Shown here piece by piece: positions 1-64,000 of a stretch of 64,000 bases of DNA. A program made the position numbers and the translations under genes. This DNA is from Marchantia polymorpha subsp. ruderalis (taxonomy: Eukaryota; Streptophyta; Marchantiopsida; Marchantiales; Marchantiaceae), in assembly GCA_037833965.1 (NCBI GenBank), contig AP031358.1:20964001-21028000 (forward strand), given 5' to 3'. A model generated the notes under the pieces. It made no database searches and was not told where the DNA came from. It saw nothing but the letters and a program-made list of their open reading frames with translations. The stretch's first letter is position 1, and every line of letters starts with the position of its first letter.

Positions 1-267
1 CTCTTGGGTTTATCCTATTTAGGAACACTGAGGTATAAGGACCAGAACAAGGAAAAAAAATCAAATATAGGAAGAAATGAATGAGAACTAGACTGGATCA
101 TGCTGGACCCTCTATGGAGGGCTTGTACTCGGTGCTCCTCCTTAAGTTCACAGCTCGAGACAGAGTGGTTGCCAGCTTAGACACTGCAGAATCTGCTAGG
201 AAATATCTACTGAAGCACTCGACAATCAGTCAGTTATGTTACTTACTTAGCTCTCTCTTTCCCACAG

Positions 268-554
268 GTTGTTGGCAAATCAGGCGAACTCAAATCATCC
301 AAACATTGAAGATGATCTGAGTGAAATGACTCTCTGTTCGTTGGTCACCTTCTTTACAATGATGGCAGCAGGATTATCATGGAGTTTCTTAAATATATGC
401 TGCCTGAAGGTGCTCCTTGTTCTGAATCCAAGTTAGAAAGAATAGAAGGAACGAAGCCGCTGTTGTATTCTAGCCGCATCATGTTGCTATTGATGACAGA
501 GCTCAGAAAAGCATGTGCGACCGCATCTTCATGTCTCGCAAGATCCGTAGCTAG
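268..554 (+). other. Possible 3'-terminal exons of an unidentified gene
   Basis: Two acceptor-like sites occur on the + strand, one ending at 267 (tttcccacag) and one ending at 473 (ttctag). After the second, an open frame from 474 to a stop at 552-554 encodes 26 residues including DDRAQKSMCDRIFMSRKIRS. The composition looks coding and the stop would end a gene entering from outside the window. I do not recognise the family. The stretch between the two acceptors does not stay in one frame, so another short intron, or no gene at all, is possible. Confidence 0.25.
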
Positions 555-3500
555 TGTCTTTATTCGTGTTTTCCTGTTTCCATAGAAGGCACTGGGGTTA
601 CCAGTGTTTTGTATGTCAAGTCTGAGCGACAAGACTGCAAGGGTCCATGATTCTTCTCCTAGAGCAAAGGGACGATGGTTTTCTGCGTAGTCACTTGTAT
701 ACTGAGTGCAGAGTTGAAATTGATCTTGAAGTTTGCGTGAGTATGTGAAGGCCTCCTTACCTTGCTGTTTTTTGCAACCTTACGTTGACGATCCTCGTTT
801 CTCAATGAAAGGAACAAGTAACGAAGCAAACTCAGCTCCAGCTTCAGCTCTTTGACTGTGGTCAGGTCTTGTTTTCAAGCTCAGACTTGGCACACCTTGA
901 GGCAGCCCCTGGTGTCTGAAGTGACTTGAGACCCGTCTGCTTTCAAGCCTGGCTCAAGGGATGGAAATAGTGTAAGACTCTAAGATTCAAGGTGAATCAC
1001 TCTAAGATGAAAAACAAGTACCAAAGCACATGGAGACTGGATCTGGTCCTTGTGCTTCTACATACAGAGTTCTAGATCCGAGTTGTGACATATAGTGGTA
1101 CCTAGTCTTAATGTCATTATTGCGAGGATGACTGTCCATAGGAGTACCTAATACTAACACTAATATGGAAGAGTACTGGTGATCAACCTCTGTAGTTGTG
1201 GTGGTATCTTCTAGTTCTCTACCTTGGATATCAGTGTTCTAACTTTGTAGCCTCTATGTCGCTAACTATAGTGTCTTATATGAAGAGGAGAAAGCAATTG
1301 GATTTAGAAACCAAGTTTTACGTCCTGCAATTATTGTAAGAGCCATGCATCGCAACAGAGAAAGTCGTTCAGAGTTTTGCCCGACATCGATCGAGATTGC
1401 GAAGGAAAGGAAGATAATCTCTGATGCGTCGTCATTATCGGAATCAATGTACCGGTGAAAAAATAGCACCAACCTCGAGGCTACATATGATCATTAAAAT
1501 GGTGTAACAGTACCTCCTGCGAGTTTTAGTCGATGTTTTAGGCCTCAGTGACCATAATGCAGAATTTTAAAACAAAAGCATTGTGCATGTGTGACACGAT
1601 TTTGGAGTTCTACGTCAACGCTCGTACAGCTGTTGAAATCACTGCGCTGGATGCATTTGTTAATTCAAATGAATGACTCGAGAAGTACTCACATGGCGCT
1701 GTGACATCGGATAGAATAACACGTGGCGAGCATAGTTCTGGAAGTCCATAGGAGGTGCAGAGGCGGTTGCAAGACATCCGGGAAGTTTTGAAGATGTTTT
1801 GCGGGATAACATCTTGAATACTGAAGAATCTGTTACGAAAGCTTTGTGATCATATTGCATGCGGGATAGTTATTGTCATGAATGCGATGGGTAAAAATAA
1901 AATGCATTTTATTGCATTTTATTGACAATAACTATGCCAAATAGTTGCATCGCATTTCACTTTTCAACATTTTACTAAAATGCACGCACGTAAAAACTGG
2001 TCGTTGTGTATCACAGAAGCAATGATTCTGAATTCTCATGGCTACTCTGATTCCAGCTTCAGCGTGGAGAATTTTCTTAAGAATCTTGCCTTCGAAGAAA
2101 CATCTCTTCTTACCTTTAAAGAAATTGCCTAATCTCAATCCAGTTGCCGTCCAACCTGTTGTCGGTACAGGCATATCGGTAGATATGAAGGCATGGAATG
2201 AAATTCACTGGAAAAACCATCAACAACAGTACATAGCAAAGCTAAGATTTAAAAATCACTTCCAAAAGAAAAAGAGAGAGGCCATCTTTCTCAAAAAAAT
2301 TCTTCCTCTTAACTAAATGATAAATAACAATGTGTTCAACTGAACCCACTGATGTCATTCAAATGCAAATCATAATCAGCTGGGGTACAAAGAATATGTT
2401 GAGACAGATGTCAGTGCAGGATGGTTGAAGGATATATGTGTTTCAGATGAAGAGTAATATGCCTTCTGTAGAGAATAGTGCAAGATTCGCTTTTTTACCG
2501 GTGTGCTAGGAATTTCAAACAACCTACTGAGACAGGTATTGATTTCATGCATGTGGAGGCTCACCCAAGGCCCGTTGAAATCTTCACTCCGGCTACCGGA
2601 TTCAGAGCCCAAAATACTTACTAACAATAAGATTAAACTCGCCTAATTGTTAGGGTCAGAAGAATCTTTTCCCTTTTATTCAGCCTACGATCTTGAATGC
2701 TTTTCCTTCATCATTGAGACCATACTCTACAAGGCATGTGATAATTTATAATCCCGTTGACAGTTTAAGTTTCCAATGTATATTCAGTCGAATTGGTTAA
2801 AAAACATTTGATAGTTTTGTGTGATTAGATAAATTTCCTCATCCTCTACTACTTGACCAGACATGATCCACGCACAACAAATGTTTATTTGAAAATATGC
2901 AGTCGTGACGTTGATTACGGGGATAAAGAAATATTGACAATTCATCCCCGCACATTTCCAGTTTCCTAGGAGGTTTATACAGAAAGAGGCAATGGAAGAG
3001 GCTTGCTTGCTCCCATAGTTGTCCAATTCGGATGTGCTCCAAGTAGTTAATCTGAATTATGGGTGACAGCGTGGTTAAGTTTCAAAAATAAAGACTGGGA
3101 CACCTTTACAGCCTTCAATGTTTCCTGTTTCCACACAATATGTGCTAGTGCTAGCACGAATCTCGATGGCGAAAGTCTCACAGTCTACTCCTCCCTGCGA
3201 TCATGTTAGGAGAATGTGGACATGTTTCCACCAGTAAGCCACATATCACCTCACGAAGCCAGATGTACAGAAAGAGAACCAAACCTCCGAGTATCAGATA
3301 TTTACTCCAATGAAGAAGAAACAGGAGAGCAGCCTCCAACCTTGGCTTACTAAGAGCATGTGCCTTGAGGCATATCCAAGAACTTGAAAACCTTGCTGTA
3401 CTGTTCTTCCTCATCTCCTCACCTACTGTACAGCAGTTCTAGCAAGACTATTTTACAGAATCGCAGTATGAATTTCCAGAATATACCCCTACTTCCGTCA

Positions 3501-3920
3501 TCTTACGATCAAGAAAAGGTGGCAAGAACTGAGATCGTGCTTGCGAGAGCTTCAACTTGTTCCCACAAGGACACACTGCTGTAAAGACTGCGCATTGAGC
3601 AAAATTTGGGCGTAGAGCTGATTTTCTTCAACCTCTATGGGTTGCTTCAAAAAATTGTTTTATTCGGTGAATTACAATGATACAAAGTAAGGTGAAAGGG
3701 ATAAGTGATGGAGTGAAAAGCATAAAGCAACAGCAATGCTCTAAAATATGCACAGCTATTGCAACGGGGTTGACTTGTTTGAAAAGACTTCTATACAGCT
3801 CAAACATTGTGCAAACCCACAATCTTCCATGCTTTTAGTTTAACCAACGACTTGAATCTCGGTCGGCTGCAAAATCAGGAGCTGCAGACATCCGAAGCTA
3901 TCTCCATCCTCTTGTGTTAT
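555..3920. other. Stretch without an assigned gene
   Basis: Only short ORFs of 60-92 codons are present, on both strands, and none is recognisable. A hydrophobic frame on the minus strand (3178-3414) could be a membrane-spanning exon but has no support beyond composition. A perfect 13-bp inverted repeat (1866-1878 and 1923-1935) lies here. The part next to 3920 is probably the 3' UTR of the minus-strand DCP2 gene. Confidence 0.4.
1866..1935. repeat. Inverted repeat / potential stem-loop
   Basis: ATAGTTATTGTCA at 1866-1878 is the exact reverse complement of TGACAATAACTAT at 1923-1935. The 44-nt loop is T/A-rich and contains repeated TGCATTTTATT. It may be a small foldback relic; no target-site duplication was seen. 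Confidence 0.4.
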
Positions 3921-6848
3921 TTAGACTTCCAACTTTTGTATTATGCTTGCTCGATCAAATCTGAAGTTCCGGAAACTGAGTCCTGGAACCTCTGTCGAGC
4001 CATGCACCAATTGAATTATGTCACTTGAAGATGACGAGGACTGCAAGGGTGCCGTGGGAGGAGCCAATATTCCCGCCCCACTCGAACTACTCGAAACAGC
4101 ATTGGGTTTCACCTTCCAGACTGTGGTGCCTGATAAGATCAACACAAGCAAAGATATTACTACCACACTGCTGCTGAATGGTAGTGCATAGATCCGAAGA
4201 CTATCTGGTTATTGCTCTCATCAATCCGCTCTATTCACTAAACGTTTTAGACGAGAATTCGTATAGAAACCTTGTCTACAGGATAACAGCAGAAGACTTG
4301 GAGCACGGTTGTACATGCAGAACTGGACAGGTTTACGAGACATAGCATCAGCGAACTTCACTATTCGTAAAAAGTAAACCTGACTGAGTTTGGGATGTTT
4401 GATAGCAAAATACACAGAATCCTTCATGTGCGTAAGGATATTTAGTGATGTAAATGTACAGAAATGCCTACACAAACTCACTTGAGTATTTATAAGTGGG
4501 AATTTTGGGTATGGTATGCACTAAGTTCACATGTACACAGCTGAACAGAAGTAAAATCTCACTTGATTTACCAAGGCCACCCAATACTTCCGACACTTCA
4601 TTTCGATCAAGATAAGTGCGGACAGAAACGGACGCACAAGATTAAGTACACGCACATGAATATCACCTGTTCTATGTGCTTCTATGACTTACAGCTGTCC
4701 GCGTAACTGCAAGTCATCGAAGCATAGAGGACACGTAGTACTCAATAGGTTAGCACTTAAACCAAGTCATCAAAGCGCTTACGTATTGTCTCTAATACCA
4801 AGCAGTCATCTTGATTCCCATAATCGACACCAACTGATGGAAAAGCATGTTACCTCTGATTAATGATTCTGACTTCAAGGCAGCAGAAGGCCAGTGTTCA
4901 GATATCCAGTTTTTGAGGGGCCTGCAAAACATTGATGGATCAAATCATCACACTGGACGGGCCTCCATGCACTATGAAGGTCGTCTCGAAAAACGTCAAT
5001 TCACTACATGTGAAGCAACTACAACTTGAAAAAATATATTGTTTCAGCAAACGCAATTGATTTCCAATTAATCAAGCTAACTTTCAAGGTATGTATAAGA
5101 GCCTTTACCCTACAAATGGCCACACCATAAAATACTTCATTCCAGTAGGTCCTCGATTATGTGATGATGTTTCATTGCTGGCCACAGGAAGCTCATCAAC
5201 TCTGTGCCAAGCTATTTCCTGAACCAAGAAGACTGAGCATGAGGAATCTCACAAGTTCATCGTAATATCTTAGAACTGGGAAAAGGTTGAAACTTTTCGT
5301 AGCAATGCTTTACATCTAAATATCTCAGCAACCAAGTACGAAGTAAGCTTTTCCTGGCGTCACTTTAGACTTTCACTTCTCAAGATTCCAGGATTGATAT
5401 TTCTGATTCCTCTTCCTCCCCAAGTCGGTCGATACGCATATGTAGTATAAAGTCTGGTCAATCTCTAAGTCTGGCACAGCATGCATGGGCAGGAACAAGA
5501 CTTACACTTATTTCCTTCTTCGTCTGAGGTGCAAACTGAGTACCTTCCTTAACTCCAGCTATAATGTACAGCCGCATCCTCTGTTGACCTATTACCACTT
5601 CTAAATATTCTTCCACTTGTAACCTCTCTGTTACATCAAATCCTGTTTCTTCCCAAACCTGTAGAGAGAAGGACAGATTACTTTCACGAACGAAGTATAT
5701 GGATGCTAGTGACCAATTCCTCACAAAGCCGCAACACTTCCTGTAAGACTACTCATAAAACAATCCAAAATTCAAAATTGATCCGCTAAAAACACACCTC
5801 TCTAACTGCACATTTGTGATCCTCTTCATCTTTATTCTTCTTGCCTCTAGGAAAACTCCAGCTTGCTCCAGGTTTCCAGCCTTTCACGAGCAGACACTGC
5901 AAGGACCACACACAACTCCGTCAGAACACGCATCTTCAGAGAAGATCAGAACAAAACTCAAAGCTCCTGAAATCATCTGTCCACCTTTCAGAATTTTAGA
6001 GCAGTATAAGCACTACGAGACTGCAGAGAGCAAGTAATCAGAGTCCAGATTACGGCAAGCTTATCATGGGACATACCCGCTCGTAGGACTCATCCAAGAT
6101 TATGGCACCAGTAACAGGCACGCGAATCTTGTAGGTTGTGAAGTCCTTGTAGATATCATCAATCTGTGAAATGTATGGCCGCAGTGCGACACAACTTTGG
6201 AACACTGTTCTTGGTCAAGGTGTAGACCATCAGCACAGTTGGTAGCCAAATGGGAAGCAAGCAAAGCATTTGACATTTGAACTGATACAGCAGCAGATTA
6301 CAAGACTCCTGCGGATTCCACGATACATGCACTAGCAACTGCAGGCTATTACTATTAGTTGCAGTCTACTGAAGACCTCTCATCGTACTGAGCTAAAGCA
6401 GACACGCTGTGAGGATACTTAAAGAAGTAAACTCCCGAAGTGTCAGAGACTTCAGTGTGACATTCTGCTCCATTGTATTATCCTCATAGAACCAATGAGC
6501 TTGCTCCACGAGAAACAGTATTCTTTCGAAAGACTGAAGCTCTTCCTCGGGAGCATTTAAAACAAACCGACTGCACAAACACGTTGCATGGTAAGTACAA
6601 TTGCTCAAAAACACTACACTTAGACAGTCTCTTAGACTGATCGATATCGATGGCAAAAGCCACAACGATCAGCGCCTCGTGAACTCTGTTTCTCATATAA
6701 GACTAACACCGCCTGCTCGTTCAATTTGGTCAACTTCTATTCAGAAAACCGGGATTTTAGTCAGGGCTTCAAATATTCACCTGCATAAATCATCCAAAAG
6801 CTCTTGCGACGGAAGAGTGGATCGCTGCGCACGCGCGTTGCCGGACAT
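3921..6848 (-). CDS. DCP2: mRNA-decapping enzyme subunit 2 (DCP2), eight exons
   Basis: DCP2 is the Nudix hydrolase that removes the m7G cap from mRNA in cytoplasmic decapping complexes. Coding exons on the minus strand: 6848-6781, 6570-6419, 6204-6077, 5896-5798, 5658-5506, 5218-5109, 4921-4854 and 4129-3921. All introns are GT-AG, phases agree at every junction, and the total is 987 nt (328 aa plus stop). Residues 16-73 form the N-terminal regulatory domain (ELLDDLCSRFVLNAPEEE, then SFERILFLVEQAHWFYED). Residues 74-116 lead into the Nudix fold. The Nudix box is complete at residues 134-156, with G134, E140 and REVWEETGF, split by intron 4 after E149. Conserved EIAWHRVDEL starts at 201. The last exon is Ser-rich and ends in an aromatic-basic motif (FRNFRFDRASI). 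The start ATG at 6848 opens MSGNARAQRSTLP, and the TAA is at 3923-3921. The tail is short, so a further exon inside the 724-bp last intron cannot be excluded. Confidence 0.93.
4665..4728. repeat. Imperfect inverted repeat in the last DCP2 intron
   Basis: TGCTTCTATGACTT and, about 20 nt later, AAGTCATCGAAGCA are reverse complements with one mismatch. Flanking bases extend the pairing imperfectly. A small hairpin in the intron RNA is possible; no function can be inferred. Confidence 0.35.
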
Positions 6849-8400
6849 CGTCGATACCTAGCTCGTCCTTCGATTTTCAATTCTGTTCCGCACAAACAAG
6901 ACGAGTGAGCTGCAGCAACCATGCATAATGGGAACAGCACGCAGGTCGAGCGGACCCACTCGCCGTATTCGAAAACACCACACAACCTTCCAGGAACCAA
7001 AAGTCGTCCGAGGCCCCCATCCAGAGCTCATCTTCGGACTCACTAGAAATCATCGACGCCCACAACGGACAAACGACAACACCTTCCCACAAACGCTTCC
7101 AAATCAATTTCGGCCGAAAAAAACGGAACTAACGAACGAGCTGCGCTTCGAGCCTCCGATGCCAAAAGTACCATTCTCATCAAAGTGGTAACCACCGACG
7201 GACAACGCAATAACAGAAAATCACCTCAAACCCCGGTGTACAAATTGAAAACGACGTAACCCATTCTTTCACCGAAAGAGCAACCAACCGCGAGCAGAGA
7301 AAGGGGAAGGGAAAACCAAAGCCTCAAAGCAGCGCGCGACCTGACAAACCTAGTATCCGAGCGCAACATGAAAATCGACGAATTCCCTCATCCCGACCCC
7401 GACGGCGCCAACACCAACAACGAAGATCGCTGAGCAGCTCGCGCGACCACTCCGCTTCCCAAACTCCGAGTCCCGAAGGAAAGGAAAAAGCGCGCAGCGC
7501 AATCGGCGTGGAGAATTCAAAAATCGGGCGAGGGTGTGAGTCCAAAATCTCGCTGCTGTCGGTGTGGGAGAATAATAATTGGTCGCGGTGTATTTGACAA
7601 CCCTAGGCTGGGCTCACCATCTTCTGCATGAAAACACCAACCCCATGAACGCTGTCTGCGCGCTCCCGGCGTCATGTCGTCGTCCCATACGCTTCGTAGC
7701 ATCCGACGGCCCCGTCTACAAGCATACAACGAGACTCGTATGCGGTACACTCTTCATGTACATACCCTCGTCCTCGTCGTCGTCATCGTCGTCAGTCAGT
7801 CTGTCGGTAAACTCTGACTACCCCTTCCTTCTTCTGGCCTTAAACCCACAATTCGTCAATAATCTCTCCCCATCTCTCTCTCTCTCGCTCCTGCTTTTGG
7901 CTCATTGACAGCCTCTTCGTTGCTTTATAGGTCGGGACGTCGCCACCGGATTTGGTTTGAATGCTTCGCAGGATTTTGGGCTTACACACCTCCACTGTTT
8001 TGTTTGCATAGAGCAGTTTTTTTACCTTGACAAGGGGGGGTTTTGTCAAAAGTATTATTATTTTACGATAATGTGGTGTTCTGTTATCTGAGTGCTCGCG
8101 ACATTGGACCTGACCGCTTGTTTTATTTGGTCTTCTTGAATTGGGGTCGAAGAATAGTTTAGTCATTTGGAGACCTTGTTCTTCTGTTCGATTTGTTTCA
8201 AAGTTTATGCTTATAGGAAACTTCCAACTTTAGCTGCAGTATTACCACTCTTTTTTGAATACTGTATATTTATTTCAATTAGATTGTATCTATTCTTATT
8301 CAATGAGCAAGAGTGGTGCAAGCAATAACACAAGAAACATATGGGGTAGTTTTTGTTGGATGATGCAAAAATATCACTTACACCTGTTGATCTATTGGGC
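6849..8400. promoter_or_regulatory. DCP2 5' flank with low-complexity tracts
   Basis: This is the upstream flank of DCP2 (minus strand) and should hold its 5' UTR and promoter. It is moderately GC-rich to about 7.7 kb, then carries TCG/TCA-rich and (CT)n tracts near 7770-7800 and 7867-7892 before the sequence turns AT-rich. The ORFs of 60-110 codons here overlap one another on several frames and look random. Confidence 0.4.
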
Positions 8401-11400
8401 ATTATGACATCTTTAGCACATTTATATTTTATATTAAAAATAAATAACTAAAATTAAATCACTAATATTTATCTTAATTATTTATTGAAATTTAAGTTTA
8501 AATATTAATTTTGAAATATATGATACAAATTAAAAAGATTGAAAAAGTGATTTTCTGTTTTCATTGTCATGAACCAGTAGAGATAAATCGTGAATTAAAT
8601 GTGTTGAAATTATTGTAAATATTTGTTTTCATAACAAAAGAGTACATAAAGATCATAGTTTTAAAACACATTCATTTTGTACAAAATTTAATATGCACTT
8701 TTATATCAAGAAATAATAAAAATGATATACTCAGTTGTTAACATATAAATATTTTATATTGTAGTATTTAAAAAATATGGTACAAGTAAGTTATTGCTTG
8801 TCATTGAAGCTGTAAGAATAAAATCTCTCTTTATGTGAGATAAACATATATATACTCAATTATATCTCGGTTCAAACAACAAGAACGTACATTTTCACCT
8901 TGTAAATTCTTTAATAGTTGCATATTTTAATCAACTTCAATTTTCAAATGAAAATTTAAAATATTTATAATAACTAAAATAAGAAATTTATTGTAAATTT
9001 TATACTATTAGTAGGAAGCGGTTAGTTATTTCTCAATTTATGCTAATTATAATCCACTTAGCAAGATTTAAACGTTTTTCAACGATTTCAATGTTGATTC
9101 CATAACTTTTGTCACGGATCAAGAATTTGCAATGATAAGCGCGTTGGATGCGTTGATTCTATACGCTTATATGTTGTTGTGCCGTTGGCATATCAACAAA
9201 AACATATTTGCAAAACAGATGAGTAACTTTAAGACTGAAGAAGATTGGCGACAGTTTTTGGGTGCTTTGAGTGTACTGGTTAGTTTGACGATCATCGAAA
9301 CATATGATTTACAACTTATTACTATGTGCAACAGTTTTTTGAGAGTTCCCATTATTTACATTGAAGATACATTCCTAAGCAATTTTTATAGTTTTGTAAG
9401 ATGAAAGATATTCAGTATAAATCTAAAGATAACTAGCCGTTACTTAATAATATTATGTATATATAACGATTAATAGGTATATAAAATAATTATTTAATTT
9501 TGTTTCATATATAATAATATATAAATTAAGAATTTTTTTAATATTTATAAATTTTATATAAAATATGATTTTTTAATATATGAAATAGAAATAATAATAA
9601 TTTTTTAAAAATAAATATATCAAAGAAATAATTTAAATATTAAAATTTAAATTTATAATATTTTAAAAATATGTAAATAAATAAATTTCTATTATTAAAT
9701 AAGAAATGAAAATTTCTTTACTAACAAATATTTTGATAGTAGAGTTCAAATTTTATTGTTGTTACATCTCATCATACGGTGGCTGATTGACTGTATGATC
9801 TCTTGAGCGCGAAGAAGAGTTGTAGCAAATTGAAGTTTGCATCAATTAGATGATGTTTGAAACAATTTGGATTTCAAAGCTATAATTGCTCTGAGAGATA
9901 AAAGTTTTTTTTTTTAGTTTGAATTTAATTTTCATCGATATCTTTCATCCATTGCGCAACAAGATTATTGTTTTGCACTTGTAGATTTATGTTTCAAGTA
10001 GATAGTGGAAATTTATCTTGCATCAAAGTGATTGTTGGTAATGTCACCGCTCAAATACCTAAATTTACAAAATGTGGTAATCTTGCATTTGTTGTCTCAC
10101 AGTGTTTTTTCTTTAGATATAACGCGTGATAAATATGAAAAATTAGGCTTCGAGTCGTACCTAAAGATTAAAAGTTCTAATATATTTGTAAACATCGCTT
10201 TAGGTTACAAGCAAAGTAAATCTAAAGTAACTCTTGTTAGTTAAGGTTAGCTAAAGTTAAAGCTAAAACTTTAGCTACGGTTAGTTTTTAGACATTTTTG
10301 TTTTACTGAGGGAGTACAACTGGTACAGTAGTGACCTGTACTCCGAAAAATACACATGTAGTCATCTTAGTCTTATGACTAACTATGGTTAACAAGGCGC
10401 TGTTTAATCTTACACAAAACAAATAAATATACATTAGATAAAAGATATAAAAACAATTAAATAAATTTATTGAATAAATAATTCAAGATTACGCGACTAA
10501 AATAAATGCACAACTCTGAATTTATGTTTCATAAAACTATCCAGTATTTTTATGTTAATTTGTCATTTGATCATGCAAACCTAGTCTCAACAAACGTAAA
10601 AGCCTTGAACAAATCAATTTAATTGAGGTTTATAGATATCTAATGTTGGATTATCACAATAAGTATGAAACTTTAATTACTTCACTAAATTATGTTAAAG
10701 TGAACAAGAGATCAAATTTGACATAGGTGCTTGAACATAAGATGTAATGAATCTATTTTATTTGGACTAAAATGAATTGTATAAAAGTACAAGTTAACTT
10801 GAGATATATATCTTATCATATATATTTTGAATATCCAAATCTTCACATCTATATTTCTAACTTTATAAGGATTTTTTTCAATTTTTCTCATGTTAATTAT
10901 ATGTTATCAGTTATTGAGGTTTAAAAAGTTATACCCCTTGATAACGTCTAAGCGATCAAAATTTAAACATGGTATCTTTGTTTTATTTATTGAATAAAAT
11001 CAATGGAAAAATGTGATATCCTAAAGTTGTTTTTTGTTATTTTTTATCATTTAATTTTATTTAAAATTTATTCAATTTTGGTATGACACGTGACTTTCAA
11101 AGTTTGGTGGAGCTGAATATATTTTTGTGCATGAAGAATGAATTTAAATTATATTTTGAAATTAAATCCAGATTTGAAAATATGTTTAAAGATTTAATAA
11201 TATATTTTATTCATTAAATATGTATTGAAATTTAGATTTTATTTTGTCATAGGTATAAAAAAAATCTTTAAAAAATTATTAGTAAAATTTTCATAAAATC
11301 AAAATTTATTTTATTTCAAATACATTTTATTAATTTAGAGTTTTAATGTTCATTCTTGCTCAAATTCAAACAAATGTATTTACTCTTAGAATTTTATGAA

Positions 11401-11780
11401 CAACAAGCACAACATTCATTAACCTTTACATTTTTCTTCCAATACTATCTTTGTCTAAAATCTAAGGTTCAAATCTTCAAACTTTGGATTGTTCATTGTC
11501 TCATAATGAACATAAAGTAACAAATCTAATTTTTGATTATGATTGAAGGATTTCACTAATTGTAAATCTTTCATTTTATTGTAAATGCAATTGAACCACA
11601 AGAACACTAATACGAGAATGCATCTTTTTGTATATAAGAAAAATGTTTTAGTTTTAATCATCCATGTTTCTTATATCTATTCAAGATAACACAAGTAAGT
11701 ATACATCTTCTTGACGAATCTTATGACGGATTACAATAAAAAGATTACTCAAAAACATAATGTGTTAATACGTACTTTGA
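8400..11780. other. AT-rich intergenic block
   Basis: Strongly AT-rich sequence with frequent homopolymer A/T runs and no open frames, apart from the transposase relic near 9.1-9.4 kb. It looks like old, decayed repeat DNA. Confidence 0.6.
9078..9404 (+). pseudogene. MULE/FAR1-type transposase fragment
   Basis: An open frame reads ITFVTDQEFAMISALDAL, followed by LLCRWHINKNIFAKQ and, further on, EEDWRQFLGA. A TDQE motif followed by a C-x-WH-I-x-KN block is characteristic of the MULE transposase domain shared with FAR1/FHY3 proteins, where the D and the CxxH belong to the catalytic region. The N-terminal DNA-binding part and the C-terminal SWIM zinc finger are missing. The fragment sits in decayed AT-rich DNA, so it is a relic. 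The family call is by motif only. Confidence 0.6.
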
Positions 11781-11784
11781 TTAT

Positions 11785-12266
11785 CAGTCGTGTGAATATG
11801 TATCGCCATACACTCTACATCGCTGACATGCTACTCACATACACAAACACACACACACATGGGACACAACAACGTTCACACTTAAATGTACCACAACTGA
11901 AATTAATGTGTTTTTCTCCACTGACGAACACGTCAGTCTTGATTACCCCATTGGCAACAAAAACCGTCACACATACATAATTTGAGCCCAACCCACTCTT
12001 CTTGATAATCCAAGTTGACGTTTGAGAACACTCACTCGTCACAACGCTACAAGCTCCACTCAAAGAAATGGCGTTCTTCGAATCGTCGTTGACTTTATAC
12101 CCTATGTGAACAGTAATCCTAGCTCAATGGATAAATTTAATATATACAAAAATACATGTTAGCTGTCGTTTGAATATGTATCGCCATACACTTTACATCG
12201 CAGACATGCTACTCACATACACACACACAGGATACGTGAGCGTACACATTGAAATGTACCACAACT
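11785..12266. repeat. About 105-bp direct repeat, two copies about 380 bp apart
   Basis: Copy 1 (about 11785-11898) and copy 2 (about 12162-12266) share long identical blocks such as GAATATGTATCGCCATACAC and GACATGCTACTCACATACAC, and both end in AAATGTACCACAACT. Each has a (CA)n run in the middle. Direct orientation and regular spacing suggest a local duplication or the remains of an element's repeated termini. Confidence 0.6.
11925..12160. repeat. Dispersed repeat B, copy 1
   Basis: This stretch is clearly related to 21665-21895 in the same orientation. Shared blocks include GTCACACATACATAA, CAACCCA, CACTCGTC and TATACCCTA(T/C)GTGAACAGTAA. By eye the two differ at roughly a quarter of positions, so they are old copies of one family. 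Confidence 0.55.
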
Positions 12267-12659
12267 TGCCCCCATAGCTAGCGGTCAGGTCCCTCTAACT
12301 CCTAGGTAGCCTTATCTATAACTATATGTTATACACCTTCATGGGTGCGCAAACCAGTAGGCCGGATGCTATATCGCTCCATCGTTAGTAATCGCATATC
12401 TACAATTCATATCATGTGAAGATCAAGTTATCAACCCTCCTAAGTACATCTAGGACAAACCCATCGTCCAGCAGGAACAACATAGATAGATGGAGTGAGT
12501 CACAACATGTGCCATCCCCTAGAACACCTATCATACACCAACATACGGGCCGCCTGACCAACTGATCCACATAGCATGCACCTCAAGCCAACACATGCTA
12601 TTGCTAAGCTTGGGTCTATATGATCATCCACGTTTGGGAGATGACATGGCGCACAATTG

Positions 12660-13142
12660 CGCATATGTCATATCACAAGTTATAGAATTTGGAAAGTCAC
12701 AAATGGCATGTCACCATCTCAATCTAGGGATTCGTAAATATCTAGAAGGTTTAGGAGGCCAATGACATATTGCTACATATTGATAACTAGTCAACCTTAC
12801 TATGGTTTATCTCTGTAAAAGTAAGTTAGATAGGAATTACCATTTGTTATTATGGTAATTTCACAAGTAGTATATATGGAGAGGTAGGGAAGAACCTCTC
12901 GAGCAAGTTTGGAGAGTTCATGTGTGATAACTTGTTTTAGGAATGAAGGAGTGAGGTTTTTTCAATACATTGGAGCATCAACGTGTGTTTGAGTTTGTAT
13001 GATTTGAGTGATGTATGAAGAGTTTTTGTGAGAGGGTGTATGAAACACAAGTATGAGTGAGAATCCTAGTCTTTTAGAACCATGATGAGCTACCACAAAG
13101 CCATTTAAGGTAAATTTGAATGAGAATCAGCCCAGAGGTTGC
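12660..13142 (+). mobile_element. 5'-truncated LTR related to the 50-58 kb gypsy family
   Basis: From about 12700 the sequence follows the 3' two-thirds of the intact LTRs at 50148 and 57150: the AATGGCATGTC block, AAAAGTAAGTTAG, a TATATA box near 12866, GAGCAAGTTTGGAGAG, AGAACCATGATG(A/C)GCTACCAC and a terminal CAG(C/A)CC...GAGGTTGC. The 5' part is missing. Divergence is high, so this is a much older insertion. Confidence 0.7.
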
Positions 13143-13572
13143 GGTACGGCTCTCCGTACCCTCCTTTGGACCAACCTCCACTTGAAAAACTCCTCCAACT
13201 CTCTAGGCTGCAACTCTAGCAGGCCCTCTTGTCGCGTTCCAAGAATTCCAAGGATGACAAATATCTCGCCTGTCACTATATATGTCCTGTCATTGTCTCT
13301 ATCGTCCCGGTAGACAATGAGCTAACCAGTGATGTAGAAACTACTAAATCTTAGCGCAGTCGCTATTGTTTAGCCAAACCCAAGTTCACAATTGAAGTAA
13401 GACTATTCAAATACATAGCCTAGCTCAGAACCTAACGACATGACGTCTTTGAAACTGAAGGAGTCTCTGTTACGCTGGTAGAAAACCCCATGGCACGCTC
13501 GCGCATATCTGTGTTGGCACCCATCAACGGCTGCATACGAGTATCTCATACAAGCCGGAGACCATCATCCCT

Positions 13573-14043
13573 CTAAGCATGTGATGTGGAAAAACTCACA
13601 AATGTGGATAATGTCATATGAGGCTGTTTAGTAGCAACTAGCGCACTAGAACTGCAAAAAGGCTGACCACCTTGAGATGTCTCTATCTCATCAGGTAAAG
13701 AAGCCTCACCCCAAACCTTCTTCATCAACCTATAAGTCTCTAGCTGCAACTCATGGCAAGAACGCCAAAGTGGAACGTCTAAGGAAGAAGACACTTTCGC
13801 CGTTAGGATCATAATGTTCTCCATATCCTCATAGACCAGAGTGTCGTCGGCCAACATGTTGCACTCTAGCAAGTCGTCGGGCCACGCAAACTCTCCGCTA
13901 AACCCTGCAACAGATGCCAACATCGTAGGAGAAGATCCAAGCGGTTGAACTTTAGAAACGAATATCACAAGTAGCTCGCTCATAAGTCCATCCCCTAACT
14001 GCCAATCAGAGTGATAGGCTGCTGTCTTTGTCCAATACTCCAT
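13573..14043 (-). CDS. Hypothetical ORF between two facing LTRs
   Basis: A 156-codon open frame opens MEYWTKTAAYHSDWQLGDG. I do not recognise it. It has no zinc knuckle, protease, reverse transcriptase or integrase motif. It lies in the 1.28-kb interval between two oppositely oriented LTR-like sequences, so it may be the internal region of a non-autonomous element or simply chance. Codon use gives no strong support. Confidence 0.2.
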   Translation of the reverse strand: MEYWTKTAAYHSDWQLGDGLMSELLVIFVSKVQPLGSSPTMLASVAGFSGEFAWPDDLLECNMLADDTLVYEDMENIMILTAKVSSSLDVPLWRSCHELQLETYRLMKKVWGEASLPDEIETSQGGQPFCSSSALVATKQPHMTLSTFVSFSTSHA

Positions 14044-14424
14044 CTGAAAATCCCAAACTGCTCCTCCAACATCTACATTATGATTTTGTTGATATCACCA
14101 CAACACAAACTCCAAGCTGTGAGCTATCATGTGCGTCATCATACCTCAATTCCACGGATACGTTCTCGGTCATGAAATATGACCTATCACTGGTACCTCC
14201 AAATGATGTCTGGATCTTGAATGGACAAGGCTCAACCTCGAATCTCCGAACTTCCAAACTGATGCAAGCTGCCTTGTTCAACATCAAGGGTTGTGCACCA
14301 AAGTTGAACAAAACTCTAGCTATGACATACACTTGTTAAGTAGAACTCACCAAGCGAAACAAACCACTCCGGTTGTCCATCATACACACACCAAGGACAA
14401 TACTCTCACAATCAATGGCTGGTC

Positions 14425-15226
14425 TACAACCTCCGGGCTGACTCTCACTCAGGTTTACCTTAGATGACTTTGGTTTTGGTAGCTTATCATATTTCTAAAA
14501 GACTAGGATTCCTCATGAGACTCATAGCCTAAACAACCTTTCACACAGTCCCTCAATGTATCACTTCAAACCACACACTCATCGATACTCTAAAGTATTG
14601 AAAATCCTCACTCTTTCATATATGAAATAAGTATCTACATATGAACTCTCCAAATTGGTTGAGAGATTCTTTCCTACCTCTCTATATATATTACTTACAA
14701 ACTAACCACGGTAACAAACGGTAATTCCTATCTAACTTACTTTTACAAAGATAAATCATAGAAATGTTGACTAGTTATCAATATGTGGCAACATGCCATT
14801 GACCTTTTAAACCTTCTAGATGTTTACTAATCCCCAGATTGAGGTGACGATGTGCCATTTGTGCCTTTCCAACTTCTAAAACTTCCACTTTCCACTAGGT
14901 CAACATTAGATTTAGTCTGACCAATGGATTACTCCTTACTTAGTCAAACCAATCAAAACTAAACATGAAATCAAAAGTTTTTTCTCTTGGAATTCAGAAT
15001 TTTGTACAAGACAAAATAGAAGTGCTCATTCAAATTTTCTAGAACTTTTTTAGTTATTCTGCCAAGTATAGACATTATAGCTAAACATAGTTATAACTTG
15101 ATAAACTTAGTTATAACTAGCTAGACTTAGTCATAGCTAGCTAGATTTAGTCATAAGTATTATAACCATGATTAACTTCTTGGCTATTTCTAGTTTTATT
15201 TCACACATGCAATATCCGATATTACA
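14425..15226 (-). mobile_element. LTR related to the 50-58 kb gypsy family, reverse orientation
   Basis: Reverse-complemented, this stretch starts TGTAATATC near 15226 and ends ...GGTTGTA near 14425, about 802 bp against 858 bp for the intact LTR. It keeps the family signature: repeated TAGTTATAACTA and AGTCATAGCTA palindromes (15060-15165), the AATGGCATGTTGCCACAT block, AAAAGTAAGTTAGATAGG, a TATATA box (about 14680) and AGTCAGCCCGGAGGTTG at the end. No primer-binding site or clear target duplication adjoins it. Confidence 0.7.
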
Positions 15227-15239
15227 GGCCGGGCTGGTA

Positions 15240-16940
15240 ATAACTCCATCCTTGCCGCTGTTGCTTGCCAAGTAGTCTCATCCCTTAGTATAGGCGTTCA
15301 AGGTTGCTCTCCAACATTATCCTTGCGTATTTGAGCACTTGTAGTAGTGACACTTCCACGTTCACACAACGTGACTACTGCGCAAAATACACAAGCCACA
15401 TCAATTCCGGAGGCCATAAGCTCAGTGGCTGAAAACAGTGGAGATATTATCAATAAAGTAGCCATCCGCATTGCTGCACTAGATGATATCTCCGCGTCCA
15501 CAACATGTGATGTAGATGCCTCAACCCTCACTAACGAAAGACTAGGTGGTGTATGAATCATGGATGGAATCCTACCCACCTCTGACAATAGGAATGAATG
15601 GAGAAGCCTAGCTTGTCTTCCAGCTTCATCACTCTAAGGGTCCAACTCCACGGTCACACCACGTGGCTCGAAAGCACGAGCAGCATTTCTCGTCCCTACA
15701 ACTAATGCCTCAAAGTGAGCTACACTTGCCAAATAAGTACTCTACTTCGTGAGAAGTGGAAGCTTCAGCTCCAGGATTAGTCATGGCAACAAGCCTCTAC
15801 TCCAACTGGTCAATCCGAGCAGTCATAACGACCTCTATGATAGGAGTAGCACCAACTACGGGCCGTCCGGTGGCAACTGCACTAGCATTTCTATCACCCT
15901 CACCACCTCGACCTCGGCCTCGTGGAGCACCTATGCCACGACCTCTACCTCTAGATCTCAACTCTGGATGAAGGTCAAAACATCGCTCTGGAGGATGACC
16001 CGTCCAACCATAATGGTCATAGACAATATGTGTCGGCAGAGGTATAATCTGTGAACCTCATTGTCTGCCCTCTTTGGAACAATACTTTCTCATGTGACTA
16101 CCACCACATGTTCAATACATTGGTTCTTGCTACTAACCAAAAAATGAAGACAATGGTGCTCGCGCACCCGTTTTTCTAAAACCTGACTGAGATCGTGTTT
16201 GAACTCCACGACGCTTACCACGAGTGGGACAAGACTGTATGTTGTTGTTTATAACACGACAAGTAGTGGGCGTGTCTTTACTAAACAAAGATGTCACTAC
16301 CCTCTACTCCATTATATTAAGCTCAATCTTCTCAAACAAAGCGAACACGTGGGCTAATGTGGGTGACACATCGCTCATTAGAGTAGCATCATGTATCCTC
16401 TTGCGCAAATTTCTGTCTTGAATTTGGTACCAATATTGGACAGCCTGTGCATCAGTTACACCATGGATAACTGAGATCAAACGGCCTCATATGCGTCATT
16501 TCAGAGATGTATGCCTGTCGAAAATTCTCACCTGTCTTTTGTTCAAACTCCTACATACTCGTCAACTTCTCAGTCTTCACTCCCTAATAGTTCTTACTCA
16601 ACCTCTTGAAAAACTCCGCAATCAGACTGAAGGTAGGCACACCACTAGCAACTCCACCCAAGCTGCCAACGACGGTGCTACTAACGTCTCCACTAGCCGC
16701 ACCACTGGTATGTCCGCTAGTCTCGCTCCTTCTACCTCCACCAGTTGCTCCACTAGGACCGCTCCTAGTACCTTCATCAACAACTTCATTGGGACTTCCA
16801 CTAGTATCGCTTCTGGTACCTTCATTAGTACCTCCACTAGTGCTGTTACTTGCAGCTCCACTAGCAACACCACTTACAACTTCACTGGTATCAACATCAC
16901 CCTGGGTAATGAATAGGTAGTTTGGGGACTGTGAGCACAA
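15240..16940 (-). pseudogene. Decayed retrotransposon gag
   Basis: Read on the minus strand, broken frames show a gag-like order. A low-complexity Gly/Ser/Thr-rich N-terminus (about 16940-16640) is followed by IAEFFKRL, a stretch containing EKLTSM and MTHMRPFDLSYPW, and two degenerate CCHC knuckles near 16090-16130 (TCGGSHMRKYC) and 15990-16030 (YGWTGHPPERCF), ending in an Arg-Gly-rich tail. Stops and frameshifts interrupt the frame throughout. Missing cysteines in the knuckles appear as Tyr codons, consistent with G-to-A decay. No protease or polymerase follows; the reverse LTR at 14425-15226 lies directly downstream. Confidence 0.5.
16640..16900. repeat. Degenerate short repeat rich in CCACTAG
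   Basis: CTCCACTAG, TTCCACTAG and TACCTCCACTAGT-like words recur every 12-30 bp, leaving three overlapping frames open in the same stretch. On the minus strand they encode Gly-Thr-Ser-rich repeats such as EGTRSDTSG and EGTRSGPSG, best read as the low-complexity N-terminus of the dead gag. Confidence 0.5.
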
Positions 16941-17958
16941 AAATGCGCTCGCATGTCATTTTAATGTTATGAGAGTCAAAATTTTGGATTTAAGTTCTCG
17001 CGAATTTATGCTTGGAGTGTTCGTTATAAATTTTGCAAATTTATACCTTCAAGTAATGGATGGATGACAATGGGGTTTTGAGAGTAGAAATTTGATTTCA
17101 GTAGTGCAATGCGCAGGTTGTGTTACTACGGGAATATTAAAATTCTTTCTTTAAGGATATTGAATTGGAAAATTGATCAAAGGGAATGGGATCGCGTACT
17201 CGCACGTACACAGTGACATGAGTAAAAAAGCAGAAATGAAGCTCGTAAGCTTGAGATAATTTGCCGTGGCAGATCTACATGTAAATGTTAAGACGGCCAC
17301 GGGACGTTGGTATATCGATTAGGAGGAGACACGCGAGGAAGAGATTCGTCAGGGTTTGTGGCTGCGCTGCTGTCAAAGCATGACGGCGTCCGGAGGATCT
17401 TGGTTGGCCGCACCTAGCGGTTGCAATGTGTAAGCTTTAAACTCCCCACCCCTTTGCGTTTGAGTCCGGATGGGGGATCTAAGCGAACAAGGATAAAACA
17501 CTAACACTCATGAAACTACACTTAGACAAAAGCCACTTGAGCTACCTCTACCATTGCCAATAAACACTAGCTATCATATCCTAACTCTTCTCTCTCCTTC
17601 CTCCACGCGAGGAATCAACACATCCACAAAAAAATCTATGGCACACCACCGATGCACTCCACAAAAATTCACAAGCACCCGCAGCCACCAGCATGCCGAG
17701 CCAACCCTAACCTAAAATCAAAACCTAATCCTAAATCTAAGTTTAACCCTAAATCCACTTCACTCAGCCGCCAGCTTCTTAAGAGCTTTAGATCCAAGCT
17801 CTGAGGCTGAAAATTCGCACGCATGCGCGGGCGGTTGAAACCAACAGCTCTACCAAATTTCAGCTCCATCCGACCGTTCACCGCGAAGATATGGGCCCCG
17901 CAAATCTCTTTTCCAAGGCCAAAATTCCCTCGCCAAAGTCCGAGGTCCAAGGCAACTT

Positions 17959-18010
17959 ACCGCCGAAAGCATCCTACCGTCGAAGGCACCCTACCGCCGA
18001 AGGCACTTCC
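17959..18010. repeat. 17-bp tandem repeat, three copies
   Basis: Three consecutive units of the form CTACCGCCGAAGGCACC occur with one to three differences each, just upstream of the 201-bp tandem repeat. Related CGAAGGC words recur at 18180-18205. Confidence 0.6.
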
Positions 18011-18017
18011 GCGCCTT

Positions 18018-18372
18018 CGCCTATCCATATCAATTACTTTTGACACTCATAACTCAGCGATCACTTATTTGTTTCAAGAGTTCTTGGGCTCGTTAGAACA
18101 AGCGTGTTGAGCTCTTTCTATCAAGACCATAATTAAGTCAAGGCGTTAATAATTGAAAAAGTTATGACCCTAAACCCTTGCTCCGAAGGCCCTTGCGTCG
18201 AAGGCTCTTGCTCGACTTCGCCTATCCATATCAGCCACTTTCAACAGTCATAACTCAGCGCTCCCTTATCCGTTTTAAGAGTTCTTGGGCTCGTTAGAAA
18301 GAGCATGTTGAGCTCTATCTAGCAAAACCCTAACTAAGTCAAGGCGTTACTAATTGAAAACGTCATGAGGTA
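18018..18372. repeat. Tandem duplication with 201-bp period
   Basis: The first unit starts CGCCTATCCATATCA at 18018 and the second starts identically at 18219. Shared blocks follow at the same spacing: CATAACTCAGCG, AAGAGTTCTTGGGCTCGTTA, GTTGAGCTCT and AAGTCAAGGCGTTA. The second copy is partial. No coding potential was seen. Confidence 0.75.
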
Positions 18373-18965
18373 TTTACTCCATCAGATCTCTGAAACTTCT
18401 TCGAGAAAGAAAAAAAAATTAGGTTTTTACAAGAATACAACACATCTGGCCTTGCCACACTCTCTCCTCTACTTCACTTTTCTCCGGGGAAAACGCTCCT
18501 TTTGATAAATTGGACAGCTCTGGTTACAAATCTTTCAAAACAGACCTTGCTGCTTGCGGCTTTACTTTTCATATTTCCTCCTCAAATACTCCACCTCACA
18601 ATTCAATTGCACTCCAAGAACTAGCAGTGCTAATGAATCTCGCAGTTACATTCGTTGTTCTACCATCAAGTCGCCGTCCGTCAAGATGATACTCCTCGTT
18701 GTGGGTTCTTGAATTCGCCACCAACTGAGAAACGGTCATTGTACGTAACCGTTTCCTTTACCTAGCCGTCTTAACGTATAAAGTAACTAACATCTGACTA
18801 ACACTATCCAATTATTTTTTATTTTTTTTCTCTTTGATTGTTCAAAGATCTTCTACTTTTCTATTCTAGTTCTAAGTCAAAAGGTGAGCACATAATTGAG
18901 CTCACGTAACTGGCGACCATCAGGGGACGGATCCCAGCATCTCTAGCTTGCAATCTAGTTAACAT

Positions 18966-19745
18966 CTATGCTCTATATTGCTTGCACCGATTGCCAGACG
19001 TGCGAGTCGGAAAGATTTCCCCATTCAAAGTCTTTAGCTACACTGAATTGTTTGGGAATGACTCCCGAACAAGATACGGTCCTAACCATATAGCATCCAA
19101 CTTCCCCGGAAAATCAAGCTTTTGCGCATCTTGAATCATCACCATCATACCTACTCTAAGTGTTCTTGTCTTATTCTTCTTGTCGAAGGTGATCTTTCTT
19201 CTCTATTGAATGGCTTCAATATGTTGAGCGCTCAATCTTCTACTCTCATCAAGTTCGCTAGGAATCGCGGATTAGCATGCCGCGGACTTCCAATGTTGTC
19301 AACCTATCTATTAACGACTGACTGTTTGTAAGCCGCAACTGCACCGCAACTCGAAGTGATTCTACCTCGAACTCAATGAGGAGAGTTGCTTCCAACCCGA
19401 ACATCAACGAAAATGGAGTTGCTTGGGTCGTTACCTTAAAAGTTGTACAATAAGCCCACAATGCCGCCGTCAGCTTGGAGTCCCAATCCCTCTTTGAGTC
19501 AAAAACCGTCTTGCAAAGTATGCTCACCAATATTTCATTGACTCGTTCTGTCTGACCATTTGTCTGCGGATGATAAGGAGTCGTTTTCCTATGGTCTATC
19601 TTAAACCTATCTATTAATTCTTGAAACATCTCGTTCAAGAAGTGCTTGCCCCTATCGCTAACCAGAATCTTGGGACATCTAAACTTGGAAATGATGTTTT
19701 TGTACATGAATGTGACGGCATGAGCAGCCGTATTCGTCTTCACCG
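18966..19745 (-). pseudogene. Ty3/gypsy integrase fragment
   Basis: The minus-strand frame from 19743 encodes the integrase core. SDRGKHF supplies the second catalytic Asp, and PYHPQTNGQTERVN supplies the catalytic Glu with exactly 35 residues between (DD35E). It continues through WAYCTTFK and SLMFGLE. Beyond a frame break near 19258 the C-terminal module appears in another frame (LDFPGKLDAIWLGPYLV), interrupted by an in-frame TAG and ending at 18966. The first Asp, zinc finger, RNase H and reverse transcriptase are absent. This is a dead fragment of a gypsy element; no chromodomain was seen. Confidence 0.85.
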
Positions 19746-19799
19746 CTTTCGCCCTGATCCCACTTTGAAGTGTTCGGCAAACTCTCCAACTGCAATTGA

Positions 19800-21660
19800 T
19801 CTACATTTTTGAAGAGACCTCCAAGCAAATAAAACAAAACATGCATGTAGATTCGGAATTTGATTTTAAGTAGAAAGTAATTTGATTCTAAAGTCTAACA
19901 AAATCTTCATATCAGAAATCTGAACTTCTGAACTTCAGAATTTCAGAATACTTTGTATGAACTAAACTATTGTTTCCAAAAAGTTTAAAAGTTTTGCTCA
20001 CTTCTTCCGTCAGAGTAATGTCCTCAAACAACCTTTTTTCTAGCTACAAATCGGCCTCTGTAAATACAAGTGACTGAGACTCAGAACAGCTCTTAATTAT
20101 GCCGAGAAAACGTCATGTTGTGAATTTTTACTCCAAGTGTTCTAATGTATCCTGTGAGCCACTTTGAGACTTCAACACGTCATCTAAAGAAACCTGCATC
20201 TTCAAATGAAAATGATGAGTGAATTTGAGCCGCATACATCTATATGCGACTCTGTCCACATCGTATCTATCGATGCACCAAGCTATCAGTATGTGAAGTG
20301 AACACCGAGATGCTGAATCTGTTTGGCCAATATAAAATACCCAATATCTCAAACAAACAAATGGGACTCCACGACACCCCGCTCACGTCGCTCTGCAACC
20401 TCATCAAGTGAGTCAATCTCGCTCAAAGTTTGAAATAGAGCCTTGACCGTGTTTAGTGGATGTCGAGACACGATCATCTTGGATTTAACATTCTTGTATC
20501 CAGCTAAACTCAAAATACCACCGACTGTGTGGATATAGTTTCCAGCAAGTCTTTCGATTCTCTTCAGTATGATCTCACCAAGCAACTCTCCATCCATCAA
20601 GACCAACAATTTGGAATATACCGCATCTGCACGTTATTCAAAATAATGCCCACTACCTGAAAATACTCACGACCTGGAAACCAAAACTTGACAAATTTCA
20701 CAAGCTACGTGCAAACTCCTCACTCAAAACTATTCGTGTGACTGTAGGCCATCAACTTGTACCACTTTTTGGATCCCCAAATTAATCATATGAATTTGAT
20801 TTAGATGAACCATTGTGTTAAACTCTGAGACTCATCTCGACGCTTAACTTAGAACAAAAATCTATGTTAACAAAAATTCAAAAATTGAGCTTTCAAATTA
20901 GAAAATAAAATCTTTAGAATAGCAAACGCAACTGGCCGGGTCAAATGTTGAAACCCACTATTTCACAATTTTACGCTTCGACTATGGTTCTGACAATTCC
21001 TCGTTTAAAACTGGCCATCAACACTCGCTTTCCTCACAAGTCTAACATCAAGTTCCACTTGTTTTACGGCACAAAGAGCAGCGTAGATTGTTGAAATGGT
21101 TCTGCCCTTTGTCTACTGTGCGACAGATCTTTGCACACTTGCAATTCAACCACCGCTCTTGGCCAAAAGTCCACGGACCTCTCATAAGGTTTTTAGATCA
21201 CAACCCATCACAAACCAAACCCTTTCTATCTTCCAAATGAATCGTCTTTCACTCTGTGGCTTCATAAAGCTCTAACCTCTGCTCAACTTTTGAGCTTCAA
21301 AATATCAATACTGATTGGTGCATTTGAACCATATTTCATTTGAAACTTGTTAGATCCAAGAGAGACTCATGCATTTCTGCACTTCGATTTGAAAAAATAC
21401 CTCAATCATAAAACTCGTTCATATTGTCAATACTATCATATACACAAAAAATCTTCAAACCATGAATCATTCAAATCTAAACTCGCACTTTGATTGCGAA
21501 CATCACACTGAACCTTGAAATTACCATAAAAAATTCTTCTCCTTCGGTACAATCTATTGCCCAAAACCACTTCGAATCTCAAATTGCTCCAAGTGAATGA
21601 AATTGCAAAAACTCCAATAATCTTCGTCAGCGATCTCAAACGAGAAACTCAATTCTTTGA
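19800..21660. other. Stretch without an assigned gene
   Basis: Only unrecognised ORFs are present. The longest, on the minus strand (20349-20609), opens MLVLMDGELLGEII and has no known motif. The stretch lies upstream of the integrase fragment and before the second dispersed-repeat copy, so it is probably old retrotransposon DNA. Confidence 0.35.
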
Positions 21661-21664
21661 GTGA

Positions 21665-21895
21665 AATTGACGTGTTTTTCCTCACTTGCAACAAAACTGT
21701 CACACATACATAAGTCGAACCCAACCCATTCGTCTTGAAAATGCAGATCTACGCTTGAGGGCATTCACTCGTCTCAACGTTACAGGCTCGACTCGAAGAA
21801 CTGACGTTATTTGAGTCGTTGTCGCCTCTATACCCTACGTGAACAGTAACCCTAGTTTAACGGCTAAAATTAGTATACACTAAAATACATGACAA
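21665..21895. repeat. Dispersed repeat B, copy 2
   Basis: Same orientation as copy 1 at 11925-12160 and about 9.7 kb away, with the shared blocks GTCACACATACATAA, CACTCGTC and GTGAACAGTAA. The pair could be ancient termini of one large element that later absorbed the insertions between them, or independent copies. Confidence 0.55.
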
Positions 21896-21899
21896 TTCG

Positions 21900-22850
21900 T
21901 TGATTAATATAATATATTATAAGATTGAAGTTTGTAACTCTTTATATTTTTATGTATAATAAATTTATTTTATAGTGTACTGATACTTCCATCATGTTGA
22001 TTAGCTTTTTTACTCTTTTTTCTTCTCATATCTCACCACTTCGACGTAATTCTTATCATCTTTATATACATTTTTTTTAATTCCTCATTCTTGTGCCACC
22101 ATGCGAAGATGTTGATGACTTGAAGGTTGCGTGCGTATAACATGACCGTGTGGAAGAATTGTAGAAGCTTGGAGCCAAGATGAGGCGTCAGGGAGGCAGT
22201 AACACGCCGAGTAAACATAGAAAGATGTCAAGAAAAAGCAACATGGAAACATAGAAAAGTGTCGGGCAATGATGGGAAAAGCAAATCAGTAGGATGGGAG
22301 TATCGACGCCTATTTTATATTTCATATATGATCATCACAATTTTCATCATGACTGCTCATTTTTTTTATGAAAAGATTGTTGAATATGAAAATTTTTTAT
22401 TGTGAATTTAATTTACAAGACACATCTTCAACATATTATGATTTCAATCAAATTAATAGTCAGCTGAATACAAAATGTGTCAAGTATCCATACATATTGA
22501 GCCATAAAATCAAATTCAATCAACAAAACTCATAATGCTATGATGAAAAATAGTTGATTTTTGAGATGAGCTATTTGATGCAATGAGGAAGTATGTAATG
22601 AAAAATATAATGTAGTTTGGTGTAAAAACTTTTAGGTTTAGTATTATGAATAATTATGGTGACATGAGTAGAATTCTAAATTTGTAAAAGAAACAAAATA
22701 ATCAAGAATGTATTTGAAAGGTAAGATTAACTCTCACGAGTAATGAGAAATAAATTAATACTTTTGCATATCATCATGACTCGCAAATTCCAAATATCAC
22801 ATAATCAATATTGATGTATAGAATTAACAGCTGGAGGATAATGTGAAATA
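21900..22850. other. AT-rich spacer
   Basis: AT-rich sequence with short ORFs only, none recognisable. Confidence 0.5.
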
Positions 22851-23097
22851 TACGTGAGGTACTCGACCTTGATGTTATATCACCGTCTAGAGTGGAACAC
22901 TCACCGCACATGCATGTTCTCATTCCACGCACAGAGAAAGAAAAGTGGAGGAAATACAGAAACCAAATTAACATACCTTTGTCTCACTAAAACTATATCA
23001 TTTAGAATGCTCCATGGACCGATCCCTCCTGTCATTTCTTACAGATGTGAGTTTGATATACTCCTCCAAGAAATGGGATTAGATATTGAATATTTGT

Positions 23098-23250
23098 TGA
23101 CCTGATTAAAGCAACCTGGGGCGAAAGGAATTTCACCACCGGCATTCCCAAGTACTACAAGAAGGAAGGAGCTGGCCATGGACTGCGCTCCCCGAGAGGC
23201 CTGCAACTCGAGGTAGTGGAGAAGCAGGAGGGACATGCGTCCGTTTCATA
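23098..23250 (+). other. Exon-like open frame of unknown identity
   Basis: On the + strand an open frame encodes TWGERNFTTGIPKYYKKEG, then AGHGLRSPRGLQLEVVEKQ, ending at TAG 23248-23250. The sequence is balanced and looks like a C-terminal exon. The opposite strand is also open (MSLLLLHYLELQ...). I do not recognise either translation, and no matching upstream exon was identified. Confidence 0.25.
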
Positions 23251-24949
23251 GCGGGATGTCGGCACAAAGACCCAGCTAAACCAGCGTCGGTCAGAGTAAC
23301 GCGGGTCAGTTAACCGCCCCCGGTGAGATTAGGGCACAGAAGGGCATCGCTGCTCGTGACGAGGCCGCTGCTGGGTGGAGGAGACTGATGACGTGGCGAG
23401 GTTGAGGATAACTCGAGCGATTCGACCGAAGTCAAAGAAGGACGGCTCCGGGCGAGACATGCGCCTGACGAATCTCTGGCCCCCCGGCTGGCTCTGGTTG
23501 TTTGTTCCACAGAGCTCGTCCCTATCCTCGTGACAGGCCGAGTGACGACGATGGCTGATGTCAGTGCGGCCTGGATCGCGATGCTTCGGCGGCCAGCGGG
23601 TAATCGGAAAGATAATGCTGCCAGGGCTGTCTTGATGCGCTCTTGCGACGAAGAGAGATGTTCGTCTTGCTTGGATGTTTGTTTTCTCGACTAGGGCGGC
23701 CCTCGACACTACTACTTTCTGATCTACGGTCCGCGGTTCCTCCGAGTGAGGTGCATGTCGTTTGACGGACTCATTGCACGCCCGGTCACCTCTCCAGGAG
23801 CTATGTTGACACAGACATTCGAGAAAAACTGCTCTTGTCCTCGATTTCTTCTCAAGCCCAGCCTAACGTCACTTGTCGTCACATCTTTTCGGTTAGGGTG
23901 ATGGCATGGCATGCGATATTTTAACTGACCACATGCCAAAGTTTCCGTCGTAAGTAGAAAGTAGACGGAGATTTCCGAACAGTTTGCAGTCTTCCCGAGC
24001 TGTGGAAACCTAGGCTTGGAACTGCTTGCTGGACCGAATCGGTTGATTCACTTCAGCCCCGATCCTGTAATATGAACATGTGCTATGGATCCATCCCGAG
24101 AAGTGTAAGAACTGTGGGCGCGAGGTTCACAGGTGTGATATTATATTTACCAGGCAATCCCGAAGTTTCGCAGGTGAAATCGTCTCGCAGTACGGTGGAG
24201 GAAACAAGGTCACGATTCGACAGCTGTGGTTATTTCTTTCGGTGGGAGGAAGATAGGTCAACTGAGTGGAACAGATACAGAGGCTGGTTTTCGAGGAAGT
24301 CGAGATCACTCGCTCACTGTCGGAAGTAACTGATTGCTGGTGCTTGTGGTAGTCCGTGTTATGATGGGACTAGTCGAGCATGAACGGAAGAGAAGATCTT
24401 CAGTATCGATGGAAGACTCGCCTTGGACAGCAGACTCGACCCCCAATGTGATGTTGATGCGTCAACGACGACACTGATGACGTTCGCTTCTCAGAGTCAT
24501 GAGATTATGCTCACCTCTTGAAATGACTCACGTCGGATATCATTTCTAGCTTGAGGGAAGGGATAACTCGCTGCTACACCGCTGGAACTCGAAACCCAGG
24601 AGAAAAAATCTTCAGGAGACAAAGTTTCACCATGACACGGAAAACGCGTGTTCCGTGACCTAAACAACTGCTATCACTTAGTAGTAAACAAGGATGAAAA
24701 TGGACTACAACAAAATTGAACAATACTAGGACTGGAAGAATTTCGTCCCCTCCTCAGCTATACAGAAACGTCTTGAAAGATAACTCCAAGCTCACTTTGA
24801 CCGATCAGGCGTAACTGGTACTTCAAAATCTAAGCTGACCACACTGAAACAGGGATTCGTCCTGTGTCACAACTAAACTATGGATAGCAAGCTTGTAGTT
24901 GAATCCCATACGGCAGAGGACTGACTACGCCGACAACTACCTGATGACC

Positions 24950-25600
24950 AACCAGGAACGTCCGAATGTGATCCGAATTACTATTCAGATTTCCTGGAGA
25001 TACAAGCGGGTTTGCGAGGCTCTGGGGCACGGGCAAGGCTTCCTGTGACATGATATTAGGACACATGGATCTACCTACCGTCTAGTGATGAGACGGAAAT
25101 GTGGGGCGTTGCTGGGGAAAATGGGCTTCGCTTCGTACCAGGCAGCAAGTGGTCCGTCACGGCTTCGCTAATTCCATTGGAGGACCTTCAGGACGGAAAA
25201 AAGAAAACCCTCACGTCCTACATACGCTCTTGGTACTATCAATTCTCGGCCTATCACGCGATCTGAACAGGTGAAGATGATGCACAAAGAAGGCAGACAA
25301 CCCGTCCTCATAAAATACTGGTGAATCCAATGTCTCGAACATCTCTACAAAAAGAGCGAGATGAGCTCGAGGCATTGGATGCCGTTGTTGTCCATTCAGT
25401 GCAAGACATCAAAATATGAACGGCCTAGATGGACGAATGGCAAAGAGGGATATAATGATAGTATACCTTACATTGTTTCACCTCAGTGACTAGCTCAGAG
25501 ACTTCTTTCTCATCCTGTATTTCGTCTAGATGTTTACTCATCTGCAGGAGGTGTTGGAACAAAACTGCTCATACTCAAAGAAAAATAAAATTTGTCAGAA
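24950..25600 (-). other. Exon-like pieces of an unassigned minus-strand gene
   Basis: Three minus-strand segments have exon character. At about 25577-25470, after a GAGCAG acceptor, the frame encodes LFQHLLQMSKHLDEIQ and EVSELVTEVKQCK, followed by a GTATAC donor. At about 25360-25270, after a strong CTCTTTTTGTAG acceptor, it encodes MFETLDSPVFYEDG. At about 25048-24950, between CACAG and GTAGTT, it encodes EALPVPQSLANPLVSPG and DHIRTFLVGHQ. The order fits one gene downstream of eIF(iso)4G on the same strand, but I do not recognise the protein and have not joined the pieces into a phase-consistent model. Confidence 0.25.
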
Positions 25601-25926
25601 TCAAAACTGTGCGCTTATCTAACAGCAATGGGAACCACCGCATGCCCCACTCAGCTAGGAGGGCCATGCAGTGGTTGAAAACTGGAATACTTCCTAAATT
25701 GATTGATCTAATTGACTTTCTCTTCTCAGCTCCCTCGAACTCTCCCACACCAATACGTTAACACGTGCAACCAGATGTACCTGAGAGACACTGATCGAAT
25801 TTCAAGTCCCCCAAGACCCTAGGCAAGGGCCTTTGGTCTCCTTTTTTCATTTAGGCAACCCAGCTTTTATGTAATCTCAAGACAAACATTGCTCCACAAA
25901 GAAACATTTCAATGAGATACGAAAAT

Positions 25927-28533
25927 TTATAAGAACGCAGCTAATGCGTTCAGTCCTTCTCCTTCCAGAAAGTCATGTAGCCCACTTCTGTCGGATACAC
26001 CGAAAACATCCAAATTCGCGTCCAGCGACATGCTCCTGACGAAGGCCTTGGTTTGCTCCTCATTGGCTTTACTTAGCAATGCCTTGGATGTGGCGGTAAA
26101 TACTGCCCGGCGCAAGTCCTCGTCGTCTTGCACCTTCTTACAGACCTCGATCAGCAAGCTACCGTCGGCAGCTTTGGACGCCACAAGGTTCGCCAGAATC
26201 TTTCCCAGGAGCTTGGGCGCCAGGGGCGCATCCATCGCGAAGTCCTCCAGCTGCTCCGCCGCGAGCACCACTCCCGCCCTGAACGAGTCCCCGGACACGA
26301 CCTTTTCGGAGTGCAGGTAGTCGAACAGTTTCGACACCAGCTCCTGCTCCTTATCCCGTTTTTCGAACACGATGGACAGAGTAATTTGCACGAATTGGGG
26401 GTGCAGCTCGGCCCCGCCCAGCTCCTTCACGCACTGCAGAGCTTCCTTCAGATCTACAATTGTGAAGTACTCCGTCAGAAGCGACTCCGTCTTCTTGGCC
26501 ACCTTGTCGACTTGCTGGCTGCTGGGCGCTGCGGCGGCTGCCGGGGGCTCCCTCTCGGGAACCTTGGCGGGCTCGGGGGCGGGCAAGGAGCTCGGGGCGG
26601 CACGAGGTCCTGCGTCGGCAGGGCCGGGCCCGTTTCGCAGCGCGCTGGGAGGCCCTGCAGGGGAAGGGGCAGAGCTTCCGAGCAGGGCGCTCGGCCTCCC
26701 CAAGAATGAATTGCCTGCAGTGCCTTGCGGCAGAGTCCTGGGATTCACGATGTTCGATCTCAATCCCGAGATGGCCGATCTGTTCATGGGCATGCCCGAA
26801 GCGCCTTGGCTGGGCGCAACGATGGGCTCGCGCTTGCTCTTCCTCATGCTCGTGACGGTTTCCCAGCCTTCGGGGTCCAATCCTGGAATTCCGAACGATC
26901 CTCCAGGCATCATCGAGCCCGGCCTGCCCCCGACGCCGGGCATGACTGGCATTCCTGGCATGCCGGGCATCAAGCCTCCGGGCATCATCCCCGGGGGGGC
27001 GACGCCACCGACTCGAGATATCCTGTTCGCGGACCCGGCTCGGAGTCCGAGCTTCTGCTCGGCTTCCGCATGAATCTCGTTGATGGTCTTGGCCTTGACC
27101 TCCTCGCGCCGGGGCACCCACTTGTTGCTGCGCACGTCCATAATGTCGCGGACCATGAACCTGATCCGCGATGGCAGACGCGGGTGGCTGTCGAGGGATC
27201 TCAACCTGTCGAAGTAGGAATCGACCGCGGGCTTGAATTTGGCGCTCGAGTCCAATTCTTTGCCCACCGTCGACAGCAGCTGGCACAGCGCCTCCACATT
27301 CTCCTCCGCTGGGGCGGACTTAGGGTCCGGCCCCAGCAGATCTTGAATGCACGCGTGCACGATCTTTTCCGGGATCATTTTCTGCTTGAAGAGCTCTCCG
27401 ATGAACTTGATGTTCCCGAGAGTTCGGAGCTTGACGTTCCTTTCCTTCTCTGCGCGGGCCATTTCTTGATCCGGGCCGACCATCTGCCGGATTTCGTCGC
27501 GCAGCGCGTCCGCTCCCTCGAATTCCGATTGACAAGTGTTCAGCAGAACACGCCTGAATGTGACGGGCTTCTCGCCCGGCTCGGAGGCGGGGAACTCCGG
27601 GAGGGCTTTGCTCAGATCAACGCAACATTGCGCGTACATGGAGCAAAATGTGGGCTCGAGCACGGCCTTGTCGAAGACCAACGAGATCACTTCCTGCAGA
27701 ATCTCGGCCGAAGAGATCCCCGAATGAATAAGCTGCGTCAAAAGAATGTTGTACTTCTCGGGCGTGAGCTTGTTCAGGATACCCTTGACGGTCTTGTAAA
27801 CCTTCTCCTTTTCAGACTGCACGCCCCTCCGGGCCGACCACGGGCTCGCGGCCTTGACGATGGCAGGCCCAGGCCCCGAATGCGCAGCAGGCGAGGGGTC
27901 CGGGCCGCGATTTTGCGGCGCGTTGGATTGCCGATCATTTTGAGGTCCCCTTTCCCTGTTCTCCTTGGGCCCGGGCCTTTCTCGATACTGGTCTCGATCC
28001 CTCGGCCTGTCCTCTCTCTCCGGAGGCGGCGCAGGCAGAGGCGTGCGCTCTCGCCAATTCCTCAAATCCGGTTCCGAGGTCCTCTCGGGCTGGTACGCCT
28101 GCTCACGGCGACCAAATTCCTCGAACATGGTGCTGCTGCCGATGCGTTGAACATCTGATCCAGCAATCTGGGCGGGCAGGGTCGTCCATTCATCCTTGTA
28201 TCCTAGCAGTTCCTCCTTGGAGTATCGAGTGACTTCCTGTCTTGGCTTGGATGATCTGGATTGCTTATCCTGTCGATGGGGGAACACGGGGGCGGGGGCA
28301 GTTGCGTATCCTTGCGACGCCCTCGGAGCATTTGATCCGGCCAAATGATCAGACGGGGCTGCGGGAGTGCCACCTGTGGTCGGACCAAACTTAAAGGAAA
28401 ACCGGCCTCCACCGCCAGGTCTCAAGCTCACGAACTCCTTGGGTCCGGTCTCTGCCCCTCCTGTAGTGCTGGCTTCAGATGCTAGGGATGAACTCGAGGT
28501 CGGCGGCAGCAAGGTTGTGGTAGTGGCATCCAT
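25927..28533 (-). CDS. Eukaryotic translation initiation factor eIF(iso)4G
   Basis: This is the plant-specific scaffold that binds the cap-binding protein eIF(iso)4E, eIF4A and eIF3 in the cytoplasm to recruit ribosomes to capped mRNA. It is a single uninterrupted frame of 868 codons. A canonical eIF4E-binding site YSKEELL (Y-x4-L-Phi) lies at residues 104-110. A charged Pro/Arg-rich linker covers 160-240. The MIF4G domain runs about 245-472 (KVYKTVKGILNKLTPEKYN to MVRDIMDVRSNKWVP). A Met-Pro-Gly-rich linker covers about 514-552, and an MA3 domain about 687-805 (KTESLLTEYFTIVDLKEALQ onward). Length and domain order match eIF(iso)4G rather than the larger eIF4G. The start ATG at 28533 gives MDATTTTLLPP. 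The coding region is GC-rich and has no intron, unlike DCP2 and the PTAC16-like gene nearby. Confidence 0.9.
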   Translation of the reverse strand: MDATTTTLLPPTSSSSLASEASTTGGAETGPKEFVSLRPGGGGRFSFKFGPTTGGTPAAPSDHLAGSNAPRASQGYATAPAPVFPHRQDKQSRSSKPRQEVTRYSKEELLGYKDEWTTLPAQIAGSDVQRIGSSTMFEEFGRREQAYQPERTSEPDLRNWRERTPLPAPPPEREDRPRDRDQYRERPGPKENRERGPQNDRQSNAPQNRGPDPSPAAHSGPGPAIVKAASPWSARRGVQSEKEKVYKTVKGILNKLTPEKYNILLTQLIHSGISSAEILQEVISLVFDKAVLEPTFCSMYAQCCVDLSKALPEFPASEPGEKPVTFRRVLLNTCQSEFEGADALRDEIRQMVGPDQEMARAEKERNVKLRTLGNIKFIGELFKQKMIPEKIVHACIQDLLGPDPKSAPAEENVEALCQLLSTVGKELDSSAKFKPAVDSYFDRLRSLDSHPRLPSRIRFMVRDIMDVRSNKWVPRREEVKAKTINEIHAEAEQKLGLRAGSANRISRVGGVAPPGMMPGGLMPGMPGMPVMPGVGGRPGSMMPGGSFGIPGLDPEGWETVTSMRKSKREPIVAPSQGASGMPMNRSAISGLRSNIVNPRTLPQGTAGNSFLGRPSALLGSSAPSPAGPPSALRNGPGPADAGPRAAPSSLPAPEPAKVPEREPPAAAAAPSSQQVDKVAKKTESLLTEYFTIVDLKEALQCVKELGGAELHPQFVQITLSIVFEKRDKEQELVSKLFDYLHSEKVVSGDSFRAGVVLAAEQLEDFAMDAPLAPKLLGKILANLVASKAADGSLLIEVCKKVQDDEDLRRAVFTATSKALLSKANEEQTKAFVRSMSLDANLDVFGVSDRSGLHDFLEGEGLNALAAFL

Positions 28534-29200
28534 GTTGTAAAAGCAAAAGTTTTTAGAGATTCAAACTTTCAGCAAGCAATCTGATTGATTGAAAAGTTAC
28601 CGTGGTCTCGGTGCCGATTTAGGGCATGCAACTCAGGCTCCCTGAGAGCTGTGTGCTCGTCCGGGGCTTCCCGGAGCTCAGCGGCAGCACGTTTTAAAAC
28701 CGCAACATTCACTGCACCACACGCACGAGTTCGAAGATTTAGCACCTGCAACACTCTCCTCGCACATCTCCCCGACCAGGTGCCACATCCGGCCCCTGTC
28801 CTCTTGCCCGCCCGCCCGCCCGCCCACACTCACAGACAGACAGACAGAGACGATGACAGTCGCAGAGGGCAAGAGAGCGAAAGAGGAGAAGAAACGGGTG
28901 GTCCCAGCAGGAGCAGAAGCGAGGGATGAGAGGGAGAGTGAGTGAGAGAGAGAGAGAGAGAGATTGAGATAGGGAGAAAAGGGTTCCTACGAGAAGGAGC
29001 GAATCAGCAGCATCACCGACCCAATGCGGACAGGACTGACAGAAGAGGAAGAGGAGGAAGAGGAGGAGGAGGAAGAAGAAGAAGAAGAAGAAGCAGGGAG
29101 AGAAATGCACGAGAGCTTAAACAGGAGCGGAGCCACAGACAAACTAAACGGCCTAACGCCGAGATGCGATTCGATGCATCGACCATGAAACATACCCCTC
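28534..29200 (-). promoter_or_regulatory. 5' flank of eIF(iso)4G with microsatellites
   Basis: Upstream of the start codon, in minus-strand sense, the sequence is strongly pyrimidine-rich. It includes (CCCG)n-like and (CAGA)n runs at 28805-28850, a (GA)n run at about 28943-28963 and a GAG/GAA run at about 29042-29095 (+ strand). CT-rich leaders of this kind are common in plant 5' UTRs. No TATA box was assigned. Confidence 0.5.
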
Positions 29201-31150
29201 AGAGTGTGTGAATGAAAATCCCGGTGCTGTATGATGTGATGGGTGAACTTCTTAGGTCCCGGCCTCTGGCGGCCCCTCGGGGTTAGCCTTTGGCAGCACC
29301 CGAAACTTGAGTTTCGACTGCGAATGAATAAAATGAATAAATGACCTAATTTTCCAGGAGCCGAAATCCTTGGCGATTTCCGATCTGCCTCCTGCTCAAG
29401 CTCTAGTTCGGGCGGTGAGACACGAGTATCACCGATGCTCAGCTCTCCGCCAAGCTCTCGATCTAGGCCTACCCTGGAGAGCCTGATTACCCCGCGAGGG
29501 AGAAGGGACGGGAGCGAGGGCCGAACAGGATTATGAACGAGCTATGCCCCAAATACGTGACCTAACTTTATACAGTGCATGTAGCTACACCCCAAACCCG
29601 GCACCCCCAACTCTCTCTGCCCCCCCTCCCCTCCACGCAAACTCTTCCTAGTCCCCTCCCCTTCCCTCCCCTTCCCTTCCCTAGCGGTACGACCCCCGCG
29701 CCTCCACTGCCTCCTCTATCTCCGTTTTCTATTTCCCCTCCTCCTTCTCCTCCTTCTTCACCATCACCACCGGCCATGCCCGGATTGCTCCATCTCCCCG
29801 TCCCCCCCTCCCAGCTCCTGGCAATCGAGCGGGCGATCGATCGATTCCTCTAATGCCAGCGGCGTGTCATCGGATGTTGGCCGCTTGGCCTTACACGGTC
29901 AGCGTACTTGTACTCCTCCCCTCACCCTATACGCGTACTCGTACTCGTACTCGCCCCCAATTCAGCCCCTCCCTCTTCCCTGCCCAATCTCTGCCAAATA
30001 CCTCGCCCTTCCCCAACGTGGATGTACCGTCGTCTGTCTCTCCTCCCTCCGTCCCCTTTCTATCTGTCTCTCTACGCTATGTATAGTACTATGTACACTG
30101 TACATATTTCTGTCTCATACGCTCTGTTTCTCCTCTCGTCTACCGTGGTTATGCGTAATCCCCCTCCCGGCTCGGTGTCTTCAGGGCGAAGTCTACCCTC
30201 CTCTCCCGTCCCTTTCCCCCACCCCCCGGCCCCGCTCGCTGCTCGGCTCTGCACTGATCGTCTGCTTTGTGCTCTGCTCTGTTCTGTTTTCTGTCGATCT
30301 GTTGTTGTTCGACGAGGGATTGAAGCGGGGGCAGTGAGAAAGAAGGTCGGAGTTACCTCGTGCTCGTTCTTGCTGGTAGAGATGTTGCTTTGGGCCGACG
30401 ATGGACGGGGGAGGAGATACGCCTGCTCGAGAGCGAGGTGACAGGAGGAGGAGGAGGAGGAGGAGGAGTGAATGAGCGAGGGACGAGGCATGAGCATGAG
30501 CAGGAGAGGAGGAATGGCTGTGTCGAAAGCGCGTCGGGTGGCTGCTTGGTGCGTCGTGTGTGGGCATCGGAGCTCGGGCCAGGATTAGGTGGGACGATGA
30601 GGACGCCGGAATCTGTGCTGAGCATGACCGATGGTGTTAATCGCGGAGGTTCTTTTGGGAATTGAGGATAGGAAGATTTGGGCTTTTGGCCGAAAGGTCC
30701 CAACTACCGTCTGCCATTAGACAAAATGCCAGTTTGTGGGATGAAATCGTTGTGGTTGGAGAGCACATTACATCCATTCAGGGTTGAATTTCGTTCGTAC
30801 TGCAACATGTCGGACAAAAGTTCCTGCGGGTCATGTAGATGCTTTAGTCCCAAACTATAACTTGTAACAACCCTACCACAGGTGGCCCGAGTCTACTGCT
30901 TAGACACAAAACTTTCTCCCTCGCCTAGAGAATCCGCTCCGCACAAACTTCGTCCAAAGGCCCACAAGCCCGAGAATCCTTTTTGTTCAGTCTTGCGAGC
31001 AGAATTTTCAGCCCCAGTCTCGGTGGTCAAAACATCGGTCCTTCCGAAGCGCATCGCCGGCCAAAGCGTTGAAATACTGTCTATATAAAGCGGCCGCACC
31101 GGACTGCAATTCTTCGGGGCAACTTCGGTCAATAAGGATGCGCTCTCTCA
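29200..31150. other. GC-rich, pyrimidine-rich intergenic stretch
   Basis: The + strand is very C/T-rich from about 29590 to 30330 (long CCCCTCCC/CTTCC runs, CTCGTACTCGTACTCG near 29935-29955) and carries a (GGA)n run at about 30442-30468. Several overlapping ORFs of 70-177 codons on all frames arise from this skew and show no domain. It resembles promoter/leader DNA, possibly of a divergent + strand transcript, but no gene could be assigned. Confidence 0.4.
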
Positions 31151-31156
31151 CGGTCA

Positions 31157-31482
31157 TTATACAGTTTGCCCAATTACTGACTGGCAGAAAGAAGACGGTG
31201 AAGCAATCACAAGCCACAATTTCAACTCGAAGTAAAGCCCATCAAACAGCAACTCTTCAGTCTCCACGTAAATTAGAGTTTTCTGTCTCCCTATGTTTTC
31301 TGCTACAACAATCTTTTTAACAGGCAGATACAGCAATTCGAACTTCAACTCCTTCGACTCTGTGCGTTGAATATCAGCATCAACTTCCCGTCTGATGTGG
31401 TCAGAGGACTTCGGATTCAAGTTCTCGTCTAGGATGGGATCGCATAAAAAAATCAGTTCATGAAGAGATATGGACAACAGGG
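31157..31482 (-). other. Exon-like frame of unknown identity
   Basis: After an acceptor-like TTTATGACAG ending at 31483 (minus strand), an open frame encodes GTLLSISLHELIFLCDPILD, then DADIQRTESKELKFELLYL, VKKIVVAENIGRQKTLIYV and ETEELLFDGLYFEL before a stop at 31157. The charge pattern looks coding, but I cannot name the family. Other exon-like frames on the same strand lie at 31936-32205. These may be remnants or exons of one minus-strand gene starting in the GC-rich stretch near 32.7-33.2 kb. Confidence 0.25.
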
Positions 31483-31499
31483 TGCCTGTCATAAACCAT

Positions 31500-33300
31500 C
31501 AAGCTTGATGGCTTACTCCAGGTATGCGCAGGTAGAGAGTGAATATGACAAAAGTCCTTAATGCTTCCGAGTTTGTCCTTGAAACAACAGATAAGAAGCA
31601 CACAGATTCTCATTGACTCCCTAATGTACATAAAGATCAATTTTGTCTTTGAAGCCAATTGATTAAAGCTGATTGACCTAGATGTCCACCGAGCGATCAA
31701 GTCAGAAGCACAGGGTTTCAGGCATCGGTGGCAGATCCCCTGGATGGGTTTAGGGTAGTGAAAACAAACGCTGTATCGGTCACCTGAACCAACACAAAGA
31801 GCTGGAATTCCTACATCTGCAAACCGCTTCCAATTGAACTACCTCCTATGAGCCAAATAGATCGACCTGAAACGCAGATATCTGAAGGCCTGATACGGCG
31901 GGATCTTGTACGAGGTATATGGTCAGCGCGAGATGTTAAACGTGAAGAAGTGAAGTCAGTCTGATAGCGTGGGTCTCTAAATCTAAAGCCCTATTTGTAA
32001 AATCCTGGTACAGGATCGAACAAAATAGGCACGGAGGGCATTGCCGATACAGCGAGATGACATTGTCGTTCGGACTATGGGAAATTTCACGAGCATTTAT
32101 CTTCGTCTGGAACCACTGTAATAACTCACAGCGACTGCGTCTTATCGACACAGGTCCAGTAGTTGAAACAAACGAGCAGGGAGACTTTTTCTCCAGGTCA
32201 CTCAACTAACACCTAGAGCTACGTTCACAAACGACAGCACCCTTTCCACGTACCAGCAGGAAACCCATAGACTCCGTTGTACACAGCTGTCTCCGGATTA
32301 CCACGCATCCTAAAGAATTCACGGAAATTCACCGCCTCTGTACCGATGCTCAGGAACAGAGAGTGCACGAAAAGCACTCAGAGCTCGAATCCAACAAAAG
32401 CAGGTACGAGATAAATTCCACCTCCCCGTTTGAACATTCTCCCACGGCGAGCCCAAAGTCTCATCAATTCTTCGTCCCCAGCGCCTGTCCCCCTCCCTTG
32501 AAGCAAAAGCAGAGTTTCCGCGGGAGGGTGTCAATTCTCGATCATGAAAGTCGGATTTCTCAGCGAGAAAACGTACGTGCACCGTCGTACACACCCAATC
32601 CATACAACCAGACCGCGTAGGTCTTGAAGGCTGACGAAGGAGGATCTCGAACGGCCGACATTCATCGGGCATTTACATACAGGGCATGCGGGAAGGATCT
32701 CACACGTCTGCCCATCCCACCCCACCCCACCCGACCCTCCGAGTGCCCCCAGGCATTTACGTACCTTCATGCGACCGAGGCTTCTGTCGAAGGCGACGAA
32801 AAGCTCAGCGATCCCGAAATGAATCGAGCCTCCTTCATTCCCTCGCTCGGATTCACTCCTGCGCTACCCAACGCTGCCTCGCACAGCCGCTCCAATCATT
32901 CGATCAAATCGCCTGCTTCATTCCTGCCGCATGAATGCCGAATCATTAAGAAATCGAGGCCCCCGCTGAGTCCCGCAGAGAGAGAGACTCCGCCTTCGCT
33001 GCCAGCCCCCGTTCATAGTTCCCAGGTTGGGGGAAATCATTGGGCCGTCGAAACTGCGGTACACGATCTACGTCGTCCCTCTCGCAACCGCGTCCTCTCC
33101 TACTATGGTCGACCCCGGCATCTGCTACAGTACTGCCGTATACGATGCACGCTGGATGATCCGCTGATCCAGATGCCGGGCCACCGGGTCACCGGGTCAT
33201 CCGGTGTGAGCACAGAGAGGCTTCCTCGCCGTCTGCATGCTCCACGGCAGCGATTGACTAATCTGATTTAATTAAGACTTGACAGACTAAGACATTCGTA
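31500..33300. other. Stretch without an assigned gene
   Basis: Moderately to strongly GC-rich, especially 32.6-33.3 kb. The 215-codon + frame at 32624-33271 is Pro/Arg/Ser-rich without a domain. The composition fits a promoter or 5' leader. Confidence 0.35.
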
Positions 33301-36300
33301 AAGATCTGTTAATAGCTGCATCCGATTCATTTTTGGTCGACTATTTACTTATCTCTGGGCTCCATAGAGAAGGAAAACCCTGACTTCGAGGGCATCTGTA
33401 TATATCCCGTTTTAAAGCCTGACCCCAAACAGCTCGAATTAGCACAGTGACATCCAGCCACGAAGAAAAATCTCTAAACTGGACCACTTGAAAAATTCCC
33501 GGAGTACTCTTGACGTCGTTATAGGTTGATAAACTGCCAAGTTCACTTGAATGCGATCCAGCCCGTAAAATACGGTGCAAGCTATCCAACGCTTTGCATG
33601 ATAATATAAAATTTTTTTCCCTCATCCTTAATGTATCCATCTTAAAACATTAGTCTAAATTGTTTTCGTGTTGGTTCTGAGAACACCATTTCCTCAAATT
33701 AGCAGAATAAGTCGAACGCTGGAGCACGTGAATGAGCTGGATCTGTACTAAGGAATCAGTTGTCGGATTCGCTCAAGTTAGTTGCAGGAAATAATTTGCT
33801 AGTGATTTTTTCATGAGCAAGAAAGAGGCTACATCACCACAGGCAAAAAGCTCCCGCCAAAGGTATGTTAGTGTCGAACAGCATTTTCTCTTTCGTTGTG
33901 CTCGGTCCGCATGCCGAAGTTAATCTTTCTCGAAAAGCCGTTGGAAGTGTGACCTGGATGACTGAGCTCTCCAAGACGTATGCATTCTCAACTCTGTAGA
34001 TTTGGGGTTGAGTGGATAAATTTTTTAGAACGGCATTAAACCCCTTGATGTTGGGAAACGTTCTAAGAGACTCAACTTATTTTATTCCCTGAATCACAGG
34101 CCACTTGGCGCATTGAGTCATTTCTTATACTAATGAGAATGCGGTTTGGATTATTTTCCACGGGACAACACGTGTCCTTAAATATGACACTTGATTATAA
34201 TTACCGGGAAATACTGATTGTCCAGGAACCAAACCAAAAAAAATTACCCTTTGGCCTGTTCAGATAAAATCTTGAATTCTCTTGTAAAAGATGTAGGAAG
34301 AAAGAGACACTTCTTGAATTCGAGTAAATGAAATACGGATATTATTTATGCAATCTGCCTGGCGAATATGTCGTCAGACTGGGCCTTAGATCCAACGTTG
34401 GTTGTTTCTATCACTCTAAAAACTGCAATTGAGATCTAATTTTTAATTTGTTACTGTTATAAATACACGGAAAAGCCTTCAACTTCTTATTTCTTACCTT
34501 TTTTAATTATTAAACTATTTAGCCAACAATTCTAAAGTTCTTATTTCTGTACGATTCTTCAAAAGAAAAGGGCTTTTATCTTCGTACTAGAATAACCCTG
34601 CATATGACTTGATGACGTAATAATACCTACCATCAATTTAGTCAACAGCCTCTGTATTCCATTGTAATTAAACGTGCTTACTTATTATTACTTCTTCATG
34701 TGTCGCGATCAAGACTTTGTATCCAACTGGGGAACATGAAACGTACAGTCCAAACAATACGAGGGTTCATTCAGTCTAGAAAAGAGATACGGAAGCAATG
34801 AAAGTCAGCTCAACACATGTCCCCTAGAACCGAAGCGGATTCAATTAATCCGAAGATATTCAATCTGAAAAGCCAAAGATTTAAGAAGTCTGTTTATTCC
34901 TGGTATCCCGTGTGTCTAAGTCACTTAACAGTTTGAGGTTTAAGCTTGACATTTACTACCGACCGTGTCCAACGCTTGTATTATGTTGCATACTTATGAC
35001 AAGTCACGTGAACAACTCATGGTCACAAGCCGTGAATTATCTGTGGAAATTTGTATTTCTATTTTGTAGGAAGGGGTACCGAATATACTTCTTGAAAATT
35101 TGACTTGAAAATTCAAGTCAAATGTTTGAAGATATTCAATATGCATCTTGAACAGGCATACATTGAATTTCAACATTATTATTTTTTCAAAAAACATGTG
35201 TGTATGCATAACTTGTGGGGTTTAATCATGAAGACAAACAAAATCTCACTGGAACAGGCACCACAACTCACACACTTACATGTTTGCTCTACCACTGCGA
35301 TCTAAGTCCACAAAGATAATATTTTTTTGTAAAACTAAAATAAATAATGAAACCATATGCTATATATATTTTTATTTATAATGATAGCGTAACCTAAACC
35401 CTAATTGGATTTGAACCAAACTAAATGAAATATATATGATGACACCTAACATTAATCTAAAATATATTTAGAATTTTATAATATATCATAATAGCAATAT
35501 TCAATATTTATTGCTCATCTAAGATCATAAACAATCATAATTTTCAAAGCTAGATGAGTGTAACTTTTGTAATCGTAAATCAAAGAAATTTGCAAAAGTA
35601 ATTTTATTATTAAAACCGTATATAGATTAAATATAATTTGATACATAACAAGATACACTCAACGTGACAATATTTTTAAGTATGAAACATTACATAATGA
35701 TCAAATCAGGTGTACAATATCAATATATATTTGTATGCATTTGAGTGTATTGTTTGTTATGAACACAATAAAAAAAAAGATTGATATCTAAAACTCTTGT
35801 TTGATTAGATTTTCAAAAATAAATTCCATATATATAAGTACAAATAAATATTGTTTGTATATTCAAACAAATACACATTGAACCATTAGGGTTTTTTGAA
35901 ATAATATTGTAAATTTAAAAGAAGGAAAAAGTTAATTTGATATATTAAAACTTAATTTTTAATATTATGTCCAATATTAAATAATTTGCTAACATATTTA
36001 TATTTATAGTTTGATATATAATAAAATTTGAATTATTTGAAATATGTCATTTTATATTGTAAATTTTAATGACGTCAACATATGAAATCATAATATAATC
36101 ATTTGGAAAAGATATTAAGCCTTAAATCAAAATTTTTATTTGCAAAATTTTATAAATGGTTGGTTATAGATATTATAAGTTTTATAAAAATTTGAATATA
36201 TTTACGTAATTGCTGTAAATTAATTTATTTGAAAAAAATTGCATATAATTTAATCAATTTTGATGAATTAAAATTTATGAATATACATATCAAATTGATG

Positions 36301-37760
36301 AATGATTTACACAAGTTTATTCTTTATATTGATAAAAACTCCTCTGGTATTGTTAAGTTAGTTTTATACAAAAAATGTGTTTCACCTGAGTGAGACCACA
36401 TTCATGAAAACACAGATGCATGATCAAAATCCTTATACATATATATATATATATATCTCCAGTAAATACAATCAACTATAATAACAGTATAACTTTAATC
36501 CAACCAACCAGACTTATGTTCCTTCTTTAAGGAGAACCTTCTTTAAGGAGAACGTGAGTTCAGTTCTCACACATGTGTACACATGCTAATGCACACAAGC
36601 AAAATAAACAAATCAAATTGTTTTCAAACAAAATTATGAAATATATTGATCTTTGACTTATGTTCCTTCTTTAAGGAGAACCTTCTTTAAGGAGAACGTG
36701 AGTTCAGTTCTCACACATGTGTACACATGCTAATGCACACAAGCAAAATAAACAAATCAAATTGTTTTCAAACAAAATTATGAAATATATTGATCTTTGA
36801 AAAACAATGATTTATTCATATGGTAAATGGTAAATAGATCAAGCCCGTGGGATCCAAAGGGTCAAAAGGCTAAAAAAACACAATACAAACAATATATGAA
36901 TATGAATACAAACATATGAATCTACATGCTTTAAAAGACTACATCCGTTAATCTAAGTTAAATTCTAAATATTTTAAATTAATTTAATGATATCATTGAA
37001 ATTAGATCTATATTTGATGTAGATGATAATATCATATTAAGAATATTTACCTCAATGCATGTAATTATATACTTTCTAAGCTAGATAAATATAAGCTAGT
37101 TTTATCGAAACATACTCGTTGAAATCAGATGAATTAAAAAACAATTATCTTGTGCACAACTAGAAATATAAAAATAATTTATAATTAAATTTCAAAATAA
37201 TATAAAACATAAAATTAATAAATTAATAAATAGTTACATAAAAGAAAAAATTTCGATTTGCGGCAAAAATTTTGGCCCTCATATTACTTGTAATATTCGT
37301 TTTTTAATAAATTGTTTTCCCATATATGTAATTTGGAAATAATAACAATTTCACTGATATACTAAAAAATTTAACAAAATTAATTCTAAGATAGTAATAG
37401 ACCAGATCAATAAAATGTCAATAAATAATAATAATAAACTCGTATATTACTCCAACTTGTTTCACAATCTTCAAACTTTTAGATCAAACTGTAAATAATA
37501 CTATGCAAAACATAAAAGAATGAAAGAAATAATTTTATTAGAAATCTTATGTTAATGCTTATGCCGTATGCTTGAAATTTGTAGAGTTTTTTAGTTTTTG
37601 CATAAGTTAATATGAACACACCTTATAACACTACATTGGAAGTAAAACCGTTGTGCATTTTTTTCGCAATATATTTTGCGAAGCATAACCACTTTGGAAT
37701 CAAAATGACGATGTCATGGAGTATGCACTAAGAGCAGAGACTACATCTGCAGTATCAGAG
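33300..37760. other. AT-rich intergenic block
   Basis: No credible ORF. Increasingly AT-rich from 34.4 kb, with a (TA)n run at about 36439-36457 and the 144-bp tandem duplication described separately. The GC-rich flank of the PTAC16-like gene begins abruptly near 37.8 kb. Confidence 0.6.
36511..36800. repeat. 144-bp tandem duplication, apparently perfect
   Basis: The unit beginning GACTTATGTTCCTTCTTTAA at 36511 is repeated from 36655 with no difference that I can see, ending at about 36800 (...TATTGATCTTTGA). Each unit contains an internal direct repeat of CCTTCTTTAAGGAGAA (16 bp, twice), itself close to palindromic, and the inverted pair GTGAG/CTCAC around CACATGTGTACACATG. Confidence 0.9.
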
Positions 37761-37789
37761 AGAGCAATATCAAGAGTACAACAAGCAAG

Positions 37790-38843
37790 TACACACCCCA
37801 TGGTCCGAGCCCATCCAATCAGAGCACATTGTCGAGACCTCTTCCTTATCGTTCAAAGGAGAAGAAGAGAATCGAGCTCCCAATGCCGATAGAGAAAAGG
37901 GAAAAGGGAAGCACTCGAGTAGCAGCCGGAGCAATATTGCGGGAGAGGGAGCGAGGGAGGCCACGGATGGATGGGGCGAAAAATCTCCGCACTGATGTCT
38001 GAGTGGAGGGTGGCCTCGATCCCAAGATCTGCCGGGGGATGCAGTCGCGGTAACGACGGGAAAGCGACGGGAACGCAAGAGGATAACAAAGCCCCCGAAC
38101 GAGGCCATTGGTGGCGAGCCCACGCGCCGCTGCAATGGCCGGCCGCCATGTGGCAGCCGAAAGAGCCCGAGCAGATTATGCTGGCGTCGTCCATGGGTCC
38201 TTCGATCGGAACGAGCGAGGTCCGTCGGGGCGCAGTCAGGACGTCGGTCAGAGGGAAGGAAGGAAGTCCAGGCATCGAGTCCCGCAGAGGGGAAAAAATT
38301 CTTCGGCTCGTTCGAAGATCTCGCTTCGAAGCCCGAATTCCGATTCGGCCCGACCGGGGCGCATCGCACCGAGGCTGGCCTGCCAGCGAACCCGCGCTCG
38401 CCCCGCTCCGCGCAGCATCGAGGCGTCTGGTCTGCGCCCGTGGTACTGCCCATATCCACCAGCTCGGAGCTGCGGCGGGGCGTTTGTCCTTTGTTGTTGG
38501 ATCGGGGGATTTGGACTGACCCCATCATCCAGCCCTCGCGGCTCGCTCCGTCGCTAAGTCGGTCTGAGGCTGGCTCGCTCTCGAGCGATGGCGAAATTCG
38601 TGAACACGAGCCATCATGGGACCGTGAGTTCACCACGAGCTCTGTAGGCCGTCTTCCGCAGTCGCTGCTGCCCGGAAAACCCGGGAGGGGGCATCGTCGT
38701 CGTCGCGGGCGTCGCAGCAGTGGCAGTCAGGAGTGGCAGTGGCTGTAAAAGCGTCGCCGTAGCGCAACGCTATCACCCCGCGACGGAACCGAAGCTCGCT
38801 GTCGCAATTCTTCAGCTCGAGCTCGAGCTCGAATTGCGTCTCC
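37790..38843 (+). promoter_or_regulatory. GC-rich 5' flank of the PTAC16-like gene
   Basis: Base composition switches sharply from AT-rich to GC-rich at about 37.8 kb and stays so into exon 1. This interval should contain the promoter and 5' UTR. A run of alternating GAGCTC words (GCTCGAGCTCGAGCTCG, about 38817-38833) lies immediately before the start codon. No TATA box was assigned. Confidence 0.45.
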
Positions 38844-41686
38844 ATGGCTGCTCTGCAGAGCAGCTCAATCGCGGGAGGCCTCGATGGCTCGCTGTGCCAT
38901 TCCTCCGCCGTCCTCCGACGCGACGCCCAATCTCTCCGCTCCTCCGGACATTGCCATTTCTCCGGCTCGCTCCGCCTCAGCGGGGCTTCCTCAGCTTCAT
39001 CGACAGCAGCAGCAGCAGCTGCGCAGAGCAGGAAGAGCTCGCTCGTCGTGAGAGCGGAGGAGGAGTCGTTCTTCCAGAACCTGGGCACGCAGTTCTTCAA
39101 AGCCGGAGGGAAGAAATCCCCGCCCGATGACGTGCCCGCCACGCGGGCCGGCGGGACGCAGCTCTTCAGGCTCGGCCAGAAGAGAGCGGCGCAGGTCGAG
39201 GACGACGAGGACGACGATGACGAGGACGAGGAGCGTCCGAATTTCGGCACGCAGTTCTTCAACCTCGGCGGCAAGAGGAAGAGCGCGGGCTCTGGCACCG
39301 TCACCGAGGCGGCGGGGGGGTCCAACGGCACCGCGCTGGTGGCGCGGCGCGAGGGCACGCTGGCGTTACAGTCTTTGCAATTCGGCCGCGGCCGCCGGGT
39401 CGATCCCAAGACCGTCTTCGTCGCCGGCTCCACGGGCCAAATTGGCGCCCGAATTTCGCAGCAGCTCCTCCGCGCCGGCTTCAGCGTGCGCGGCGGCGTC
39501 CCCGACCTCTACGTCGCCCAGCAGCTCGCTGAGTTCGCCACGCAGTATGGAGTGAGTTCATTTCCTCTCGTCTCTCCGTTGCATCCCTTTTTCCTCTTCG
39601 CCTCCTATCGAATCCGCTCGAGAAAACACCATGGTTGCAAAATTTTGTATGTATGTAAGCAATTAGGCCCCTCCGTTGTAATGTAGAGGGCAGTGTATCC
39701 AATGTCTTGCTCGTCGTCGTCTTTGGTAGACTTCTTTGAATGTCTCGGGTTTTTTTGTTGACGTTCAAGCGGTGAAATCGAGGTCCAATGATGTGTTGTT
39801 AGGAGAGTACGGTTTGTGGGAAGGTTTTTTTTTGTGGTGTTTTTGTGGAGGAAGAGATTAGAGCGATGGTTTGTGGATGTTGCGGGGAGAGGTTGTAGTT
39901 GTTTTTGTGTTTGGCGCTGAAGGGTGTTTTTTTTTTCTCCCTACATGTAGGTGATCAGCAGGGACGAGGCGAAGAGATTGAACGCGGTGGAGTTTGACTT
40001 CAAAAATGTGTCATCGATCGCCAAAGCGCTGGGAAATGCTGGGAAGGTTGTGGTGACAATCGGCCCCACGGAAGACGGGCCTCGTTCCAAGGTGACGACC
40101 GATGATGCGTTGCGCGTCTTGGAGGCTGCAGCTCTTTCGAACGCTGCCCACTTTGTTCTGGTTTCGGACCCTGGGCAAGGACCAGCTTCGGATAATGGAA
40201 ATCCTCTGGCGGGGATTTCTTTCTTCTTCAGTAACCTGTTCAAGAAGAACACGGAGCCTTCCGAGACTGAAGTGGTCGATAAAATCGTCGAGAGTGGTCT
40301 CACCTACACCATAATTAGAGCTGGCTCCACAGATGGTATAGATGACTACGCTCCCGATGGTGGAAACCTGGTTGTTGAGGCTGAAGGTGCTTCTGATCCT
40401 AGCTTCAAGGTAATTGAACTTGTCCTTCTAGTCTTACTCGTTATGTCTCTGTTGGGCATGCCCCTATAAATTTCTGCTCTCTGTTGAATTTCGACCTTCC
40501 TTTGAATTAGCGACTGAGACAATCAGCTTTTCGAAACAGGTCTCCAAGATCCAAGTTGCTTCTGTGGTGGCTGGCGTGTTTTCCAACTCCGGAGTGTCTG
40601 AAAACAAGGTGAGTTTGGAAGTCATCTCCTGTTTGATATCCCAATTCCGGTACTTTGCATTCAGGACATGGAAAGCTTTTATGGATCTTTTTGTTTGAAT
40701 TCCGTGAGCAGGCACTCTTCTTCCTGCTTATATGAATTTTCTGACGGGTTCACGCATAGCTTTCCTATATAGGAGCCTTGATAGAATAGAAGATTTTCAA
40801 GTGGTTTGAATAAGCATTACACAACGACTTGCGGTCTAAGCTTACGTTGCACAGGTTGTGGAAGTCGCCTCCAGTCCGAATGCACCTTCTCGACCAGTGG
40901 ACGAGCTTTTGAGGTACGCAGCTCTGGTTGTTGTGGCTGGTCAAGAATAAGTTAAGAATTATACCGAGGATGCATTGCAATCACCACATACACGTCATCC
41001 TTTGTGAAACACCGTCATTGCTCATTTGCCTTGGCATTCATTTGTCGCCATGTCGTCCACTGAATTCACTTTCGGTTCCATGGGACAGTGCTATACCAGT
41101 GGACACCAGAAGAGCAGTTTTGGAGGAGGAGCGGGCTCGAGCTGAAGCTGAGGCAAGGGAGAAGGAAGCTCGAGCTAGAGCCGAAGCCGAGGCCCAAGCA
41201 GCGATGGAAGAGGCTCGAGAGGCAACCATGCTCGCAGCACAATTAGAAGCTGAGGCCAAGAAGCTGGCCGCTGAGGAGGCCAGGGCCGCAGCCCTGGCGG
41301 CCAAAGCTCAAGCCAGAGCCGATGCCGCCTCTGCCTCTGTCGATGGACTGCAAGCCAGGGCCCAGGAGCTGGGTGGAAACCCACTGAAGACCATGACCGG
41401 ACGCCTAGGACAGCAGGTGTCTTTTAAACTGGACGAAAAAATGTTCAACAAGGGTCGTGTATCATCTCCGAAAGCAGCAGCATCCGAGGCAGCCCCAGAG
41501 AAAGTCATGAAACCCGAGGGCTTCGTCTTCCCATCGTTTCCATCCTTCTCCAAGAAGGAATCCAAACCAGCCCCGTCACCAGCTCGAGCTGCAGCAGCAA
41601 CTGCCTCTCCGACCCCTGCCAAGTCAGCAGGCTTCTTCGGAGGGTTTTTCAACTCCCAAGAGACCATCTACATGGAAGAGGACTAG
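38844..41686 (+). CDS. PTAC16-like plastid nucleoid/thylakoid Rossmann-fold protein, five exons
   Basis: PTAC16 proteins are plant plastid proteins found in transcriptionally active chromosome and thylakoid preparations. They carry an NAD(P)-binding fold whose substrate is unknown. Exons: 38844-39551, 39951-40409, 40540-40608, 40855-40913 and 41089-41686. Introns are GT-AG, phases fit, and the total is 1893 nt (630 aa). Residues 1-70 are Ser/Ala/Arg-rich and end LVVRA, a typical transit peptide with a cleavage site near 70. Three GTQ(F/L)F repeats lie at 81-91, 104-114 and 135-145, with an acidic run at 118-130. The nucleotide-binding motif is G195-STG198-QIG201 in VFVAGSTGQIG. Exons 2-4 complete the fold (KVVVTIGPTEDGP, SGLTYTIIRAGSTDG). 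Exon 5 adds a long Ala/Glu/Arg coiled coil and a Ser/Pro/Lys tail ending FFGGFFNSQETIYMEED. The assignment rests on domain order and C-terminal architecture. Confidence 0.85.
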
Positions 41687-42220
41687 GCGCAGCAGCAGTC
41701 CACTCGAGGTGTTGTCACTTATCGACGTCCTCACCCAGTGCCTGTAAAGGTTCGGAATCTATATATCTCAGACACCTAGAGTTTGTATGCAGATTCCTGA
41801 GGATGAACCGCCCTACATCCTGATTCTTTGTTGTAACATATGAATGGGCACCATCAGAGGCTGCTGCAGTCAAACCTGTACAGCAGCTTGAGTGTAATTT
41901 TTCGCAACCCTAGCCCTAGAGCCCTCGATTGGGATGAAAGCCTGGAGCATAATTTTCTCCAGGCCTTTTCTCCTCATGATGTATGTTGAAATTAGAAACT
42001 GTATCCATAAATCGATGACCGTGCAGCGTGTATTTGAATCGAGAAGCGAAAGACGGATAGTGCAAGAAATTATCTGCCTGTGAACTGAAGTTTAATATCT
42101 CGATCCTCCCAAAACTACCACCTTCCGAAATGGTCTTTTTTTTTCAGACAATCTGCGTGGCTGTGACACGACGTGAAAGCTTAACATGTTTCAGCTTATG
42201 AGGCTGGTAGTAGGCTGCTC
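41687..42220 (+). other. 3' UTR and downstream flank of the PTAC16-like gene
   Basis: After the TAG at 41684-41686 there is no open frame. TTGTAACATATGAATG near 41830 and the T-rich stretch near 41890-41990 are plausible near-upstream elements for polyadenylation; no canonical AATAAA was found. Confidence 0.4.
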
Positions 42221-42253
42221 GTTCAGTTACCCTAAAGCAAGGGTAACTGAACG
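42220..42253. repeat. Perfect 14-bp hairpin with 6-nt loop
   Basis: CGTTCAGTTACCCT (42220-42233) pairs exactly with AGGGTAACTGAACG (42240-42253) across the loop AAAGCA. A G-T wobble and a further G-C pair extend the stem. It lies about 530 bp past the PTAC16-like stop codon. Confidence 0.8.
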
Positions 42254-43890
42254 GGTACTAATCACCAAACAACCTTGAAAAAAACTTTACCAGGAACTTC
42301 ATAGGTTCGATAGAGCAGCCATAAAGGGATTTCATGAAGAACCAGTATCAGTAAAGGGTATTCCCACCAAACATTATCCCAAAGAATTCTGCTCGCTTAG
42401 TGGTGACAGCAGTTTCCCCAATTTTCAGCAATTTCCAAATAACAAGATGAACATTTCCAAATCTGAAGTGGAGAGTTTGATACAAACGGTCAACTTCCTA
42501 CATGAACATCTTCGTGTAAACATATTGACGGGTACGTGTACCCAGCGTTTCAATACATAACTACGTATAGGGTTCAACCTACCTTGCAGGCTGACTCAAA
42601 GTGAGGAGCACTGGCCAATCGAGATACAGAATGGCTCATGTGATAAGGTAGATACCACCACCCGTTGGCTGTTGTGTCGAGATCAGAACGGAGGAGCTCG
42701 TACGTCGTGCAGGGAAACGTAGTGCTATGTGAGTTTGGTGAAGTCCTTGAATGCTTCTAGTATGCCCTTATACAGGTTCTTATCTCATTGTAGAATTGAT
42801 AACCTCGCTACTGTAAAGACTCGGAACTTTTAGTGTATATTCCAGAGATTGATCGCAAAAGCTAACTTCATCGTACGTACCACGACGATCGAAGTCGATG
42901 CTTTACTTGAACTTCATCGTCGAATGCGTTGTCACGATGTTGAGCAATTGCTTGACTCTGCGACGCGTATGTTTCCTAGATCCGCTGTTGACAAGCCGTC
43001 CAGCGATTTGGAGGTGGAGTGTACCGTCGATCGTCCCGAGGATTGTCCTCGTGCGCCATGTGGAACTAAACCGTGAGCCAGGTGCCCTTCTCGGACCTTT
43101 CCCGTTCAGGTCAGAATTTCCTTTCCCAACGCTTCCTGTGTATGTGACCAATGTGGAGTTTCGACGAGGAGTTTTGGCGTTCAATTTCCGACACGAACTT
43201 AATACAGTTTTCTGTAAAGTAAATTGGTGGTGCAATATAATTTTCTTGAATTGTGACTTCATTTGCTTGGTTTATATACAGAGATAGTGAATTAAAGAAC
43301 TCACCAGTCATAATTGCAAGAAGATGTGATAAAATGAATATGGGATGGGGGCGACCAATATGACGTCTAGTCTAATTCCTTGATAATATGTGCAAAATAA
43401 ATATACAGTGCTGAAGAAGTAATGGAAGCAAGACGAGAGAGGAGCAATCGTAAAGAAACTAAATGGTTCTCGTCAAAAGTAATCCATCTGGTGATAAAAA
43501 ATGTACAAATTTTTATTTCGAATACACATTGAGTTATTGAAGTAGTACTAAGATTTCAGTTGGGAGTTTATTTCATTTTGTCTATCTTATTTGAATTATG
43601 AACTTAATTGAAAGTAAAATTCAATGCTTGAGCCAAATTAAGATATTTTAATACTCTTTATTCATATGAAAATTTAGTGGTGTATCTAAATGAAATTTGA
43701 GTTTAATTTAATATCATGATACAATTTAAAGATTATATATACAGATATATTTAGTAAAGTCTAATATAGAAAAAAATTTAAATTTTAGTTTTGAAAATAA
43801 ATTAATAATATAATTGTAAAGTTCACAAATTTTGGTATGAAATCAAAAAATCATATAAAAAATCTATCATGATGTATTTTGACATTTAAT
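42254..43890. other. Stretch without an assigned gene
   Basis: Small overlapping ORFs at 42849-43287 on both strands have no recognisable motif. From 43300 on the sequence is AT-rich. Confidence 0.4.
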
Positions 43891-44161
43891 AAAGGGGCAG
43901 ACTAGGGCCACACCCGCTTTTGCTACGGCCACACCCGCTACATACAAACAACTGATTGCGCGTCAAAGCACGTCTCCATTCAAACCCAGCTGTTAGGCCG
44001 AGCTCGTCCGCGAGGCAGAGGAGAGCGTAGTCGAGGGGCGTGGGGCCGCTGCGGCTGTCGCTATCTTCTGCGTTGATGCCGCTTGTACCACTTTTAACTC
44101 TGCCGCCGTTCTATTGATCTATTAGCGGGTGGGTGTGGCCCTAGTCTGCCACTTTAATAAA
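43885..44161. repeat. Target-site duplication TTTAATAAA flanking the MITE
   Basis: Identical 9-bp copies lie at 43885-43893 and 44153-44161, directly abutting the inverted repeats. They show that the element arrived by transposition. Confidence 0.85.
43894..44152. mobile_element. 259-bp MITE with 9-bp target-site duplication
   Basis: The element is bounded by terminal inverted repeats sharing GGCAGACTAGGGCCACACCC (left from 43896; right the complement ending at 44150). The outermost bases GG and GT differ at one position. It is flanked by a perfect direct repeat TTTAATAAA at 43885-43893 and 44153-44161. A 9-bp duplication is the hallmark of Mutator-like transposition. The GC-rich body stands out from AT-rich surroundings. 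Its minus strand is open across the interior and resembles an ankyrin repeat (INAEDSD...GPTPLDYALL). It encodes no transposase, so it is non-autonomous. Confidence 0.85.
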
Positions 44162-45757
44162 TTGGAAAAAAACTTTTGATTTTTTTTAATTTTTATTCAA
44201 TTTTCATTCAACAAATTTTGAAATTTTAAATCTTCTCTTTTTTTACTAATATTTTTATATAATGTTTAGATTATGATTATTTGAGAAGATTATAAATACT
44301 TAAATATAATAAATATTCATCAATTGAATTTTTTGTTTTTTTTAATTACAAATAAGTTGCATACAATATTGAAAATTTGTATTTGAAATATTTATATTAT
44401 TTAAAAAATCAAAATCACTTTGTTATGTCTTCTTGCATCAATGAAAACTGAATACTCATATTTATGAAAAAAAAAAATGTTACATTGTGTTGGTGAATGA
44501 TCTTAATCCTAGTTAATTTTAGTTAGAAAAGTTGTCAGGATTGGTAGTATTTAATCTGTGACTTCATACAGAATAATATTTTTTCATTATTAGTGATACA
44601 TTCATTCTCGCGTTTTTTCACGCCGTGTATGTCATTATTCATCTGGATGAATCACATAATCTATGAGTTCTTTGTTTAATCTAAAGTTGTTGTTTTACGA
44701 GTTTGAGACTAAGAATGAGATATTTGCTTGATGGAACTCCATCAAGAATATATTTGCTTGCTAGGATCTATCAAGTTTTATTTTACCCGATGGGATCTCA
44801 CGGACGGTGTGCCGTCAATGAGTTCTAGTGAATGTTCTAATGTGGATATGTACTTGTAACAATTTGTTTTAATACATGTTCTTATAAAAATATGTTCTTG
44901 TTCTTCACTATCCAAGCTGCTGATACCTCCGGTTGGTATACGTGATAATATGTTCCAAGTCTTTTTCACTGTTGAAAAACCTCTGCAGTGTCTATTAGGT
45001 TAGATACGATCATTCGTTGGAGGCAAAATTCACATGATGCATATTTTCCACTTGATGCGCAACTCGGTTTACTGGAATTCGTCCTCTATCAATTATATTT
45101 GTGGGCGTTTTGTCCTTTTGAGCGGCACAATAAATATATCAATACCCAGTTTCACAAACTTGTTGTTGAGGTCTCAAATTGAGCACAATTCATATTTCCA
45201 CATTTTATATTTTCAACTGAAATTTAACAGAATGATATTGAAGTTCAAAGACATCATGCCGTGCTGTCAGCTTTGGAGCTCTACGTGTGACCAAAGATAC
45301 AAGTTTGAGATAAGCTAGTTTTTGTTTGCAACATAGAGACAAAATATCTTACTAACACAGTGATGGTGCTCATTTATGCAATAAAGCAATACAATGGAAT
45401 TAAAATAAACGTTGAGAGCTTTATTTATTTTTATAGAAGCCTTTACATACCGTGCTTCTAATTAAATGCAACTCATATATCCCCTGTCATGCTTCCTTAT
45501 TTTTTAGTAAGTAGGAGTAGAAACTGGAAGAATGGAACTAGAGAGTGGTATTGATATGCTCATCATCTCAAGAGCTGCTGCAAGGACCTTTGTTGCAAAG
45601 TTGCTGCACTTGCTTGTATGAAGCCTAATGCTTCCACAATATCTTCCTCTCCCATTAGGGATGTTGCAACTACGGCCTTGAAGAGCATTTATTTCTGATT
45701 TATATCCATGTTTGTATTTTCTCTCAAAATGGACAAGGTGCCTAGGCATATATCATT
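44162..45757. other. Stretch without an assigned gene
   Basis: AT-rich to about 44.9 kb, then mixed composition with ORFs of at most about 95 codons and no recognised motif. Confidence 0.45.
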
Positions 45758-46873
45758 TTACAGCTCAAAAGTGACTGAATAATAATGGAAAGCGACAATC
45801 GAGTTGTTCATGTTGGAGTGGTGCTTGCATTCGGTTGCAACATCTTCCTGCATCTTAGCGGCACCAAAAACCAAGACACCTACATTCTTTTCCTCAAATT
45901 GCTTTGCCATGTCGCCGAATAACACTGCATATCCACAAAAATGTGAGTCGAAGAAGAGTAAGACTAGCCAAATCAAACTGAAAACTAATGACTACTAAAC
46001 GGTTTTCAAACTTATCCTTCCAGTTTGGTCTTTGGCCCAAAGTGAGTTTTCCCTCTCCTGAAGTATGCTAAGAAGCGCGGAGTTCACTGTCTCCATCATT
46101 ATGCTTGAATTCTTTTACGGGAGAAGGCGGGAAGGAGTTGGCCAATTCTTGTGTGTGGGTTTTGGATGATCTCCTCTTTTGGCAATCCTCTAGATACTGG
46201 TATCCACAAAAGAGCGAAAGGAATTAATGCTGCCTTGCCAAGATAAATGCCGATGTACTTCAATTTCCGGACGCCTCTACGGTCATCATAAAGAAACGTA
46301 AGCTTGAGCAATGTCGATGTTGTATTATGTTTTGATGGTTGGCCTAGTAAATGTAGGCAAACTATGAAGATAGGGCATGTAAAACTGCTTGCAGTATCAG
46401 ATGATCTCACCGGCTATGTGCTCCTTTCTTTTGTTTTGTATTATCGATTCGATTGCTTCTGTCCATGACCATCTTGATGAAGTAGAAAACCATGAGAAAA
46501 ATATTTACAAAGAGAATTATGATGTCGGCAAGGGTGATCATTCCCAACGGGCTTCTTATTACATGTTGTGACCATATATTCAACTGTGGTTTCTGGTCTG
46601 CCGTATCGTTTCTGGAAAAGTATCAGAAAAGACATCAAGAGAGGCCAACGTTAAAATGTAGTTAGTCTGTCTTCTTGTCCAATGCAATCAGCCTCAAAGT
46701 AACTGACGAACTATATCAACTACAGAATCTGGTATCTAGAAACTTACTGAGGTGAACATAACAAACAAAGACTCACCTCATTGCAAGTTTGATTTTCCTC
46801 TTGAGTGCTATAGTAAAATAGCTAAGGAACGCAATGACCATGAAGGGTAATACTTGAAGAAGTCAAGTAGAAC
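45758..46873 (-). pseudogene. Ferric-chelate reductase (FRO)-like pseudogene, middle missing
   Basis: FRO proteins are membrane flavocytochromes that reduce Fe(III) chelates. Four minus-strand pieces fit that family in order. Exon at 46873-46777: LLQVLPFMVIAFLSYFTIAL, a membrane segment preceded by an in-frame TGA. Exon at about 46611-46410, after CTTTTCCAG: IWSQHVIRSPLGMITLADII, then a second membrane segment. Piece at about 46345-46130: LKYIGIYLGKAALIPFALLW then IPVSRG, a conserved FRO-like block. Last exon 45924-45758, after GGATATGCAG: NVGVLVFGAAKMQEDVATEC, matching the C-terminal GVLVCGP-KM NAD-binding block, and ending FHYYSVTFEL. Only about 200 bp separate the last two pieces, so the haem-ligand, FAD and most NADPH regions are absent. 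The family call is by motif memory and needs a search. Confidence 0.5.
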
Positions 46874-47750
46874 CTGGAATAAGATATATCAATAGTTAGA
46901 AAACACCAGGTAACTCATCTATTCAAGCTGAAAAACTGGCAAGAACTGACTGAGAAGTGTTGTGTGCACAAGATGAAATCAACGTTGTATTCCTTGTGCT
47001 AGATAGATCCCTCTTAGTAGCAACTATCTATCGAAGACACTAAGACATGCAGAAACCAGCCATGGATAAAGCATCGATGCTGGACTCCAAACCACCAACA
47101 ACCATCACATAGGCATCACCAAAGCGTATCATTCGAAAGACATCTCCTATCGAATGAGCCCCACTTGTGCAAGTAATGGTAGTCATGAACTTGTTGACAG
47201 GGCATGAAAGCATTCACACTTTTGTAATCAAAAGAGTTAAATTGAAGAGCATGACCAGTTAAACATCTACAGATTCTAGCTCACCTTAAAACCATGAGAG
47301 ATGCTGACATGTCCTACTACCATGTTAATGAGAATACGAGGGATGAAGAAGTGTCTGATTTTTCTGAGTTTCTGCAATCATAAGAAAAACTTCAATAAAA
47401 ATATAGAAAATCTTTCTGAGCTGAATACAGTTACGCAAGACTCGACTTCATGAGCTACTCAGAAGATGTGAAGGTGCTTTTAGACCAATATAACGTTTTG
47501 GATTTCAAGTACAACTGTAAATACACCGCACATTCGTAAAAAGATAGGTGTTCAACAAAACCTAGTATAGTTTCTAAGAGTTTAACAAACCTGCATCATA
47601 CTTGTAAAGTAACTGAGAGCACATTAATTCTTTTGTCATCAAGTCCAATGCAATGTATAACAGGAAATGCTTATAAATGTATGCAACTGAATACATGGAG
47701 ACAAAATATAATCTCTAAGTATATCTGTAGATTTTAGTCTATAGGCTCTA

Positions 47751-48874
47751 TCATAACATCAAATAGGGCATATCATCAATGTCATCAAAATATTCTCCAA
47801 TACTATCACTACAAAAGTCATCTGAAGTTCCTCCGATGGAGTTTTTAGATATTTCTTCTGAATCACTATAGATGTCTTTTGAAAGAAGTCCAACAGATAA
47901 TGTGAAAACACAAGATTGAAGCTTTGATGATGATATCACACTCTCAGTCTCCTCATTCATTAAGTCTGCAACATCAGAATCTCCTTTTCTTTTGCATGTA
48001 CGGGCATTGTGTCCCAATTGCTTGCATTTGGAACACTTACTTTTTGCCCTGTAATCTTGGTTCTTCAAAGCTTGACTTGCTTCTGTTTGTTTTACAATTT
48101 GTACATGTTTATCACCAGGTAGAATCTGTTGTAGGTCAACATCATCACAAATGGGGTACTTAACAAACATCATATCACCCTCTCCATAGAACTCGTCGGT
48201 TGCAAGTTCTAATGAAGCTTTGCGTAAACTTTTACCACTGTCAATTCTCACCATCTGATGACGACTTCTTTTTACAGTTAAAGGAGGTGGGTAACAATCT
48301 TAATGAGCATTCAAGTGAAGATTCATTATAACATACGTAAACTTTCAGTTTTCCAACACCGGTTGAAATGTCTGTGAAAGTCTTTGCCTTCCATATTATC
48401 CCATGCCATGAGATGTCCTCATGGCCAAATCATTTCTTGTGTCTCCACAAAGGTACATGTAGTTGTCGGTGACAATGAAACAACTTACTCTTCATTGCCA
48501 TATGTAGTAGAAACTTTGGCGCTATACTTCTCGTCGTCAACAACCTGCCATTGTCCATAAGTTCGCAGGTTCACCTTGTGTCAAAAATCTATTGGAAAAG
48601 TCAGAATAGGCTTTCTTCTGGCAACTTTTGAACGTCAAAAATTGAACTTATTTTGAATTTAATCCCACAACGTAACAATCAACTTGAAAGTAGCATACTC
48701 TCGTATCTCCAACAAATCCAAATTTATCTGTTTGATAGTATTAGAAGTCACTTTGCCTAGTCGAGGTAGTGGAAATGCATCTCTAGACCATAGTCGCAGA
48801 TGTATCTATCTAATATAATGTGCAACATCTTCTCTTTTTTTTGTTTGTGACAAAAACTTCATCTTCCTCTTCAT
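47751..48874 (-). pseudogene. MULE transposase, C-terminal part with zinc knuckle
   Basis: On the minus strand, from about 48870 leftward, decayed frames follow a MuDR-type C-terminus. A PRLGKVTSNTIKQINLDLLE-like block (about 48770-48700) and an REYATFKLIVTLWD helix are recognisable, then stops interrupt. The last part is an intact 167-codon frame (48254-47751) with a CCHC knuckle CSKCKQLGHNARTC (C-x2-C-x4-H-x4-C), the finger that typically ends plant MULE transposases after the SWIM domain. An acidic Asp/Ser tail follows. The missing catalytic segment lies inverted immediately to the right. Confidence 0.7.
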
Positions 48875-48910
48875 ATTCCAGCTTTGATGTCCAAGATTCA
48901 AGAGGAAGAT
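48875..48910 (+). repeat. 36-bp breakpoint repeat, left copy
   Basis: This copy is exactly the reverse complement of 49390-49425. It encodes P-A-L-M-S-K-I-Q-E-E-D of the transposase. The 11 bp ATCTTCCTCTT at 48861-48871 is the reverse complement of its last 11 bp, a likely microhomology used when the inversion formed. Confidence 0.85.
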
Positions 48911-49389
48911 CCGGGCATTGTAGTTAATTGGTCAACTTACGCCAATTCTACAATTTTCCATCGAGCATTTATATGCCCCTCAGCGACACGTAATGCTATG
49001 AAGTATTGTCAACCGCAAGTTAGCTTGGACGCATGTCACACAAAAATCATGAAGTATCCCTCTCAGCTTTTCATGGCCATTGCTCTTGATGGAAATAGTG
49101 AAGTGGTGATTCTTTGTTTTGATTTAGCACCGGTTGAGAACATAGAGAATTAGACTTGGTTTTGCACTTTACTTCAGGTTTCCATAATAGGTTTATTTGA
49201 TCCAAATGTTCCTTCAATTTCTGATAGACAAAAAAGACTTTTAGTTGCAATGAAAGATGTATTTCCAAGTTCTATACATGGTTATTGTGCTTTTCATTTG
49301 AAAAGTAACATTAAGCAGGCATTTAGTAAATTCTGTGAGGATTTTTTTTGAGCCTTGGTATATGCTGAGACCAAGACTCGTCGTTTTGT

Positions 49390-49425
49390 ATCTTCCTCTT
49401 GAATCTTGGACATCAAAGCTGGAAT
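49390..49425 (-). repeat. 36-bp breakpoint repeat, right copy
   Basis: This is the in-place copy within the N-terminal transposase frame; its reverse complement is at 48875-48910. The frame leaves transposase sense right after it and runs into the antisense of the flipped segment (TKRRVLVSAYTK). Confidence 0.85.
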
Positions 49426-49713
49426 CATATGGTAAGATTTCTGCTCTACTCCTATGTATAAATCCTTCACAATATACTTAGCCCGCCACATCTGATGATA
49501 CTTTGTATTTAACTTATAATCAGATCTGAATCCAATCACTAATTCTCTAAAAGTTACACGAATGTTGCGTGTAATTCTATTTCCTATCGTTCCGTCAAGC
49601 CAGTGTGAAGTATGTAAAGGACCTCTCCACCTACTCTTATGTCGCGGACATGTGTGTTCAACATTCAACAAAGTGATCACAAATGCACCCTTTGTAGCGC
49701 GTTGGCAGCGCAC
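49426..49713 (-). pseudogene. MULE transposase, N-terminal part
   Basis: The minus-strand frame encodes NVEHTCPRHKSRW, a helical block IRVTFRELVIGFRSDYKL and then MWRAKYIVKDLYIGVEQKS, leading into MIPALMSKIQEED. This is the conserved order of the MuDR N-terminal DNA-binding region and its link to the DDE domain. More N-terminal sequence may continue to about 49912 in other frames, with decay. The Ty3/gypsy element inserted just beyond (50148) separates any right-hand terminus from the gene. Confidence 0.75.
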
Positions 49714-50147
49714 TTTAAAAGAACATGGACCTATGAAACTAGATTCCCTAAAACTAGTATTTGATCTAATTCACCACAAGCTCCAGTCACAAAAGATACA
49801 CATGATCAAAAGATATACAGATGATGTTGTGTTTCTAAACACAACATCACGATGGGGTCCAAAACTTCCAGGAATTCACTCCAAAGTATGTTTTACGACT
49901 GAACGGGGATAGCTCAAATACTTTTGTTAACTCTAGAAGATACTTTGCTGTTTGTCGCAGGTTGATTTAGCTTGATTCTTCTGGCAGCTGCTTTCATAGC
50001 TTATACACTAACACGCGTAGAAGTTGTGGGAGTGTACTTGGTTGTGGTTGAACTCTGCACTTCTCGAATAGAAACTCTCTCCATTTCAACCTCTTCAGTT
50101 AGCTCAATTTTTTTTCACCTAATAAAAGGCTTTCGCCTTACTGGGCC

Positions 50148-51005
50148 TGTAAGACTGGGTGTTGCACATATGTACTAAGTCTTAAAAGTGGTCAAGGGAA
50201 TAAGGATGATTAGCCAAGGCATAGCTAAGACTAGCTAGTTATGACTAAACTAGTTAGTTATAACTAAGTTTATCTAGTCATGACTAAGTTTAGCTACAAT
50301 CTCTATAGTTGGCGGAATAATTAGCGGAGTTCTAGAAGAATGGAGTGAGCACTTCTATTTTGTCTTTCACAAGGAATGAGCACTTCTATTTTGTCTCATA
50401 CAAAAGTTCTAGATTCCAAGGGATTAGATATTTGACTAGAAGCTTGGATTTGATTGGTTTGACTAAATGTATGAAAGATGATTGGCTAGACTAAGTCTAA
50501 TGTTGACTTAGTGGCTAGGAAGCTTGTAGAAGTTTAAAAGCTTCCAATGGCATGTCGCCACCTCAACCTTGGATTCCGGAAGCTTCTAGAAGGTTTAGGT
50601 AGGCCAATGGCATGTTGCCACGTAGAGAAGGTTAGTCAAACTTACCTAGGTAAAAGTAAGTTAGGAGAAATTACCACATGTTACTATGGTAACTTCTCAA
50701 GTAGTATAAATAGAGAGGTAGAGTAGCACCTCTCAAGCAAGTTTGGAGAGTCATGTGTGAGGACTTGTTTCAGTAATGAAGGAGTGAAGTTTTTGAGTAT
50801 CTTGGAGTATCGACGTGTGTTTGCATTTATGTGAAGAGGGTGATGTGAGGAGAGTTGTGTGTGAGTTGGAGTGATACATGAGAGTTTGTAAGAGAAGGTG
50901 TTTGGGACATGAGTGAGAGTATGAATCTTAGTCTTCTAGAACCATGATGCGCTACCACAAAGCCATCAGAGGTAAACCTGAGTGAGAGTCAGCCCGGAGG
51001 TTGCA
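50148..51005 (+). repeat. 5' LTR
   Basis: Begins TGTAAGACTGGGTGTTGCAC and ends GGAGGTTGCA (TG...CA). The upstream part has clustered short palindromes (TAGTTATAACTA, AGTCATGACT, AACTAGTT at 50230-50295). A TATAAATA box lies at 50705-50712, giving a probable R start about 30 bp downstream. Confidence 0.95.
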
Positions 51006-51009
51006 TTTT

Positions 51010-51026
51010 TGGTTCCGTTGCCGGGA
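51010..51026 (+). other. Primer-binding site
   Basis: TGGTTCCGTTGCCGGGA lies 4 nt after the LTR. It matches the complement of the plant tRNA-Asp 3' end (TGGCGCCGTTGCCGGG) except for two bases. This marks first-strand cDNA priming. Confidence 0.75.
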
Positions 51027-51682
51027 CCTCAATCTAGAAGGCGGAATGTTTAGGATTCGATTTCTAGCTCGAGAGAAAGTATCCATGAGGGATCACTTGG
51101 TGTTAACATTGGGGAATGAAAGAGCGGAGAGTGTGCTTGAGAGCGAAATTCCATTTGTTTATCCCATAGTCTCATATGATAGCCTAGAAGTGATTTTGTA
51201 TGTTTTGTTCACGTAAACATGTCTTTTTGAGAGAAAAGTGATCTTAGACACCGAAAAGTATTTTTGAAGGTATTCTTCAAAGTTTTTATTGATTTTAGAG
51301 TGAAAGATAGAGAAAATTTACGTTTTTGTTTCAGGTCCAGATCATGTGTTAACAGAAAGATATGAGAGTTAGAAGTTGAGTGGGTTTTCACGGGTATCAA
51401 AAGTCTGCTCTCTGGAAAGTTTGTACAGAGTTGATTACTTTTTCTGTATTTCAATTTAGGCTTTGAAACTTCGTACGAGTGTGTATTGGAAGATAAGCTA
51501 CGTTTGAGTCAAAATTTCACTGAAAGATCACGTCTAGAGACGAAGTTATGTTGATTTGAAGTTGAGGGGGTACAAAAGCAAGATAACAAAGCAAAAGTTT
51601 TTGATTTCTTTATTCACAGTTTTCGTCAAGTAGATAGCGTTTCTGGGAGAGGTCTTTTGAGTGGTTTCTACCTTATGGGAAA

Positions 51683-52126
51683 ATGAGTGAACAAGAAGGT
51701 TGGAAGGTTAGGTTATCCAAAGTACCTCAAGGCTTGGATGTTATAGTGTCTTTAGACTCCAATACAAGAGAATTCAAGGTGGAGTTTGAAGAAAGAGTAG
51801 TGAGTCAATCTCCAAGAGTCAAACGTGAAACTTGTTTTTATTGTGGAGAGGAGGGCCATAAGGTTGTCAATTGTTCCCTGCGGAACAAAGATAGAAGATT
51901 GAGGAGCAAGAGGAACTTGGGAGATTTGAAACTTCACTTGGGACCATCATCGCCACATGAATCCCAAAGCGCCACCTTCTGTGACAATTGCGGAGTGATT
52001 GGGCTACCAGCGGGACACGAATGCAGCGGAGTGAAGGCACTTCTGGAATCACTTGTGGAAGGGTTTGACGGCAAGCTAAGTGCTGAAACAGAGAAAGTGA
52101 CCTCAGCGGGTTCAAGCTCCAACTGA
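51683..52126 (+). CDS. Extra leader ORF with CCHC zinc knuckle
   Basis: A 147-codon ORF sits between the primer-binding site and gag-pol. A retroviral-type knuckle CFYCGEEGHKVVNC occupies residues 51-64 (C51, C54, H59, C64). A second Cys/His cluster CDNCGVIGLPAGHEC is at 100-114. A basic segment lies between them, and an acidic/Ser-rich end closes the protein. The main polyprotein has its own knuckle, so this is an additional protein and not the family's gag. Typical gypsy elements place extra ORFs after pol. It could be a captured host mRNA fragment or a duplicated nucleocapsid piece; its function is unknown. Confidence 0.7.
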   Translation: MSEQEGWKVRLSKVPQGLDVIVSLDSNTREFKVEFEERVVSQSPRVKRETCFYCGEEGHKVVNCSLRNKDRRLRSKRNLGDLKLHLGPSSPHESQSATFCDNCGVIGLPAGHECSGVKALLESLVEGFDGKLSAETEKVTSAGSSSN

Positions 52127-52318
52127 AGATGGAGATCATCATTCGAATGATGGAGAAGATGATGATGAGGGTAAGACTCATCGTATGCCTAGGAGAGGAG
52201 AGAGCTTTGGCTATCTTGGAACAACCAATTCCTTTTGTGTTTCCTTTGATGAATTACTCAAGGATGGAGTTAGTGTTGTTTATATTGTATTAGGAAGCCC
52301 CATATAAATTTCCAATAG

Positions 52319-52349
52319 AAAAAAAATAAAAAAAAAAAAAAAAAAAAAA
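52319..52349 (+). repeat. A-rich tract before gag-pol
   Basis: Eight A, one T, then twenty-two A, ending 10 nt before the ATG at 52360. It may be an unstructured leader helping translation of the second ORF, or the poly(A) tail scar of a captured transcript carrying the leader ORF. Confidence 0.85.
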
Positions 52350-52359
52350 TTAGTTGGAA

Positions 52360-55300
52360 ATGGGGAAGCTTCCGGTATTTTATGGGAGGGAGAATGAGGA
52401 TGTAGAAGCTTTTGTTAGGGACTTCAAGAGGGCTTGCATAGGAAACAATGAGAGGAAGAAAGACGAGTGGGCTATGCTTTTGCCGGATTTCTTGGAGGAT
52501 TCTGCTCTCAAGTGGTACAAGGAGTACAAGAGGGAGCATTCGGAGGACGACACGTGGGAGACATTAACGGAGAACCTGATCGAAAACTTTCTTCCCAGTG
52601 AAAGTTATGAAAAGTTGATGTGTGAGGTCACCTTCTTGAAACAAGGAGAGAACGAGAAGGTGAGGACCTATGTGGAGAGAACCGAGAAGTTGGAATCTAG
52701 ATTCCACGTGGTGTTGAGGAAGGGCGGAGACGAAGTGGATGCTACAATGGTGGGGATAAGGGCGATGCTCATGAAGAACTTCGTTGGAGGTTTGAGACCA
52801 GAGATTCGAAGTAAGGTGAGATACGAGAAGCCCTCTTCTAAGGCTGAAGCCATTCGAATTGCTATTAGAATGGAGGAGAGCTTAGAAGATGATGATTCTA
52901 GCTTGGTGGCTAGAGAAGTAGCTCCACCGGTTGTAGGAAAGTCTATTGTTTCAAACACTTCTACTTCATCCACGATAGCGAATCCTAGTGTGGATTTTCA
53001 AAATGAGTTGAAATCTATCACGGAGACTCTAGCAGATCTCAAGATCAATGTAGTACAGTTGTGGGAGAAGAGGAATCAGAACGTAGTAGGAGGCTCTAGG
53101 GGGTATGGAAATTATCCTCCAAGAGGAAATCCACCTTCAGGAAACTTTGCGGTTTCTTGCTTTTCTTGTGGAGGTCCTCATTTTCAGAGGAATTGTCCTA
53201 ACCCTCGACAACATGATGGAGTTCGGCACAACAACAATGCACCGGCCACGCAACAAGCCAAGGATAAGGGAGTAGCATCCATTGATGTATTCCCTCATCA
53301 ATGCACTTTTGAGAAAGGGGAGAGCTCAAAATCGAAAGTGGATATCCTTGCTCATGAGAAGAAGCGGGCCCGATTTGCGGACGAGTCGATTTTCATGGAG
53401 GACACGCCAAGTCGAAGTACACGGTCAAGTGGAGTGAGTCAACCAAGAGTACCAAGGAAGAAGTTGGGCATGGATGACTTTTCCATTTCATCTTCTCAAG
53501 CTAAGTATGACGTGGTGGAGGATGTAGGAAATCAGAAGGCCAATATAACAGTTGGTCAGCTGATTGCCTTGAATCCAGCCATTCGGAAGGAGTTAAGAGG
53601 AGGTCTTATCTCCACAAGGACCAAGAAGCGGAAATCTAAGGGGAAGGCTCACATGACCAATGTGGGAGTTGGGGTGGTGGATGCGGCTGCTTCGGAGGTA
53701 TGTACACATGCTTCAAAGATCGAAGTGAGGATCAATGGACATGATGTATCAGATGTGTTGGTTGATGGTGGATCGGCTGTGAATGCCATGTCTGAGAGGT
53801 TGATGCAGAAGTTGGGTATGCAACCTTCTAGACCTTCTAGCATAATTGTTGGTATGGCCAACAAACAGAAGGTAAGACCACTGGGGGTGGTAGACAAAGT
53901 TGTGGTTAGTGTGAGGGGAGTGCAAACTTTGCTTTCCTTCCAAATTCTCAAGGAAGCTAGCTACGACTTGCTGTTGGGACGTCCTTGGTTGAGGGCGGTA
54001 AGGACTACGGACCGATGGCACAAGGGCTATTTGAGGATAGGCCCAAAGAACCATCGAGTTAAGGTTCCTTTGACGAGAGGAGGGGAATCCACCACTGACT
54101 CAGATAGACCAACTGACGAGTATTGGGAATCTGAGAGTGAAGAGAGTGGTAGCTTTTCAGAAGTTGACACAGACATCTCAACTTCTGATCAAGAAACATC
54201 ATCGGAGTACTCTTCTGATGATAATGTTCAAGTACAAGTCATTGCTGCCATGGAGTTGTTGCCTAGGCCTGGAGTGAAGAAAGATCCTGACAAAGTGGAG
54301 ATGAGCGAAGAGGAGGTGTGTCGACGACTGTCCACTCTCAGGTTTGGTCCCAAGGTTACCAAGGAGGAAAAGGCAAAGTTTCTGGATATATTTCGCAAAT
54401 ATATTCATGTTTTTGCCTTTAGTTACAAGGATCTTAAGCATGTGACGTTGGAGACTCATCGCATCGAGTTGGAGGAGAAAGCTCGTCCTATTCGGCAAAA
54501 GCAACGCCGAATAAATCCACCTACGGCTCTTGTGGTGAAGGAGGAGATCGACAAGCTCAAGGAGGCTGGCTTCATCTACGAGGTAGAAAATTCTGAATGG
54601 GTGTCTCCAATTGTGATAGTGAAGAAGAAGAATGGTAAGCTACGAGTGTGCGTAGATTACAAAAAGTTGAATGCTGTCACAAAGAAAGACTACTATCCCT
54701 TGCCTTTCATAGATGAGATTCTAGAGGAGGTTGCTGGCCATGAGTGGTATAGTTTTGGAGATGGTTATAGTGGCTATAACCAAATCCAAATTGCCTTAGA
54801 AGACCAACTCAAAACAACTTTTACTACTCCATGGGGAACCTTCGCTTTTAGAGTGATGCCGTTTGGTCTATGTAATGCTCCTGCCACTTTTCAAAGGTTC
54901 ATGAATAGAGTGTTTGAACCTTTCATTGGAAAGTTTGTAAGGGATTTCATAGATGATTTTTGTGTTTACGGGAGGAAAGCGGATCATTTTGATCATTTGA
55001 TCAAAATACTTCAACGGCTGGAGGAAGCTAAGGCTTCACTCAATCCAGAAAAATGCATTTTTGGATGTGAGGAAGGCCTATTGTTGGGGCATATCATCTC
55101 CAAGAATGGTATAGCGGTGGACCCAGAGAAGGTGACACGGATCATGGAGTTACCTTTTCCGGCGACTTTAACCAAGTTGAGGCAATTCCTTGGTATGGTG
55201 GGGTACTATCGACGGTTCATCTTGTCCTTCTCCAACAAAGCTCATGCCTTGACAAATTACATGAAGAAGGGAGTGGAGTACGAACTCATTTTCAAGGATG

Positions 55301-57126
55301 AAGCTGCAAAGACGGCGTTCGAAGTTCTCAAGAAGGCGTTGGTGACGGCTCCAATTTTGGCGAAACCGGATTGGGGTAAACCTTTCATTCTCTACACAGA
55401 TGCATCAAATATTGCTGTAGGATGCACCTTGAGTCAATTAGATGATGAAAAGCATGATCATCCAATTGCCTATGCTAGTAGACAAATGGTTCAAGCGGAG
55501 AAGAACTACTCAGTGACAGAGAGAGAGGCGTTAGCTGTAATCTTCTCACTTAAGAAGTTTCGACATTATTTGTTGGGTGGGAGATTCACTATAGTGACTG
55601 ATCATAAGGCTTTGAAATACATTTTCAACAAGCCTAATGCTGAAGGGAGGATAGCTAGATGGAAGCTACCACTAGCAGAGTTTGATTATACCATTGAGGA
55701 TAGACCTGGAAAGAAGCATGCTAATGCGGATTTGATGTCGAGAGCATATGATGATGGAGGAGATCAGTCAGTAGATGACACCTTTCCGGATGAGGACTTG
55801 CTAGTCATGGACACGGTGACAACAGTACCGGAGGAGTACAAGGAAATTTGGGATTTCATCTCTAAAGGAGAGTTTTCTCAAGGAATGCATCAAAGGGAGA
55901 AAAATGCATTAGTGAAGAGATGTCAACCATATATGATCATGGAGAAGGTACTTTTTCATCAAGGAGCTGACGGACTTCTACGAAGGGCGGTTGGGAGAGG
56001 AGAGGCATTACAACTCATGAAGGAGTTTCATGATGGTGCAGTATGTGGAGGACATTTTGCGGGGAAGGTAACTGCCTTCAAAATTCTTGATGCTGGTTAT
56101 CATTGGAAGGGTAATTTTAAGGATTGTGTGGAATATTGCAAAAGTTGTGATGTGTGTCAAGCTTTTGCTAAAAAGTCCATGAAAACCCCTCCTATGATTT
56201 CTGTACCAGTGTTAGGTCCTTTTGAAAAGTGGGGAATAGATTTTGTAGGTCCTTTGAATCTTACTCCTCGAGGGAATAAGTTCATTGTGATAGCTACAGA
56301 TTATCTTACGAAGTGGGTAGAGGCAAGACCACTTAAATCTACTAATGAGAAGGAGGTTGGTAGATTTTTATATGAGAGAATCATTACTCGATTTGGTTGT
56401 CCATTGGAGTTAGTATCAGATAGAGGAGGAGAATTTGTGGGAAGTATGATTCAAGCCATGTTGGAGCACTTTTCCATCAAGGCTCGAGTGACCACTTCCT
56501 ACAAACCTAACGCTAATGGGTTGGCGGAGCGGACCAACTACACTTTGTGTATGATGTTGGCCAAGGATGCAGACATGGACGGGAGTAAACACAATTGGGA
56601 CAAGAGGCTCCATGCTATCTTATGGGAGTATCGCACAACATGGAAGACATCTACTGGATACTCACCTTTTCGGATGGTGTATGGAGTTGAGTCAAAACTT
56701 CCCATACAGTTTGACTTGACAACATTCACAACAATCCAGCAAAGGTTGAAGAAATCAAATGGAGCAGAAGCCATCAAGTCTCGCCAACAACAATTGATGG
56801 AGTTGGAGGAAGCTCGAGCACTAGCCATGGTACGAGTGGAGCGGGCTCAACAGTTGCAGAAGAAGTATCACGACAAACGAAGTGGAAACCAGAACTTGAA
56901 ACCGTTCAAGGAAGGTGATTGGGTGATGCTCTTTGATGCAATTAGATACAAGAGAGCTAGGAAAAAGTTTCTTCCTAAGTATTTTGGACCTTTCATAGTT
57001 GAGAAGGTGTGGGGAAATTTCACTTATGACATCAAGGAGTTAGGAGGACGTCACTTCGATCGAGTCAACCACGACAAGTTGAAGTTATTCCATCGAAGAT
57101 CAGATTCTTTCACTCCGAGGGCGTAG
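52360..57126 (+). CDS. Ty3/gypsy gag-pol polyprotein
   Basis: The protein is 1588 aa from the ATG at 52360; numbering here is from the in-frame TTG at 52354, two codons earlier. Gag covers about 1-300, with the knuckle CFSCGGPHFQRNC at 269-281. The protease motif VDGGSAVNAM has its Asp at 471. Reverse transcriptase shows the RVMPFGLCNAPATFQRFM block and a FIDD active site at 865-868. RNase H (LYTDAS) has Asp 1016. Integrase has an HHCC finger from His 1226 and catalytic D1296, D1356 and E1392, with 35 residues between the last two. A GPF module (PKYFGPFIVEKV) follows, and the protein ends HDKLKLFHRRSDSFTPRA without a chromodomain. One frame encodes all functions with no frameshift, so Gag and Pol would need proteolysis for separation. 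Confidence 0.95.
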   Translation: MGKLPVFYGRENEDVEAFVRDFKRACIGNNERKKDEWAMLLPDFLEDSALKWYKEYKREHSEDDTWETLTENLIENFLPSESYEKLMCEVTFLKQGENEKVRTYVERTEKLESRFHVVLRKGGDEVDATMVGIRAMLMKNFVGGLRPEIRSKVRYEKPSSKAEAIRIAIRMEESLEDDDSSLVAREVAPPVVGKSIVSNTSTSSTIANPSVDFQNELKSITETLADLKINVVQLWEKRNQNVVGGSRGYGNYPPRGNPPSGNFAVSCFSCGGPHFQRNCPNPRQHDGVRHNNNAPATQQAKDKGVASIDVFPHQCTFEKGESSKSKVDILAHEKKRARFADESIFMEDTPSRSTRSSGVSQPRVPRKKLGMDDFSISSSQAKYDVVEDVGNQKANITVGQLIALNPAIRKELRGGLISTRTKKRKSKGKAHMTNVGVGVVDAAASEVCTHASKIEVRINGHDVSDVLVDGGSAVNAMSERLMQKLGMQPSRPSSIIVGMANKQKVRPLGVVDKVVVSVRGVQTLLSFQILKEASYDLLLGRPWLRAVRTTDRWHKGYLRIGPKNHRVKVPLTRGGESTTDSDRPTDEYWESESEESGSFSEVDTDISTSDQETSSEYSSDDNVQVQVIAAMELLPRPGVKKDPDKVEMSEEEVCRRLSTLRFGPKVTKEEKAKFLDIFRKYIHVFAFSYKDLKHVTLETHRIELEEKARPIRQKQRRINPPTALVVKEEIDKLKEAGFIYEVENSEWVSPIVIVKKKNGKLRVCVDYKKLNAVTKKDYYPLPFIDEILEEVAGHEWYSFGDGYSGYNQIQIALEDQLKTTFTTPWGTFAFRVMPFGLCNAPATFQRFMNRVFEPFIGKFVRDFIDDFCVYGRKADHFDHLIKILQRLEEAKASLNPEKCIFGCEEGLLLGHIISKNGIAVDPEKVTRIMELPFPATLTKLRQFLGMVGYYRRFILSFSNKAHALTNYMKKGVEYELIFKDEAAKTAFEVLKKALVTAPILAKPDWGKPFILYTDASNIAVGCTLSQLDDEKHDHPIAYASRQMVQAEKNYSVTEREALAVIFSLKKFRHYLLGGRFTIVTDHKALKYIFNKPNAEGRIARWKLPLAEFDYTIEDRPGKKHANADLMSRAYDDGGDQSVDDTFPDEDLLVMDTVTTVPEEYKEIWDFISKGEFSQGMHQREKNALVKRCQPYMIMEKVLFHQGADGLLRRAVGRGEALQLMKEFHDGAVCGGHFAGKVTAFKILDAGYHWKGNFKDCVEYCKSCDVCQAFAKKSMKTPPMISVPVLGPFEKWGIDFVGPLNLTPRGNKFIVIATDYLTKWVEARPLKSTNEKEVGRFLYERIITRFGCPLELVSDRGGEFVGSMIQAMLEHFSIKARVTTSYKPNANGLAERTNYTLCMMLAKDADMDGSKHNWDKRLHAILWEYRTTWKTSTGYSPFRMVYGVESKLPIQFDLTTFTTIQQRLKKSNGAEAIKSRQQQLMELEEARALAMVRVERAQQLQKKYHDKRSGNQNLKPFKEGDWVMLFDAIRYKRARKKFLPKYFGPFIVEKVWGNFTYDIKELGGRHFDRVNHDKLKLFHRRSDSFTPRA

Positions 57127-57130
57127 TGAA

Positions 57131-57149
57131 ATCTTGGTCCGGGGGTAAA
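57131..57149 (+). other. Polypurine-like tract before the 3' LTR
   Basis: GGTCCGGGGGTAAA abuts the 3' LTR and is the expected position for plus-strand priming. It is interrupted by pyrimidines and so is less pure than most. Confidence 0.55.
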
Positions 57150-58007
57150 TGTAAGACTGGGTGTTGCACATATGTACTAAGTCTTAAAAGTGGTCAAGGG
57201 AATAAGGATGATTAGCCAAGGCATAGCTAAGACTAGCTAGTTATGACTAAACTAGTTAGTTATAACTAAGTTTATCTAGTCATGACTAAGTTTAGCTACA
57301 ATCTCTATAGTTGGCGGAATAATTAGCGGAGTTCTAGAAGAATGGAGTGAGCACTTCTATTTTGTCTTTCACAAGGAATGAGCACTTCTATTTTGTCTCA
57401 TACAAAAGTTCTAGATTCCAAGGGATTAGATATTTGACTAGAAGCTTGGATTTGATTGGTTTGACTAAATGTATGAAAGATGATTGGCTAGACTAAGTCT
57501 AATGTTGACTTAGTGGCTAGGAAGCTTGTAGAAGTTTAAAAGCTTCCAATGGCATGTCGCCACCTCAACCTTGGATTCCGGAAGCTTCTAGAAGGTTTAG
57601 GTAGGCCAATGGCATGTTGCCACGTAGAGAAGGTTAGTCAAACTTACCTAGGTAAAAGTAAGTTAGGAGAAATTACCACATGTTACTATGGTAACTTCTC
57701 AAGTAGTATAAATAGAGAGGTAGAGTAGCACCTCTCAAGCAAGTTTGGAGAGTCATGTGTGAGGACTTGTTTCAGTAATGAAGGAGTGAAGTTTTTGAGT
57801 ATCTTGGAGTATCGACGTGTGTTTGCATTTATGTGAAGAGGGTGATGTGAGGAGAGTTGTGTGTGAGTTGGAGTGATACATGAGAGTTTGTAAGAGAAGG
57901 TGTTTGGGACATGAGTGAGAGTATGAATCTTAGTCTTCTAGAACCATGATGCGCTACCACAAAGCCATCAGAGGTAAACCTGAGTGAGAGTCAGCCCGGA
58001 GGTTGCA
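57150..58007 (+). repeat. 3' LTR
   Basis: 858 bp, offset 7002 bp from the 5' LTR and reading the same throughout. The TATAAATA box is at 57707-57714. It ends GGTTGCA, then GGCC. Confidence 0.95.
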
Positions 58008-58011
58008 GGCC

Positions 58012-60350
58012 ATATCGGCACACACGCACAAGTCAATTAAATTTCATATTGAATTTATGATATGCTCTGCCTTCTATCACACTCCAAGAATGAAGACATC
58101 TATCAAACTTCTCAAAGCTGTCAAAATTCTTTCCCAATCTTACACGCTAGAACTCTCTTTGAACTTCATCCGGACTTCTTCCAACCAAAACAACCATGTT
58201 ACTTGTTTGATATCTAAACATCTTTCAGTGAGAATATCCATGTTGAAAAATAGTTTAAGGTGGAAGAGATATACGGTATGCGTTGGAAATCTCAATCATT
58301 GTCGGTCCATTGTGATAGTATGCCTGTGAAGACTCCACATACTCGTCCATACTCTCTTGATTTGTTAGCTCCCTGCAACAACAAAAAAAGTTGGATAAGA
58401 ATTCATTTTTGCATTATTCACACATCCATATGCTATATCCAAAAGATCTTGAAAGTTTATCGAGGCGACTGAGATAAAAGAGACCTTAAGTTCCTTGTGG
58501 CCCGCATCCCACCACCTCTCAAATGCACCAACGAGAGAACGTTCAAATGTGACGAGCATCAGAACAACTTGATCATGACAAAGAAAACACTACAAGGACC
58601 AGACCACGTGAAGTGACTGGGAAAGAGCCACTAGTCCTTGTTAGAAGTTTTTGTAACATTACAGCTAAATCGAACTTTCGGCAACCTGTTGAGTAAATTT
58701 GTTCTCTTTTTCAAATTGAACTTGACTTTCCTTCTTAGCTTCAAGAATAATACTACCATCAACTGAACAAGTAATACATCTGAATGTCATGGATGTTATG
58801 CTTTAAACAATGCTCATGCACATGTCATACGTAAAAATCATAAGCCCTGCACGATGCCTGAACCGAGCTCGAGTCCAAAAGAATAAGTAGCTAGAGAAGA
58901 CGATACAGAAGAGAAAATATACGAAGAGAGAACTTTTTGGTATTGACGAGGATATCTCTACAAGTGAGATTCTACCAAAGAACAAGGTAAAAATTTGTAT
59001 CGAATACCTTGCTGCATCCAAGCCCTTTATGCATTTAGAGTGTGGTTTGAGAAACTAATGCCAAGAGCAGACACAAGAATGACACTGCACTGAGCGTTGC
59101 AACCGAATTTGTGTTAGTACAATGTGCAGCAAGAAATTCAAGGGGTGCGACACGAATGTTCCATCAGATATTATCATCGAATAAATTATGTTATTTGAAG
59201 ATATACTAGGTACCACAGCCGGCAGAGATTACAACTAGTATAATTAAGTGTAAAACACGCCACGATGGCCGGGCTTTTACAGAAGCTCAGCTGTAGGAAT
59301 GAATTTTCTCTTTGCAAAACCAAGAGATAGAAAGCAAATAAAAGTAAGAAAGAAAATGCATAATATGATATAAACACAAAAGAGAACACTCAAGAAATCC
59401 AATTCTTTAGGTATAAGAAGATATTTAGAGGGAAGAGATTATAACGCCATATGAAAGAAAACTTGAGTATAAACCTAGTGTGAACCACCAGACTTTAGGC
59501 TCGGCTAGTGAAAGAAAACAAAAAACAGGAAAAGACGCAAGAGTATACTCGTAAACCTGAACATGTTTCAAAAAGAACAGAAGTTATCGCAAGTTCTTAT
59601 TAAGAGATTTCATTTGTCAAAAAATGTTGTCAAGAAGATAACACAAGTAACTACTAACAAAGTCATTAGAGATAATTAAAGTAAGACGAAGCAAGATAAT
59701 GAAGTTGGGAGAGATCAGAAGCATGAGAAGACTTCTAAGACTCGCACGACTCTTTTATTTGCATAATTGTCTGCATTTCACACATACGAGGAAAATTATA
59801 TTTTATCTTGCATTTTTTCTCATATTATCTCATGAATAGAATGAATCATGAGACAACATGCAAGAATCTAGGTTACAACTGTAACCACAAAGACATGATT
59901 GACAATATGTAGGAGAATGCATGGCATGAATCGTATGGATGGCTTGGGTCGAAGTCTTTCATGCCAACTGATTGCTCGAACGCCTTTCCGCGTACACGAG
60001 GTCACAGTTAACCAATATGGCTGAACCTAATTCTTCAGTCCTCACAATGAGCTAAGACTACTTGAGGAATTCCACAAAGATATCAATTCATTGAGTTCAT
60101 ACAACAAGTTTGGTAAAATTGACAACTAATTGTAGATCAATCAAGATTTTACCTCGCCTTTTGCCAACGAACACAATGCTACGCAAGCAATATCTAAACT
60201 CTAACAAGATTACACGCTCTTGTTCTGTGATCAAACTAGGATAAGGTTGAGTTGAAAGAAGGGAGGGGCAATAAAGAGGGTATCTTGCTTGTCGCACATC
60301 AAAACTAATGTCTAGACGAAGTATGAGTAACAACTGCTTTCCACCCGCTC
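58012..60350. other. Stretch without an assigned gene
   Basis: Only unrecognised ORFs of up to about 108 codons. One minus-strand frame (58803-59021) contains a strongly hydrophobic segment but nothing diagnostic. It is the continuation of the DNA into which the gypsy element inserted. Confidence 0.4.
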
Positions 60351-61209
60351 TGTAAGACCAGGTGTTGCACATATGTACTAAGTCTTAGAAGTGGTCAAGG
60401 GAATAAAGATGATTAGCCAAGGCATAGCTAAGACTAGCTAGTTATGACTAAACTAGTTAGTTATAACTAAGTTTATCTAGTCATGACTAAGTTTAGCTAC
60501 AATGTCTATAGTTGGCGGAATAATTAGCGGAGTTCTAGAAGAATGGAGTGAGCACTTCTATTTTGTCTTTTACAAGGAGTGAGCATTTCTATTTTGTCTT
60601 ATACAAAAGTTCTAGATTCCAAGAGATTAGATATTTGACTAGAAGCTTGGATTTGATTGGTTTGACTAAATATATGAAAGATGATTGACTAGACTAAGTC
60701 TAATGTTGACTTAGTGTCTAGGAAGCTTGTAGAAGTTTAAAAGCTTCCAATGGCATGTCGCCACCTCAACCTTGGATTCCGGAAGCTTCTAGAAGGTTTA
60801 GGTAGGCCAATGGCATGTTGCCACGTAGAGAAGGTTAGTCAAACTTACCTAGGTAAAAGTAAGTTAGGAGAAATTACCACATGTTACTATGGTAACTTCT
60901 CAAGTAGTATAAATAGAGAGGTAGAGTAGCACCTCCCAAGCAAGTTTGGAGAGTCATGTGTGAGGACTTGTTTCAGTAATGAAGGAGTGAAGTTTTTGAG
61001 TATCTTGGAGTATCAACGTGTGTTTGCGTTTATGTGAAGAGGGTGATGTGAGGAGAGTTTGTGTGTGAGTTGGAGTGATACATGAGAGTTTGTGAGAGAA
61101 GGTGTTTGTGACATGAGTGAGAGTATGAATCCTAGTCTTCTAGAACCATGATGCGCTACCACAAAGTCATCAGAGGTAAACCTAAGTGAGAGTCAGCCCG
61201 GAGGTTGCA
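60351..61209 (+). mobile_element. Solo LTR of the same gypsy family
   Basis: 859 bp, starting TGTAAGACCAGGTGTTGCAC and ending GGAGGTTGCA, with scattered substitutions against the intact LTRs (for example TTTACAAGGAGTGAGCATTT for TTCACAAGGAATGAGCACTT). It keeps the TATAAATA box near 60908. The flanking 4-bp GCTC (60347-60350 and 61210-61213) is the target duplication. No internal sequence remains, so this is the product of LTR-LTR recombination and is older than the intact element. Confidence 0.92.
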
Positions 61210-61350
61210 GCTCTTGCTTGAGCTCCGCCAAGGCGAGACAAAGTATGACGACCGCTTTTCATCACCTCTCGCTTGAGATCCGCCAATGGGAGACAAAATA
61301 TGATAAACAACCGCTTTCCACTCGCTTGAGCTCCGCCAAGGCGATTGACG
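61210..61350. repeat. 53-55 bp minisatellite interrupted by the solo LTR
   Basis: Units start GCTTGAG(C/A)TCCGCCAA at 61216, 61271 and 61324 and contain GAGACAAA(G/A)TATGA and CCGCTTT(C/T)CA. The sequence left of the LTR (60318-60350, GTATGAGTAACAACTGCTTTCCACCCGCTC) is the end of another unit, so the LTR inserted within the array. Confidence 0.7.
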
Positions 61351-62030
61351 AACGCACCGTCTGTTCCTACTAGAATAGTGTGACGTATGCCGTCGTTGGG
61401 GATCCAACAAGAAGGATATAAATTTTTGACCATGACAATTTTTGACGGATTACAAAATTGTGAGAGCATCGACAATCTGGCGTATCCCTCCCAGTGATCC
61501 CGCGCTTTAGTAAAAGCAAAACAGTAAAAGCTCATTCATCCTCCATCACATCATTGCACAGTAGCAACTTTTGACAACTCTTTACAACAGGAAGCAAGAG
61601 AGAAATTGGTCAAATTGCGAAAGTATCTAATATATTCTATGTTTGTGACAGTTTGCCAAATCTCAAAATAAAGACGTTGAACAAGACAAAGTTCATTAAA
61701 GTCGAGAGTTCTCAAGTTGAGCGATTATTGAAGAATCCTCAATCGATAGTGTTACAAAGTTGATTGAATCATAAGAAGGCAGAATTCGACATTGGTACCC
61801 ATTAGGAAAAAAGATTACAACGATTGTCATAAGTGTATGTACAGACATGCACTTATGTTTCATAGTTAACTAAGAAGTTTTTGAATGGACCGACTTTTCA
61901 TATCACAAATCTTAACTTAAAACCATAACAAGTCGAACAATACGGCATGATCTACTTGGTTGTGAATCAAAATTACACATCGTCTTACAAGGAAAGCAAT
62001 TTAGCGAGCGAACAATGAACGTTGAGCGCA
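61351..62030. other. Stretch without an assigned gene
   Basis: Mixed AT-rich sequence with short ORFs only. Its right part may belong to the 3' LTR of the chromovirus, whose outer end I could not fix. Confidence 0.4.
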
Positions 62031-62037
62031 GATGATT

Positions 62038-62556
62038 GCATGAAGTCAGCATGCAAAGAATTGCTCAAAATTTCTTAAAAAATTCACAAATTTCTAGAAC
62101 AAATTTTCTTCTTGAACAAACACAGTTGTGAGGTTGTGTAACACTAGGGTTTAGAGAGAAGTTCACTCGAAGATAGAAACGTAAACTCTGAAGATGAGAG
62201 ATACCAACAATGGTTCTCCTCTCCCTTATATAGCTCTCACCAACAAGTACAAGGTGATAAGATCTAATCCCCACCATCCATACCACTCCTAGTGGATGGA
62301 TGACGTGGCGGATAACCCTAACAAGCACACGGATCGCTGACGTGGCGCACCCAACTAACACACTAACTAACACACTCAATCCTTACCTACAAGCACACGG
62401 ATTGCTGACGTGGCACTGTCAACTAACACATCCACTCTGTACCTACCAAGTGCGCGGATCGCTGACGTGGCAGCTATGACTAGTGCACACTAAAGTATCT
62501 ACATCAATATTCAGAGTAACCTCTACTTTAGTTCTAACTAACTAAAGATGGTTACA
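62038..62556 (-). repeat. 3' LTR of the chromovirus (outer end approximate)
   Basis: On the minus strand the LTR starts TGTAACCATC at 62556, directly after the polypurine tract at 62572-62557 (AAAAGGAGGGAGG). Going inward, four copies of GCCACGTCA occur, then TATATAA at 62232-62226. The far end was not determined; a TGCA near 62038 is one candidate. Confidence 0.6.
62301..62471 (-). promoter_or_regulatory. Four TGACGTGGC motifs in the chromovirus U3
   Basis: On the + strand TGACGTGGC occurs at 62301-62309, 62338-62346, 62406-62414 and 62463-62471, the last three inside imperfect repeats with (A/G)C(A/G)CGGAT(C/T)GC. The ACGT core with TGACG is the classical bind site class of plant TGA/bZIP factors. 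They sit 70-240 bp upstream of the TATATAA box, where enhancer elements of an LTR promoter belong. Confidence 0.65.
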
Positions 62557-62569
62557 AACCTCCCTCCTT

Positions 62570-64000
62570 TTAAGGTGCAACGTCCTCGTTGCACATACGT
62601 TCAAACTCCTGAACTATCAAATGTGCATTTGCTAAATTTTTAGCTGGTTCCCAAGTTGATTCATACGATGGATAGCCTTTCCATTGAATCAAATACTCTA
62701 CTTTGGGATATTTATGACCTCGAATACGTTTCTTCAGTATCTTTTCTACCTCAAACTCCTCATGATCTGCTATCAAGGTTGGAAGAGGAGGTGGTGCTGG
62801 TTGATTGGTGAATTGTTTTGGTCGTGGTACATGTTTTCGCAATCGTGACACATGAAATACTGGATGTATTTTCATATGTGACGGAAGTTCCAACTTGTAT
62901 GACACTTCACCAACACGCTTCAAAACCAAAAATGGACCAATGTACATAGGGTTTAACTTTGGTGTTCCTACAAGAGACAAATTCGTTGTAGAGAACCAAA
63001 CATGATCTCCAACCTCAAAAATCACTTCTCTACGATGAGCATCGGCATGCTGCTTTTGCCGATTTTGAGCTATCACCAACTTCTCCTTGGCCTGATGTAG
63101 TCCTCGGTGAATATGCTCCACGAATTCGTTGACTGCTGCAACTTTGGTCGAAAACTCCTCTCCTTTCGGAAGTCTCATCAAACTTGAAGGAGTTATCGGA
63201 TGAGCTCCATACATAAGAAAAAATGGAGACACTTTTGTGGACGCATTAACAGAATTGTTATATGCAAATTCCACAAGTGGCAAAAGGTTGTCCCACTCTT
63301 CTTGCTCTTCTAATGTGAATGCTCGTAGCATATCCTCTATGGTTCTATTTGCCCTCTCAGTTTGTCCATCAGTTTGAGGGTGATAGGCCGTTGACATTGC
63401 TAGTTTTGTTTTGAAAAAACTAAACAAAGTTTTCCAAAATAAACTAGTGAAGTGAGTACCTCTATCCGTGATTAACACTTTGCTTAAGCCATGATTCACA
63501 AAAACTGCATCTAGATACAATTGAGCTAGTTGTGGAGCTGTTACTGTTTTTGTGGTTGGCCTGATGTGAATCATCTTGCTCAATTTGTCCACAAAAACCA
63601 CCACTGAATCATGTCCTAACGAAGTCCTTGGTAACTCACATACAAGATCCATGGTGACATGTTCCCACCGCTGTTCGGGAATAGGAAGAGGTTGTAATAA
63701 ACCCGCTGGTTTTTGATTACTTGCCTTGTTTTGTTGACAAGCAACACAACTTCGAACGTAAGACTCCACATCCTCACGTATTTTGGGCCAATAGTACACT
63801 CGTTGTATACTCTCCACGGTTTTCTCCACTCCCACATGACCTGCAATGGCTGTATCATGACTTTCTGCCAAAATCATTGTGCGCAAATCGTGATCTTGTG
63901 GAATCCATATACGCTGATTGTAAAACGCCAAACCTCGAGATTTCTCTGCCTTTCCAGTTTGTAGTGCTCGAGTGATCTCTTCATCCTCCTTTGTGGCTTG
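62570..64000 (-). CDS. Chromovirus (Ty3/gypsy) polyprotein, C-terminal part
   Basis: The frame is open from the window edge to the stop at 62572-62570, so its N-terminal part lies outside. It starts in the RNase H-integrase linker. Counting from Leu at 63931, the integrase HHCC finger spans about 25-66 (H25, H32, C62, C65). The catalytic residues are D95 (TMDLVCELP), D156 (ITDRGTHF) and E192 (TDGQTERAN), giving DD35E. A GPF/Y module is at about 328-350 ([14 protein letters not shown]). A chromodomain is at about 391-443, with [30 protein letters not shown] and an acidic C-terminus. Chromodomain integrases target heterochromatin marks. No break was seen, so this element may also be young; its 5' half and 5' LTR are needed to tell. 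Confidence 0.93.

Follow-up and report, generated by a model that had tools for sequence, protein, structure and literature searches.

A 0.5-kb piece of one MULE transposase gene reversed in place, with a 36-bp duplication at both ends

How does half a kilobase in the middle of a gene come to read backwards, and what do its two ends say of the event? The locus that raises this question lies at 20964001-21028000 of contig C9 in a 241-Mb, nine-contig genome; we call this whole 64-kb stretch, as analysed, the window. The original prediction held that part of a MULE transposase gene had been inverted in place here and that the breakpoint duplication was still intact. The parts concerned, numbered within the window, are as follows.

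47751-48869, minus strand: C-terminal transposase part (glutamate motif region, SWIM-like and CCHC-like ends), uninverted; collinear with relatives L009-L011 at 84.5-85.9%, with protein matches
48870-48874, no strand: left-junction filler, about 5 bp as judged by eye from 12 relatives; its last bases with those next to them match the end of the 36-mer over 11 bp
48875-48910, plus strand: 36-bp arm, the copy within the block; exact inverted repeat, with one counterpart in 16 of 19 relatives and two in none of the 19
48875-49388, plus strand: inverted block, the MULE core with the first two presumed catalytic acids (LDACHTK, SDRQK) and CAFH; 88.9-90.3% identical to L009-L012, on the strand opposite to its flanks when set against 19 of 19 relatives; PF10551 matches its L009 counterpart
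49389, no strand: filler of about 1 bp at the right junction, read by eye against relatives
49390-49425, minus strand: 36-bp arm, the copy left with the N side; exact inverted repeat
49426-50147, minus strand: N-terminal transposase part, uninverted; homology to relatives resumes at 58008-58433, past a nested LTR retrotransposon

The identity of the gene is given by its relatives. The L009 counterpart encodes a MULE transposase, matching PF10551 at E 9.2e-15 (55.3 bits, cut-off 27.6) and PF00872 at E 3.2e-8. The window's own 65-residue piece reaches 24.7 bits, below the MULE domain cut-off of 27.6, and its 100-residue piece has no match. At the zinc-finger ends the scores also stay below the cut-offs: 12.4 bits for SWIM (cut-off 19.6), and 12.4 bits in L009 and 14.1 bits in the window for zf-CCHC (cut-off 20.8). 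Of three L009 pieces, one matched four NCBIfam families, none of them anywhere near its cut-off (the highest score, for IS256, was 41.1 bits against 150), and a search of solved structures returned a single weak, unrelated match (E 0.39). For the N piece Pfam gave thymidylate synthase at 18.4 bits, short of the 24.3 cut-off; we set this aside as chance, and other weak matches likewise. MULEs have rather long TIRs and target duplications of 7-12 bp, according to the available part of PMC9168764, and L009 carries TIRs of 93 bp that are 94.6% alike, flanked by a repeat of 9-10 bp with one mismatch. The left end of the window copy is recognizable.

44706-44808, plus strand: left TIR region of the MULE copy, 82.5% identical to the L009 TIR; the element begins near 44706

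The right TIR of this copy and its target duplication were not found within the 64-kb window. Near the right end of the MULE, at 61208-61389, overlapping matches to L010 in shifted registers make a short tandem-like array. L012, for its part, holds a 64-codon open stretch between its MULE parts (L012:5445-5636), a candidate captured gene piece, which may resemble the C-terminal portion of a plant small GTPase (LIP1/RABL3-like); it has no match in Pfam or in solved structures.

Is the block really reversed, or are the flanks? A search of the genome with positions 48800-49500 gave at least 43 matches, the window included, and the non-self matches fell in at least 20 places, these repeat counts being lower bounds. 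For comparison 19 of 20 non-self places were taken with their flanks, and the twentieth, a 141-bp match, was left out. Both flanks are seen in 16 of these relatives, the N side only in 2 and the C side only in 1. In all 19 the block stands to its flanks in the orientation opposite to that of the window, which means that the family has one shared order and that the window copy is the odd one; the uninverted order expected elsewhere in the genome was thus found in every relative that was fetched. The arms (48875-48910 and 49390-49425) form a perfect 36-bp inverted repeat, 100% identical with 479 nt between them, as had been claimed for the junction sequence, and they stand out in the self-comparison of the window with E 4.8e-11. 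At up to 11 mismatches, the 36-mer has exactly one counterpart in 16 of the 19 relatives and lacks any in the other 3; no relative has two. Formerly single-copy DNA is therefore present as an inverted duplication at the two ends of the inversion. An inversion common to several copies was rejected, since the left and right junctions, each searched as a 27-base pattern with up to 3 mismatches, have one genome match each, the window itself. For the sequence as assembled, it is confirmed that a 0.5-kb piece of one MULE transposase gene is reversed in place, with a 36-bp duplication at both ends.

An assembly or library artefact would be compatible with the identity of the arms, and the inversion is known from the assembly sequence. 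However, a plain orientation error would not make the extra bases and the 36-bp duplication at the junctions, and the junction sequences are found nowhere else in the genome. The usual sequencing read is longer than 36 bp, and a duplication so short also speaks against an artefact, which we consider very improbable.

The predicted partition of the gene stood in part. The N-terminal part, placed at 49713-49426, does lie there on the minus strand, but homology on the N side extends to 50147 and then runs on at 58008-58433. The block, described as the catalytic DDE segment, contains two of the three presumed acids, LDACHTK and SDRQK being, as we assume, the motifs of the first two catalytic acids of MULE transposases; the third, presumably the glutamate of an NPAEQIN-like motif, falls outside the block. 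This motif, the in-frame stops and the identities of the N side, block and C side were compared between the window and 11 relatives (L009-L015 and L017-L020; L016 and L021-L027 were left out). The position is a glutamate in 8 of the 11 relatives, and is another residue in the other 3 and in the window.

Did the block come from the same copy as its flanks? The N side is 86.7-88.7% identical to L009-L012 and the block 88.9-90.3% identical to the same four; the C side is 86.0-87.4% identical to L009-L011, and L012 retains little of it. The window branch is also placed alike in three separate trees, for N side, block and C side (L013 was omitted from the N tree, and L012, L013 and L020 from the C tree, their flanks missing or poorly matching). 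Because the three parts share their nearest relatives and the window branch keeps its place in the three trees, the simplest view is that the block belongs to the element itself. Another subfamily was rejected as the source of an ectopic block, as the N side, block and C side have the same nearest relatives; an equally distant copy of the same group is a possible donor.

What do the joints say? In the 12 relatives compared there (L009-L020), the N side runs through the 36-mer counterpart into the block, and the block end adjoins the C side. At the right junction of the window, the N side and the 36-mer are followed by about one extra base and then by the block end; at the left junction, the other block end with the second 36-mer is followed by about five extra bases and then by the C side. 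Read by eye against these 12 relatives, in place of a true ancestor that is not known, no microhomology is seen at either junction, no base being assignable to both partners. The joints thus combine little or no homology with small fillers of about 1 and about 5 bp, again as read by eye against relatives. In addition, the window differs from these relatives by a 3-bp repeat just within the block end, near the right junction, and the C side is without 2 bp near its junction compared with relatives. The block end and the C side both reach about the same ancestral point, so that little or nothing appears to have been lost at the second breakpoint, as expected if both came from one break.

To explain this anatomy we propose that two breaks, about 0.5 kb apart, would have fallen inside the transposase gene of one old genomic MULE copy. 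The N-side break would have been staggered, with nicks on opposite strands some 36 nt apart that leave complementary overhangs, and the filling-in of these overhangs would have placed the 36-mer on both ends; the C-side break would have been nearly blunt. The freed segment would then have been rejoined in reverse by end joining, leaving about 1 bp of filler at one joint and about 5 bp at the other. We infer both this break-and-rejoin mechanism and its being one event, and we hold it to be the best explanation, with a probability of roughly 0.56. In fact, two breaks, one of them staggered by 36 nt, followed by backward rejoining, would explain together the arms, the absent microhomology, the small size of the fillers and why so little was lost at the second breakpoint. 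The case is known from one copy in one assembly, without a sister copy or allele that carries the inversion.

In Drosophila, inverted duplications of formerly single-copy DNA at the ends of inversions are read as staggered breaks followed by NHEJ (in the available part of PMC3355041). The inversions 2h and 2q of D. mojavensis are examples, and like our block they lie between inverted copies of once single-copy DNA; unlike it, the duplications described there measure about 1 to 7 kb and surround chromosome segments, whereas ours measure 36 bp around 0.5 kb in one transposon gene (PMC3355041, same part). In mammalian cells, small tandem duplications are ascribed to the fill-in of complementary overhangs before end joining, and genetic evidence is given (PMC8355091, as far as its available text goes). 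There, as here, a short duplication is attributed to the filling-in of staggered ends, but the rejoining described in that text is in direct order, while the segment between our two breaks would have been rejoined backwards.

A polymerase that changes templates could have produced the same order and the same 36-bp arms. In template switching of the FoSTeS/MMBIR kind, synthesis would copy the N side through the 36-mer, jump to the other strand at the block end, copy back through the block and the 36-mer, and make a second jump, to the C side. Work in yeast traces short templated inverted duplications at breaks to foldback through microhomology and ascribes other inversions to template switching (in the available part of PMC11724301); the window inversion resembles these template-switch inversions and foldback insertions in its inverted orientation and short arms. 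Those described in that part of the source make use of microhomology, however, and none is seen at the window junctions, neither at the one presumed switch point nor at the other. Moreover, the two landing points of the jumps would have to coincide within 0 to about 11 bp by chance. A staggered break, filled in and rejoined, fits the anatomy better, with fewer coincidences, and we keep template switching as a tentative second reading. The original prediction had proposed a template switch or a microhomology-mediated inversion; such an origin is not borne out, as no microhomology is seen at either junction by comparison with relatives and the 11-mer on which the proposal leaned is not found ungapped in any of 11 relatives.

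This 11-mer deserves a closer look, as it also counts against the staggered-break reading. ATCTTCCTCTT is indeed present at 48861-48871, as predicted, where the C side matches the end of the 36-mer. It is apparently not a junction microhomology, though: at the same place it occurs ungapped in 0 of 11 relatives, the best showing 3 to 5 mismatches. Several relatives have a gapped look-alike there, that of L009 with two extra bases, and the two break sites may already have shared some homology in the ancestor. The match is also in direct, not inverted, orientation, so that it could not by itself have paired the ends needed for an inversion; a direct match favours deletion. As ready-made homology driving the inversion the 11-mer is therefore not supported by the relatives (0 of 11 ungapped). 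Absent ungapped in relatives, with gapped look-alikes in some, it would either have arisen by chance, from filler and a small loss on top of a likeness that was partly there before, or have been copied as filler from the end on the N side. If it is templated filler, it would point to synthesis with a template jump, and in this respect template switching could account for the match at the C-side junction, though its direct orientation counts against that reading. The 3-bp repeat at the block end and the 2-bp loss on the C side are further marks against the staggered-break reading. One could go further and envision a single scar in which the filler was templated from the filled-in N-side end. 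It would record how a break staggered by 36 nt was filled in, how the two break ends annealed for a time and how they were rejoined in inverted order, all during repair of a MULE excision gap. We think this chain of events unlikely.

The same final sequence would also result from two steps, in which templated foldback first put a short inverted copy of the 36-mer in at the end of the block and the segment was later flipped by recombination between the 36-bp arms. Short templated inverted duplications are documented in yeast, where most measure about 5-34 bp (PMC11724301, available part). But this origin requires two events as well as recombination on 36 bp, and copies with two 36-mers, its intermediate, number 0 of 19 among the relatives; we give it hardly any credence.

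A last possibility is that the breaks came from the element's own excision, the gap being repaired by interrupted copying, with jumps, from the sister chromatid or another copy. Interrupted gap repair was reportedly proposed by Hsia and Schnable in 1996, to go by their title, as the origin of internal deletions in maize MuDR, which lends the idea some support. The MuDR internal deletion derivatives are rearranged, defective MULE copies. The window copy is like them in being an internally rearranged Mutator-like element; unlike them it shows an inversion with little loss rather than a deletion. Filler has been described at repaired breaks in maize (PMC2686159, in the part available). Yet gap repair has left no positive mark here and no foreign template is visible, block and flanks sharing their nearest relatives; the copy is besides heavily damaged, whichever of its lesions came first. 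It seems to us a very poor candidate. No report of an internal inversion in a Mutator-like transposase was found in the literature searched, and one may exist in print.

Did the inversion kill the gene? It had been suggested that the element was disarmed in one step, and the rest of the gene gives this no support. When the window is aligned to the L009 frame, nine in-frame stops appear across the block and the C side, of which the block has two and the C side seven; the residue at the glutamate-motif position is also something other than glutamate. Five of the nine stops are each shared with at least one of the 11 relatives, while the other four, all in the C side, occur in none of the 11 (two relatives are gapped at one of the four). 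The N side has further stops and a change of frame, and many relatives are damaged as well. The inversion hit an old copy that now carries much other damage, and may have come before or after it.

The age of the inversion can be bounded from its arms. The branch leading to the window copy measures 0.075 substitutions per site for the N side, 0.057 for the block and 0.086 for the C side. Its private substitutions, scored only at columns where L009, L010, L011, L014 and L015 agree, amount to 89 in 1552 columns. Had the two 36-bp arms diverged for 0.07, about five differences would be expected between them, and the probability of none would be 0.006; none is observed. The inversion would therefore be no older than about 0.042 substitutions per site (95%, Poisson), unless conversion between the arms has kept them alike. 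With no difference between the arms, the inversion is probably younger than the split of the window copy from its known relatives.

Taken alone, a single inversion alters no existing knowledge. The lesion is private to one dead copy and belongs to a kind already known; it is a clean but ordinary mutation. Its interest lies in its setting: it is small and well preserved, with inverted end duplications, amid many uninverted sister copies in a plant-like genome, and thanks to these the ancestral order is known nearly to the base. Counting such scars across the transposon families of a whole genome would, we envision, reveal how frequently germ-line DNA is inverted by staggered breaks.

A retrotransposon interrupts the MULE copy on its N side, and a solo LTR lies further along the window.

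50148-58007: full-length Ty3/gypsy-type retrotransposon nested in the MULE; two identical 858-bp LTRs, GGCC on both sides
60351-61209: solo LTR of the same family as the nested retrotransposon, 97.4% identical to its LTRs, GCTC on both sides

A single long reading frame of 1590 codons in the nested retrotransposon encodes gag, protease, RT, RNase H and integrase domains; with identical LTRs, this element is recent. The repeat flanking an LTR insertion is more usually 5 bp long, and both insertions here have 4 bp. Further off, at 12680-15150, lie other LTR-like stretches that are 69-74% like the LTRs at 50-61 kb, one of them reversed.
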